From the NCBI GenBank assembly GCA_026400325.1, contig JAPLPF010000137.1, positions 1,486 to 42,281 on the forward strand: a DNA stretch of 40,796 nt, written 5' to 3'. Position numbers and translations under genes: made by a program. Source of the DNA: Rhodobacterales bacterium. Lineage in GTDB: Bacteria; Pseudomonadota; Alphaproteobacteria; Rhodobacterales; Rhodobacteraceae. This document shows positions 1-40,796 of the stretch, one piece after another (position 1 is the stretch's first letter; each line of letters begins with the position of its first letter). The notes beneath the pieces are model-generated. The model had not been told where the DNA came from. It ran no database searches and saw only the letters and a program-made list of their open reading frames with translations.

Positions 1-302
1 CGCTTGAGGCGTAAAAGCAGCGCGGCGTGACCAAGCGTTTTGCCACCCTGGTGATCGAGGCTGCCGAGCATGACCCCCCCTATATGGCGACGATCTGGCA
101 CGGCGGTCAGGTCGTTGGAGAGTTGACCAGCGGTTACTGGGGGCACCGGGTCGGCGCCTGCATCGGCCTTGGCATGCTTCAGGCTGCGGTCAACCAACCG
201 GGTCAGGCGGTCGAGGTCGAGATCTTCGGCCGACGCTACCCGGCCACCGTCAAGGCAGACGAGCCGCTATGGGACCCCAGGAACGAACGCATCCGCGCAT
301 GA
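1..302 (+). pseudogene. C-terminal remnant of a dimethylglycine dehydrogenase/GcvT-type protein, cut by the window edge and an in-frame stop
   Basis: The 91-residue ORF from GTG 27 matches only the last beta-barrel part of the GcvT/aminomethyltransferase C-terminal domain found at the end of dimethylglycine and sarcosine dehydrogenases: motifs DPPYMATIWHGG, SGYWGHRVG and a terminal LWDPRNERIRA. The paralogue at 1336-3774 ends the same way (DPKSERVRA). Codons upstream of base 27 continue the family-like reading (KQRGVTKRF) but are interrupted by TAA at 12-14, where relatives appear to have a sense codon. So this is either a longer gene broken by a nonsense change, a sequence error, or a stand-alone fragment using GTG 27. 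Its TGA overlaps the next gene's ATG (ATGA, 299-302), so it belongs to the same operon. The family assignment is firm; the broken status is inference because the rest of the gene lies outside the window. Confidence 0.6.
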
Positions 303-1339
303 CCCCTGTGCCTTCCACCATGTCTGGCGTGCAGCTTGTCGGCCATGGCGGACCGGAGATGCTTGTGTGGCGCGATGACATCCCGGTGCCCCGCCCTGGC
401 CCGGGCGAGGTTCTGGTGCGTGTGCTGGCGGCGGGGGTCAACATGACCGATCTGAACACCCGGGTCGGCTGGTATGGCCAGGGCGAGGGGCGCGCGGCGG
501 GCTGGGCCGGTGCCATGGCCTTTCCGCGCATCCAGGGCGGCGATCTTTGCGGCCGGGTGGTGGCGCTGGGCGCAGGCGTGGCCGACGTGGCGATCGGCGC
601 GCGGGTCACCTGCTCGACCTGCCAGCCGGAGCCGACGGCGGAAAACCCCATGGCGATCGCCGTCATCGGGTCGGAATTCGACGGTGCCTTCGCGCAATAT
701 TGCGTGGTGCCGGCGCGGTATCTGTATGACGTCACCGACTCGCCGCTGTCGGATATCGAGATTGGTGCCATGCCATGTGCCTATGGTACGGCCTTCAACC
801 TTGTCTCGCGCTCTGGCGTTGCCGTGGGCGAGCGGGTGCTCGTCACAGGAGCCTCGGGCGGGGTTGGCCTTGCGGCGGTTCAACTCGCGATCCTGCGCGG
901 GGCCGAGGTGACGGGGCAATGCAGTCATGCAAAGTCGCAGGCGGTGCGCGCGGCAGGGGCAACTGTGCTGGACCGCGCCGCAACACCGAAAGCGCGCGGC
1001 TTTGACGTGGTGATCGACATTGTCGGCGGTGAGGGCTTTCAGGGGCGGCTGGAGGCTTTGAAGCCTGGCGGGCGCTACGCCACCAGCGGAGCGGTCGGCG
1101 GCCCATTGGTCAGCGGCGATCTGCGCACGGTCTATCTGAACGACCTGACGCTTTTCGGCTGCACCCTGCAGCCGCGCGAGGTCTTTCAGGGCCTTGTCAC
1201 CATCATCAACACCGCCCGCGTCCGGCCGGTGGTGTCGAAAACCTACCCTCTGCGCGACATCGCAACCGCGCAAGCCGATCTTGCCGCCGGGCGCTATCCC
1301 GGCAAACTCGTCCTCGTCCCACCGGAGCCTGCCCCATGA
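299..1339 (+). CDS. Zinc-independent MDR-family oxidoreductase (quinone oxidoreductase-like)
   Basis: A 346-aa medium-chain dehydrogenase/reductase. The N-terminal GroES-like fold (about residues 5-125) includes the PRPGPGEVLVRV strand and a GGDLCGRVVALG loop. The Rossmann domain carries the NADPH-binding LVTGASGGVGLAAVQLA typical of quinone oxidoreductases and crotonyl-CoA reductase-like members, and the C-terminus is the usual YPGKLVLVP. The Cys/His ligands of zinc alcohol dehydrogenases are not in their usual positions, so it is probably zinc-free. I chose ATG 299 because it overlaps the upstream stop as ATGA; the ORF-track start at 269 runs into the upstream gene, and ATG 320 is a second option. 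Its stop overlaps the FAD enzyme's ATG (1336-1339), so translation is probably coupled. The substrate is unknown; reduction or oxidation of an intermediate of the methylated-amine route is inference. Confidence 0.85.
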   Translation: MTPVPSTMSGVQLVGHGGPEMLVWRDDIPVPRPGPGEVLVRVLAAGVNMTDLNTRVGWYGQGEGRAAGWAGAMAFPRIQGGDLCGRVVALGAGVADVAIGARVTCSTCQPEPTAENPMAIAVIGSEFDGAFAQYCVVPARYLYDVTDSPLSDIEIGAMPCAYGTAFNLVSRSGVAVGERVLVTGASGGVGLAAVQLAILRGAEVTGQCSHAKSQAVRAAGATVLDRAATPKARGFDVVIDIVGGEGFQGRLEALKPGGRYATSGAVGGPLVSGDLRTVYLNDLTLFGCTLQPREVFQGLVTIINTARVRPVVSKTYPLRDIATAQADLAAGRYPGKLVLVPPEPAP

Positions 1340-3774
1340 CGATCCCTCAAAAAGCCCGTGCCGTTGTCATCGGCGGCGGCATATCGGGCTGCTCTGTCGC
1401 CTATCACCTCGCCAAGGCCGGTTGGACCGATGTGGTGTTGCTGGAGCGGCGCAAGCTGACCTCGGGCACCACCTGGCATGCGGCGGGGCTGATCGGCCAG
1501 CTGCGCGGGTCGGCCAACATGACCCGGCTGGCAAAGTATTCGGCGGACCTCTACCGGGGGCTGGAGGCGGAAACCGGCGTTGCGACGGGAATGAAGCAGG
1601 TCGGCTCGATCTCGGTCGCGTTGACCCGCGAACGGCATGAGGAATTGCTTCGCCAGGCCACCGTCGCGCGCATCTTCGATGTCGAAGTGCACGAGATTTC
1701 GCCAGGTGAGGCGAAGGCCAAGTATCCCCACCTAAACATCGACGGGGTGGTCGGTGCCGTCGCCTTGCCGCTGGACGGCCAGTGCGACCCTGCGAACATC
1801 GCTATGGCGCTGGCCAAGGGCGCGCGGATGAAGGGCGCGAAGATCTTTGAAGGTGTGACCGTGACGAAGGTGGTCACAGCGGGCGGGCGGGTGACTGGGG
1901 TCGACTATGAAACCGCCGAAGGCCCCGGCCATATCGACGCCGACGTGATCGTGAACTGCGGCGGGATGTGGGGCCGCGACCTTGCAGCGCAGAACGGGGT
2001 CACGCTCCCGCTCCATGCCTGCGAGCATTTCTATCTGATCACCGAGCCCGTGGCCGGGATCGACCTGAACCTGCCCGTCCTGCGCGTGCCGGACGAATGC
2101 GCATATTACAAGCAGGACGCCGGCAAGATGATGCTGGGCGCGTTCGAGCCGGTCGCAAAACCCTGGGGCATGGGCGGTATCCGCAAGGATTTCGAATTCG
2201 ACACCCTGCCCGAAGATTGGGACCACTTCATGCCCATCCTCGAGATGGCCACCAACCGGATGCCACTGTTCCAGACCGCCGGCATCCACACCTTCTTCAA
2301 CGGTCCGGAAAGCTTTACCCCCGACGACCGCTACTACCTTGGCGAAGCGCCCGAGGTGAAAGGCTACTGGATCGCCGCCGGCTACAACTCCATTGGCATC
2401 GTGTCGTCGGGCGGCGCTGGGCAGGCCCTTGCCCACTGGATCACCGAAGGCGAACCGCCGTTCGATCTGTGGGAGGTGGACATCCGCCGCGCGCAGCCCT
2501 TCCAGAAGAACCGCCGCTACCTGAAGGAACGCGTGACCGAGACGCTGGGCCTTCTCTACGCCGACCATTTCCCCTACCGCCAGTTCGCCACAGCGCGTGG
2601 CGTGCGCCGCAGCCCGATCCATGAGCATCTGAAAGCCCGCGGCGCGGTCTTTGGCGAAGCTGCGGGATGGGAACGTGCCAACTGGTTCGCCAAACCGGGG
2701 CAGGAGGCCGAGTATCGCTATTCCTGGAAGCGGCAGAACTGGTTCGACAACCAGCGCGCCGAGCACATGGCGGTGCGGGAAACCGCCGGCCTGTTCGACA
2801 TGACCAGCTTTGGCAAGATCCGGGTCGAGGGTCGTGACGCCTGCGCTTTCCTCAACCGCATTTCCTCGGCCCAGATGGACGTGGCTGCGGGTCGGATCGT
2901 CTACACCATGTTCCTGAATGAAAATGGTGGGATCGAGGCCGACCTTACGGTGACACGCCTCAGCGAGACCGCCTATCTGGCGGTTGTCCCCGGTGCCACG
3001 CTGCAACGCAATCTCGCCTGGATGCGGGCGCAGGTCGGCGACGATTTCGCTGTCATCACCGATGTGACGGCGGCCGAGTCGGTCCTGTGCGTGATGGGTC
3101 CGCAGGCCCGCGACGTGCTTGCAAAAGTCTCGCCCAACGACTTTAGCAACGCAGCCCATCCCTTTGGTACCATGCGGGAAATCGAGATTGGCCTTGGCCT
3201 CGCCCGCGCCCACCGCGTCACATATGTCGGCGAACTGGGGTGGGAGCTTTACGTCAGCGCCGACCAGACCGCCCATGTCTTCGAGGCATTGATGGAAACC
3301 TCGCCCGACCTTCAGCTGTGCGGCCTGCATACGCTGGACAGCTGCCGGATCGAGAAAGCCTATCGCCATTGGGGCCATGACATCACGGATGAAGATCATG
3401 TGCTGGAAGCGGGCCTTGGCTTTACCGTCAGTCGCAAGAAGCCCGCCTTCATCGGGCGCGATGCGGTCCTGCGGACGGAAGAAGCAGGCCCCGCGCGCAA
3501 GATGCTCCAGTTCCGCCTGACCGATCCCGAACCGCTGCTTTTTCACAACGAGGCGATCGTGCGCGACGGCAAGATCATAGGCCCGGTCACCAGCGGCAAC
3601 TACGGCCATTTCCTTGGCGGCGCGATAGGGCTTGGCTATGTTCCGGCGCAGGGCCAGACAGACGATGATATCCTCGGCTCGACCTACGAGATCGAGGTGG
3701 CAGGCAAACGTCATGCCGCGGTGGCCGCTTTGGCCCCGATGCATGACCCCAAATCAGAACGGGTGCGGGCATGA
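1336..3774 (+). CDS. FAD-dependent dimethylglycine/sarcosine dehydrogenase-family protein with GcvT domain
   Basis: An 812-aa two-domain enzyme of normal family length. Residues about 8-370 form a DAO-type FAD domain beginning AVVIGGGISGCSVAYHL. SGTTWHAAGL places His48 where mitochondrial dimethylglycine and sarcosine dehydrogenases bind FAD covalently. A linker (FAO_M type, about 370-430) leads into a GcvT-like tetrahydrofolate-binding domain (about 440-812) with YVGELGWELYV and a terminal DPKSERVRA. In this family the FAD site oxidises an N-methyl group and the GcvT domain passes the formaldehyde-level carbon to tetrahydrofolate. Start and stop overlap neighbours by ATGA on both sides, so it is the core of the operon. 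The adjoining MttB-family gene suggests a methylated amine or betaine substrate, but dimethylglycine itself is not proven. The family is near certain, the substrate not. Confidence 0.9.
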   Translation: MTIPQKARAVVIGGGISGCSVAYHLAKAGWTDVVLLERRKLTSGTTWHAAGLIGQLRGSANMTRLAKYSADLYRGLEAETGVATGMKQVGSISVALTRERHEELLRQATVARIFDVEVHEISPGEAKAKYPHLNIDGVVGAVALPLDGQCDPANIAMALAKGARMKGAKIFEGVTVTKVVTAGGRVTGVDYETAEGPGHIDADVIVNCGGMWGRDLAAQNGVTLPLHACEHFYLITEPVAGIDLNLPVLRVPDECAYYKQDAGKMMLGAFEPVAKPWGMGGIRKDFEFDTLPEDWDHFMPILEMATNRMPLFQTAGIHTFFNGPESFTPDDRYYLGEAPEVKGYWIAAGYNSIGIVSSGGAGQALAHWITEGEPPFDLWEVDIRRAQPFQKNRRYLKERVTETLGLLYADHFPYRQFATARGVRRSPIHEHLKARGAVFGEAAGWERANWFAKPGQEAEYRYSWKRQNWFDNQRAEHMAVRETAGLFDMTSFGKIRVEGRDACAFLNRISSAQMDVAAGRIVYTMFLNENGGIEADLTVTRLSETAYLAVVPGATLQRNLAWMRAQVGDDFAVITDVTAAESVLCVMGPQARDVLAKVSPNDFSNAAHPFGTMREIEIGLGLARAHRVTYVGELGWELYVSADQTAHVFEALMETSPDLQLCGLHTLDSCRIEKAYRHWGHDITDEDHVLEAGLGFTVSRKKPAFIGRDAVLRTEEAGPARKMLQFRLTDPEPLLFHNEAIVRDGKIIGPVTSGNYGHFLGGAIGLGYVPAQGQTDDDILGSTYEIEVAGKRHAAVAALAPMHDPKSERVRA

Positions 3775-5345
3775 ACGATGATCTGACGGAAATGGACCGC
3801 CTGGGCGAAAGCTGCGAACCCTCGCGGTCACGGCGGTCTGGCGGCAGGCAGGCCCGCGTCGCGATGCGCGCGGCCCCCCTTGCCGATGACGTGAAACCCG
3901 TGCGCGCGGGCATGCCGGGCGGGCAGTACAAACCGCTCAGCGAGGTGGCGGTCCAGCAGATCCACGCCGCTGCACTGGACGCGCTGGAACAGATTGGCCT
4001 TTCCCAGGCCCCGCCGTCGGGCGTGAAGCTTCTGACCGATGCGGGGGCCATCCAGGGCGATGACGGACGCATCCGCTTTCCCCGGGCGCTGGTCGAGGAC
4101 ATGCTGACCATCGCCGCCCGCAACATCACGCTGCACGCCCGCGACCCGAAACACGACCTGCACCTGACCGGCAGCAATGTGCATTACGGCACGGCAGGGG
4201 CGGCGGTGCATATCGTTGATCCGGTGACGCTCGATTACCGCGAGTCGACCGCGCAGGATCTGTATGACGCCGCGCGTCTGGTGGATAACCTGGACAACAT
4301 CCATTTCTACCAGCGCACCATGGTCTGCCGCGACGTGGTGGACAACAAGGAGATGGACCTCAACACCCTTTACGGCTGTCTTTCTGGCACCACGAAACAC
4401 GTTGGCACCAGCTTTTCCGACCCGTCGCATGTGGCCGATTGCTTCGAGATGCTGCACATGGTCGCCGGGGGCGAGGCGGAATGGCGCGACCGGCCTTTCG
4501 TCAGCAATTCCAACTGCTTCGTCGTCCCGCCGATGAAATTCGCCGAAGAATCCTGCATCACGATGGAAGATTGCATCCGGCGCGGCATGCCGATGCTGCT
4601 GCTTTCCGCCGGGCAGGCCGGGGCCACGGCGCCCGCGCCGATCGCGCTGACCATCGTGCAGGCCGTGGCCGAATGTCTGGCGGGTGTGGTCTATGTCAAC
4701 GCGATCAGGCCCGGCGCCCCGGCGATCTTCGGCACCTGGCCGTTCGTCAGTGACCTGCGGACTGGCGCGATGTCGGGCGGCAGCGCCGAACAGGCCCTGC
4801 TGACCGCTGGTTGCGCCCAGATGCACCGGTTCTATGACCTGCCCGGCGGGGCTGCTTCGGGCATTTCCGACAGCAAGCTGCCCGACATGCAGGCCGGATG
4901 GGAGCAGGGGATCACCAACGCCCTTGCAGGCCTCGCCGGTCTGAACATGTGCTATGAGGCGGTCGGCATGCACGCCAGCCTGCTTGGCTTCTGTCTGGAA
5001 AGCCTTGTTCTGGGTGATGACCTTCTGGGCCAGACCATGCGCCTTGTCCGGGGTATCGACGTGACCCCCGACACCACCAGCCTGGACGCGATGAAAGAGG
5101 TCTGCCTTGGCGGCCCGGGCCATTACCTTGGATCGGACCAGACGCTGAAGCTGATGCAGACCGAATACATCTATCCGAAATCCGCAAACCGCATGTCGCC
5201 AAAGGAATGGAACGAGGCGGGCAAACCGCTGTTGCTTGACACCGCGATTGCCCGCAAGAATGCAATTCTCGCCAAGGCCGGGTGCCGCGTCGATCCCGAG
5301 ATTGACGCCGCCGTCCGCGCCCGCTTCAACATCTACTTCAAGTGA
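3771..5345 (+). CDS. Trimethylamine methyltransferase (MttB)-family protein, non-pyrrolysine type
   Basis: A 524-aa member of the MttB superfamily. Visible family features are the Arg-rich N-terminus, KPLSEVAVQQIHAAALDALE, the phrase HYGTAGAAVHIVDPVT, and the C-terminal YIYPKSANRMSPKEW block. Archaeal MttB has an in-frame UAG read as pyrrolysine; this frame runs unbroken from start to stop, so the protein belongs to the larger non-Pyl group. Characterised members of that group demethylate quaternary amines (MtgB on glycine betaine, MtpB on proline betaine, MtcB on carnitine), passing the methyl group to a corrinoid protein. No corrinoid protein or corrinoid:THF methyltransferase is encoded in the window, so the acceptor must be elsewhere or different. 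ATG 3771 overlaps the dehydrogenase stop (ATGA). Substrate unknown. Confidence 0.88.
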   Translation: MNDDLTEMDRLGESCEPSRSRRSGGRQARVAMRAAPLADDVKPVRAGMPGGQYKPLSEVAVQQIHAAALDALEQIGLSQAPPSGVKLLTDAGAIQGDDGRIRFPRALVEDMLTIAARNITLHARDPKHDLHLTGSNVHYGTAGAAVHIVDPVTLDYRESTAQDLYDAARLVDNLDNIHFYQRTMVCRDVVDNKEMDLNTLYGCLSGTTKHVGTSFSDPSHVADCFEMLHMVAGGEAEWRDRPFVSNSNCFVVPPMKFAEESCITMEDCIRRGMPMLLLSAGQAGATAPAPIALTIVQAVAECLAGVVYVNAIRPGAPAIFGTWPFVSDLRTGAMSGGSAEQALLTAGCAQMHRFYDLPGGAASGISDSKLPDMQAGWEQGITNALAGLAGLNMCYEAVGMHASLLGFCLESLVLGDDLLGQTMRLVRGIDVTPDTTSLDAMKEVCLGGPGHYLGSDQTLKLMQTEYIYPKSANRMSPKEWNEAGKPLLLDTAIARKNAILAKAGCRVDPEIDAAVRARFNIYFK

Positions 5346-5352
5346 GGTCGCC

Positions 5353-6786
5353 ATGATCCCCGCCAACATGCTGAAATTCTACATCAACGGCCAATGGGTC
5401 GATCCGATCTCGAAAAACCGGATGGGCGTTGAAAACCCGGCGACCGAGGAAATCGTCTGCGAAGTCGCCATGGGGAGCGCCGAGGATGCCGACCGGGCGA
5501 TTCTTGCCGCCCGCGCCGCGTTTGAAGGCTGGACCTACCGCCCGGTGGCCGAACGCATTGCCGTGATGAAGCGGGTGCTTGAGGTCTACAACGACCGCTA
5601 TGAGGATTTCGCCCAAGCCATGTCCACCGAGATGGGTGCGCCGATCACCTGGGCGCGCGGTGCGCAGGCCTGGGCCGGTCAGGTCCACATGGAGGCGACG
5701 ATCAAGGCCGCCGAGGAAATGGTCTGGGAATACAACCGCGGCACCACGCGGATCCTTTATGAAGGGATCGGCGTCTGCTCGCTGATCACGCCGTGGAACT
5801 GGCCGATGAACCAGATCGCCTGCAAGGTCGCCCCGGCGCTGGTTGCGGGCTGCACGATGGTGCTGAAACCGTCGGAAATCGCACCCCTGTCGGGCACGCT
5901 TTTCGCCCAGGTCTGCCATGATGCGGGCGTGCCTGCGGGTGTGTTCAACCTTGTCCACGGGGCAGGCCCCGAGGTTGGCGCGCGGATGTCGACCCACCCC
6001 GAAGTGGACATGGTGTCCTTCACCGGATCTACCCGTGCGGGCACCCAGATCGCCGCCGTCGCCGCCGCGACCGCCAAGCGCGTCGCGCAGGAAATGGGCG
6101 GCAAGTCGCCGAACATCATCCTGCCCGGCGCCAACATCGCCGAGGCTGTTGCCGCAGGCGTGACCGCGGTGATGTCGAACACCGGCCAGTCCTGCGATGC
6201 GCCGACCCGGATGCTTGTCCACCGCTCGCAGCAGGCCGAGGCTCTGGCCGTCGCGAAGAAAGCCGCCGAGGCGATCCAGATCGGCGATCCCCGCGATGAG
6301 GCGACGGTCATGGGGCCGCTGATCTCGAAGCTGCAATTCGACAAGGTCCAGCGTCTGATCCAGGCGGGGATCGACGAAGGGGCAACCCTTGTGACGGGCG
6401 GAACCGGGCGTCCCGCAGGCCTGAACCGCGGCTGGTTTACCCGCCCGACGGTCTTTGGCGATGTGGTGAACGCAATGACCATCTCGAAAGAGGAAATCTT
6501 CGGGCCGGTCCTTGCGATCCAGCCCTATGACAGCATCGAGGACGCCATCGCCCAGGCCAATGACACGATCTACGGCCTTGCCGCCTATATCGCCGGTCCG
6601 GTCGAGGATGCGATCCCGGTCGCCCGTCGTTTGCGCGCAGGCACGGTGAACCTCAATTACCCCGACTGGGACACCTCCGCCCCCTTCGGCGGCTACAAGC
6701 AGTCCGGCAACGGCCGCGAATATGCCGACTGGGGCATCCACGACTTCTGCGAGGTCAAGGGCATCGTCGGCTACGGCGAGGCCTGA
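5353..6786 (+). CDS. NAD(P)-dependent aldehyde dehydrogenase
   Basis: A 477-aa ALDH-superfamily enzyme of normal length. The signature parts are present: TPWNWPMNQ with the oxyanion Asn149, FTGSTRAG in the cofactor domain, general base Glu247 in QEMGGKSPN, catalytic Cys281 in NTGQSCDAPTR, and the EEIFGPVLAI and APFGGYKQSGNGRE blocks. I chose ATG 5353, seven bases after the MttB-family stop and behind a GAGG site, because the ORF-track extension to 5236 lies inside the upstream gene and adds non-homologous residues. It probably oxidises an aldehyde released by a preceding step, such as one from the FAD dehydrogenase or the MDR enzyme. The Cys281 context (GQSCDAPTR) differs from the commoner GQxCxxxxR betaine aldehyde form, so I do not call it betB. 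Operon membership is clear; the substrate is inferred only as an aldehyde. Confidence 0.93.
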   Translation: MIPANMLKFYINGQWVDPISKNRMGVENPATEEIVCEVAMGSAEDADRAILAARAAFEGWTYRPVAERIAVMKRVLEVYNDRYEDFAQAMSTEMGAPITWARGAQAWAGQVHMEATIKAAEEMVWEYNRGTTRILYEGIGVCSLITPWNWPMNQIACKVAPALVAGCTMVLKPSEIAPLSGTLFAQVCHDAGVPAGVFNLVHGAGPEVGARMSTHPEVDMVSFTGSTRAGTQIAAVAAATAKRVAQEMGGKSPNIILPGANIAEAVAAGVTAVMSNTGQSCDAPTRMLVHRSQQAEALAVAKKAAEAIQIGDPRDEATVMGPLISKLQFDKVQRLIQAGIDEGATLVTGGTGRPAGLNRGWFTRPTVFGDVVNAMTISKEEIFGPVLAIQPYDSIEDAIAQANDTIYGLAAYIAGPVEDAIPVARRLRAGTVNLNYPDWDTSAPFGGYKQSGNGREYADWGIHDFCEVKGIVGYGEA

Positions 6787-6847
6787 GCCCGCGCCACAAC
6801 CACAGACGGGGCGGGCCGGAACCCGCCCCCATCCGAACGGGGACATC

Positions 6848-7747
6848 ATGCATTACGGATACATCGGCCTTGGCAACCTCGGGGCCGCCTGCGCCGGCTG
6901 TCTGCTGAAGGACGGCTTCAAGGTCACGGTCTACGACCTGAACCCTGCCCTCGCAGCGCCGCTGATTGCCAACGGCGCCGTGCTTGCATCCAGCGCCGAG
7001 GAACTCGCGGCCGGAGTTGACCATGTCATCACCTGCCTGCCGTCGCCTGCGGTATCCGAGCGTGTGCTGCGGAACATCCTGCCCCACATGAAGCCCGGCG
7101 CGTCCTGGGTCGAGATGTCCACCCTTGGCCGCGACGAGGTGCTGAAACTCGCCGCCATTGCGGGCGAGGCGGGCGTGCGGATGATGGAGCTGCCGGTGAC
7201 CGGGGGCGTCCATCTCGCCTATCAGGGCAAGATCACCATGCTGGCGGGCGGGGACAAGGACCTGTTCGATCTGCACCACGGGGCAATGCAGGCCATGGGG
7301 GACAAGATCTTCCACATGGGTCCGCTGGGGTCGTCCTGTATCATCAAGGTCATCACCAACATGCTGGCCTTCATCCACCTCAAAGCCACGTCCGAGGCGC
7401 TGATGCTGGCCAAGCGCGGCGGGTTGGACCTTGCTCAGTCCTGGCATGCGATTGCCGCCTCGTCCGGCAATTCCTTTGTGCATGAGACGGAAGGGGCACT
7501 GATCCTGAATGGCAGCTACGATATCGCCTTCAACGTCGATCTGGCGCTCAAGGATCTGGGTTTTGCATTGGGGTTCGGCAAGGAGTTCGGGGTGCCGCTT
7601 GACCTTGCGTCGATGACGAACCAGACCTACATCGCCGCCAAGGCCGCCTATGGCGGCGAGGCGCAGTCGCCGATGATCGCCAAACTGCTTGAGGATCTGT
7701 TGGGCACCGACCTTCGCGCCCCGGGCTTTCCGGCCCGGCTGGAGTGA
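6848..7747 (+). CDS. NAD(P)-dependent beta-hydroxyacid dehydrogenase (3-hydroxyisobutyrate/6PGDH family)
   Basis: A 299-aa protein starting at ATG 6848, where the Rossmann motif YIGLGNLGAACAG begins almost at once. The ORF-track extension to 6722 overlaps the aldehyde dehydrogenase and is rejected. Family features are the dinucleotide fold, the substrate loop MELPVTGGVHLAYQGKITML (relatives have DAPVSGG in this place) and Lys167 in GSSCIIKVITN, the conserved catalytic lysine of the beta-hydroxyacid dehydrogenase family. The helical C-terminal half mediates dimerisation in known members. It follows the aldehyde dehydrogenase after 61 bases in the same direction, so it very likely shares its transcript. 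It would interconvert a beta-hydroxyacid and a semialdehyde or keto acid; which one cannot be read from sequence. Confidence 0.88.
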   Translation: MHYGYIGLGNLGAACAGCLLKDGFKVTVYDLNPALAAPLIANGAVLASSAEELAAGVDHVITCLPSPAVSERVLRNILPHMKPGASWVEMSTLGRDEVLKLAAIAGEAGVRMMELPVTGGVHLAYQGKITMLAGGDKDLFDLHHGAMQAMGDKIFHMGPLGSSCIIKVITNMLAFIHLKATSEALMLAKRGGLDLAQSWHAIAASSGNSFVHETEGALILNGSYDIAFNVDLALKDLGFALGFGKEFGVPLDLASMTNQTYIAAKAAYGGEAQSPMIAKLLEDLLGTDLRAPGFPARLE

Positions 7748-7791
7748 CGGTTGCCAAGTGCCAAAGGCCCTGATCGGCCGGAAAGGAGCTG

Positions 7792-8907
7792 ATGGTGGGG
7801 CAGAACGACGACAACGCCATCCGCGCCGCGCGGCTTTTGCATCATCGCAAGGCCGGGCTTGCCCCCGGCGATCCGGTCGCGCCGCCGATCATTCCAGCCA
7901 CCAGCTTTCATCTGCCCTCGAATGGCACCGGCGCCTTCAGCTATGCCCGCGCCGGGAACCCGACCTGGACGGAACTTGAGGCCCAGCTTTCGCTGCTGGA
8001 GGACGCCGAAACGGTTGCCTTCCCATCGGGGATGGCAGCGATTTCGGCGGCGCTTTTCGCCTGCCTGAAGGCGGGTGATCGGGTGATCCTTCCAGCCGAC
8101 GGGTATTATGTGACCCGGGCGCTGGCAGAAAGCTTTCTCCAGCCTCTTGGGGTAAAGGTTGAAACCCTCTCAACCGCAGCCTTTGACACGGCCGATCTGT
8201 CCGGGGCGGCCCTCGTCTACATCGAAACGCCGTCCAACCCGGGTCTTGATGTCTGCGACATCCGCAGCGTCGCCGCCCGGGCCAAGGCGGCGGGGGCGCG
8301 GGTGGTTGTCGACAATACCACGATGACGCCCTTCCTGCAGCGCCCACTGGACCTTGGGGCCGATCTGGTGGTGGCCGCCGACACCAAGGCGCCGGGGGGG
8401 CATTCCGACCTGTTGGCAGGACACGTGGCAGGCCGCGATGCCGATCTTGTGGCCCGGGTGCGCGATTGGCGGCGGCTGTCCGGCGCGGTGCTGGGCCCGT
8501 TCGAGGCCTGGCTTTTGCACCGGGGGCTGGAAACGCTGGAGCTGCGTTTGTCCCGGATGTGTGACAGCGCCCAACGGATTGCCGAACGGCTGCAGGCCCA
8601 TCCCCGGGTGCAGAAGGTGCGCTATCCGGGCCTGGCCGGTGATCCCTCGCATCGGGCCCTTGGCGGGCAGATGGCGAATGGCGGTTTTCTGATCGGCCTC
8701 ACGCTCGCCGACGCTGGCGTGGCCGAGAGGTTCCTGTCAGCCTGTCCCTACCTTGCGCAGTCGACAAGCTTTGGCGCCACCCACTCCTCGGCCGAGCGTC
8801 GCGCCCGCTGGGGCGATGCGGTGCCGGAAGGGTTCATCCGACTGTCGGTCGGGATCGAGCCTGTCGAGGTGTTGTGGACAGCGATTGACGCCGCTCTGGC
8901 AGGATAG
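7792..8907 (+). CDS. PLP-dependent Cys/Met-metabolism enzyme (cystathionine gamma-lyase/methionine gamma-lyase family)
   Basis: A 371-aa fold-type I enzyme. Evidence includes the phosphate/active-site segment YARAGNPTWTELE, the glycine-rich FPSGMAAISAAL, the cofactor-ring Asp in VVVDNTTMTPFLQ, and Lys199 in ADTKAPGGHSDLLAGHV as the Schiff-base lysine. The usual SxTKYxxGHSD is changed to DTKAPGGHSD here, so it is not a textbook MetB, MetC or MetY. An AGGAG at 7784-7788 lies close to ATG 7792; GTG 7795 in the same frame is also possible. It is the last gene of the plus-strand operon, 44 bases after the beta-hydroxyacid dehydrogenase, and ends before a pair of hairpins. A gamma- or beta-elimination on a sulfur- or N-methylated amino acid is plausible but unproven. 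Confidence 0.85.
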   Translation: MVGQNDDNAIRAARLLHHRKAGLAPGDPVAPPIIPATSFHLPSNGTGAFSYARAGNPTWTELEAQLSLLEDAETVAFPSGMAAISAALFACLKAGDRVILPADGYYVTRALAESFLQPLGVKVETLSTAAFDTADLSGAALVYIETPSNPGLDVCDIRSVAARAKAAGARVVVDNTTMTPFLQRPLDLGADLVVAADTKAPGGHSDLLAGHVAGRDADLVARVRDWRRLSGAVLGPFEAWLLHRGLETLELRLSRMCDSAQRIAERLQAHPRVQKVRYPGLAGDPSHRALGGQMANGGFLIGLTLADAGVAERFLSACPYLAQSTSFGATHSSAERRARWGDAVPEGFIRLSVGIEPVEVLWTAIDAALAG

Positions 8908-8912
8908 GGGGC

Positions 8913-8959
8913 CAATTTTCTCGAGCAGGAAAATTGACGAATTCCTTGCTTAAGGAATT
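8913..8959. terminator. Two adjacent AT-rich hairpins between convergent genes, probable bidirectional terminator
   Basis: Two perfect inverted repeats stand side by side: CAATTTTC/GAAAATTG (8913-8920 and 8929-8936, 8-nt loop) and AATTCCTT/AAGGAATT (8940-8947 and 8952-8959, 4-nt loop). They fill nearly all of the space between the plus-strand PLP enzyme (stop 8907) and the minus-strand SDR (stop 8972), the place for a shared terminator. The AT-rich stems stand out against the GC-rich surroundings. Confidence 0.65.
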
Positions 8960-8971
8960 TGGGTTTCGGCC

Positions 8972-9628
8972 CTACAGGCTGGCAAGAATACGTGCCGCCT
9001 CGTCCTGCAGGTCAGCCAGTCTGGACCGATCCTCGCCCGGAAAGAACCGGGCACGGGTTGCCGTGGGCATTGGCGCAGGGGTGGCAATCAGCACGCGGGG
9101 GCCGTGCTTTGCCGCTTCGACCTGCCAGCTTTGCGCCAGCGCGATCTGCGCGGCCTTGGTCGCGCCATAGGCGCCGAAGAACGGCTGTCCGGCGCGGGGG
9201 TCATCCAGAAACAGCGCGGTGCCACCTTTCGCGCGCAGCAAGGGTTCCACCAGCGGGATCATCAGTCCGGTTGCCCGGGTGTTGGTGGCCAGCGATTTTT
9301 CCCAATCCTTCTGGTCAATGTGACTGGCGGGGGCGAGGGGTGCTGCATGGATTGCAGCATGCACCCAGAGGCCAAGGCCGCCCCAGCGGTCGTGGATGCT
9401 GCGGCACAAATGGCGCATCGCGTCGTCATTGGTCACATCCATCGGCGCCAGCGTCAGGCCACCAGACCCCGGCAGCCCGGCGCGTTTCACCCGATCATCC
9501 AGATCCTCCAGCCCGCCTACGGTGCGGGCGACGGCCACCACATGCCAGCCGCGCAGGGCCAGCTGTTCGGCAAGGGCCGACCCGAGGCCTCGCGAGGCGC
9601 CGGTGACAAGGGCGATCTTCTGGGTCAT
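8972..9628 (-). CDS. SDR-family oxidoreductase lacking the canonical catalytic serine
   Basis: A 218-aa short-chain dehydrogenase/reductase. The cofactor motif IALVTGASRGLG is at the N-terminus and YGATK supplies the catalytic Tyr/Lys. The position that usually reads ISS or LSS, about 13 residues before the Tyr, reads FLDDPRAG, so the catalytic Ser is replaced by Asp and activity is uncertain; from memory this looks like a feature of a rhodobacterial subfamily. ATG 9628 is chosen because the fold starts there; the ORF-track extension to 9961 reads through the DUF1801 gene and an intergenic repeat. It lies downstream of purF-DUF1801 on the same strand, 70 bases after DUF1801, with a dispersed repeat element in the gap. 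Substrate unknown. Confidence 0.85.
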   Translation of the reverse strand: MTQKIALVTGASRGLGSALAEQLALRGWHVVAVARTVGGLEDLDDRVKRAGLPGSGGLTLAPMDVTNDDAMRHLCRSIHDRWGGLGLWVHAAIHAAPLAPASHIDQKDWEKSLATNTRATGLMIPLVEPLLRAKGGTALFLDDPRAGQPFFGAYGATKAAQIALAQSWQVEAAKHGPRVLIATPAPMPTATRARFFPGEDRSRLADLQDEAARILASL

Positions 9629-9655
9629 GCGTCGGTCCTTGCGGAAGTGTTGGAA

Positions 9656-9688
9656 GCCTCCGGCGGGGATATTTGGGCCAGAATGAAA
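9656..9688 (-). repeat. Dispersed intergenic repeat, short form (copy 1)
   Basis: A 33-nt element reading, on the minus strand, TTTCATTCTGGCCCAAATAT then CCCCGCCGGAGGC. It is 32/33 identical to the copy at 19703-19735. It lies 27 bases upstream of an SDR start codon; the second copy also lies upstream of an SDR gene. Related hairpin-bearing members are at 14184, 19748 and 29284. Confidence 0.8.
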
Positions 9689-9698
9689 GGGCAAGGGG

Positions 9699-10064
9699 TC
9701 AGACTTTGCCGTAGCCTGCGGCAAGTTCGGCCTGTCGCGTGCGGATGATCTGTTCGAGAAGGGCGTCGGGGAGGGGGTTGTCGGTCGTGAAGAGGACGCC
9801 GGACTTCGAGGTCTTGAACGGCGCGCAGTCGATCCGGGGAATGACAGTGCCGGAATGGGGGTAGAGGCCGAGGTGGCGGGTGAAGGCCGCGTAGCCCACG
9901 ACCATCCTGCCTTTTGGCCCCGGCTGGCGAAGCCCTGGCATGGCGTAGGACATTGTTTCAAGATGGTCGGGAAGAAGCGTCTTCAGGCGCGCCCGCAGGT
10001 TGGTCAGGGCCTCGCGCTGGTCCTGGGGGAGGGCGGAAAGATAGGTGTCGACGTCGGCGCTCAC
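9699..10064 (-). CDS. DUF1801-domain protein
   Basis: A 121-aa protein of the DUF1801 (YdhG/iron-chaperone-like) fold. Visible features are an N-terminal helical pair (DVDTYLSALPQDQREALTNLR), ETMSYAMPGLR, GRMVVGYAAFTRHLGLYPHSG and the C-terminal IRTRQAEL. The start is GTG 10064, which overlaps the purF stop as GTGA (10061-10064); the ORF-track start at 10145 lies inside purF and adds unrelated residues. The overlap implies translational coupling to purF. Family members are small cytosolic proteins without an agreed biochemical role, so I give no function. Domain assignment is fairly sure. Confidence 0.82.
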   Translation of the reverse strand: MSADVDTYLSALPQDQREALTNLRARLKTLLPDHLETMSYAMPGLRQPGPKGRMVVGYAAFTRHLGLYPHSGTVIPRIDCAPFKTSKSGVLFTTDNPLPDALLEQIIRTRQAELAAGYGKV

Positions 10065-11524
10065 TCGGCCGCCTTCATCTGGAACCCTTCCTCGATCTTG
10101 TCGGACGGGGCTACGGGGTAGTCGCCCGAGAAACAGGCGTCGCAAAAGCGGGGCGCGGCTGCATCGCGGCCAGCGGCTTCGCCCGCGGCGCGATAGAGGC
10201 CGTCGAGGGACACGAATTTCAGACTGTCGACGCCGATCCAGTCACGCATTTCGTCTTCCGACATCGTTGCTGCCAGAAGCTTTGACCGTTCCGGCGTGTC
10301 GACACCGTAAAAGCACGGCCATGCGGTCGGGGGTGAGGCGATGCGGAAGTGGACCTCGGCAGCCCCCGCCTCAAGGATCATGTCCTTGATCTTGCGGCTG
10401 GTGGTGCCGCGCACGACGCTGTCGTCCACAAGGATCACCCGCTTGCCCTTGATGAGGGCGCGGTTGACGTTCAGCTTGAGCCGCACACCCATGTTGCGGA
10501 TGCTGTCGGTGGGCTCGATGAAGGTCCTGCCCATGTACTGGTTGCGGATGATCCCCATCCCGAAGGGGATGCCGCTTTCATGTGCATAGCCGATGGCCGC
10601 GGGGGTGCCGCTATCGGGCACCGGGCAGACAAGATCGGCATCCACCGGGGCCTCGCGCGCAAGTTCGACGCCGATCTGGCGGCGGGTCTCATAGACCGAG
10701 CGGCCACCTATGATGCTGTCAGGGCGCGAGAAGTAGACGTTTTCGAAGATACAGAACCGGGATTTGGCGGGCTGGAAGGGGCGGGTCGATTCGATCTTGT
10801 TGCCTTCGATCACCACCATCTCGCCGGGTTCGATCTCGCGGATGAACTCGGCCCCGATGATGTCGAGGCCGCAGGTCTCCGACGACAGCGCCCAGCCGTG
10901 ATCGCTGATGCGTCCAAGGACCAGCGGGCGCACGCCAAGGGGGTCACGCACTCCGATCAGCTTGGTGCGGGTCATGGCGACGACGGAAAACGCGCCCTCG
11001 ACCCGGCGCAGCGCGTCCTTGATGCGTTCCGACAGGGTCTTCTGGATCGACCGGGCCATCAGATGAATGATGCATTCGCTGTCCGAGGAGGACTGGAAGA
11101 TCGACCCGCGCTCGATCAGTTCGCGACGCAGCGCGGTGGCATTGGTCAGGTTGCCGTTGTGCGCGATGGCGCAGCCACCCATCGAAAACTCGCCAAAGAA
11201 GGGCTGCACGTCGCGGATCGCGGTGGCGCCTTTCGATCCGGCGGTGGAATAGCGGACATGGCCGATGGACAGGTTTCCCGGCAGGGTGTCCATCACGTCT
11301 GGCTTGGTGAAGTTGTCACGAACATAGCCGAAGCGGCGGGCCGAGTTGAAGCCGTGGTCGGGGTGGTAGCTGACAATGCCGCCGGCTTCTTGCCCGCGAT
11401 GTTGCAGGGCATGCAGACCAAGGGCCACGAAGTTCGACGCATCGGCCACGCCGACGACGCCGAAGATCCCGCACTCCTCCTTCAGCTTGTCGTCATCGAA
11501 GGGGTGCGAGCGGAAGGGGTCCAT
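10061..11524 (-). CDS. purF: Amidophosphoribosyltransferase
   Basis: A 487-aa PurF that makes 5-phosphoribosylamine from PRPP and glutamine, the first committed step of purine synthesis. The Ntn glutaminase nucleophile is Cys18 in EECGIFGVVG, so a 17-residue propeptide would be removed. HALQHRGQEAGGI follows, and the C-terminal phosphoribosyltransferase domain has the PRPP loop VILVDDSVVRGTTS (about residues 360-375). Propeptide-bearing PurF proteins of this type commonly carry an Fe-S cluster (established for B. subtilis); whether this one does is not shown. It follows cvpA on the minus strand, the classic cvpA-purF arrangement, with a strong hairpin between them, and its stop overlaps the DUF1801 start. 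Confidence 0.97.
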   Translation of the reverse strand: MDPFRSHPFDDDKLKEECGIFGVVGVADASNFVALGLHALQHRGQEAGGIVSYHPDHGFNSARRFGYVRDNFTKPDVMDTLPGNLSIGHVRYSTAGSKGATAIRDVQPFFGEFSMGGCAIAHNGNLTNATALRRELIERGSIFQSSSDSECIIHLMARSIQKTLSERIKDALRRVEGAFSVVAMTRTKLIGVRDPLGVRPLVLGRISDHGWALSSETCGLDIIGAEFIREIEPGEMVVIEGNKIESTRPFQPAKSRFCIFENVYFSRPDSIIGGRSVYETRRQIGVELAREAPVDADLVCPVPDSGTPAAIGYAHESGIPFGMGIIRNQYMGRTFIEPTDSIRNMGVRLKLNVNRALIKGKRVILVDDSVVRGTTSRKIKDMILEAGAAEVHFRIASPPTAWPCFYGVDTPERSKLLAATMSEDEMRDWIGVDSLKFVSLDGLYRAAGEAAGRDAAAPRFCDACFSGDYPVAPSDKIEEGFQMKAAE

Positions 11525-11543
11525 GGGTCCGATTCCTGAAAGG

Positions 11544-11573
11544 CGCGGCTGCCGTTCACTTACGGCAGCCGCG
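11544..11573 (-). promoter_or_regulatory. Strong 12-bp hairpin between cvpA and purF
   Basis: CGCGGCTGCCGT and ACGGCAGCCGCG form a perfect 12-bp stem with a 6-nt loop, 33 bases after the cvpA stop and 19 bases before the purF ATG on the minus strand. No T-run follows in the transcript direction, so it is not a standard intrinsic terminator. It could be a processing or stability element separating cvpA from purF, or a weak attenuator. The structure is seen directly; the role is inference. Confidence 0.6.
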
Positions 11574-11606
11574 GGGGACTGTCACGCCCTGAAACGCCAA
11601 ATCCGG

Positions 11607-12236
11607 TCAGTTGCTGGCGGCAGGCGCCTCGGGTGCTGGTTCTGCCGCAGGAGCGGCGTCACCGACAGAGGCAGGCGCTGTCCCGATGCCACAGACATTT
11701 GTCAGATCGTTGTAGCGCTGGAGGATCCAGCCGGGGGCATCTGCGGGAATATTCTCGTCGATCTGGGCCTGGAAGTTGGCAAAGACCAGAGCAGTGCGCG
11801 ATTCGTCGATCATCGGGATCGCCTGATCGGACAGGACGCGGTCGTAAACGATGAAGGCGACCGCGATCAGCAGGATGCCACGCGCCGCGCCGAAAAGAAA
11901 TCCAAGCGCCTGGTCGATGCCGCCAAGGGCAGAGCGCTGCACCGCCCCCGAAAAGAGCGGGGTGAAAAGGGCCGCCACGATCAGGCCGATAACGAAGACC
12001 CCGGCAAAGGCGGCCACAACCGACAATTCGCAGCTTTCGGAAAGAAACTTGCCCACGACGGGCAGTTCCTTGACAAGCGGCTGCACACCGGGCGCGAAGT
12101 AGTAGGCCGCGACGGCAGCGCCGACCCAGCCAAGGATTGCCATCATTTCGCGGATCAGCCCGCGCGAGAAGGCGAGGATTGCGGAAACAATCACGATGAG
12201 GGCCGCACCACCGTCAACCGCGGTCAAGTTTTCCAT
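11607..12236 (-). CDS. cvpA: CvpA-family inner-membrane protein
   Basis: A 209-aa membrane protein with four predicted transmembrane stretches: around residues 8-30 (ALIVIVSAILAFSRGLIREM), 35-50 (ILGWVGAAVAAYYFA), 70-95 and 105-130. The SRGLIREMMAILGW segment is characteristic of CvpA (colicin V production protein family). The C-terminal tail is rich in Ala, Pro and Glu (AAPAAEPAPEAPAA) and probably disordered. It sits between radA (33 bases upstream) and purF, a linkage common in proteobacteria. The family was named for colicin V production in E. coli; a role in envelope homeostasis is reported there. Function here is by family only. Confidence 0.92.
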   Translation of the reverse strand: MENLTAVDGGAALIVIVSAILAFSRGLIREMMAILGWVGAAVAAYYFAPGVQPLVKELPVVGKFLSESCELSVVAAFAGVFVIGLIVAALFTPLFSGAVQRSALGGIDQALGFLFGAARGILLIAVAFIVYDRVLSDQAIPMIDESRTALVFANFQAQIDENIPADAPGWILQRYNDLTNVCGIGTAPASVGDAAPAAEPAPEAPAASN

Positions 12237-12269
12237 TTTCAGTCCCCATTCCCGTTCTTCTGGCAGGGC

Positions 12270-13640
12270 CTATCCTGCCCCGAACATCTCGCCCACAAAG
12301 GCCGTCAGGTCCGGCATTTGCCGAACTGTCAGGCCCGCCGCTCCACCTTGCGCCCCTTCGATCTTTGAATGGGACGGCAACGTCGCCTGTGAGAAACCAA
12401 GTTTCGACGCTTCTTTCAACCTGTTTTCCGATTGTCCCACAGGCCGTAGCGCGCCGGAAAGGCTGATTTCACCGAAAAGCACCATGTCTGGCGGAATTGC
12501 CACATCTTCGCGCGCCGAAAGCAGGGCACCGGCCACTGCAAGGTCGGCAGCCGGTTCATTGACCCGCAAACCACCGGCGACGTTGAGGAAAACGTCAAGG
12601 CCGGTGAAGGGAATGCCGCAGCGCGCCTCCAGCACTGCAAGGATCGTGGACACCCGCCCGCTGTCGAGGCCGACGACCGTGCGGCGCGGGCTGGCAAGGG
12701 TGGAGGGCGCGACAAGGGCCTGGATCTCGGTCAGGACGGGCCGCGTCCCTTCGATCCCTGCAAAGACCGCCGATCCGGGCGCGGGTTGGTCCCGGTTGGC
12801 CAGGAACAGGGCCGAGGGGTTCGGCACTTCGGCCAGCCCGCCACCCGTCATCTCGAACACGCCGATCTCGTCCGCCGGACCGAAACGGTTCTTCACCGCG
12901 CGCAGGATGCGGAACTGGTGGCCCCGCTCGCCTTCAAAGTAAAGGACGGTGTCGACCATGTGTTCCACGACGCGGGGGCCCGCGATCTGGCCGTCCTTTG
13001 TGACATGGCCGACAAGGATCACCGCGACGCCACGCCGCTTGGCAAAGGTCACCAGCTCATGGGCCGAGGCGCGGACCTGGCTGACCGACCCCGGGGCCGC
13101 CTCGATGCTGTCCAGCCACATCGTCTGGATCGAATCGATGATCGCCAATGCGGGCCGTTCGGCATCCAGTGTGGTCAGGATGTCGCGCAGGTTGGTTTCG
13201 GCGCCGAGCTGGACATTCGCATCCGTAAGGTCCAGCCGCTGCGCCCGCATCCGAACCTGCGCTGCCGCCTCTTCCCCCGATATGTAAAGACATTTCAGAC
13301 CCTTGCGCGCAAAGCTGGCCGCCGCCTGCAACAGCAGCGTCGACTTGCCGATCCCCGGATCGCCACCGACAAGAATGGCCGAGGCCGGGACCAGCCCGCC
13401 CCCCAGCACCCGGTCCAACTCGTCAATGCCTGATGAGGCGCGCGGCGGCGGGGCCTCTGCGGTCGCAAGGTCGGACAGCGGGATCAACCGCCCCCTGGCC
13501 CCAAGAGACTTTGGTCCGGTCGACAGAGGCGCCTCTTCCACGACGGTGTTCCAGCCGCCGCAGGCATCGCATTTGCCGGTCCATTTGCGGTAACTCGCCC
13601 CGCAGACGGAGCAGGTGAAAGAGTTTGTCGCTTTGCTCAT
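12270..13640 (-). CDS. radA: DNA repair protein RadA (Sms)
   Basis: A 456-aa RadA, normal length. Domains in order: an N-terminal C4 zinc finger (Cys10, 13, 24 and 27 in CSVCGASYRKWTGKCDAC), a RecA-like ATPase with Walker A GGDPGIGKST (residues 92-101), the RadA-specific KNRFG motif (250-254) in AVKNRFGPADEIGVFEM, and a C-terminal Lon-protease-like domain ending near residue 450. RadA promotes branch migration during recombinational repair. The ATG at 13640 opens directly into the zinc finger region. It stands on the minus strand between the PqiA-like gene and cvpA, 33 bases ahead of cvpA, so it probably shares a transcript with it. Confidence 0.97.
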   Translation of the reverse strand: MSKATNSFTCSVCGASYRKWTGKCDACGGWNTVVEEAPLSTGPKSLGARGRLIPLSDLATAEAPPPRASSGIDELDRVLGGGLVPASAILVGGDPGIGKSTLLLQAAASFARKGLKCLYISGEEAAAQVRMRAQRLDLTDANVQLGAETNLRDILTTLDAERPALAIIDSIQTMWLDSIEAAPGSVSQVRASAHELVTFAKRRGVAVILVGHVTKDGQIAGPRVVEHMVDTVLYFEGERGHQFRILRAVKNRFGPADEIGVFEMTGGGLAEVPNPSALFLANRDQPAPGSAVFAGIEGTRPVLTEIQALVAPSTLASPRRTVVGLDSGRVSTILAVLEARCGIPFTGLDVFLNVAGGLRVNEPAADLAVAGALLSAREDVAIPPDMVLFGEISLSGALRPVGQSENRLKEASKLGFSQATLPSHSKIEGAQGGAAGLTVRQMPDLTAFVGEMFGAG

Positions 13641-13721
13641 GCGGCCTTAGTGCCTGCAAAGGGCCCGCTCATCAAGCCTGACGGCTTTCTTCTCTGGGGC
13701 CGGCGCAAGCGAATAGGCCCG

Positions 13722-14156
13722 TCAGGGCTGCACAGCGGCGGGTTTGCTTTTCCACGAGATCAGCACCTGCGCCAGGATACAGCCGGTGAAAAGGTAAAGC
13801 CCCCAGGCGGTTTCGATGGTCACCATGCCCGCGCCCTTCACGATCACGATGTAAAGCGCGATCAGGAAGACATCGGCCATGGCAAGCTTGCCCAGCACCT
13901 CCAGCGCCGGAAGTACCTTCGGGCTGAGAAGGTTGAAGTGCAGGAGCGCAAGGCCGATGGTCTTGGCATAGGGCGCGAAGATCGCAAGGAACGTGACGAG
14001 AAGGGCGAGGGCCGCGTCTGACCCCCACAAGGACTGCAAGCCGGTGATGACGCTGATCTCGTCCATCCCGAAGATCGGCAGAAGGGCTGCGCGCAGAAGG
14101 GGCGCAAACCAGGCGATGGGGAACAGGACAAGCAGGGTCAGGTTGAGGTATTTCAT
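13722..14156 (-). CDS. PqiA-family (paraquat-inducible protein A) membrane protein
   Basis: A 144-aa polytopic protein with four hydrophobic segments: residues 3-20 (YLNLTLLVLFPIAWFAPLL), about 48-68 (AALALLVTFLAIFAPYAKTI), about 92-110 (MADVFLIALYIVIVKGAGMV) and 118-136. The AMADVFLIALYIVIVK block resembles the core of PqiA/YebS proteins, which act with MCE proteins in lipid transport across the periplasm. It has a single PqiA unit and no CxxC zinc ribbon at its N-terminus, unlike the longer two-unit E. coli PqiA. Its position directly after MlaE- and MlaF-type ABC genes fits an envelope lipid-transport role. No MCE (MlaD) substrate-binding gene is nearby. Confidence 0.8.
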   Translation of the reverse strand: MKYLNLTLLVLFPIAWFAPLLRAALLPIFGMDEISVITGLQSLWGSDAALALLVTFLAIFAPYAKTIGLALLHFNLLSPKVLPALEVLGKLAMADVFLIALYIVIVKGAGMVTIETAWGLYLFTGCILAQVLISWKSKPAAVQP

Positions 14157-14183
14157 CGGGCGCCTTTGAGCATGGCTGCGGGA

Positions 14184-14236
14184 CTGGAGGGTTTCACACC
14201 CTCCAGACCTCCCGTGGGATATCTGGCGACGAGAAA
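14184..14236 (-). repeat. Dispersed intergenic repeat with hairpin (copy 2)
   Basis: CTGGAGGG and CCCTCCAG (14184-14191, 14199-14206) form an 8-bp stem around a TTTCACA loop, followed by a conserved GACCTCCCGTGGGATATCTGG tail. Read on the minus strand it matches the layout of the member at 29284: CC(A)xATATCCCACGGG, then hairpin with TGTGAAA loop. It lies between the ABC ATPase stop (14250) and the PqiA-like start (14156). Confidence 0.8.
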
Positions 14237-14249
14237 GCCATGGTGGGTG

Positions 14250-14951
14250 TCATCGCACGCCCTCGATCGGCCCATCCGCCCGCCCGTGGATGAACTGCTG
14301 CACGTAGGGGTCTGGCGTTGCATCCATTTCCGAGACCGGACCGGTCCAGCGGATCACCCCGCCATGCAGCATCGCGACATTGTCCGCAATCGCGCGGACC
14401 GAAGACATGTCGTGGGTGATCGTCATCGCAGTGGCCCCCATCTCCACCACGATCTCGCGGATAAGGTCGTTGATGACGCCGGCCATGATCGGGTCAAGGC
14501 CGGTGGTGGGCTCGTCAAAGAAGATGATCTCGGGTTCTGCCGCGATGGCGCGGGCCAGGCCCACACGTTTCTGCATGCCGCCCGAAAGCTCGGCGGGGAA
14601 GAGGTCGGCGGTTTCGGGTTTCAGACCGACGCGGCGAAGTTTTTCGATGGCAATTGCACGCGCTTCGGCCTTTGGCAGGGCCTTCGCACCGCGCAGCAGG
14701 CGAAAGGCGACGTTTTCCCACACCTTCAGCGAATCGAACAACGCTCCGCCTTGAAAGAGCATTCCGAAGCGGGCCAGAAAGGCATCGCGGTCGGCCTTCG
14801 TCACATCCTGGCCATCAAGGGTGATCGTGCCGCTGTCGGGGCGCACCAGGCCAAGGATGCATTTCAGCAGCACCGACTTGCCCGTCCCCGACCCGCCAAT
14901 GATCACCATCGAGGTGCCCGACTGAACCGTCAGGTCCACCCCCTGCAGCAC
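14250..14951 (-). CDS. ABC transporter ATPase, MlaF type, with damaged 5' end
   Basis: The 233-aa ATPase has Walker A IIGGSGTGKSVLLK, a Q-loop (GMLFQGGALFDSLKVWENVAF), the signature LSGGMQKRVGLARA, Walker B EIIFFDEPTTGLDP and the H-loop TITHDM. It is typical of MlaF, which powers MlaE-type lipid permeases. The natural N-terminus is missing. In the same frame the homologous reading continues upstream of GTG 14951 as HKAFGANR, then changes abruptly at about 14976 into permease DNA read out of frame, with no ATG, GTG or TTG available before the homology ends. So the first beta strand and the normal start codon are lost, and only GTG 14951 could start it, overlapping the permease stop. Either a real deletion or an assembly error; see findings. 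Confidence 0.8.
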   Translation of the reverse strand: MLQGVDLTVQSGTSMVIIGGSGTGKSVLLKCILGLVRPDSGTITLDGQDVTKADRDAFLARFGMLFQGGALFDSLKVWENVAFRLLRGAKALPKAEARAIAIEKLRRVGLKPETADLFPAELSGGMQKRVGLARAIAAEPEIIFFDEPTTGLDPIMAGVINDLIREIVVEMGATAMTITHDMSSVRAIADNVAMLHGGVIRWTGPVSEMDATPDPYVQQFIHGRADGPIEGVR

Positions 14952-15706
14952 CCGGTTGGCCCCGAAGGCCTTGTGATCAGGATCGAAGCCGAGACGACGG
15001 CGGATTTCGTCGCCGCACCCACGCCCTGCGCGCCGCGCGCCGAGTTCATGCCGTGATAGCAGCCCATCAGCGCCACGATGAAGCCGAAGACCGCGCCCTT
15101 TACCAGGCCCGAGCCCACATCCCAGGTCTCGAGGAAATCGATGGTGTTCTTCAGGTAGGTTGCCGAGTTGAAATCTAGTCGCGTTATGCCGACCAGCCAG
15201 CCGCCCATGATGCCGATGGCGTCACCCACGGCCACCAGCACCGGCATGGCAAGGGTCGCCGCGACCACGCGCGGAACGGCAAGGTACTTCAACGGGTTGG
15301 TGGAAAGGGTCACCAGGGCGTCGATCTGTTCGGTCACTTTCATGGTGCCGATCTCGGCCGCGATGGAACTGGCCACCCGGGCGGCCACCATCAACCCGCC
15401 AAGAACGGGACCAAGCTCACGCGTGATGCCGATGGCGACGATCGAGGGGACCACGGTCTCGGCGTTGAAGCGGGCGCCACCGGCATAGATCTGCAGCGCC
15501 AGGGCGCCGCCGGTGAAGATCGCGGTCAGGCCGACGACGGGAAGCGAATACCAGCCGATCTGCAACAGGGATTGGCCAAGTTCCCGCAGATAGAACGGTG
15601 GCCGGAAGAGGTGGCCCAAAATCGCGGCCGCAAAAAGCGCCACGCGGCCGACAGCGGCGATAGCTTGCAGGGTTGGGCGCCCAATCGCTGCCAGGGCCGC
15701 GGTCAT
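14930..15706 (-). CDS. MlaE-family lipid ABC transporter permease with aberrant C-terminal tail
   Basis: A 258-aa MlaE/YrbE permease. Visible features include [35 protein letters not shown] in overlapping blocks, the conserved [38 protein letters not shown] core, several membrane helices, and [16 protein letters not shown] near the end. Family members end with a last helix after [11 protein letters not shown]; here that helix is replaced by about 15 unrelated residues ([14 protein letters not shown]) read out of frame through the start of the ATPase gene. The lost segment would hold the permease end and ATPase start. Its ATG overlaps the alr stop (ATGA, 15703-15706). The pair would move phospholipid between membrane and periplasm with an MCE partner encoded elsewhere. 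Confidence 0.85.
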
Positions 15707-16752
15707 GCGCGCGGCTCGAGGTAGCGGCGCAGGTAGCGGGTGCCAAGGGCGGTCAGAAGCTCATAACCGATGGTCCCGGCGGCATCGGCCAGCGCGTCCA
15801 CGGTCTGATGCGGGCCAAGGATATCCAGCGTCTTTGGCACTTCGGGCAGATCGGTGATGTCGACAGTGATCAGGTCCATCGACACGCGGCCGACAAGCGG
15901 GCAGGGCGTGTCGCCGTCCCAAAGCTGGGCGCGGCTGGAAAGGGTGCGGGGCAGGCCGTCGGCATAACCGCCCGCCACGGTGGCGATGATGGACGGGCGT
16001 TCGGCCGTCCATGTGCAGCCATAGCCTACGCTTTCGCCCGGCTCGACCTCGCGCGTCTGGATCACCGGCAGGGACAGCCTGACCACCGGTTGGGCCGACG
16101 GAAAGGGCAGACCGCCATACATCCCCACGCCTGGGCGGGTCAGGTCAAAGTGAAAGCGCGGGCCAAGAAGGATGCCGCCGGTGGACGCAAGGCTGCGCGG
16201 CAGGCCGGTGCCGTCGGTCATGGCGTGAAACGCCGCAAGCTGGACCGCGTTCATCGGGTGGTCCGGCTCGTCCGAGCAGGCAAGGTGGCTGAGCAGAAGC
16301 TCCGGCCCGGCCTCGATCAGGATCGGCGCCACCGCCTGCCACTCCAGCATCTCGACGCCAAGGCGGTTCATGCCGGTGTCAAGCTGCACCCCGAAGGCAT
16401 GGCCGGGCAGCGCCTCAAGATGGCGGGTGATCTGGTCAAGGCTGGTCAGCATTGGTGTCAGGTCAAGATCGTGGATCATTTCGGTATCGCCCGACATGTG
16501 TCCCGACAGAAGGGCAATCTGCGGACCCGGCCCCAGGGCCTGCCGGACGGCAGCGCCTTCTTCGGCGCAGGCGACAAAGAACCGCCGCGCCCCGGCCCCT
16601 GCGAGGGACCGGGCTACCCGGGTGACACCCAGGCCGTAGGCATCGGCCTTGACCACGGCCGCGGTCTGCACTTCGGGACCGGTCAGCCGGTCAAGCGCGC
16701 GCCAGTTCAGGGCCACGGCATCAAGGTCGATGGTCAGGGTCGCTGTCGCCAT
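15703..16752 (-). CDS. alr: Alanine racemase
   Basis: A 349-aa PLP-dependent racemase that makes D-alanine for peptidoglycan. Lys35 in [12 protein letters not shown] binds PLP and Tyr244 in [10 protein letters not shown] is the opposite-face catalytic base. Other family parts are [22 protein letters not shown] and [16 protein letters not shown] 16752 is chosen because the fold starts immediately ([15 protein letters not shown]); the track's start at 16848 adds 32 unrelated residues. It is the first gene of the minus-strand alr-mlaEF-pqiA run, and its stop overlaps the permease start. It is divergent from the metal ATPase, with 113 bases between the starts. Confidence 0.96.
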
Positions 16753-16865
16753 GGCCGCTGTTTTGACCGGGCCGGGCCCGGGGTCAAGGGAAAACCTCTG
16801 CCCTGCATCCTGCTTGCCCTTTTGCCGCCTGCGCGCAAGGGTAGGCAAAACCGGGGGCCTGCCGC

Positions 16866-19877
<3,012 letters not shown>

Positions 19878-21380
19878 TCAGAAGCCCACGTCCGGCCCGC
19901 CAGAGCCCTGCCAGGGTTTTGCCAGGTTGCCGAAGCGGGTGAAGCGGCCCTCGAAGGACAATTCTACCGTGCCGATCGGTCCGTGGCGCTGCTTGCCGAT
20001 GATCACTTCGGCCTTGCCATGCACTGATTCCATCATCGTCTGCCATTGGGCCATCTTTTCAAGCTCATGGTCACCCGGCTTTTCCCGTTCGCGGTAGTAT
20101 TCCTCGCGGAAGACGAACATGACCACGTCGGCGTCCTGCTCGATCGAGCCCGATTCCCGCAGGTCCGAAAGTTGCGGGCGCTTGTCCTCGCGGTTTTCCA
20201 CCTGGCGCGACAGCTGCGACAGGGCGATCACCGGGATGTTCAGCTCCTTGGCGATCGCCTTAAGGCCCTGGGTGATCTCGGACACTTCCTGCACCCGGTT
20301 TTCCCTGGACGTGCCTTTCAGCAGCTGCAGGTAGTCGATGATCAACACATCCAGCCCATGCGTCCGTTTGAGCCGCCGCGCTCGAGCGGCAACCTGGCTG
20401 ATCGGCAGGGCAGGGGTGTCGTCGATGTAAAGCGGGCAGGCCTCCAGGGCCTTGGCCGCCTCGACGAAGCGGCGGAATTCCTGTTCGGTCATGTCGCCCC
20501 GGCGGATCTGTTCGGAGGGCACTTCCGACGCTTCCGACAGGATCCGCGCCGCCAGCTGTTCGGCCGACATCTCGAGGCTGAAGAACCCGACCACGCCACC
20601 TTCGACGGATCCGTCCGTTCCGTCCGGCAGTCGCCCACGCTTGTGCGCCTTGGCGATGTTGAAGGCGATGTTCGTCGCCAGCGAGGTCTTTCCCATCGAG
20701 GGTCGCCCGGCCAGGATCAGAAGGTCGGACGGGTGCAGACCGCCCAGCTTCTTGTCCATGTCGATCAGGCCGGTCGAGATGCCGGCAAGGCCACCGTCGC
20801 GCTGGTAGGCGGCGTTCGCCATGTTGACGGCATCGGTGACCGCCTTGAGAAAGCTTTGAAAGCCACGTTCGGCCGTGCCCTGTTCGCCCAGCTTGTAAAG
20901 CCGCTGTTCGGCCTCGATGATCTGGTCTTTCGGCTCGCTTGCCACCTCCACCCTGGCGGCCTGGGCGGCGATGTCGCGGCCAAGCTGGATGAGTTCGCGC
21001 CGCACCGCCAGGTCATAGATCATCTGCGCATAGTCGCGGGCGGCATAGGCCGAGATCGCCGCCCCTGCAAGGCGGACAAGGTAGGCCGGGCCGCCCAGTT
21101 CCTTCAGACCGGCATCATCGTCGAAAAAGGCCTTGAGCGTGACCGGGGACGCAAGGGCGTTCTTCTGGATGCGCGCCGACGCGATCTCGAAGATGCGCTG
21201 ATGGACGGGGTCAAAGAAATGCGGCGGTTTGACCAGCGACGAGATGCGGTCATAGATCTCGTTGTTGGTCAGGATCGCGCCAAGAAGCTGCTGCTCGGCC
21301 TCGATATTGTGGGGCAGCACGTCAGTCTCGGCAGCGACAGGGGCCGGAACCAAGGGGCGTAGTGTGGTGATCTCTGTCAT
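19878..21380 (-). CDS. dnaB: Replicative DNA helicase DnaB
   Basis: A 500-aa hexameric helicase. The N-terminal domain has PHNIEAEQQLLGAIL, and the RecA-like C-terminal domain has Walker A ILAGRPSMGKTS (about 222-233), SLEMSAEQLAAR, Walker B VLIIDYLQLL and the LSQLSRQVENREDKRPQLSDLRESG arginine-finger region. There is no intein or insertion. ATG 21380 is chosen because GGAG stands seven bases upstream and the family N-terminus fits; the track's start at 21497 adds 39 unrelated residues. It unwinds DNA at the replication fork. The 217 bases between it and pyrE contain a cluster of DnaA-box-like sites. Confidence 0.97.
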   Translation of the reverse strand: MTEITTLRPLVPAPVAAETDVLPHNIEAEQQLLGAILTNNEIYDRISSLVKPPHFFDPVHQRIFEIASARIQKNALASPVTLKAFFDDDAGLKELGGPAYLVRLAGAAISAYAARDYAQMIYDLAVRRELIQLGRDIAAQAARVEVASEPKDQIIEAEQRLYKLGEQGTAERGFQSFLKAVTDAVNMANAAYQRDGGLAGISTGLIDMDKKLGGLHPSDLLILAGRPSMGKTSLATNIAFNIAKAHKRGRLPDGTDGSVEGGVVGFFSLEMSAEQLAARILSEASEVPSEQIRRGDMTEQEFRRFVEAAKALEACPLYIDDTPALPISQVAARARRLKRTHGLDVLIIDYLQLLKGTSRENRVQEVSEITQGLKAIAKELNIPVIALSQLSRQVENREDKRPQLSDLRESGSIEQDADVVMFVFREEYYREREKPGDHELEKMAQWQTMMESVHGKAEVIIGKQRHGPIGTVELSFEGRFTRFGNLAKPWQGSGGPDVGF

Positions 21381-21445
21381 GTAAGTCTCCTGCCGGTGCC
21401 TTGTCTGCCCGATCCCGAGGGGGGCCGTCCATAGGGGAACAACCC

Positions 21446-21563
21446 TGTGGATAAGACGGGGCGAGTCGCGTCTGTTGCGCGGACTTGTGGAAACCATACC
21501 ACATCTTGCGGGCAGTTGTGCCGGTGATCGATTCCCGGCGGGTTGTCCACCGAGGTGTCCACA
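21446..21563. promoter_or_regulatory. Cluster of DnaA-box-like sites upstream of dnaB
   Basis: TGTGGATAA at 21446-21454 is the exact complement of the consensus DnaA box TTATCCACA. Weaker versions lie nearby: TGTGGAAAC (21486-21494), TTGTCCACC (21543-21551) and GTGTCCACA (21555-21563), the last two in the opposite orientation. All lie in the dnaB-pyrE gap, 66-183 bases upstream of the dnaB start. DnaA control of dnaB is inference. Confidence 0.55.
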
Positions 21564-21597
21564 AACCTGCCCACCGAAATCGGACAGGCCGCTGCGA

Positions 21598-22278
21598 TCA
21601 GGCGGGTTTGCGCGCCTCTTGCCAGGCGCGGGGGGCTTTGAGGAATTGTTCCACTTCGGTCAGGGTGGCTGCGTCAAAGGCGCCTTGTGCGCGGGCTTCG
21701 GCGAGGACATCCCACCAGGTGCAGAGATGATGCAGCCGAACCCCGTGGTCGGCAAGCCGCGCCTCGGTGCCCTCGAAGATGCCGTAGTAGAAAATCACTG
21801 CGGTGTGGCCACAGGTCGCCCCCGTCTCGCGGATCGCATCGACGAAGGACAGCTTCGAGCCACCGTCCGTCGTCAGATCCTCGACCAGAAGGACGCGCTG
21901 GCCGGGTGTCATGGCGCCCTCGATGCGGGCGTTGCGACCATAGCCCTTGGGCTTTTTGCGCACATAGGTCATCGGCAAGGCCAGCCGTTCGGCCACGAGG
22001 GCGGCAAAGGGAATGCCCGCCGTTTCGCCGCCGGCGATGTTGTCGAAGGCCTCGAACCCGGCGTCGCGCTGGATGGTGACGGTCAGGAAATCCATCAGGA
22101 CCGACCGGATGCGCGGATAGCTGATCAGCTTGCGGCAATCGATGTAGGTGGGCGACGGCAGGCCCGAGGCCAGGGTGAACGGTGTCTCGGCGTTGAAATG
22201 CACGGCCTTGATCTCGAGGAGCGCCCGGGCGGTCAGGCGGGCAATCTCGTCACGGGGCGGGAAAGTCGAGGGGATCAT
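21598..22278 (-). CDS. pyrE: Orotate phosphoribosyltransferase
   Basis: A 226-aa PyrE that converts orotate and PRPP to orotidine monophosphate. It has the substrate segment [40 protein letters not shown], the flexible-loop lysines in [17 protein letters not shown] and the PRPP motif [17 protein letters not shown] 22278 is chosen because family homology starts at once; the track's extension to 22386 runs into pyrC. It lies 89 bases after the dihydroorotase gene on the same strand, so pyrC-pyrE form a pyrimidine pair. Confidence 0.96.
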
Positions 22279-22367
22279 GGGCAGTCCTTTCGGGCGGGCT
22301 TGTCGTTCGACTTCGTCTCCTCCTCGCCGGTCGCCCCGACGAGTGACGACGTCATCAAGGAGGCGTT

Positions 22368-23408
22368 TCAGGTTGCGACGTGCCAATATACGGGAAATCC
22401 GGGGTCGAAGACGGTGACCGGGCCGTTTTCGGTAACGATGCCTTTCGGCCAGACACAGGGATCGGGGCGTTTCTCAAGGCGGACCTTTCCGCCATTCACC
22501 GGCAAGCCGTAGAAGGCCGGGCCATTTTGCGCGGCAAAGCCCTCCAGCCGGTCAAGGGCTGCCTCCTGCTCAAAGACATGCGCGAGCAGGGACAGGGTGT
22601 TTGTCGCGGTGAAACACCCGGCGCAACCGCAGGCGTGTTCCTTCAGCGCATCGACATGCGGCGCGGAATCGGTCCCAAGGAAATAGCGCGGATTGCCCGA
22701 GGTCGCCGCCCGGCGCAGCGCCAGCCGGTGCTTTTCGCGCTTGGCCACCGGCAGGCAGTAATAGTGCGGCCGGATGCCGCCCGCCAGAATGTGGTTGCGG
22801 TTCAGGATCAGATGGTGGGTCGTGATCGTCGCTGCCAATCGGTCGCCACCTTCGACGGCATAGGCGACACCCTCTTCCGTGGTGATATGCTCCATCACCA
22901 CGCGCAGGGCGGGCAGCCGGCGGCGCAGCGGGTCAAGGACGGTGTCGATGAACACCGCCTCACGGTCGAAGATGTCCACCTGGGGGTCCGTTACCTCGCC
23001 ATGCGTGCAAAGGGGCATCCCGATCTCGGCCATCTTTTCCAGCACCGGCATGACCCTTGCAAGGTCGCGCACCCCGGACTGAGAGTTTGTCGTGGCCCCC
23101 GCCGGGTAAAGCTTGACCGCCTTCACCAGACCCGAGGCATGGGCGCGTGCCACATCGGCGGGATCGGTTCCTTCGGTAAGATACAGCGTCATCAGCGGCT
23201 CGAACACCATCCCCTCGGGCAGGGCGTCCATGATCCTGCCCCGGTAGGCCACCGCATCGGCCAGTGTAACAACCGGCGGCACCAGGTTCGGCATGATGAT
23301 CGCCCGGGCAAAATGGCGGGCGGATTCCGGCAGGACGGCGCGCAGCATCGCGCCATCGCGCAAGTGCAGATGCCAGTCGTCGGGGCGGGTCAGGGTGATC
23401 GTTTGCAT
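22368..23408 (-). CDS. pyrC: Dihydroorotase
   Basis: A 346-aa class II dihydroorotase of E. coli PyrC type, catalysing ring closure of carbamoyl aspartate. Metal ligands are His13 and His15 in WHLHLRDG, the carboxylated Lys99 in [12 protein letters not shown], and histidines in LCTHGEV and VMEHITT; Asp in FLGTDSAPH is the catalytic acid, and CGCAGCFTA follows. Length and motif spacing match the family. It starts at ATG 23408 and is divergent from the LprI-like gene across 94 bases that must hold both promoters. pyrE follows on the same strand. Confidence 0.97.
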
Positions 23409-23502
23409 GACGCGTTTGGGTAGCGCAATCCGGACCTCGTTTCCAGTGGCAAGACAGGCAAGACTGCGACATGATCTTTCCAGTCATCGAAGCCAGAGCC
23501 CC

Positions 23503-23904
23503 ATGTTCAAATTGGTCCCCGTCCTGATTGCCCTTGGTCTGGCCTGTCCCGCGACAGCCCAGGAGGTTGACTGCGCAAATGCCATGGCGCAGCAGGACCT
23601 GAACCAATGCGCCTATGCGGAATGGGAACAAGCGGATGCAGGGCTGAACGCGGCCTACAAGCAAGCCATGGCGCTTTTGAAGTCATGGGATGCAAACCTG
23701 CCTGAGACGGACCGGGGCGGGGCCGAGGCCCTGAAGGCGGCGCAGCGCGCGTGGATCACATTCCGCGACAATGCCTGCGCGGCCGAAGGCTGGGCGATGA
23801 AAGGCGGCAGTGCCGAACCGCTTCTGCTTTATGGCTGCATGCGGCAGTTGACGGAAGAGCGGACGGCCCACCTGACCGGCTTGCTGGACGCCTTTGGCGG
23901 CTGA
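23503..23904 (+). CDS. Secreted LprI-family (DUF1311) protein
   Basis: A 133-aa protein with a signal peptide (MFKLVPVLIALGLACPATAQ, cleavage likely after ATA) followed by a DUF1311/LprI domain. Paired cysteines (VDCANA, LNQCAY, DNACAAEG, LYGCMRQL) could make the two disulfides usual for this family, and the W-x-x-FRDNxC pattern is present (AWITFRDNACAAEG). LprI of Mycobacterium inhibits lysozyme; most proteobacterial members have no tested function. ATG 23503 is the start because the signal peptide begins there; the track's start at 23293 lies inside pyrC. It acts in the periplasm. It converges on the next gene, whose stop abuts its own. Confidence 0.88.
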   Translation: MFKLVPVLIALGLACPATAQEVDCANAMAQQDLNQCAYAEWEQADAGLNAAYKQAMALLKSWDANLPETDRGGAEALKAAQRAWITFRDNACAAEGWAMKGGSAEPLLLYGCMRQLTEERTAHLTGLLDAFGG

Positions 23905-24798
23905 TCAGCCCGTCTCGCCCGTCAGTTCCGCCAGCCTGCGGGCAAAGCGCGGCGCGTTCAGGCGCGAGGTCACCGACCGGCAGATCATGATTTCGCGCTT
24001 GCGGTGTCCGGTCAGGCGCGCCGCGGCCAGGATCGCGCGCAGGTAGCTGCCGTTTGACCGTCTGCCGCGCCAGAGCCAGGCAAAGAACGACGCCGAGAAC
24101 TTGCCGTCCATCGCCGCCTCAAGGATCCTGTCAAGCACGCGCATCTCGCGCAGCGTGTCTTCGGTTCCTTCCGCGGTGTATCGCGCGTGAAGGGGTGTTA
24201 CCCAGGTCCGGTGGAAAAGGGAGGCGTGCATCGCGTCCGGGCGGTGCAGCGGATCATGGATCAACCAGACGCGTGCCGCACTTTCCGTCATGTCCGGGGC
24301 GAAACCATATCGGTTGCGGAAGTTGATCCGCCGCGCAATCCGGTGGCGTTCGTCCCAGCCGGCGCGGGCCGGGTCAAGCGTGGCGCGCGGGGCGACCAGT
24401 ACCAGTTCGGCCCCCGGTGCCGTGATCGAGAAGGCGGCCGCCGCATAGCCGGCAGGCCCGGCCCCATAAAAGATCACCCGGTCGAAATCCTCAAGAAACC
24501 CGTCGTCGGCCAGCCTGTCAAAATAGCGAAAGACCGCCTGGTCGCGCCACCAGGTCTCGCCCTCGGCCAGGATGGTCAGAAGCGACCAGCCCCGCGCCTT
24601 GGCCAGGGCAAAGTGTTCGGGAAGGTTGTCCTCACGCTCGCGCAGGGCGGCGGCATCCTCGAAGGTGACCAGAAGGACGGGGCGCTCTTCTGCGAAGAAG
24701 GCATAGTGCCGGTCGCCCAAAGGCAGAAAATCGCCATCCCCTTCGGCGATCGCAAGCATGGCTCGCTGCCAGTCTGGTGGCATGTCGGCCTTGTCCAT
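23905..24798 (-). CDS. Conserved hypothetical protein with alpha/beta-hydrolase-like nucleotide or nucleophile loop
   Basis: I do not recognise a characterised family. The protein is 297 aa from ATG 24798, preferred over ATG 24804 because AAGGA stands six bases ahead of it. A central stretch DRVIFYGAGPAGYAAAAFSITAPGAELVLVAPRATLDP looks like a beta strand, tight turn and helix, as in alpha/beta-hydrolase elbows, but the usual Ser is absent. Arg-rich segments follow (RHRIARRINFRNRYGF, FAWLWRGRRSNGSYLRAILAAARL). It has no signal peptide or clear membrane helix. It is separated by 183 bases from the glycosyltransferase on the same strand. Function unknown. Confidence 0.75.
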   Translation of the reverse strand: MDKADMPPDWQRAMLAIAEGDGDFLPLGDRHYAFFAEERPVLLVTFEDAAALREREDNLPEHFALAKARGWSLLTILAEGETWWRDQAVFRYFDRLADDGFLEDFDRVIFYGAGPAGYAAAAFSITAPGAELVLVAPRATLDPARAGWDERHRIARRINFRNRYGFAPDMTESAARVWLIHDPLHRPDAMHASLFHRTWVTPLHARYTAEGTEDTLREMRVLDRILEAAMDGKFSASFFAWLWRGRRSNGSYLRAILAAARLTGHRKREIMICRSVTSRLNAPRFARRLAELTGETG

Positions 24799-24981
24799 AT
24801 TCATCCTTGCCCGCCGGCAATGCCGACAATTGACTTGAAGGTGAGACTAAAACTCAGTTTCCACAAGGTCTTGCGACCAAGAATGATTGAAGAAAGGGAA
24901 ACAAAACAACGCGATTGCCGTCGTCGCCACGACAGTTTGCAAGTTTGGCGTGAATATGTTTCCGCTCTACAACTTGCGGTT

Positions 24982-26013
24982 TTATTCGGCTTGCGTCGCT
25001 TGCGCCCTTGCCAGTGCCTCGGACCGGCCAAGCGCCCGTGATGGCGGTGTAGCGACGATTTGGTCGAAAAGCGTCCGCCATCTTGCGTCGGCCAGCAAGT
25101 CTTGCAGGCGTTCCTGCCGCCAGGTCACAGCCTGCCGGTGCATGGGGCCAAGGTGCGGATCGGCATGCAACTCCGCCAAAATAGCGCCACTGTCCAGCCC
25201 GAGAATGCTTTTGTCCTCGACATCGCACAGGTTGAAGGTGGCCCAGTACTCGCTGCCGATCGGCGTGCCCTTGCGAAAGCCTGCGATGCGATGTCCACGC
25301 GCGCATTTCAGGATGAACCCTTCGACGGACCCGACTGCGTAATGGTTCAATTGCGCAAGCCTGATCGTGTTGCGGCCGGGATCCGAAAACAGGCGTCTGG
25401 TGTGGAAAAGCGCGGGCATCGCCAACCCGGATCCGTCGAACCAGCGCTGTGTTGCAAGACGATCCGGGTTCGGGTCCCGCGGCCGATGAACGCCCAGCTT
25501 TCGGTAGGTTCCGTCATTGCGAAACAGGGTCTTGAACAGCAAGGCCTGCAATGGCCATTCAAGCACCTCCGGCGCTGCGCGAGTGAAAGTCTCCGTCATC
25601 GGCTGATCGGTGTATTCGACCACACCCGCATTGCCGAACAACCGCCAGGTCAGCGGGATAGCGGTTGCATGCGGAAGTGCGGCCAGAAGTGAGGGCAGTC
25701 TTCGGTCGCCGACATGAATGTTGATGAACTCGTCTATGTCGCAGGTGATCAGCCAATCTGCGCTGGTCACCAATGGGTGCCGGCTGGCCTCGTTCAGCGC
25801 CTGCCAGTGCGGGCCGTTCCGCCATGGACCGGGATTGCGCTGATGGGTCAACCAGCCTGACGCGGCAAGCCGGTCCAGCATTGCATCGGTTCCGTCCGTG
25901 CAATCGTTGGAAAAGACCAGAAAATCCGTGATCCCGACGGCCCGGTGGTGCGCCAGCCATTCCAGAAGGAACGCGCCTTCGTTGCAAACCGTCAGAACGG
26001 CAGTCACCTTCAT
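24982..26013 (-). CDS. Family 2-type glycosyltransferase
   Basis: A 343-aa cytosolic glycosyltransferase. The N-terminus MKVTAVLTVCNEGAFLLEWLAHHRAVGI gives a GT-A nucleotide-binding fold, ITDFLVFSNDCTDGTD follows, and the metal/nucleotide DxD is in ITCDIDEFINIH. These match the Glyco_tranf_2_4 group often seen near capsule or lipopolysaccharide genes. I chose ATG 26013: AAGGG lies nine bases ahead, while the track's GTG 26022 sits on the same Shine-Dalgarno. The C-terminal tail is charged and helical. Sugar donor and acceptor are unknown; no other polysaccharide gene is in the window. Confidence 0.85.
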   Translation of the reverse strand: MKVTAVLTVCNEGAFLLEWLAHHRAVGITDFLVFSNDCTDGTDAMLDRLAASGWLTHQRNPGPWRNGPHWQALNEASRHPLVTSADWLITCDIDEFINIHVGDRRLPSLLAALPHATAIPLTWRLFGNAGVVEYTDQPMTETFTRAAPEVLEWPLQALLFKTLFRNDGTYRKLGVHRPRDPNPDRLATQRWFDGSGLAMPALFHTRRLFSDPGRNTIRLAQLNHYAVGSVEGFILKCARGHRIAGFRKGTPIGSEYWATFNLCDVEDKSILGLDSGAILAELHADPHLGPMHRQAVTWRQERLQDLLADARWRTLFDQIVATPPSRALGRSEALARAQATQAE

Positions 26014-26115
26014 TGTGCCCACCCTTTCAGTCCGGGCCAGACAGTCCCGCCCGGGGCGCTTGCCTGCCCGGGGTTCAACGGCAGGTGACGCAGCGTGACA
26101 CCCTTTCCTGCCAAA

Positions 26116-27348
26116 TCAGAAGAATGCCTGAACCCCGGTGATCGCGCGCCCGATGATCAGGGCGTGGATGTCATGCGTGCCCTCGTAGGTGTTCACCGTT
26201 TCAAGGTTGACCATATGGCGCATGATCTGGAAATCTTCCTGAATGCCGTTGCCGCCGTGCATGTCCCGCGCCCAGCGCGCGGCATCCAGCGCCTTGCCGC
26301 AGTTGTTGCGCTTGATGATGCTGATCATCTCGGGCGCGGCATTCGCCTCGTCCAGAAGACGCCCGACCCGCAGGCTGGCCTGAAGGCCCAGCGAAATCTC
26401 GGTCAGCATGTTGGCCAGCTTCAACTGGTAAAGCTGCGTCCCCGCAATGGGTTTGCCGAACTGCTTGCGATCCAGCCCGTACTGCCGCGCCGCGTGCAGA
26501 CAGAACTCTGCCGCGCCCAGCACGCCCCAGCTTATGCCATAGCGTGCGCGGTTCAGGCAGCCGAAAGGTCCCTTGAGCCCCTCGACGAAAGGCAGAAGGG
26601 CCTCTTCGCCCACCTCCACATCCTTCATCACGATCTCGCCGGTAATGCTGGCGCGCAAGCTCAGTTTTCCCCCGACCTTCGGGGCGGACAAACCGGCCAT
26701 GCCCTTGTCCAGCACAAAGCCCCTGATCTTGCCGCCATGCGCCTCGGACTTGGCCCAGACCACGAAGACATCGGCAATCGGCGCGTTGGAGATCCACATC
26801 TTCGCGCCGTTCAGCACATAGCCCGACGCCGTCTTCTTTGCGACCGTCTTCATCCCCGCCGGATCGGACCCCGCGTCGGGTTCGGTCAGGCCAAAGCAGC
26901 CGATCCATTCGCCGGACGCCAGTTTCGGCAGATACTTCTGGCGCTGCGCCTCGGTGCCATAGGCATAGATCGGATACATCACCAGCGACGACTGCACCGA
27001 CATCATGCTGCGATAGCCTGAATCGACGCGCTCGACCTCGCGCGCCACAAGGCCATAGGCCACATAGGACGCGCCAAGCCCGCCGTATTCTTCGGGCACT
27101 GTCACACCCAGAAGCCCCATCTCGCCCATCTCGCGAAAGATCGACGGGTCGGTGGTTTCCTCGCGATAGGCGGCCACCACGCGCGGCTGCAGTTTCTCTT
27201 GCGCATAGGCCCTGGCGCCGTCGCGCAGCATCCGCTCCTCTTCCGTCAGCTGGTCATCCAGCCGGAACGGATCCTGCCAGTCGAACCGCCCCAGATCCGG
27301 CGCGTCCTTCGGTTTCAGCTTCGGGGCGGGCTTTGCGGCGTCAAGCAT
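26116..27348 (-). CDS. gcdH: Glutaryl-CoA dehydrogenase (acyl-CoA dehydrogenase family)
   Basis: A 410-aa flavoenzyme that oxidises and decarboxylates glutaryl-CoA to crotonyl-CoA in lysine and tryptophan breakdown. The catalytic Glu389 lies in [23 protein letters not shown], a GCDH hallmark; [16 protein letters not shown] and [17 protein letters not shown] fit the FAD- and substrate-binding blocks. I chose ATG 27348 because GGAGG precedes it by six bases; the track's ATG 27360 overlaps that site. It is divergent from a LysR regulator that probably controls it. Confidence 0.94.
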
Positions 27349-27420
27349 CGGAACCTCCATTGATCGGCTCAGTATTGCACGATTGACCCGTTCAGGCTAA
27401 CGAAAGCCGGACAAGGGTTC

Positions 27421-27435
27421 ATGAGGAAAACTCAT
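27421..27435. promoter_or_regulatory. Candidate LysR operator (T-N11-A)
   Basis: ATGAGGAAAACTCAT is a perfect 5-5-5 inverted repeat containing T-N11-A, the LysR-type operator pattern. It lies between divergent gcdH and LysR genes and overlaps the LysR ribosome-binding region one base before its ATG, fitting autoregulation. Binding is inferred. Confidence 0.5.
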
Positions 27436-27436
27436 A

Positions 27437-28321
27437 ATGCTGCCGCGCCGCTACCTTCCGCCGATCCCCGCGTTGATGGCGCTTGAGGCCGTCGATCGCC
27501 TTGGCACCGCCTCTGCCGCCGCCAGTGAACTGAACCTGACCCAAGGCGCCGTCAGCCGGGCCCTCATCGGGCTGGAAGGCCAGCTTGGTTTGCCGCTGCT
27601 GATCCGCGAACGCCAGCGCCTGCGACTGACCCCCGCAGCCCGCGACTATGTGGCCGAGGTCAGGAAAGCCCTTCATCTGCTTGCCTCAGCCTCGATCACG
27701 TTGCGCGCCAATCCGATGGGCGGCAGCCTCAACCTGGCCATTCTTCCCGCCTTTGGCATGCACTGGCTTGCGCCCCGCCTGGCCCGGTTTTCCCAGGCGC
27801 ATCCCGAAGTCACGGTGAACCTGTCCACCCGCCTGCGCCCCTTCGACTTTGCCACCGCCACCTTCGACGCGGCAATTCACTATGGTCGGCAGGACTGGCC
27901 AGGCGCGGACGATCTGAAACTCATGGAGGAAGAGGTCATTGCCGTCGCTGCCCCCGGCTTTCCGCCCATGGCCAGAGCCACAGACATCCTTGGACACCCG
28001 CTCCTCATGCTGGACAGCCGTCCGGGCGACTGGGGCCGCTGGCTTGCCCATCACGGGGCGCCTGGCCAACGACCATCCGGCATGATGTTCGACCAGTTTG
28101 CCACCCTTGGCCAGGCGGCGATCCATGGCATGGGGCTGGCCCTGATCCCCAGCTTCCTCATCACGCGCGAGCTTGCCGAACGCCGCCTCGTCCCGGTTTT
28201 TGGCCCCCCGGTTCCTGCGCATGGGGCCTATTACCTTGTCTGGCCCAAAGCCGGTCCCGACCGCCCCCCCCTGCGCTCGTTGCGCGATTGGCTTGTCGAA
28301 GAAATCGCCGATATGGCTTGA
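27437..28321 (+). CDS. LysR-family regulator divergent from gcdH
   Basis: A 294-aa LysR-type regulator of the GcvA-like group. The winged helix-turn-helix occupies residues 8-65, with the recognition helix in GTASAAASELNLTQGAVSRALIGLEGQLG. The effector-binding domain follows (ILPAFGMHWLAPRLARFSQAHPEVTVNLSTR to the end). The start ATG 27437 sits right after the T-N11-A palindrome. Divergence from gcdH with 88 bases between starts suggests it controls glutaryl-CoA metabolism, as GcdR does in Pseudomonas; that is inference. The regulated compound may be glutarate or glutaryl-CoA. Confidence 0.9.
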   Translation: MLPRRYLPPIPALMALEAVDRLGTASAAASELNLTQGAVSRALIGLEGQLGLPLLIRERQRLRLTPAARDYVAEVRKALHLLASASITLRANPMGGSLNLAILPAFGMHWLAPRLARFSQAHPEVTVNLSTRLRPFDFATATFDAAIHYGRQDWPGADDLKLMEEEVIAVAAPGFPPMARATDILGHPLLMLDSRPGDWGRWLAHHGAPGQRPSGMMFDQFATLGQAAIHGMGLALIPSFLITRELAERRLVPVFGPPVPAHGAYYLVWPKAGPDRPPLRSLRDWLVEEIADMA

Positions 28322-28370
28322 CCCCCGGCCCCCGGACCGACAGTCTCGCCACAGCAGCGCGAGGCAGGAT

Positions 28371-29282
28371 TTGACCGGTATTCCCAAAGACATCGACGCC
28401 GTCGAAACCCTGCTTTCCGGGCAGGGCTATGTCGCATCGCGTGCGTTGGCCACGGTTGTATTCCTTGCCCTGAAACTGGGCCGCCCCCTGTTTCTGGAAG
28501 GCGAGGCAGGGGTGGGCAAGACCGAGATCGCCAAGGTGATCGCCACCGCCCTTGGCCGCCGCCTGATCCGCCTGCAATGCCATGAAGGCCTCGACGCCGC
28601 CTCTGCGGTCGCCGACTGGAACTTCGCCGCCCAGATGATCGCCATCCGCACGGCCGAAGCCACCGGCGCGGGCGACCGTGATGCCCTCAGGTCCGAGCTT
28701 TTTACCGAAGACTACCTGATCGAACGCCCGCTTCTGGCCGCCATGCGCCCGCAACCCGGCGGCGCGCCCGTTCTCCTCATCGACGAAATCGACCGCACGG
28801 ATGAACCGTTCGAGGCGTTTCTTCTCGAAGCCCTTTCCGACTTCCAGGTCACCATCCCGGAACTTGGCACGATCCGCGCCCCTGAACCGCCCATCGTCAT
28901 TCTGACATCGAACCGCACGCGTGAAGTGCATGACGCCCTGAAGCGGCGCTGCCTTTACCACTGGGTCGATTACCCTGACTTCGACCGCGAGCTCCTGATC
29001 CTGCAGGCCCGCGTCCCCGAGGCCGAGGCCAGCCTCAGCCGCGAAGTCGTGGCCTTCGTCCAAAGGCTCCGCCGCGAGGACCTCTTCAAGCGCCCCGGCG
29101 TCGCCGAAGCCATCGACTGGGCCAAGTGCCTTCTTGCCCTCGACGTGATCACGCTGTCGCCGGACGTCATCTCCGATACCCTTGGTGCAATCCTGAAATA
29201 CCAGGACGACATCCAGAAACTGCAAGGCTCGGAAGCCGGACGCATCCTTGACGACGTCAGGCGCGAGCTTGTCCCTGCATGA
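28371..29282 (+). CDS. MoxR-type AAA ATPase, CoxD-like
   Basis: A 303-aa MoxR AAA+ ATPase. It has Walker A FLEGEAGVGKTEIAK, Walker B PVLLIDEIDRTDEPFEAFLLE, sensor 1 ILTSNRTREVHDALKRRC and the arginine finger in RRCLYHWVDYPDFDREL. CoxD of Oligotropha, a MoxR protein, remodels the CO-dehydrogenase active site with CoxE. I chose TTG 28371 (GAGG ten bases and AGGA five bases upstream) because the track's start at 28173 lies inside the LysR gene and no ATG or GTG fits better; this start is moderately sure. Together with the VWA gene and the XdhC-like gene it forms a coxD-E-F-like group. Confidence 0.87.
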   Translation: MTGIPKDIDAVETLLSGQGYVASRALATVVFLALKLGRPLFLEGEAGVGKTEIAKVIATALGRRLIRLQCHEGLDAASAVADWNFAAQMIAIRTAEATGAGDRDALRSELFTEDYLIERPLLAAMRPQPGGAPVLLIDEIDRTDEPFEAFLLEALSDFQVTIPELGTIRAPEPPIVILTSNRTREVHDALKRRCLYHWVDYPDFDRELLILQARVPEAEASLSREVVAFVQRLRREDLFKRPGVAEAIDWAKCLLALDVITLSPDVISDTLGAILKYQDDIQKLQGSEAGRILDDVRRELVPA

Positions 29283-29283
29283 C

Positions 29284-29339
29284 GATTCATCTGTCCAAAA
29301 ATATCCCACGGGGGGTCCGGGGGGTGTGAAACCCCCCGG
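29284..29339 (+). repeat. Dispersed intergenic repeat with hairpin (copy 5)
   Basis: Reads ATTCATCTGTCCAAAAATAT, then CCCACGGGGGGT and the hairpin CCGGGGGG-TGTGAAA-CCCCCCGG (29317-29339). Compared with 14184 the stem bases differ but the pairing and TGTGAAA loop are kept. It lies between the MoxR and VWA genes, 12 bases before the VWA start codon. Confidence 0.8.
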
Positions 29340-29351
29340 GTTTGGCCCAAA

Positions 29352-30611
29352 ATGCCCACGCCGGTCTCTTCCGACCTGACCCCTCCCGAAGACGGAAAGC
29401 TTGCCCACAACATCGCGCATTTCGCTCGTGCGCTGCGCAAGGCCGGGTTGCCGATCGGCCCCGGGCGCGTGCTCGATGCCATCCGGGCCGTCGAAATCAC
29501 GGGTTTTGACCGTCGCGAGGATTTCTACCACACGCTTCAGGCGGTTCTGGTCAGCCGCCCCGAAGAACGCATCGTCTTTGCTCAGGTCTTTCGCCTGTTC
29601 TGGCGCGACCCCCGCTATCTTGAACACATGATGACCCTGCTCTTGCCGCAAGTGCAGGGCGGGCAGGAAGAGCGTGTGGCCGAAGCCGCCGAACGGCGCG
29701 CGGCCGAGGCACTGCTTGACGGCCAGCTGCCGCCTCCGCCGCCCCAGACCAGCGACCCGGGGGAAGACATCACGATCGACGCGACGGCCACCATGTCCGC
29801 CGATGAGCGGCTGAGGACACTCGACTTCGAACAGATGTCGGCCGCGGAAACCGCCGAGGCCCAGCGGATGCTGGCCCGGCTGTCGCTGCCGGTCCGTCCG
29901 CTCGTCACCCGCCGCAGCCGCGGCAGCACCGTCGGGCCGATGATCGACGCACGCCGCACCTTGCGCGACGCACTCCGTCACGGTGGCGAGATTCGGACCC
30001 TGTCCCGCAAGGCTCCGGTCACCCGCTGGCCAAACCTGATCGTGATCTGCGACATCTCGGGCTCGATGGCCGATTACAGCCGTATGGTGCTGCATTTCGT
30101 CCATGCGGTGGCCAATCGCAGGGGGCAGGGCTGGGCCCGGGTGCATGCCTTTACCTTTGGCACCCGTCTTACCAACATCACCCGGCATCTGCAGGCCCGC
30201 GACGTTGACGCCGCCTTGAAAGCGGCAGGGCAAGAGGCGCAGGACTGGTCCGGCGGCACACGGATCGGGACGTGCCTGCAGCGTTTCAACCAGGACTGGT
30301 CCCGCCGGGTGCTGGGGCAGGGGGCGGTGGTCCTTCTGATCACCGACGGTCTGGACCGGGATGATGCGGGCGTCCTGTCGGCCCAGGTCGAGAGGCTGCA
30401 CCTGTCCTGCCGCCGCCTGATCTGGCTGAACCCGCTTCTGCGCTGGACCGGATTTGCGCCGAAGGCCGCCGGCATCCGGGCCATGCTGCCCCATGTCGAC
30501 AGCTTTCGCGCCGGCCATTCCATCGCCTCGCTCGAGGCGCTGGGGCGTGCAATCTCGGACGCAGGCGACACCGGCGAGAAAGCCCGGCTGCTTGCCACGT
30601 TGCAGAGCTAG
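29352..30611 (+). CDS. VWA-domain protein, CoxE-like
   Basis: A 419-aa protein of the CoxE family. The N-terminal helical part (residues 17-90, KLAHNIAHFARALRKAGLPIGPGR) is followed by an acidic linker and a von Willebrand A domain whose metal site is DISGSMADYSRM (about residues 233-245), then GGTRIGTCL and VLLITDGLDRDD. CoxE works with the MoxR ATPase CoxD to insert sulfur and copper into the CO-dehydrogenase active site in Oligotropha. ATG 29352 lies in sequence resembling the preceding repeat (GGCCCAAAATG). It follows the MoxR gene on the same strand. Confidence 0.9.
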   Translation: MPTPVSSDLTPPEDGKLAHNIAHFARALRKAGLPIGPGRVLDAIRAVEITGFDRREDFYHTLQAVLVSRPEERIVFAQVFRLFWRDPRYLEHMMTLLLPQVQGGQEERVAEAAERRAAEALLDGQLPPPPPQTSDPGEDITIDATATMSADERLRTLDFEQMSAAETAEAQRMLARLSLPVRPLVTRRSRGSTVGPMIDARRTLRDALRHGGEIRTLSRKAPVTRWPNLIVICDISGSMADYSRMVLHFVHAVANRRGQGWARVHAFTFGTRLTNITRHLQARDVDAALKAAGQEAQDWSGGTRIGTCLQRFNQDWSRRVLGQGAVVLLITDGLDRDDAGVLSAQVERLHLSCRRLIWLNPLLRWTGFAPKAAGIRAMLPHVDSFRAGHSIASLEALGRAISDAGDTGEKARLLATLQS

Positions 30612-30648
30612 GCATGCATTTGCCAATGCTATCACCCGTCAGCGTCGT

Positions 30649-30663
30649 GATATCGCATATCAG
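30649..30663. promoter_or_regulatory. Palindrome upstream of the OmpA-family gene
   Basis: TGATAT-CGC-ATATCA is a perfect 6-3-6 inverted repeat, AT-rich against its surroundings, 106 bases before the OmpA start in the 157-base gap after the VWA gene. It may be an operator or part of a promoter; no regulator can be assigned. Confidence 0.4.
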
Positions 30664-30768
30664 GTACAACCGGATTTAACTGCCCCTAGAACGACAGCCA
30701 GAAAGCCGCAGACGAATCATGCCGGTTGCCCATCGCAAGGTTAGTCGTTGCAAAGACAAGGAATGGTC

Positions 30769-32799
30769 ATGAGAAAGTTTCTGATTTCCACCACGGCGCT
30801 TTCGGTTGCGCTCAGCCAGGTCGGCACCGTACCAAGCTTTGCCCAGACGCTGGCCGAGGACGGCTCGGTGATCGGCACCGACGGGACTGTCCTGTGCTTG
30901 CCCACTGCCGACGTTGCGTGCAATCTGGAAGCGATCACTCAGGCCCTGCAGGCAGAAGCCGCCGCCGCGCAGGCCGCCGCTGATGCACAGGCGGCTGCCG
31001 ACGCGGAAGCTGCAGCACAGGCCGAGGCAGAAGCCGCCGCCGCGCAGGCCGCCGCTGATGCACAGGCGGCTGCCGACGTGGAAGCTGCAGCACAGGCCGA
31101 GGCAGACGCCGCCGCTGCTCAGGCAGCTGCCGACGCACAGGCCGCTGCCGACGTGGAAGCTGCAGCACAGGCCGAGGCAGACGCCGCCGCCGCTCAGGCC
31201 GCTGCCGATGCACAGGCCGCTGCCGATGCAGAAGCCGCAGCACAGGCCGAGGCAGACGCCACCGCCGCACAGGCTGCCGCCGAGGCGGACGCTGCTGCCG
31301 CACAGGCGGCTGCCGATGCACAGGCTGCTACCGACGCGGAGGCCACAGCCGAGGCGGATGCCGCTGCCGCACAGGCTGCCGCTGAAGCGGAGGCTGCGGC
31401 ACAGGCTGCGGCACAGGCTGCGGTTGAGGACACGACTGAAGCCGCGACGGATGTCGTGACTGACCCTGCGACCGGGGCTGTGATAGACCCCGCCGTCGCT
31501 GCTGCGGCACTTGCCGCAGCCGAGGCCGAGCTTGACATCTCGGACAGCGGCGAAATCGCCGACCCAGCCGCCGGCCTCAAGGTTGCGGATCCCGCCACGC
31601 TGGAGGTGACCGAACCGGTCGATGCGCCTGTCGTTTCGGAAGCCGAGGTCGAAAGCCTGACCGAACTTCTGACCATCGACCCCGCAGCCGTTGACCCTGC
31701 AGCGATTGCGGCGGCCGGAACGGTCGTGGCCGCTTCTGCCGAAGGAGAGGGTCCACTGGTCGTGGCACCCACTGATCCCGCACTGCTGGTTGGCTCGGTG
31801 ACAGAGACGATTGCAGCCGCAGGCACGCGCACGTCGGCGGACGAATTCGCGGCGGCCCCGACACGGCGCGAGGATGGCCGCAAGAGCGGGTTGTCCGATC
31901 TGGAAAAGGCCGGGTTGCTTGTCCTTGGCGCGCTGGCAGTCGGCGCGATCATCAAAAGCAACAATGACGCCCGCGATGACCGACGCGTGGTTTCCAACAC
32001 CGGTGACCGGGTGGTCGTGCTGCAACCGGACGGCACCTACCGGGTGCTGAAGGACGACGATACCCTGATCCGCCGCCCGGGATCGACCGTGCGGACCGAA
32101 ACGTTCACCGACGGTTCGACCCGCACGATCGTGGAACGTGACGACGGCACTCAGGTGGTGACGATCCGCGATGCGACCGGCCGTGTGCTGCGCCGTGCTT
32201 CCTATGACGACCGGGGCCGCGAGATCATTCTGATCGACGATCTTGGCCGCGAGGATGCCGTGGTCGTCAGTGAATTGCCAAAGCCGAAGTCGCGCATCGT
32301 GATTTCGTCCAAGGACAACGACGTCGCGCTCAAGCGCGAGCTTGCCGCGATCGAGGCGGAACGCGCCGGGCGGACCTTCTCGCTTCGCCAGATCCGCGAG
32401 ATTCCGCAGGTCAGGGCCCTTGCCGCCGTGATCGACACGCAGAACGTGACCTTCGCCAGCGGATCGTCCGCGATCCTGGCAGCCGAAGCGCGCAATCTGG
32501 CGGATCTTGGCCGGGTGATGCAGGATCTTCTGGAGGAGAACCCCGACGAAATCTTCCTTGTCGAGGGCCACACCGATGCGACCGGCAAGGCGGCGATGAA
32601 CCTTGCGCTGTCCGACCGCCGCGCGGAATCGGTGGCATTGGCCCTGACCGAATATTTCGACATTCCGCCGGAAAACATGGTCGTTCAGGGCTATGGTGAG
32701 ACCGAGCTTCTGATCGAGACGCAGGAAAGCGAAGCCGCAAACCGCCGGGTCGAAGTGCGGGTCATCACTCCCCTGATGCGGTCGGCGGCGCTGCGCTGA
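30769..32799 (+). CDS. OmpA-family outer-membrane/peptidoglycan-anchor protein with Ala-rich repeat domain
   Basis: A 676-aa secreted protein. Residues 1-26 are a signal peptide (MRKFLISTTALSVALSQVGT, cleavage near SFAQ-T). Residues about 62-219 are Ala-rich helix of 25-residue repeats of AEADAAAAQAAADAQAAAD type. A hydrophobic stretch LEKAGLLVLGALAVGAII is near 377-397. The C-terminal OmpA domain (about 548-672) has VTFASGSSAIL, EGHTDATGKAAMNLALSDRRAESV with peptidoglycan-contact Asp and Arg, and ANRRVEVRVI. AAGGA six bases before ATG 30769 supports that start over ATG 30763 or 30748. It interrupts a Cox-like gene group and ends in a strong terminator. Confidence 0.9.
   Translation: MRKFLISTTALSVALSQVGTVPSFAQTLAEDGSVIGTDGTVLCLPTADVACNLEAITQALQAEAAAAQAAADAQAAADAEAAAQAEAEAAAAQAAADAQAAADVEAAAQAEADAAAAQAAADAQAAADVEAAAQAEADAAAAQAAADAQAAADAEAAAQAEADATAAQAAAEADAAAAQAAADAQAATDAEATAEADAAAAQAAAEAEAAAQAAAQAAVEDTTEAATDVVTDPATGAVIDPAVAAAALAAAEAELDISDSGEIADPAAGLKVADPATLEVTEPVDAPVVSEAEVESLTELLTIDPAAVDPAAIAAAGTVVAASAEGEGPLVVAPTDPALLVGSVTETIAAAGTRTSADEFAAAPTRREDGRKSGLSDLEKAGLLVLGALAVGAIIKSNNDARDDRRVVSNTGDRVVVLQPDGTYRVLKDDDTLIRRPGSTVRTETFTDGSTRTIVERDDGTQVVTIRDATGRVLRRASYDDRGREIILIDDLGREDAVVVSELPKPKSRIVISSKDNDVALKRELAAIEAERAGRTFSLRQIREIPQVRALAAVIDTQNVTFASGSSAILAAEARNLADLGRVMQDLLEENPDEIFLVEGHTDATGKAAMNLALSDRRAESVALALTEYFDIPPENMVVQGYGETELLIETQESEAANRRVEVRVITPLMRSAALR
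30952..31425 (+). repeat. 75-bp tandem repeat inside the OmpA-family gene
   Basis: Four in-frame 75-bp units start at 30952, 31027, 31102 and 31177, each encoding about 25 residues (AEAxAAAAQAAADAQAAADxEAAAQ); units 1 and 2 are nearly identical. From 31252 the repeat decays into shorter Ala/Glu/Asp/Gln blocks. The unit count is likely to vary between strains. Confidence 0.9.
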
Positions 32800-32819
32800 G
32801 AGGCTATTGGGCGAAAGGG

Positions 32820-32858
32820 GCGCCGCAAGCTTGCTGCTTGCGGCGCTTTCCTTTCTTT
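32820..32858 (+). terminator. Intrinsic terminator of the OmpA-family gene
   Basis: GCGCCGCAAGC-TTGCT-GCTTGCGGCGC forms a perfect 11-bp stem followed by TTTCCTTTCTTTC, 21 bases after the OmpA stop. It should separate this gene from the XdhC gene downstream. Confidence 0.85.
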
Positions 32859-32895
32859 CGGCTCTTGCGCATAGTTTGCCCTGGAGGAGGCCATC

Positions 32896-33888
32896 ATGAC
32901 GCACGGCACGCACACGCACGACCAGATCCCCGAGGCCGCACTTGCCTGGCACCGGGACGGGCATGGATCGGTGCTTGCGACTGTGGTTGAAACCTGGGGC
33001 TCGGCACCGCGGCAGGCTGGCAGCCAGCTGGCGATTTCCGGCAAGGGCGAGATGATGGGGTCGGTGTCCGGCGGCTGTGTCGAGGGCGCCGTGGTCACCG
33101 AGGCGCTTGAGGCGTTGCAGGACCGTCAACCCCGCCTGCTGACCTTCGGGGTCAGCGACGACACGGCCTTTGCCGTGGGTCTGGCCTGCGGGGGCACGAT
33201 CCGGGTGCTTGTCGAACCGGTGGGTGAAGGCGACAAGGCGCTGCCCGAGGCCCTGCTTGCCGACCTTGTCGCCGCCCGCGCCGCCCATGAACCGGTGGCC
33301 ATCATGACCCGCACTGACCGCTGGCAGCGCAAACTGGTGTTTCCCGGAGAGGATGCCGCTACCGATGCCCGGTTCCGGTCCGACCGCGCCGGCATGGAAG
33401 AGGATGGCCGCTTCATTGCCGTGCACAATCCACCCCTTCGTCTTGTCGTGGTTGGGGCCGTCCACACGGCAAAGCCGCTTTTGACCATCGCACGCGCGTG
33501 CGGCTATGCGCCCACGCTGATCGATCCCCGCGACGCCTTCGGGTCGGCCGCGCGTTTCCCGGGCGAGACGATCCTGGGTGACTGGCCGGATGAAGCACTT
33601 GCCAGCCTGAACCCGGACGGCCGCACGGCCATCGTCACTCTGACCCACGACCCAAAGCTTGACGATCCTGCGCTTGCCATCGCGCTGCGGTCGCCCGCCT
33701 TCTATGTCGGTGCTTTGGGATCGAAAAAGACCCATGCCAAACGCGTCGAGCGGCTGACCGCCGTCGGCTTCACGCCCGCGGAGGTTGCCCGAATTCACGC
33801 CCCCGTAGGTCTGGATATCGGCGCACGCACCCCTGCCGAGATCGCGGTCAGCATCATGGCCCAGATCACTCAGACCTTGCGACAGTAA
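32896..33888 (+). CDS. XdhC/CoxF-family molybdenum-hydroxylase maturation protein
   Basis: A 330-aa XdhC protein. The N-terminal XdhC/CoxI domain has VETWGSAPRQAGSQLAIS and the conserved GSVSGGCVEGAV with its cysteine; the C-terminal Rossmann domain has RLVVVGAVHTAKPLL and a YVGALGSKKTHAKR loop. XdhC binds molybdenum cofactor and helps sulfurate it before insertion into xanthine dehydrogenase-family enzymes; CoxF/CoxI are the CO-dehydrogenase counterparts. GGAGGAGG stands six bases before ATG 32896. Its TAA overlaps the next ATG as TAATG (33886-33890), so it is coupled to the molybdopterin-binding gene. Confidence 0.92.
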   Translation: MTHGTHTHDQIPEAALAWHRDGHGSVLATVVETWGSAPRQAGSQLAISGKGEMMGSVSGGCVEGAVVTEALEALQDRQPRLLTFGVSDDTAFAVGLACGGTIRVLVEPVGEGDKALPEALLADLVAARAAHEPVAIMTRTDRWQRKLVFPGEDAATDARFRSDRAGMEEDGRFIAVHNPPLRLVVVGAVHTAKPLLTIARACGYAPTLIDPRDAFGSAARFPGETILGDWPDEALASLNPDGRTAIVTLTHDPKLDDPALAIALRSPAFYVGALGSKKTHAKRVERLTAVGFTPAEVARIHAPVGLDIGARTPAEIAVSIMAQITQTLRQ

Positions 33889-34901
33889 TGCGGTTCGGCT
33901 TTGTCCCGCTGGCGCAGGCAATGGGGGCGATCCTCGCACATTCGGTCGCCCTGGGTGACGGGCGGCTGCGCAAGGGCTGCATCCTTGGGCCGGGCGAGAT
34001 TGGCCGGCTTCAGGCCGCGGGTCTGACCGAAGTCACTGTCGCCCGACTTGACGCCGGCGACATTGCCGAGGATGCAGCCGCCCTGGCCGTGGCACGGGCG
34101 CTGGTGCCGAACCCGGTTGCGGCGGGGCTTGCCTTGCGTGCCGTGGGGACCGGCCGCGTCAACATCCATGCCGATGTGACAGGAGTTCTGGACCTTGCCG
34201 CCGACCTCGTGGATGCGCTGAACGCGATCGATCCGATGATCACGCTTGCTACCGTTCCGCGCTGGCAGCGCCTGTCGCGGGGGGACATGGCGGCCACCGT
34301 CAAGATCATCTCGTATGCGGTGGATGGTCCGGCCCTGGACGCCGCTTGCGACGCGGGCGCCGGGGCATTGCGGATGCGGCCCGTCGCCATGGCCCGCGCC
34401 GCGCTGATCCAGACCGTGACCGATGCCGACGACGGCGAAAAGGGCCACCGTGCAATCCAGAAACGTCTGTCTGCGATGCATGTGGTGATGATGCCGAAAT
34501 GCCTTGTCCCCCATCGCGAGGCCGAACTTGCCGCCGCCCTGAGTGCTGCTTCAGATGTGGATCTGATCCTGATCCTCACCGCCTCGGCCACGTCCGACCC
34601 GCAGGATGTGGGCCCGTCGGCTTTGCGGCGGGCGGGGGGCCAGGTCCTCCGTTTCGGGATGCCGGTCGATCCAGGCAACCTTCTGTTCCTTGGTCAGCTT
34701 GGCAGCGTGCCGGTCATCGGCCTGCCGGGATGTGCGAAAAGCCCCGCGCTGAACGGGGCCGACTGGGTGATGGAACGGCTGATCTGTGGGGTCCCCGTCA
34801 CCAGCGCAGACATTGCCGCGATGGGGGTAGGGGGGCTTTTGAAGGAAATCCCGCAACGCGGCAGACTGCGAGAGGCGGGGCCGATGAACGGTGAGGATTG
34901 A
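33888..34901 (+). CDS. Molybdopterin-binding protein (MoeA/CinA-like domain)
   Basis: A 337-aa cytosolic protein of the molybdopterin-binding group seen in rhodobacterial Mo-hydroxylase gene sets. It begins FVPLAQAMGAILAHSVALGDGRLRKG, a MoeA-like pattern, and the later DLILILTASATSDPQDVGPSAL and LPGCAKSPALNGADWVMERL form the MoCF-binding fold. Some relatives are longer, with a MobA-type nucleotidyltransferase after it; that domain is absent here. It is translationally coupled to XdhC by TAATG. It converges on infC, with a shared hairpin between them. Confidence 0.85.
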   Translation: MRFGFVPLAQAMGAILAHSVALGDGRLRKGCILGPGEIGRLQAAGLTEVTVARLDAGDIAEDAAALAVARALVPNPVAAGLALRAVGTGRVNIHADVTGVLDLAADLVDALNAIDPMITLATVPRWQRLSRGDMAATVKIISYAVDGPALDAACDAGAGALRMRPVAMARAALIQTVTDADDGEKGHRAIQKRLSAMHVVMMPKCLVPHREAELAAALSAASDVDLILILTASATSDPQDVGPSALRRAGGQVLRFGMPVDPGNLLFLGQLGSVPVIGLPGCAKSPALNGADWVMERLICGVPVTSADIAAMGVGGLLKEIPQRGRLREAGPMNGED

Positions 34902-34932
34902 GATCGGAGGTCGAGGCCCCCGGCGAATGAAA

Positions 34933-34952
34933 GCGGGGGCCAAGGCCCCCGC
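34933..34952 (-). terminator. Hairpin between convergent genes, terminator of infC
   Basis: GCGGGGGCC-AA-GGCCCCCGC forms a 9-bp stem. In the infC direction (minus) it is followed by TTTCATT, a short T-rich run, 27 bases after the infC stop. It may stop both strands. Confidence 0.65.
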
Positions 34953-34978
34953 ATCACATGCGATCGGCAAGGATAGCC

Positions 34979-35518
34979 CTACTTCGGACCGATCATCATC
35001 ACCATCTGGCGGCCTTCAAGGCGCGGGAAGGATTCGATCTTGCCGATTTCGACGACATCCGCCTCGACCCGACGCAAAAGCTGCAGCCCAAGATCCTGGT
35101 GGGCCATCTCACGGCCGCGAAACCGCAGCGTGATCTTGACCTTGTCGCCCTCTTCCAGGAATTTGACCACCGACCGCATCTTCACGTCATAGTCGTTCGT
35201 ATCCGTGCCGGGGCGGAACTTGATTTCCTTGATCTCGATGATCTTCTGCTTCTTGCGGGCTTCCGCCTCGCGCTTTTGCGTCTCGTACTTGAACTTGCCG
35301 AAGTCCATGATCTTGCAGACCGGCGGTTCGGCCGTCGGAGAGATCTCGACCAGATCAAGGCCGGCCTCTTCTGCCATCTGCATGGCGCGGGCCGGCGTCA
35401 CCACACCAACGTTTTCACCGTCCGCGCCAATCAGGCGGATCTCGGGCGAGCGGATGCGGTCATTGATGCGCGGACCGGTTTCGCGTTGCGGCGGGGCATT
35501 GTGGGGGCGGCGGGCTAT
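34979..35518 (-). CDS. infC: Translation initiation factor IF-3 with a near-cognate AUA start
   Basis: The 141-residue ORF in the track starts at GTG 35404 and lacks most of the N-domain. Homology continues upstream in the same frame: [21 protein letters not shown], then [17 protein letters not shown]. No ATG, GTG or TTG precedes it. An ATA at 35518 opens exactly at the family N-terminus, with AAAGGA eight bases ahead, and a stop (TAG at 35545-35543) closes the frame upstream. A rare start codon is a known feature of infC (AUU in E. coli) and lets IF-3 control its own synthesis. The 179-aa product has normal length, with [13 protein letters not shown] and [18 protein letters not shown]. The gene is sure; the start is strongly supported. 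Confidence 0.93.
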
Positions 35519-35713
35519 GGTGGTCGTCCTTTGCGTCGTAATCTAGACCCGCGCGCGGTTCCCCGCAACCCGGCAGCGCCCTTGCCGAGGTCGAATCTCC
35601 CGCAATTTCCGCCCTATCTGAAGATGACCGGCCATCGCGGTCTTTTCATTCACGGTCTTTGCTGCCATATGACCGCCATCCGGGCCAGAGGCTCCGGTCA
35701 TGGGAGAAATGAC

Positions 35714-36133
35714 ATGAACAGAACCTTCATCATCGGCGCAATCGTCGTCCTGCTGGCCGCTGGCGGCTATTACCAGTTCAGTTTCAAGCCGGCTCAAGAG
35801 GCCGCGATGGCTGTCGAAGCCGCCAAGAAAGCTGAGGAGGCCGCTGCTGCCGAAGCTGCTGCTGCCGAGGCTGCCGCTGCCGAGGCCGCTGCTGCCGCGA
35901 CCGCTGCTGCCGAAGCCGCTGCTGCCGAAGCTGCCGCTGCGGCAACTGCAGCTGCCACCGCCGCACTTGATCCTGCGGCCTTCAACGCCGACTCCGTTGT
36001 CGCACTTATCGACGGCTCTTCCCTCGACGACGCGATGAAAACCACGCTCAAGACCGCTGTTGAAGCTGCCCGCGCCAACCCGGCGCTGGTTGCCGACACC
36101 ATCGCTCAGGTCAAGACCGCTCTTGGCATGTGA
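35714..36133 (+). CDS. Small Ala-rich membrane-anchored protein
   Basis: A 139-aa protein of no recognised family. Residues 4-22 (TFIIGAIVVLLAAGGYYQF) form one membrane helix or uncleaved signal anchor. Residues 27-86 are almost pure Ala with Glu, Lys and Thr (EAAKKAEEAAAAEAAAAEAA), a long helix, probably periplasmic. The last 50 residues (ADSVVALIDGSSLDDAMKTTLKTAVEAA) look like a small folded helical domain. GGGAGA six bases before ATG 35714 supports the start; the track's start at 34958 lies antisense to infC. It ends in a strong terminator. Its Ala-rich helix recalls the OmpA-family protein's, so both may span the periplasm; that is inference. Confidence 0.8.
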   Translation: MNRTFIIGAIVVLLAAGGYYQFSFKPAQEAAMAVEAAKKAEEAAAAEAAAAEAAAAEAAAAATAAAEAAAAEAAAAATAAATAALDPAAFNADSVVALIDGSSLDDAMKTTLKTAVEAARANPALVADTIAQVKTALGM

Positions 36134-36155
36134 CAACGCCAAGATGCCACGAGAT

Positions 36156-36192
36156 CGGGCCGCAGGATCACCTCCTGCGGCCCGTTTGCTTT
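36156..36192 (+). terminator. Intrinsic terminator of the Ala-rich protein gene
   Basis: CGGGCCGCAGGA-TCACC-TCCTGCGGCCCG gives a perfect 12-bp stem followed by TTTGCTTT, 22 bases after the stop. It lies between this gene and the convergent fpr gene. Confidence 0.85.
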
Positions 36193-36225
36193 GGCGCTGA
36201 CGCTGGCGGGCCGACCTGCGGCGGA

Positions 36226-37056
36226 TCAGATCCCGTCGCCGACAAAGGCCTTTTCGACCACGAATTCCTTCGGGTCCGAATTGGCACCCTCGCGCAGGCC
36301 GAACCCTTCCAGGATCGCCTTCACGTCGACGTTGAAGGCCAGAGACCCGCAGACCATCGCCCGGTCTTCCCCCGGGTTCATGGCAGGCAGGCCAAGGTCG
36401 GCAAAGACCTTGCCCGAGGCCAGATTGTCCGTCACCCGCCCCATGTGATGGAACGCCTCACGCGTGGTGGTGGGATAGTAGACCAGCTTGTCGCCCACCA
36501 GATCGCCGATCAGCGGATCGTCCTTCAGGCTTTCCACCAGCTTTTGACCATACTCCAGTTCAGCCACCTCGCGGCAGGTGTGCATCATGATGACCCGGTC
36601 ATACTTCTCATAGGTCTCGGGCTCGCGCATCAGGCTGGCGAAAGGGGCAAGCCCGGTGCCGGTGGCCAGGAACCAAAGCCGCTTGCCCGGCAACAGTGCG
36701 TCATGGACCAGCGTGCCCACGGGTTTGGGGCGCAGGATGATTTCGTCCCCGACCAGAATATGCTGCAGCTTCGAAGTAAGGGGCCCGTCGGGAACCTTGA
36801 TCGAATAGAACTCCAGCTCCTCATCCCAGGCGGGCGAGGCAATGGAATAGGCCCGCAGAAGGGGTTTGCCGTTGTCGCCCATGAGGCCGATCATGACAAA
36901 CTCGCCCGACCGGAACCGCAAGGTCCGGGGTCGCGTGACGCGGAAGGAAAACAGCCGGTCCGTCCAGTGCGTGACCTGTGTCACAGTCTGAGCGTCGGGC
37001 AGATGCGGCTTGGCTTTGATCGGACTTGCTTCGGTCATCACGGGCACTTTGGTCAT
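36226..37056 (-). CDS. fpr: Ferredoxin--NADP+ reductase
   Basis: A 276-aa FPR of the bacterial subclass I type seen in Rhodobacter capsulatus. The FAD motif is Arg68-Ala-Tyr-Ser in LLRAYSIASPAWDEELEFYS, the NADPH domain has FLATGTGLAPFASLMREPE and AMVCGSLAFNVDV, and the C-terminal extension ends VEKAFVGDGI, the mark of this subclass. It moves electrons between NADPH and ferredoxin or flavodoxin. ATG 37056 or 37038 may start it. It lies downstream of the cysH-DUF934 genes on the same strand with a 60-base gap, which would fit supplying electrons for sulfite reduction, but that link is inference. Confidence 0.94.
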   Translation of the reverse strand: MTKVPVMTEASPIKAKPHLPDAQTVTQVTHWTDRLFSFRVTRPRTLRFRSGEFVMIGLMGDNGKPLLRAYSIASPAWDEELEFYSIKVPDGPLTSKLQHILVGDEIILRPKPVGTLVHDALLPGKRLWFLATGTGLAPFASLMREPETYEKYDRVIMMHTCREVAELEYGQKLVESLKDDPLIGDLVGDKLVYYPTTTREAFHHMGRVTDNLASGKVFADLGLPAMNPGEDRAMVCGSLAFNVDVKAILEGFGLREGANSDPKEFVVEKAFVGDGI

Positions 37057-37116
37057 GGGGCTGTTCCGGCGCAGGCCGGCCCCCGGGTTCTAGCCTTGAT
37101 TGAGGGCAAGCGAAAG

Positions 37117-37521
37117 TCAGGCGCGCAGGCGGGCCTGGTAATGATGCTGTTTCCAGTCAGCGGCGCGGAACTGCCACTGATCGGCGGGCTGGCGGGCGGC
37201 GATTTCATCCGGAATCTCGGCCCCGTCAAATCCCACACGCCGCAACATGGCATACTGGTCGGCGATCACCGGTCCAAGTGCCAGAAGCTGGCCTGTATAG
37301 CCAAGCTCACGCAGGCGGCGGGCAATGGTGAAGGCGCGGCCGTCGTTGAAGGCCGGAAAGGCGACGCGGATCAGGGTCAACTGGTCCAGCCGCCCGACCA
37401 GTTCATGGGGGTCATCGGTGTTGGCCAAGTCCACCGCCGTCTGGTCGGTCAGGTCGGCCAGTGCCACGATCTCGCGCTGGGTGGCGGGGGAAAAGCCTGC
37501 GTCGGTGACGATGACGGTCAT
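37117..37521 (-). CDS. DUF934-family protein of sulfate assimilation
   Basis: A 134-aa protein of the DUF934 (CysX-like) family. QREIVALADLTDQTAVDLANTDDPHELVGRLDQL, FNDGRAFTIARRLRELGYTGQLLALG and RVGFDGAEI are its conserved parts. ATG 37521 overlaps the cysH stop (ATGA), so it is coupled; the track's start at 37602 lies inside cysH. DUF934 genes are found almost only beside cysH and cysI, and a role with sulfite reductase is proposed from that context; the biochemical function is not established. Confidence 0.88.
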   Translation of the reverse strand: MTVIVTDAGFSPATQREIVALADLTDQTAVDLANTDDPHELVGRLDQLTLIRVAFPAFNDGRAFTIARRLRELGYTGQLLALGPVIADQYAMLRRVGFDGAEIPDEIAARQPADQWQFRAADWKQHHYQARLRA

Positions 37522-38267
37522 GCCGCGTTGTCCTTTTGAACCTTCACGGCCTTGCCGTCGATGAAGTGAATGCCGCATTCGGTTTTCTGGCTGTTGCGCC
37601 AACGGCCTGCGCGCGGGTCTTCACCGGGTTTCACCGCGCTGGTGCAGGGCGCGCAGCCGATCGAGGGGAAGCCCTTCGCGACCAAGGGATGCCGGGGCAG
37701 GCGGTTTTCCACCATGTATTCCTCAAGGTCCTCGCGCCCCCAATGGGCCAGCGGGTTGACCTTGATCCGGAAGTCGCCCTCGTTCTCAAAGAAGTCGATG
37801 GTCCCCCGGTCCGCGTTCTGAAAGCGCTTGCGGCCGGTGATCCAGCCATCAAACTTTGACAGCGCGCGCTCCAGGGGTTCGACCTTGCGAACGTTGCAGC
37901 AACTGTCGGTGTTGAACTGGTGCAGGGTGCCGTCCGGGTCTTCGAAACTCACCCGGGCCGGGTTCGCGCGGATCGTGCGGATGTCGCAAAGCGCCAGCTT
38001 TTCGGCCAGCTCGCGCTGGTAATCCAGCGTTTCCTGAAACAGCATCCTGGTGTCGACGAACAGCACCGGGGTTTCCGGCGCGATCACGCTGACAACGTGC
38101 AAAAGCACCACCGATTCCGCACCGAAGGAACTGACCAAGGCCACACGGCCAAGGTCGGCGTCGTGCAGGGCATGTTCCAGCACGGCGGTAGCCGAATGGT
38201 GCCGGTAGCGCGCATTCAGCGCGGCCACACGGTCTGCCACCGGTCCCCCATGCAGGTCACGCGGCAT
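37518..38267 (-). CDS. cysH: Adenylyl-sulfate reductase, [4Fe-4S] type
   Basis: A 249-aa reductase. Cys123-Cys124 in TDSCCNVRKVEPL and Cys205/Cys208 in GCAPCTSAV are the four cluster ligands; that cluster marks the APS-using (plant/CysH-B) kind and is absent from E. coli PAPS reductase. Cys231 in KTECGIHF is the catalytic cysteine that forms the thiosulfonate. It produces sulfite for CysI. ATG 38267 is chosen because the fold starts there; the track's start at 38420 lies in cysI. It overlaps the cysI stop by 11 bases and the DUF934 start by four, so the operon is tight. Confidence 0.95.
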   Translation of the reverse strand: MPRDLHGGPVADRVAALNARYRHHSATAVLEHALHDADLGRVALVSSFGAESVVLLHVVSVIAPETPVLFVDTRMLFQETLDYQRELAEKLALCDIRTIRANPARVSFEDPDGTLHQFNTDSCCNVRKVEPLERALSKFDGWITGRKRFQNADRGTIDFFENEGDFRIKVNPLAHWGREDLEEYMVENRLPRHPLVAKGFPSIGCAPCTSAVKPGEDPRAGRWRNSQKTECGIHFIDGKAVKVQKDNAA

Positions 38268-39842
38268 CTTGAGCCGAGTCCGATTCGTAAAGAGCGGTCT
38301 TGAAGGGTTCCATCCCGACCCGGCGGAAGGCCTGGAGGAAGGTCTCTGACGGCTCCAGACGCAGGCCGAGGTAGGCGCGCAGGATGCGTTCGATGGCGGG
38401 GACAATCTCGGTATAGGCAAAGCCCGGGCCGGTCTTGTCGCCGATTACGGCGGTTTCCGTGCCGTCGCCGCCGAGGGTGATCTGGTAGTTCTCCACGCCC
38501 GCACGGTCGAGGCCAAGGATGCCGATATGGCCGACGTGGTGATGGCCGCAGGCGTTGATGCAGCCCGAGATCTTGATCTTCAGCGGGCCAATTTCATGCT
38601 CCAGCTTCAGCGCCTCGAAATGGGTGGCCAGCTCCTGCGCGACGGGAATCGAACGGGCGGTGGCCAGCGCGCAATAGTCCATGCCGGGACAGGCGATGAT
38701 GTCGGACAGAAGCCCGACATTGGCCGTGCCAAGACCGGCTTGCAGAAGGGCGGCATGCAGGGTCGGCAGGTCCGACTTGTGGACATGCGGCAGGATCACG
38801 TTCTGTTCGTGGCTGATCCGCAGGTCGGAATGGCCATACTTTTCAGCAAGATCGGCGATGAGGCGCATCTGCGCGGACGTGGCATCGCCCGGCGTTTCGC
38901 CATGCGCCTTCAGGCTGATCGTGACGATGGCGTATTGCGCGTTGCGGTGGACGGTCAGGTTTGTATCCGCCCAGGCGCGGAAGGTCGGATCGGCCTTGTA
39001 GAAGGCATCATAGGCATCGACCGGCGCATTTCGGAAAGCGGGGGGGGCGAAAGCCTCGCGGATTTCCGCCAGAAGCTTCTGGTCGGCACCGCCGAAAAGC
39101 GGGCGCAGTTCCGCAAAGCGGGCCTCGATCATCCGGGTGATTTCCGCGGCGCCGGTCTCGTGCACGGTGATCTTGATCCGCGCCTTGTACTTGTTGTCGC
39201 GGCGGCCAAGCGTGTTGTAGACGCTGAGGACAGCTTCGACGTAAGGCAAGAGGTCTGCCTCGGGCAGGAACTCCCGCACGGTGACGCCGATCATAGGGGT
39301 GCGGCCAAGGCCACCACCGACCATGACTTCAAAGCCCGGTTCACCGGCGGCATTGCGGACCATGCGCAGGCCGATGTCATGCGCCTTCGTCACGGCGCGG
39401 TCGTTCGGCGCGCCGGTGATGGCGATCTTGAACTTTCGCGGCAGGAACTGGAATTCCGGGTGGTCGGTGGACCGTTGCGAACGCAGTTGCCCGAGGTCTG
39501 GATGGCGTGCATTTCCACATCCGCCAGTGCCTGAAGGATGGCAGGCACGTCGGGCAGTTTCGGCCAGTTGAACTGGATGTTCTGCCGGGTGGTGAAGTGG
39601 CCGTAGCCCTTGTCCCAGGTGTCGGCGATATGGGCCAGTTGCCGCATCTGGCCGGGGTTGAGCGAGCCATAGGGGATGGCGACCCGCAGCATGTAGGCAT
39701 GAAGCTGCAGATAAAGGCCGTTCATCAGGCGCAGGGGGCGAAACTCATCCTCGGTCAGGCTGCCGTCAAGGCGGCGGTCCACCTGGGCAGCGAACTGGGC
39801 CACGCGGGCGCGGACGAAGGCTTCGTCAAAGTCGGAATAGTT
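38257..39842 (-). pseudogene. cysI: Nitrite/sulfite reductase (hemoprotein), split by an out-of-frame internal deletion and lacking its start
   Basis: The gene is recognisable over two frames. The N-terminal part (39842 to 39474) reads YSDFDEAFVRARVAQF, LTEDEFRPLRLMNGLYLQLH and FTTRQNIQFNWPKL, ending SGNCVRN. The C-terminal part (39471 to 38257) resumes in another frame with STDHPEFQFLPRKFKIAI and carries the siroheme-[4Fe-4S] ligands CPGMDYC and GCINAC. Homologues have about 27 residues between (VTTDHFAGAAADE and so on), which are missing here, and the join at 39472-39473 shifts frame. The natural start codon is also missing, because the reading runs into the DUF2849 gene. If real, no intact sulfite reductase is made from this locus. 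The neighbours cysH, DUF934 and the regulator are intact, so an assembly error is as likely. Confidence 0.85.
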
Positions 39843-40108
39843 CGACGGACCGCGTGGGCGAAACTCTTCGCGAAGTGCAGGGGTTCCGGTCCCTGCGGTC
39901 CGGGCCGTGCATCGGCGAGATAAGCGCCGACCACAAGAAGCTTTTGCGCCGCCGCATGCAGAAGCCGCATCTGGGCATGCGCTTCGTCTTCGATCAGCTC
40001 TGCCGCATGGTGAAGGGGCGACCAGCGGTCATCGGCGGTCAGGTAGACCACATCGCCTTCGCGCAAGCGGTTGGCTGTCACGACCTTTGGGGTGAAACGG
40101 CGGCTCAT
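39755..40108 (-). CDS. DUF2849-family protein, frameshifted near its end
   Basis: The first 80 residues match DUF2849: SRRFTPKVVTANRLREGDVVYLTADDRWSPL, and VVGAYLADARPGPQGPEPLHF. Family members continue HFREEFRPRGPSNY. Here one C is missing after CACTT (near 39871), so the ORF shifts into unrelated residues (AKSFAHAVRRTIPTL) until 39755. Restoring the base gives the family ending, which then runs directly into cysI without a stop. ATG 40108 is well placed. DUF2849 genes precede cysI in many alphaproteobacteria, with no known function. The 143-base gap upstream is shared with the Lrp-type regulator. Confidence 0.75.
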   Translation of the reverse strand: MSRRFTPKVVTANRLREGDVVYLTADDRWSPLHHAAELIEDEAHAQMRLLHAAAQKLLVVGAYLADARPGPQGPEPLHFAKSFAHAVRRTIPTLTKPSSAPAWPSSLPRWTAALTAA

Positions 40109-40139
40109 CGTGGACGATCCTCATGCAATCCTGCCGTTC

Positions 40140-40152
40140 AATATAGAATATT
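40140..40152. promoter_or_regulatory. AT-rich palindrome between the cys operon and its Lrp/AsnC regulator
   Basis: AATAT-AGA-ATATT is a perfect inverted repeat in a GC-rich context, 32 bases from the DUF2849 start and 99 from the regulator ATG. Lrp/AsnC proteins prefer AT-rich dyads, so it is a candidate operator or the promoter core for the divergent genes. Confidence 0.45.
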
Positions 40153-40250
40153 TTCCTAGTCATGGGCCAGTCACCCTTGCAGATAAGGACGTGTGTTCCG
40201 ATACTGCGTTCTGCATGAACGCGCGTTCCAAGGATGAAGGGTATTCAGGA

Positions 40251-40712
40251 ATGACAGCACCGCTGGACGATCTGGATCGGAAAATCCTGTCCGAGCTGCA
40301 ACAGGATGCCGAGCAGTCGCTGGATGAAATCGCCCGCAAGGTCGGGTCATCCAAGACCCCGGTCTGGAACCGGATCCGCCGGATGCGCGAGCAGGGCGTG
40401 ATCACCCGGACAACCGCGATCCTTGACCCCGAGGCGCTGGGGCTGGAGGCCTGTTTCTTTGTCCTGATCCGCACGTCCGAGCACGAGGCCGAGTGGCAGC
40501 GCAAATTCCTGAAGGCCCTGCGCGAGCGCCCCGAGGTGCTTGAGGCGCACCGGTTGGCGGGCGACATTGACTATATCCTGAAGGTGCGGGTCAAGAATGC
40601 GCGGGCATATGACACGTTTTACCAGGCGCTGATATCGGAAGTGCGGATCTACAATGTGACGGCCATTCTGAGCATGGAAGAGATCAAGTCGACTACTGTC
40701 TTGCCGCTGTGA
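40251..40712 (+). CDS. Lrp/AsnC-family transcriptional regulator
   Basis: A 153-aa regulator. The N-terminal winged helix has LDDLDRKILSELQQDAEQSLDEIARKVGSSKTPVWNRIRRM, and the C-terminal RAM domain has FFVLIRTSEHEAEWQRKFL and AHRLAGDIDYILKVRVKNA. It is divergent from DUF2849-cysI-cysH, so it probably controls sulfur assimilation in response to an amino acid such as cysteine; the ligand is inference. ATG 40251 (AAGG ten bases ahead) is preferred; ATG 40215 is possible, and the track's start at 40071 overlaps the DUF2849 gene. Confidence 0.9.
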   Translation: MTAPLDDLDRKILSELQQDAEQSLDEIARKVGSSKTPVWNRIRRMREQGVITRTTAILDPEALGLEACFFVLIRTSEHEAEWQRKFLKALRERPEVLEAHRLAGDIDYILKVRVKNARAYDTFYQALISEVRIYNVTAILSMEEIKSTTVLPL

Positions 40713-40741
40713 CGCCGACAAGGTCATGCAAGAAGGGCGGA

Positions 40742-40760
40742 GAGGCGGTTGCCCCGCCTC
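40742..40760 (+). terminator. Hairpin after the Lrp/AsnC gene
   Basis: GAGGCGG-TTGCC-CCGCCTC forms a 7-bp stem 30 bases after the stop. No T-run follows, so termination is tentative. Confidence 0.4.
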
Positions 40761-40796
40761 GATCCTGCGAATGAGACTAAAGCGCGCCTTCGCTGC

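Follow-up and report, generated by a model that had tools for sequence, protein, structure and literature searches.

Organization of the locus

The window, by which we mean the whole stretch of 40,796 nucleotides that was analysed, corresponds to bases 1486-42281 of contig C110 in a 3.56 Mb, 90%-complete Rhodobacteraceae assembly, whose closest named relatives, judged by the MttB protein described below, are Tabrizicola strains and related MAGs (91-94% identity). Positions 1-8907 carry seven genes on the forward strand, followed by a convergent neighbour that lies outside the predicted operon:

1..302, + strand: G0, C-terminal end of a DMGDH-type FAD/GcvT N-demethylase truncated at the start of the window (main part in L007 2-1787, which contains an N gap)
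299..1339, + strand: MDR, MDR-family (zinc-type) alcohol dehydrogenase/quinone reductase, accessory (PF08240, PF00107)
1336..3774, + strand: FAD1, second FAD/GcvT oxidative N-demethylase with the domains DAO-FAO_M-GCV_T-GCV_T_C (domains; DMGDH and DMGO matches; tree)
3771..5345, + strand: MttB, non-pyrrolysine MttB-superfamily methyltransferase of a divergent clade (PF06253; tree; synteny; fold)
5353..6786, + strand: ALDH, aldehyde dehydrogenase (PF00171)
6848..7747, + strand: bHADH, beta-hydroxyacid dehydrogenase of the 3-hydroxyisobutyrate/tartronate-semialdehyde-reductase superfamily (PF03446, PF14833)
7792..8907, + strand: CGL, cystathionine gamma-lyase (PRK07582 type), an optional PLP enzyme (NF005758)
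8972..9961, - strand: short-chain dehydrogenase (PF00106 at residues 115-306), whose true start probably lies inside this reading frame

The original prediction had described this region as a set of co-directional genes probably made together, and its reading of the layout holds: all the genes that it named are present on the same strand, neighbouring genes overlap by ATGA at the first three junctions (299-302, 1336-1339 and 3771-3774), and the later junctions are gaps of 7 nt before ALDH, 61 nt and 44 nt. The best start of MDR is at 299, its ATG overlapping the stop codon of the preceding gene. That gene, which had been left unnamed, is G0, a second FAD/GcvT demethylase with its body upstream on the same contig. 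Scans for promoters and terminators gave no signal above shuffled sequences.

Conservation of the gene order

To place the operon in context, we sampled 80 named loci with the nearest MttB, 20 roseobacter loci, further Rhodobacteraceae loci and 20 loci from other alphaproteobacterial families; counts for the operon clade use denominators of 72 or 78 and include only loci with enough flank. The conserved core consists of a divergent LysR gene (67/72), G0 and FAD1 co-directional upstream of MttB (68/72 and 66/72, respectively), and bHADH downstream of it (68/78). Variable members are ALDH (50/78), CGL (34/78), MDR (19/72) and a homocysteine methyltransferase gene (8/72); a PEP-mutase/ICL-type gene occurs in 11 of the 72 loci. 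CGL and the homocysteine methyltransferase gene were never found together: 27 of 66 loci carry the former, eight the latter and none both, a tally over related loci to which no formal test was applied. The gene order is thus conserved in Rhodobacterales and beyond, as the original prediction had proposed to check. Its companion suggestion of a linked regulator or transporter was borne out for the regulator, the divergent LysR gene, whereas no transporter is conserved across the loci examined.

The core persists when its surroundings change. Of 32 loci without the purF flank that adjoins the operon in the window, 29 retain G0, 29 FAD1 and 30 bHADH. Moreover, a run of FAD/GcvT, FAD/GcvT and MttB genes in one direction recurs in at least seven other alphaproteobacterial families (f34, f65, f79, f96, f109, f148 and f162), in several of which a LysR or XRE-type regulator gene lies nearby. 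In one locus of another family, L212 (G533:C145:6500-26000), homologues of bHADH and ALDH (42% and 48% identity, respectively) lie upstream of G0-FAD1-MttB on the same strand. We consider the operon, as predicted from gene layout and conservation, to be real and more than a chance arrangement, its genes apparently held together by selection.

Several variants of the neighbourhood were observed. L212 is the only locus in which a linked transporter turned up: downstream of G0-FAD1-MttB, it carries on the same strand a peptide-type ABC transporter, then another MttB gene (the second of this locus) and a third gene of the FAD/GcvT type. Loktanella locus L110, together with L112 and L113, retains LysR, MttB and bHADH only. 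In a Defluviimonas-type subgroup (L083, L090, L095, L096, L114 and L116), bHADH is followed by a GMC gene, choline-dehydrogenase-like but below the betA cut-off, and a HyuA-type hydantoinase/oxoprolinase gene; the GMC gene is present in L115 too. Among the roseobacter loci (L117-L136), a class I aminotransferase gene accompanies MttB in 14 of 20 and a PEP-mutase/ICL-family gene in eight of 20.

Two FAD/GcvT enzymes and one MttB-family methyltransferase

Since G0 is cut by the window edge, its comparison used a nearly complete orthologue (L037:1-2433, 90% identical), which aligns over its full length with rat and human dimethylglycine dehydrogenase at 551 bits; G0 itself has a PF16350 match at G000:C110:464. 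FAD1 combines its four domains in one chain and scores 446 bits against dimethylglycine dehydrogenase (DMGDH) and 388 bits against dimethylglycine oxidase (DMGO), so that the best match of both flavoenzymes is dimethylglycine dehydrogenase. When aligned to DMGDH and DMGO, both retain the WHAAG motif (TTWHAAG and STWHAAG) and an acidic residue at the folate site (EADLTV and VTEMSV); we take the motif histidine and this acidic residue to be functional residues of DMGDH/SARDH-type enzymes. Like mitochondrial dimethylglycine dehydrogenase and Arthrobacter dimethylglycine oxidase, both consist of a FAD half and a folate-binding GcvT half, at about 28-38% identity to these enzymes. In the tree the two fall into separate deep clades, the half with G0 including dimethylglycine dehydrogenase and the half with FAD1 including an enzyme of the same genome on contig C156, and from these data strict orthology to a characterised enzyme cannot be claimed for either.

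The C156 enzyme is one of four more FAD/GcvT enzymes encoded elsewhere in the genome. Its gene (L166, G000:C156, 364-8531), whose frame is interrupted near 921-938 in the assembly, is followed by serine-cycle genes, namely a class V aminotransferase, an HpcH-type lyase and a malate-CoA ligase.

The methyltransferase scores 367 bits against PF06253 (cut-off 25). It is the divergent type among five or six PF06253 genes or fragments in the genome, the complete others scoring 730-750 bits. Two of the fragments lie at contig ends (L149, G000:C36, 2-4712, and L148, G000:C109), one by genes for an OYE-type flavoprotein, a LysR regulator and a MetF-like protein, the other by peptide-type ABC transporter genes. 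The reading frame of the window MttB is open, with neither an internal stop nor an in-frame TAG, and the alignments place isoleucine at the pyrrolysine position, where Methanosarcina barkeri MttB has X and Desulfitobacterium hafniense MtgB has leucine. Assignment as the pyrrolysine trimethylamine methyltransferase was rejected, as there is no pyrrolysine codon and the TIGR02369 score is 336 against a cut-off of 525 bits. An AlphaFold model of moderate quality (pLDDT 69) confirmed the fold only, which matches that of MtgB (2qne, 9yce).

In the MttB tree, the operon clade and the roseobacter proteins form one group with 100/100 support. With 60% identity as the threshold, around 140 of 249 Rhodobacteraceae genomes contain members of this group, about one each, and only one of the 249 carries two. 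The roseobacter gene often adjoins one for a small outer-membrane beta-barrel protein. In Ruegeria pomeroyi, SPO2133 encodes a 178-aa outer-membrane protein (PMC9938194), and by synteny its neighbour SPO2134 is probably the R. pomeroyi member of the group; the clade tree, together with the SPO2133-like neighbour, likewise indicates that the window MttB is probably orthologous to SPO2134/MtgB2.

Putative methyl relay genes elsewhere in the genome

No corrinoid protein gene lies inside the operon. On contig C45, genes for an MtgC-type B12-binding protein, an MtgE-like homocysteine methyltransferase and a DUF1638 protein sit together, and contig C126 encodes an MtgD-like pterin-binding protein, recognised solely by being a second PF00809 protein (87 bits) in addition to FolP. 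MetH was not detected in this 90%-complete genome, in which there are only two B12-binding_2 matches, neither in a MetH-sized frame. In R. pomeroyi, MtgC and MtgD are essential for growth on glycine betaine and for methionine synthesis; mtgC and mtgD mutants do not grow on glycine betaine, SPO2134 (MtgB2) increases on glycine betaine, choline and carnitine, and other substrates were proposed for the extra PF06253 genes (Mausz and co-workers, PMC12478193).

Given these genes elsewhere in the genome, together with the persistence of the core across changing flanks and in seven other families, it is highly improbable that MttB is not corrinoid-linked and that the cluster, lacking a corrinoid protein gene of its own, is a loose set of broad-specificity dehydrogenases joined by shared ancestry only.

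Downstream and accessory enzymes

Close copies of bHADH occur in 34 of 249 genomes of the family, most of them beside an operon-clade MttB, which makes the enzyme nearly clade-specific. It conserves the catalytic K and N of its superfamily. Assignment as an ordinary tartronate semialdehyde reductase was rejected: the cut-offs of both models are missed (TIGR01505, 146 against 341 bits; NF008592, 158 against 397 bits), and no glyoxylate carboligase was found over cut-off in the 90%-complete genome, so that a tartronate-semialdehyde role would lack its usual partner.

Two observations from other genomes concern the metabolic surroundings. In L179 (G130:C1:3000-21000, at 8603-10799), a bHADH homologue 85% identical to the one in the window stands in tandem with a MOFRL glycerate 2-kinase gene, the pair adjoining glpD and a GlpR-like gene. 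In L117 (G094:C1:2348500-2367500) and L122 (G055:C1:2589500-2608500), an MttB gene of the same clade adjoins bhcR and bhcABCD. The latter two loci suggest that betaine demethylation is genomically coupled to glyoxylate/glycine assimilation by the beta-hydroxyaspartate cycle, and the glycerate 2-kinase and bhcRABCD neighbours together speak for C2/C3 acid metabolism downstream of demethylation, and hence for glycine.

ALDH was considered as a betaine aldehyde dehydrogenase and rejected, as it scores 399 against 668.6 bits for TIGR01804 and does not conserve the aromatic box. At the four positions that we take to form this box in the spinach enzyme, only the first keeps Tyr/Trp, the others being C, S and F.

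CGL appears to be an ordinary member of the cystathionine gamma-lyase family (NF005758, 520 bits against a cut-off of 440). The original prediction had counted this PLP enzyme as a C-S lyase-type member of the operon and as a hint that the substrate carries sulfur or a good leaving group; neither a place in the core nor a sulfur substrate is supported, since the gene is optional as well as ordinary. A sulfur-containing or sulfonium substrate whose degradation ends in PLP-dependent C-S elimination is accordingly a most unlikely reading: the gene for the Cys/Met-metabolism PLP enzyme does start 44 nt after bHADH, but 44 of 78 loci lack it and still keep the other operon genes, and no sulfur-specific gene is conserved.

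Proposed pathway and substrate

Together, G0, FAD1 and the single MttB amount to three demethylases, matching the three methyl groups of a trimethylammonium compound. The idea of stepwise N-demethylation in the original prediction is upheld to the extent that corrinoid-type and folate-type N-demethylases are encoded together. Our favoured reading, to which we assign a probability of about 0.5, is that this LysR-linked operon of an aerobic bacterium removes all three methyl groups from such a compound, most likely glycine betaine.

From the gene content, its conservation, the family assignments and the MtgC-, MtgD-, MtgE- and DUF1638-type genes in the genome, we infer four steps, their substrate and the roles of bHADH, ALDH, MDR and CGL. 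In step 1, MttB would transfer one methyl group to the Co(I) corrinoid protein MtgC, from which MtgD would pass it to tetrahydrofolate, both partners being encoded outside the operon in the same genome. In steps 2 and 3, G0 and FAD1 would oxidise the two remaining N-methyl groups, loading each one-carbon unit onto tetrahydrofolate as 5,10-methylene-THF. Step 4 would take the resulting primary amine, which for glycine betaine is glycine, into glycine/glyoxylate metabolism. bHADH and ALDH would probably handle C2/C3 aldehydes or hydroxyacids, and CGL or the homocysteine methyltransferase may be alternative accessories on the methyl/homocysteine side.

Some features count against glycine betaine itself. 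Identity between the window MttB and the glycine betaine enzyme of solved structure is only 28%, the four to five other MttB genes in the genome are nearer the Pfam model, and the four other FAD/GcvT enzymes could be alternative glycine-betaine enzymes. ALDH is without the betaine-aldehyde aromatic box, for this substrate ALDH, MDR and CGL are not obviously needed, and the missing glyoxylate carboligase leaves bHADH without the usual partner of a tartronate-semialdehyde role. As a less probable alternative, the same three-step module may act on another trimethylated substrate, for example a hydroxylated or alpha-amino-acid betaine, with bHADH, ALDH, CGL or an aminotransferase processing the demethylated product. 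Both bHADH and ALDH are found with the operon, and homologues of the two reappear beside it in L212, the class I aminotransferase gene is frequent beside roseobacter MttB, the FAD/GcvT and MttB paralogues elsewhere in the genome could serve glycine betaine, and the proposal of other substrates for the extra PF06253 genes in R. pomeroyi would fit as well. Against this alternative, SPO2134 is reported to be up on glycine betaine, choline and carnitine, the widespread, single-copy occurrence of this MttB across Rhodobacteraceae suits a ubiquitous substrate, and the neighbouring bhc and glycerate-kinase genes favour glycine/glyoxylate.

It is rather improbable, in our view, that the operon is devoted to the aerobic breakdown of a different trimethylated amino acid, such as a hydroxylated betaine or trimethylhomoserine, the betaine-lipid head group. 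In this reading one corrinoid and two folate enzymes would fully demethylate the substrate and bHADH, ALDH, an aminotransferase or a gamma-lyase would degrade the rest. Literature searches returned no match for a pathway of this kind, including betaine-lipid head-group catabolism.

Relation to known systems

The original prediction knew of no described pathway with this set of enzymes. For the exact gene set this stands within the literature searched, but an aerobic MttB route to glycine betaine demethylation, the MtgBCD system of R. pomeroyi, was published in 2025 (PMC12478193). The two resemble each other in using a non-pyrrolysine PF06253 enzyme, in encoding MtgC-, MtgD-, MtgE- and DUF1638-type genes separately from it, and in that no MetH was found. 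Whereas the parts are scattered in R. pomeroyi, the MttB gene of the window shares one cluster with two FAD/GcvT demethylase genes, bHADH and accessory genes, all behind a LysR gene. Later demethylation genes have been noted near mtgBCD in other bacteria, and co-location as such is thus already known (PMC12478193). Judged by its genes, the chemistry of the operon is a putative variant of the MtgBCD route, and the operon arranges the known aerobic corrinoid route for betaines in a new way. For the full packaging of one B12-route demethylase with two folate-linked oxidative demethylases, no match was found in the literature searched, each enzyme type being known.

D. hafniense MtgB (2qne, 9yce) shares the fold and the non-pyrrolysine MttB superfamily with the window enzyme, but it comes from an anaerobe and works with a different corrinoid protein. 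MtcB, MtyB, MtpB and MthB of Eubacterium limosum show how MttB paralogues can specialise on distinct quaternary amines (PMC8604678, PMC12155760; see also the discussion in PMC12478193); their host is an anaerobic acetogen, unlike the host of the aerobic route considered here, and in the literature examined no association of these paralogues with FAD/GcvT demethylases is reported.

The 2025 work on R. pomeroyi settled the roles of MtgC and MtgD, but not which of several MttB genes takes which methylated compound (PMC12478193). In the present data one MttB clade, which occurs in over half of the Rhodobacteraceae genera sampled, is physically linked with exactly two more N-demethylase genes, and this linkage extends over many Rhodobacterales genera and seven other families. 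The substrate assignment can be tested directly in culturable strains of Tabrizicola, Gemmobacter and Cypionkella. The operon supplies marker genes for complete betaine demethylation, as well as a lead on the role of the bHADH family.

Follow-up and report, generated by a model that had tools for sequence, protein, structure and literature searches.

The repeat tract of E. coli tolA is the nearest precedent for the locus described here. In 234 E. coli isolates, tolA carries 8-16 repeats of 15-18 bp in the region for an Ala/Lys-rich periplasmic helix, the repeat number alters stress tolerance, and contraction is RecA-dependent (Zhou et al. 2012, PMC3477136). In case of the Braun lipoprotein Lpp, envelope geometry is sensitive to the length of the helix (PMC8824477). 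Natural single alpha-helices (SAHs) studied so far depend on opposite charges (PMC9674830).

The DNA analysed, referred to as the window, is a stretch of 40,796 nt from a Tabrizicola-type alphaproteobacterium, which is the host of an OmpA-family protein with a repetitive Ala-rich array (Table 1). A close orthologue was found in 30 out of 32 genomes of the host genus, with several Tabrizicola species among the named relatives, and of the 150 genera sampled in the host's family, 50 contain the C-terminal module. Literature searches on this protein family revealed no paper. In-frame repeats, a long Ala-rich helix and variable length are shared with domain II of E. coli TolA, acids avoid position i+4 of each other in both proteins, and the TolA-like variation in the number of in-frame repeats of an Ala-rich helix is observed here between species. 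Unlike TolA with its units of 15-18 bp, Lys-acid pairs and near-neutral composition (35 acidic and 41 basic residues), the array has units of 75 bp, Gln-acid pairs, and 30 acidic and no basic residues in a 157-residue segment consisting of 66% Ala. Furthermore, TolA is anchored in the inner membrane by its N-terminus and lacks an OmpA domain. An identity with TolA was rejected, as TIGR02794 (tolA_full) produced no hit in the window genome and, in the genus, no hit above the cut-off. A separate TolA-like gene is situated beside tolB, as shown in relative G010, and at locus L180 (108-1327) the TolA-like gene upstream of tolB encodes a Pro/Glu (PEPE) linker where E. coli TolA has its Ala/Lys helix. 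The TolA orthologue of the host genus is Pro/Glu-rich, unlike that of E. coli.

Table 1. Features of the repeat-bearing OmpA-family gene and of the neighbouring small protein gene (positions in the window).
Feature	Position	Strand	Basis and remarks
CDS of the repeat-bearing OmpA-family protein	30769..32799	+	ORF; MRKFLISTTALSVALS...; alternative in-frame ATG at 30763; MRK start motif shared by orthologues
Predicted Sec signal peptide, SPase I type (..PSFA↓Q)	30769..30843	+	Sequence; without lipobox
N-terminal head; its two conserved cysteines (codons 30895 and 30919) may form a disulphide loop	30844..30924	+	Orthologue alignment; first cysteine invariant, second at least 90% conserved
Continuous predicted alpha-helix, 142 residues	30925..31350	+	AlphaFold2 (AF2), residues 52-193; i+4 statistics
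75-bp tandem repeat	30950..31283	+	Tandem Repeats Finder (TRF), 4.5 copies; 25-residue unit A-E/D-AAAAQAAADAQAAAD-A/V-EAAAQ-A-E; shuffle tests
Decayed repeats, still Ala-rich	31284..31424	+	TRF periods 33, 51 and 108 bp
Acidic linker, largely unstructured	31425..31884	+	Low pLDDT (AF2)
Hydrophobic Gly-containing helix DLEKAGLLVLGALAVGAII, candidate membrane segment	31897..31953	+	Invariant L/G positions; Kyte-Doolittle 1.66 over 19 aa; AF2 helix 376-399, low confidence
Beta-strand meander domain	31984..32238	+	AF2 model; no match in Pfam search
OmpA-family peptidoglycan-binding domain PF00691	32449..32745	+	Pfam E 5.9e-16; fold search
Small protein: predicted N-terminal membrane anchor (MNRTFIIGAIVVLLAAGGYYQF), variable-length Ala-rich helix, conserved 55-aa C-terminal domain	35714..36133	+	Comparison of relatives; about 3 kb downstream; no Pfam family over cut-off

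The protein has the architecture of an exported protein, and its probable location is the periplasm. The C-terminal domain resembles that of OmpA and OprF in sequence and fold, with 59.1 bits for PF00691 (gathering cut-off 27.2) and a Foldseek probability of 1.00 to the OprF, OmpA and Pal domains. Unlike these porins, it is not preceded by a beta-barrel. A two-domain OmpA porin was thus rejected: the eight-stranded beta-barrel is absent, the N-terminus is modelled by AF2 as helix plus linker, and the Pfam search gave no match to a barrel family. The best NCBIfam match is the glycine zipper/OmpA lipoprotein YiaD (NF053611), in which a Gly-containing hydrophobic helix is likewise followed by an OmpA domain. 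A YiaD-type lipoprotein was also rejected, with a score of 69.2 bits against a cut-off of 175 and no lipobox in any of the 42 orthologues; moreover, YiaD lacks the long N-terminal helix and the beta domain. In the initial annotation the array was placed between the signal peptide and the OmpA domain. The array does not adjoin the OmpA domain, from which it is separated by about 340 residues comprising the acidic linker, the hydrophobic Gly-rich helix and the beta meander.

At the DNA level, Tandem Repeats Finder reported a period of 75, 92% matches and a score of 521 for positions 30950-31283, with units in exact register and frame at 30952, 31027, 31102 and 31177 and decaying units from 31252 through about 31424. 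The in-frame 75-bp repeats of the initial annotation, including their decayed copies, were thereby confirmed. Units 1 and 2 are separated by a single nucleotide out of 75 (99% identical), as expected from recent duplication or conversion. For the remaining unit pairs, 7-9 nucleotide differences were counted, 6-8 of them at third codon positions, which is consistent with constraint on the protein. Due to the fact that the array score of 517 exceeds the maxima of both 500 codon shuffles (205) and 500 synonymous-codon shuffles preserving the protein (458), the array reflects tandem duplication of DNA beyond the mere bias of an Ala-rich protein, and a reading based on composition only is ruled out.

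AF2, run with 39 orthologues, predicts one continuous helix with a pLDDT of 70-87 over most of its residues, which would extend over about 21 nm if straight (0.15 nm per residue). Since AF2 tends to draw a helix for Ala-rich sequence whatever the true state, independent evidence was sought in residue-spacing statistics. Residues four positions apart touch in an alpha-helix, and they do not on a strand or in a coil. A particular spacing of acids and Gln at this distance is thus a signature of selection for helix. In 38 orthologue arrays, acid-acid pairs occur at 0.03 (i+3) and 0.14 (i+4) of expectation and are enriched at i+2, i+6 and i+8. For Gln with an acid at i+4, a 4.1-fold enrichment was obtained (37 of 37 arrays). 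Asp or Glu is found at this position for 526 of 615 Gln residues across the orthologue arrays and for 16 of 18 in the window array, statistics that weigh less than the raw counts because the units of an array depend on one another and an 8-residue founder unit is common to many species. In the arrays containing Lys or Arg, acid-Lys and Lys-acid pairs are enriched at i+4 as well (3.6-fold and 4.4-fold, respectively, 12 of 12), and permutation of the residue identities at fixed polar positions gave p<0.05 in 37-38 of 38 arrays. Most weight for the helix rule is carried by convergent, unrelated repeat units elsewhere in the family, in which the same Gln-acid spacing recurs, namely (DQAAA)n with 27 of 28 and (DAQAAA)n with 18 of 18. 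Peptide studies of the 1990s described a Gln-Asp (i,i+4) contact that is stabilising. The helix proposed in the initial annotation is hence supported by a 142-residue AF2 prediction with which the i+4 spacing agrees, and the segment is predicted to be helical and not disordered. In orthologue arrays such as those of L066, L012 and L020, polar residues strictly alternate over stretches of up to 300 residues (period 2.00 residues); the window array departs from this parity and keeps the Gln-acid rule.

On balance, we favour the view that the array encodes a strongly acidic alpha-helix which is solitary and acts as the extensible spacer of an exported OmpA-family protein that binds peptidoglycan, its length being changed by repeat recombination. 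Most likely, the helix would hold the small two-cysteine N-terminal head off the C-terminal module of hydrophobic Gly helix, beta domain and OmpA domain, and keep the two distant. Acids spaced to avoid repulsion at i+3 and i+4 may render the helix soluble and stable without basic residues, and a Gln four residues before an acid may stabilise it further. Duplication and recombination of repeat units would expand and contract the DNA, with a spacer length that drifts fast between species and domains at both ends that stay constant.

For 23 genus members with complete genes, each species being represented by one genome, spacers of 213-356 aa (SD 35) were found vs. C-terminal parts of 411-425 aa (SD 4). 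The best repeat unit is species-dependent (24, 66, 75, 93, 108, 132, 150 bp and others), and the two members most alike in their C-termini (91% identity) have spacers that differ by 15 residues. The supposed variability in length is therefore strong between species, and a constant length is not observed at this level. A rival to the solitary helix is an acidic low-complexity linker without particular structure, for which GCN/GAN/CAG-rich duplications would give repeats of Ala, Glu, Asp and Gln and any hydrophilic acidic linker would be tolerated. Composition and unit differ in every species, and Pro/Glu-rich, basic and Ala-poor versions exist in relatives: the Ala helix is replaced by (EVAVEPVP)n, (APAEEPAAEE)n, basic Pro-rich or AERQ-type repeats in L069, L131, L122 and L135, with Pro/Glu-rich tandem repeats in L069 (3470-5254) and L131 and basic spacers in L122 and L135, and an Ala-rich spacer is absent from L080 and L085. 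Thus the helix is not essential throughout the family, and orthologues with repeats of the L069 type indicate that a rigid rod is not always needed. Nevertheless, unrelated units repeatedly show a near absence of acids at i+3/i+4 and an enrichment of Gln or Lys four residues away from acids, and AF2 predicts a helix, so that we regard an unstructured linker as rather unlikely.

According to the initial annotation, array length would adjust the reach from the outer membrane to the peptidoglycan. This appears doubtful, since the array precedes both the membrane-like helix (31897-31953) and the OmpA domain (32449-32745) in the protein, so that its length does not set their separation, and neither a beta-barrel nor a lipobox is present. 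Judged from its sequence, the segment is the sole membrane-like helix of the protein and a candidate membrane segment. If it crossed the outer membrane, the acidic helix and the cysteine head would form a surface stalk of variable length, the OmpA domain remaining inside, at the peptidoglycan. Such a topology would suit the conserved hydrophobic helix between array and OmpA domain as well as the hypervariability common among surface proteins, and a crossing of the inner membrane would place the OmpA domain in the cytoplasm. However, no route is known for exporting an N-terminal part of this kind to the surface, the candidate segment is short and marginal in hydrophobicity, and it is missing from Rhizobiales relatives; a surface stalk is consequently quite improbable.

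A solitary helix also has to be weighed against an Lpp-like coiled-coil oligomer, in which Ala-rich faces would pack as dimer or trimer into a stiff ruler. Like Lpp, in which length matters physically, the protein contains a predicted helix and belongs to the envelope. The long predicted helix and the close packing possible for Ala-rich faces agree with this idea, as does the periplasm width set by Lpp length in E. coli (PMC8824477). In contrast, neither the trimeric heptad coiled coil nor the lipid anchor of Lpp was found. No heptad or hendecad stripe was detected, with power at periods of 3.3-4.0 at noise level, the polar resultant round the helix is at most 0.10 in the window array vs. 0.32 in Lpp and 0.16 in TolA, and a charge of about -30 per 157 residues would repel partners. 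Due to the even distribution of polar residues round the helix, a classic coiled coil is unlikely and a solitary acidic helix, which would persist as such in solution, fits better; having failed the period and stripe tests, the oligomer is given very little credence. A long helix (predicted here), i+4 side-chain contacts and the lack of a coiled-coil stripe are shared with SAH proteins and Gln-based SAH designs (PMC9674830). Unlike natural SAHs with their opposite charges, the window array uses acids and Gln only: the opposite-charge i,i+3/i+4 pairs by which single alpha-helices are recognised are replaced by Gln-acid pairs, with zero basic residues.

That the observed copy number is not real and represents an artefact of assembly or composition is hardly credible, for although the source is a draft assembly of 233 contigs, units 1 and 2 are nearly identical, and five contigs of the genus begin inside the array, so that some short-read copy numbers may be wrong, many sites distinguish units 3 and 4 from 1 and 2, the array scores far above the shuffles, and a likewise long repetitive spacer is present in G005/L008, where most of the genome lies in one 4.19-Mb contig.

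The OmpA-type gene is flanked by AAA/CoxE-VWA genes on one side and, on the other, by an XdhC gene and a molybdopterin-binding-domain gene next to it (28173-34901, + strand). This arrangement, which occurs in most of the genus and in several other genera, places a structural envelope gene within a molybdoenzyme-maturation cluster.

The small protein encoded further downstream is apparently anchored in the inner membrane, and its EAAAA-type helix arises from 15-bp repeats (35843-35956). Its gene remains close to the OmpA-type gene also at loci such as L056 and L058, in which no xdhC-type genes were detected between the two. In the host genus, its length correlates with that of the spacer (Spearman 0.70 with n=20 and p 6.5e-4; r 0.58 and p 0.007 by independent contrasts; a value at least as high in 25 of 2000 label permutations), a correlation that is exploratory, was found after several other comparisons and is to be taken as a lead. 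RNase E, taken as a length control, was not significantly correlated with the spacer (0.42, p 0.07) and gave -0.09 with the small protein. For TolA linkers, which stem from 11 loci only and are nearly constant in length, no correlation was observed (0.07 with the spacer, n=10; 0.19 with the small protein, n=9); IF-2 varied little and was dropped. The Ala helix alone is not significantly correlated with the length of the small protein (rho -0.34), and the rest of the spacer gave 0.63. One might speculate that both proteins are matched repeat-built helical arms, meeting or lying side by side across the envelope, with co-varying lengths that record the envelope dimensions of each species, but we consider this proposal unlikely at present.

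The repeat-built, species-variable acidic helix is probably a variable helical spacer of the TolA kind with an unusual residue rule and a putative length link to its neighbour. More than 20 species form a natural series for comparing spacers of differing length in one and the same envelope protein, and the arrays offer a simple sequence rule for a long acidic helix without Lys or Arg, i.e., Gln four residues before an acid and no acids at i+3/i+4, which is testable in peptides. If the covariation with the anchored neighbour holds, envelope geometry would be readable from genomes.
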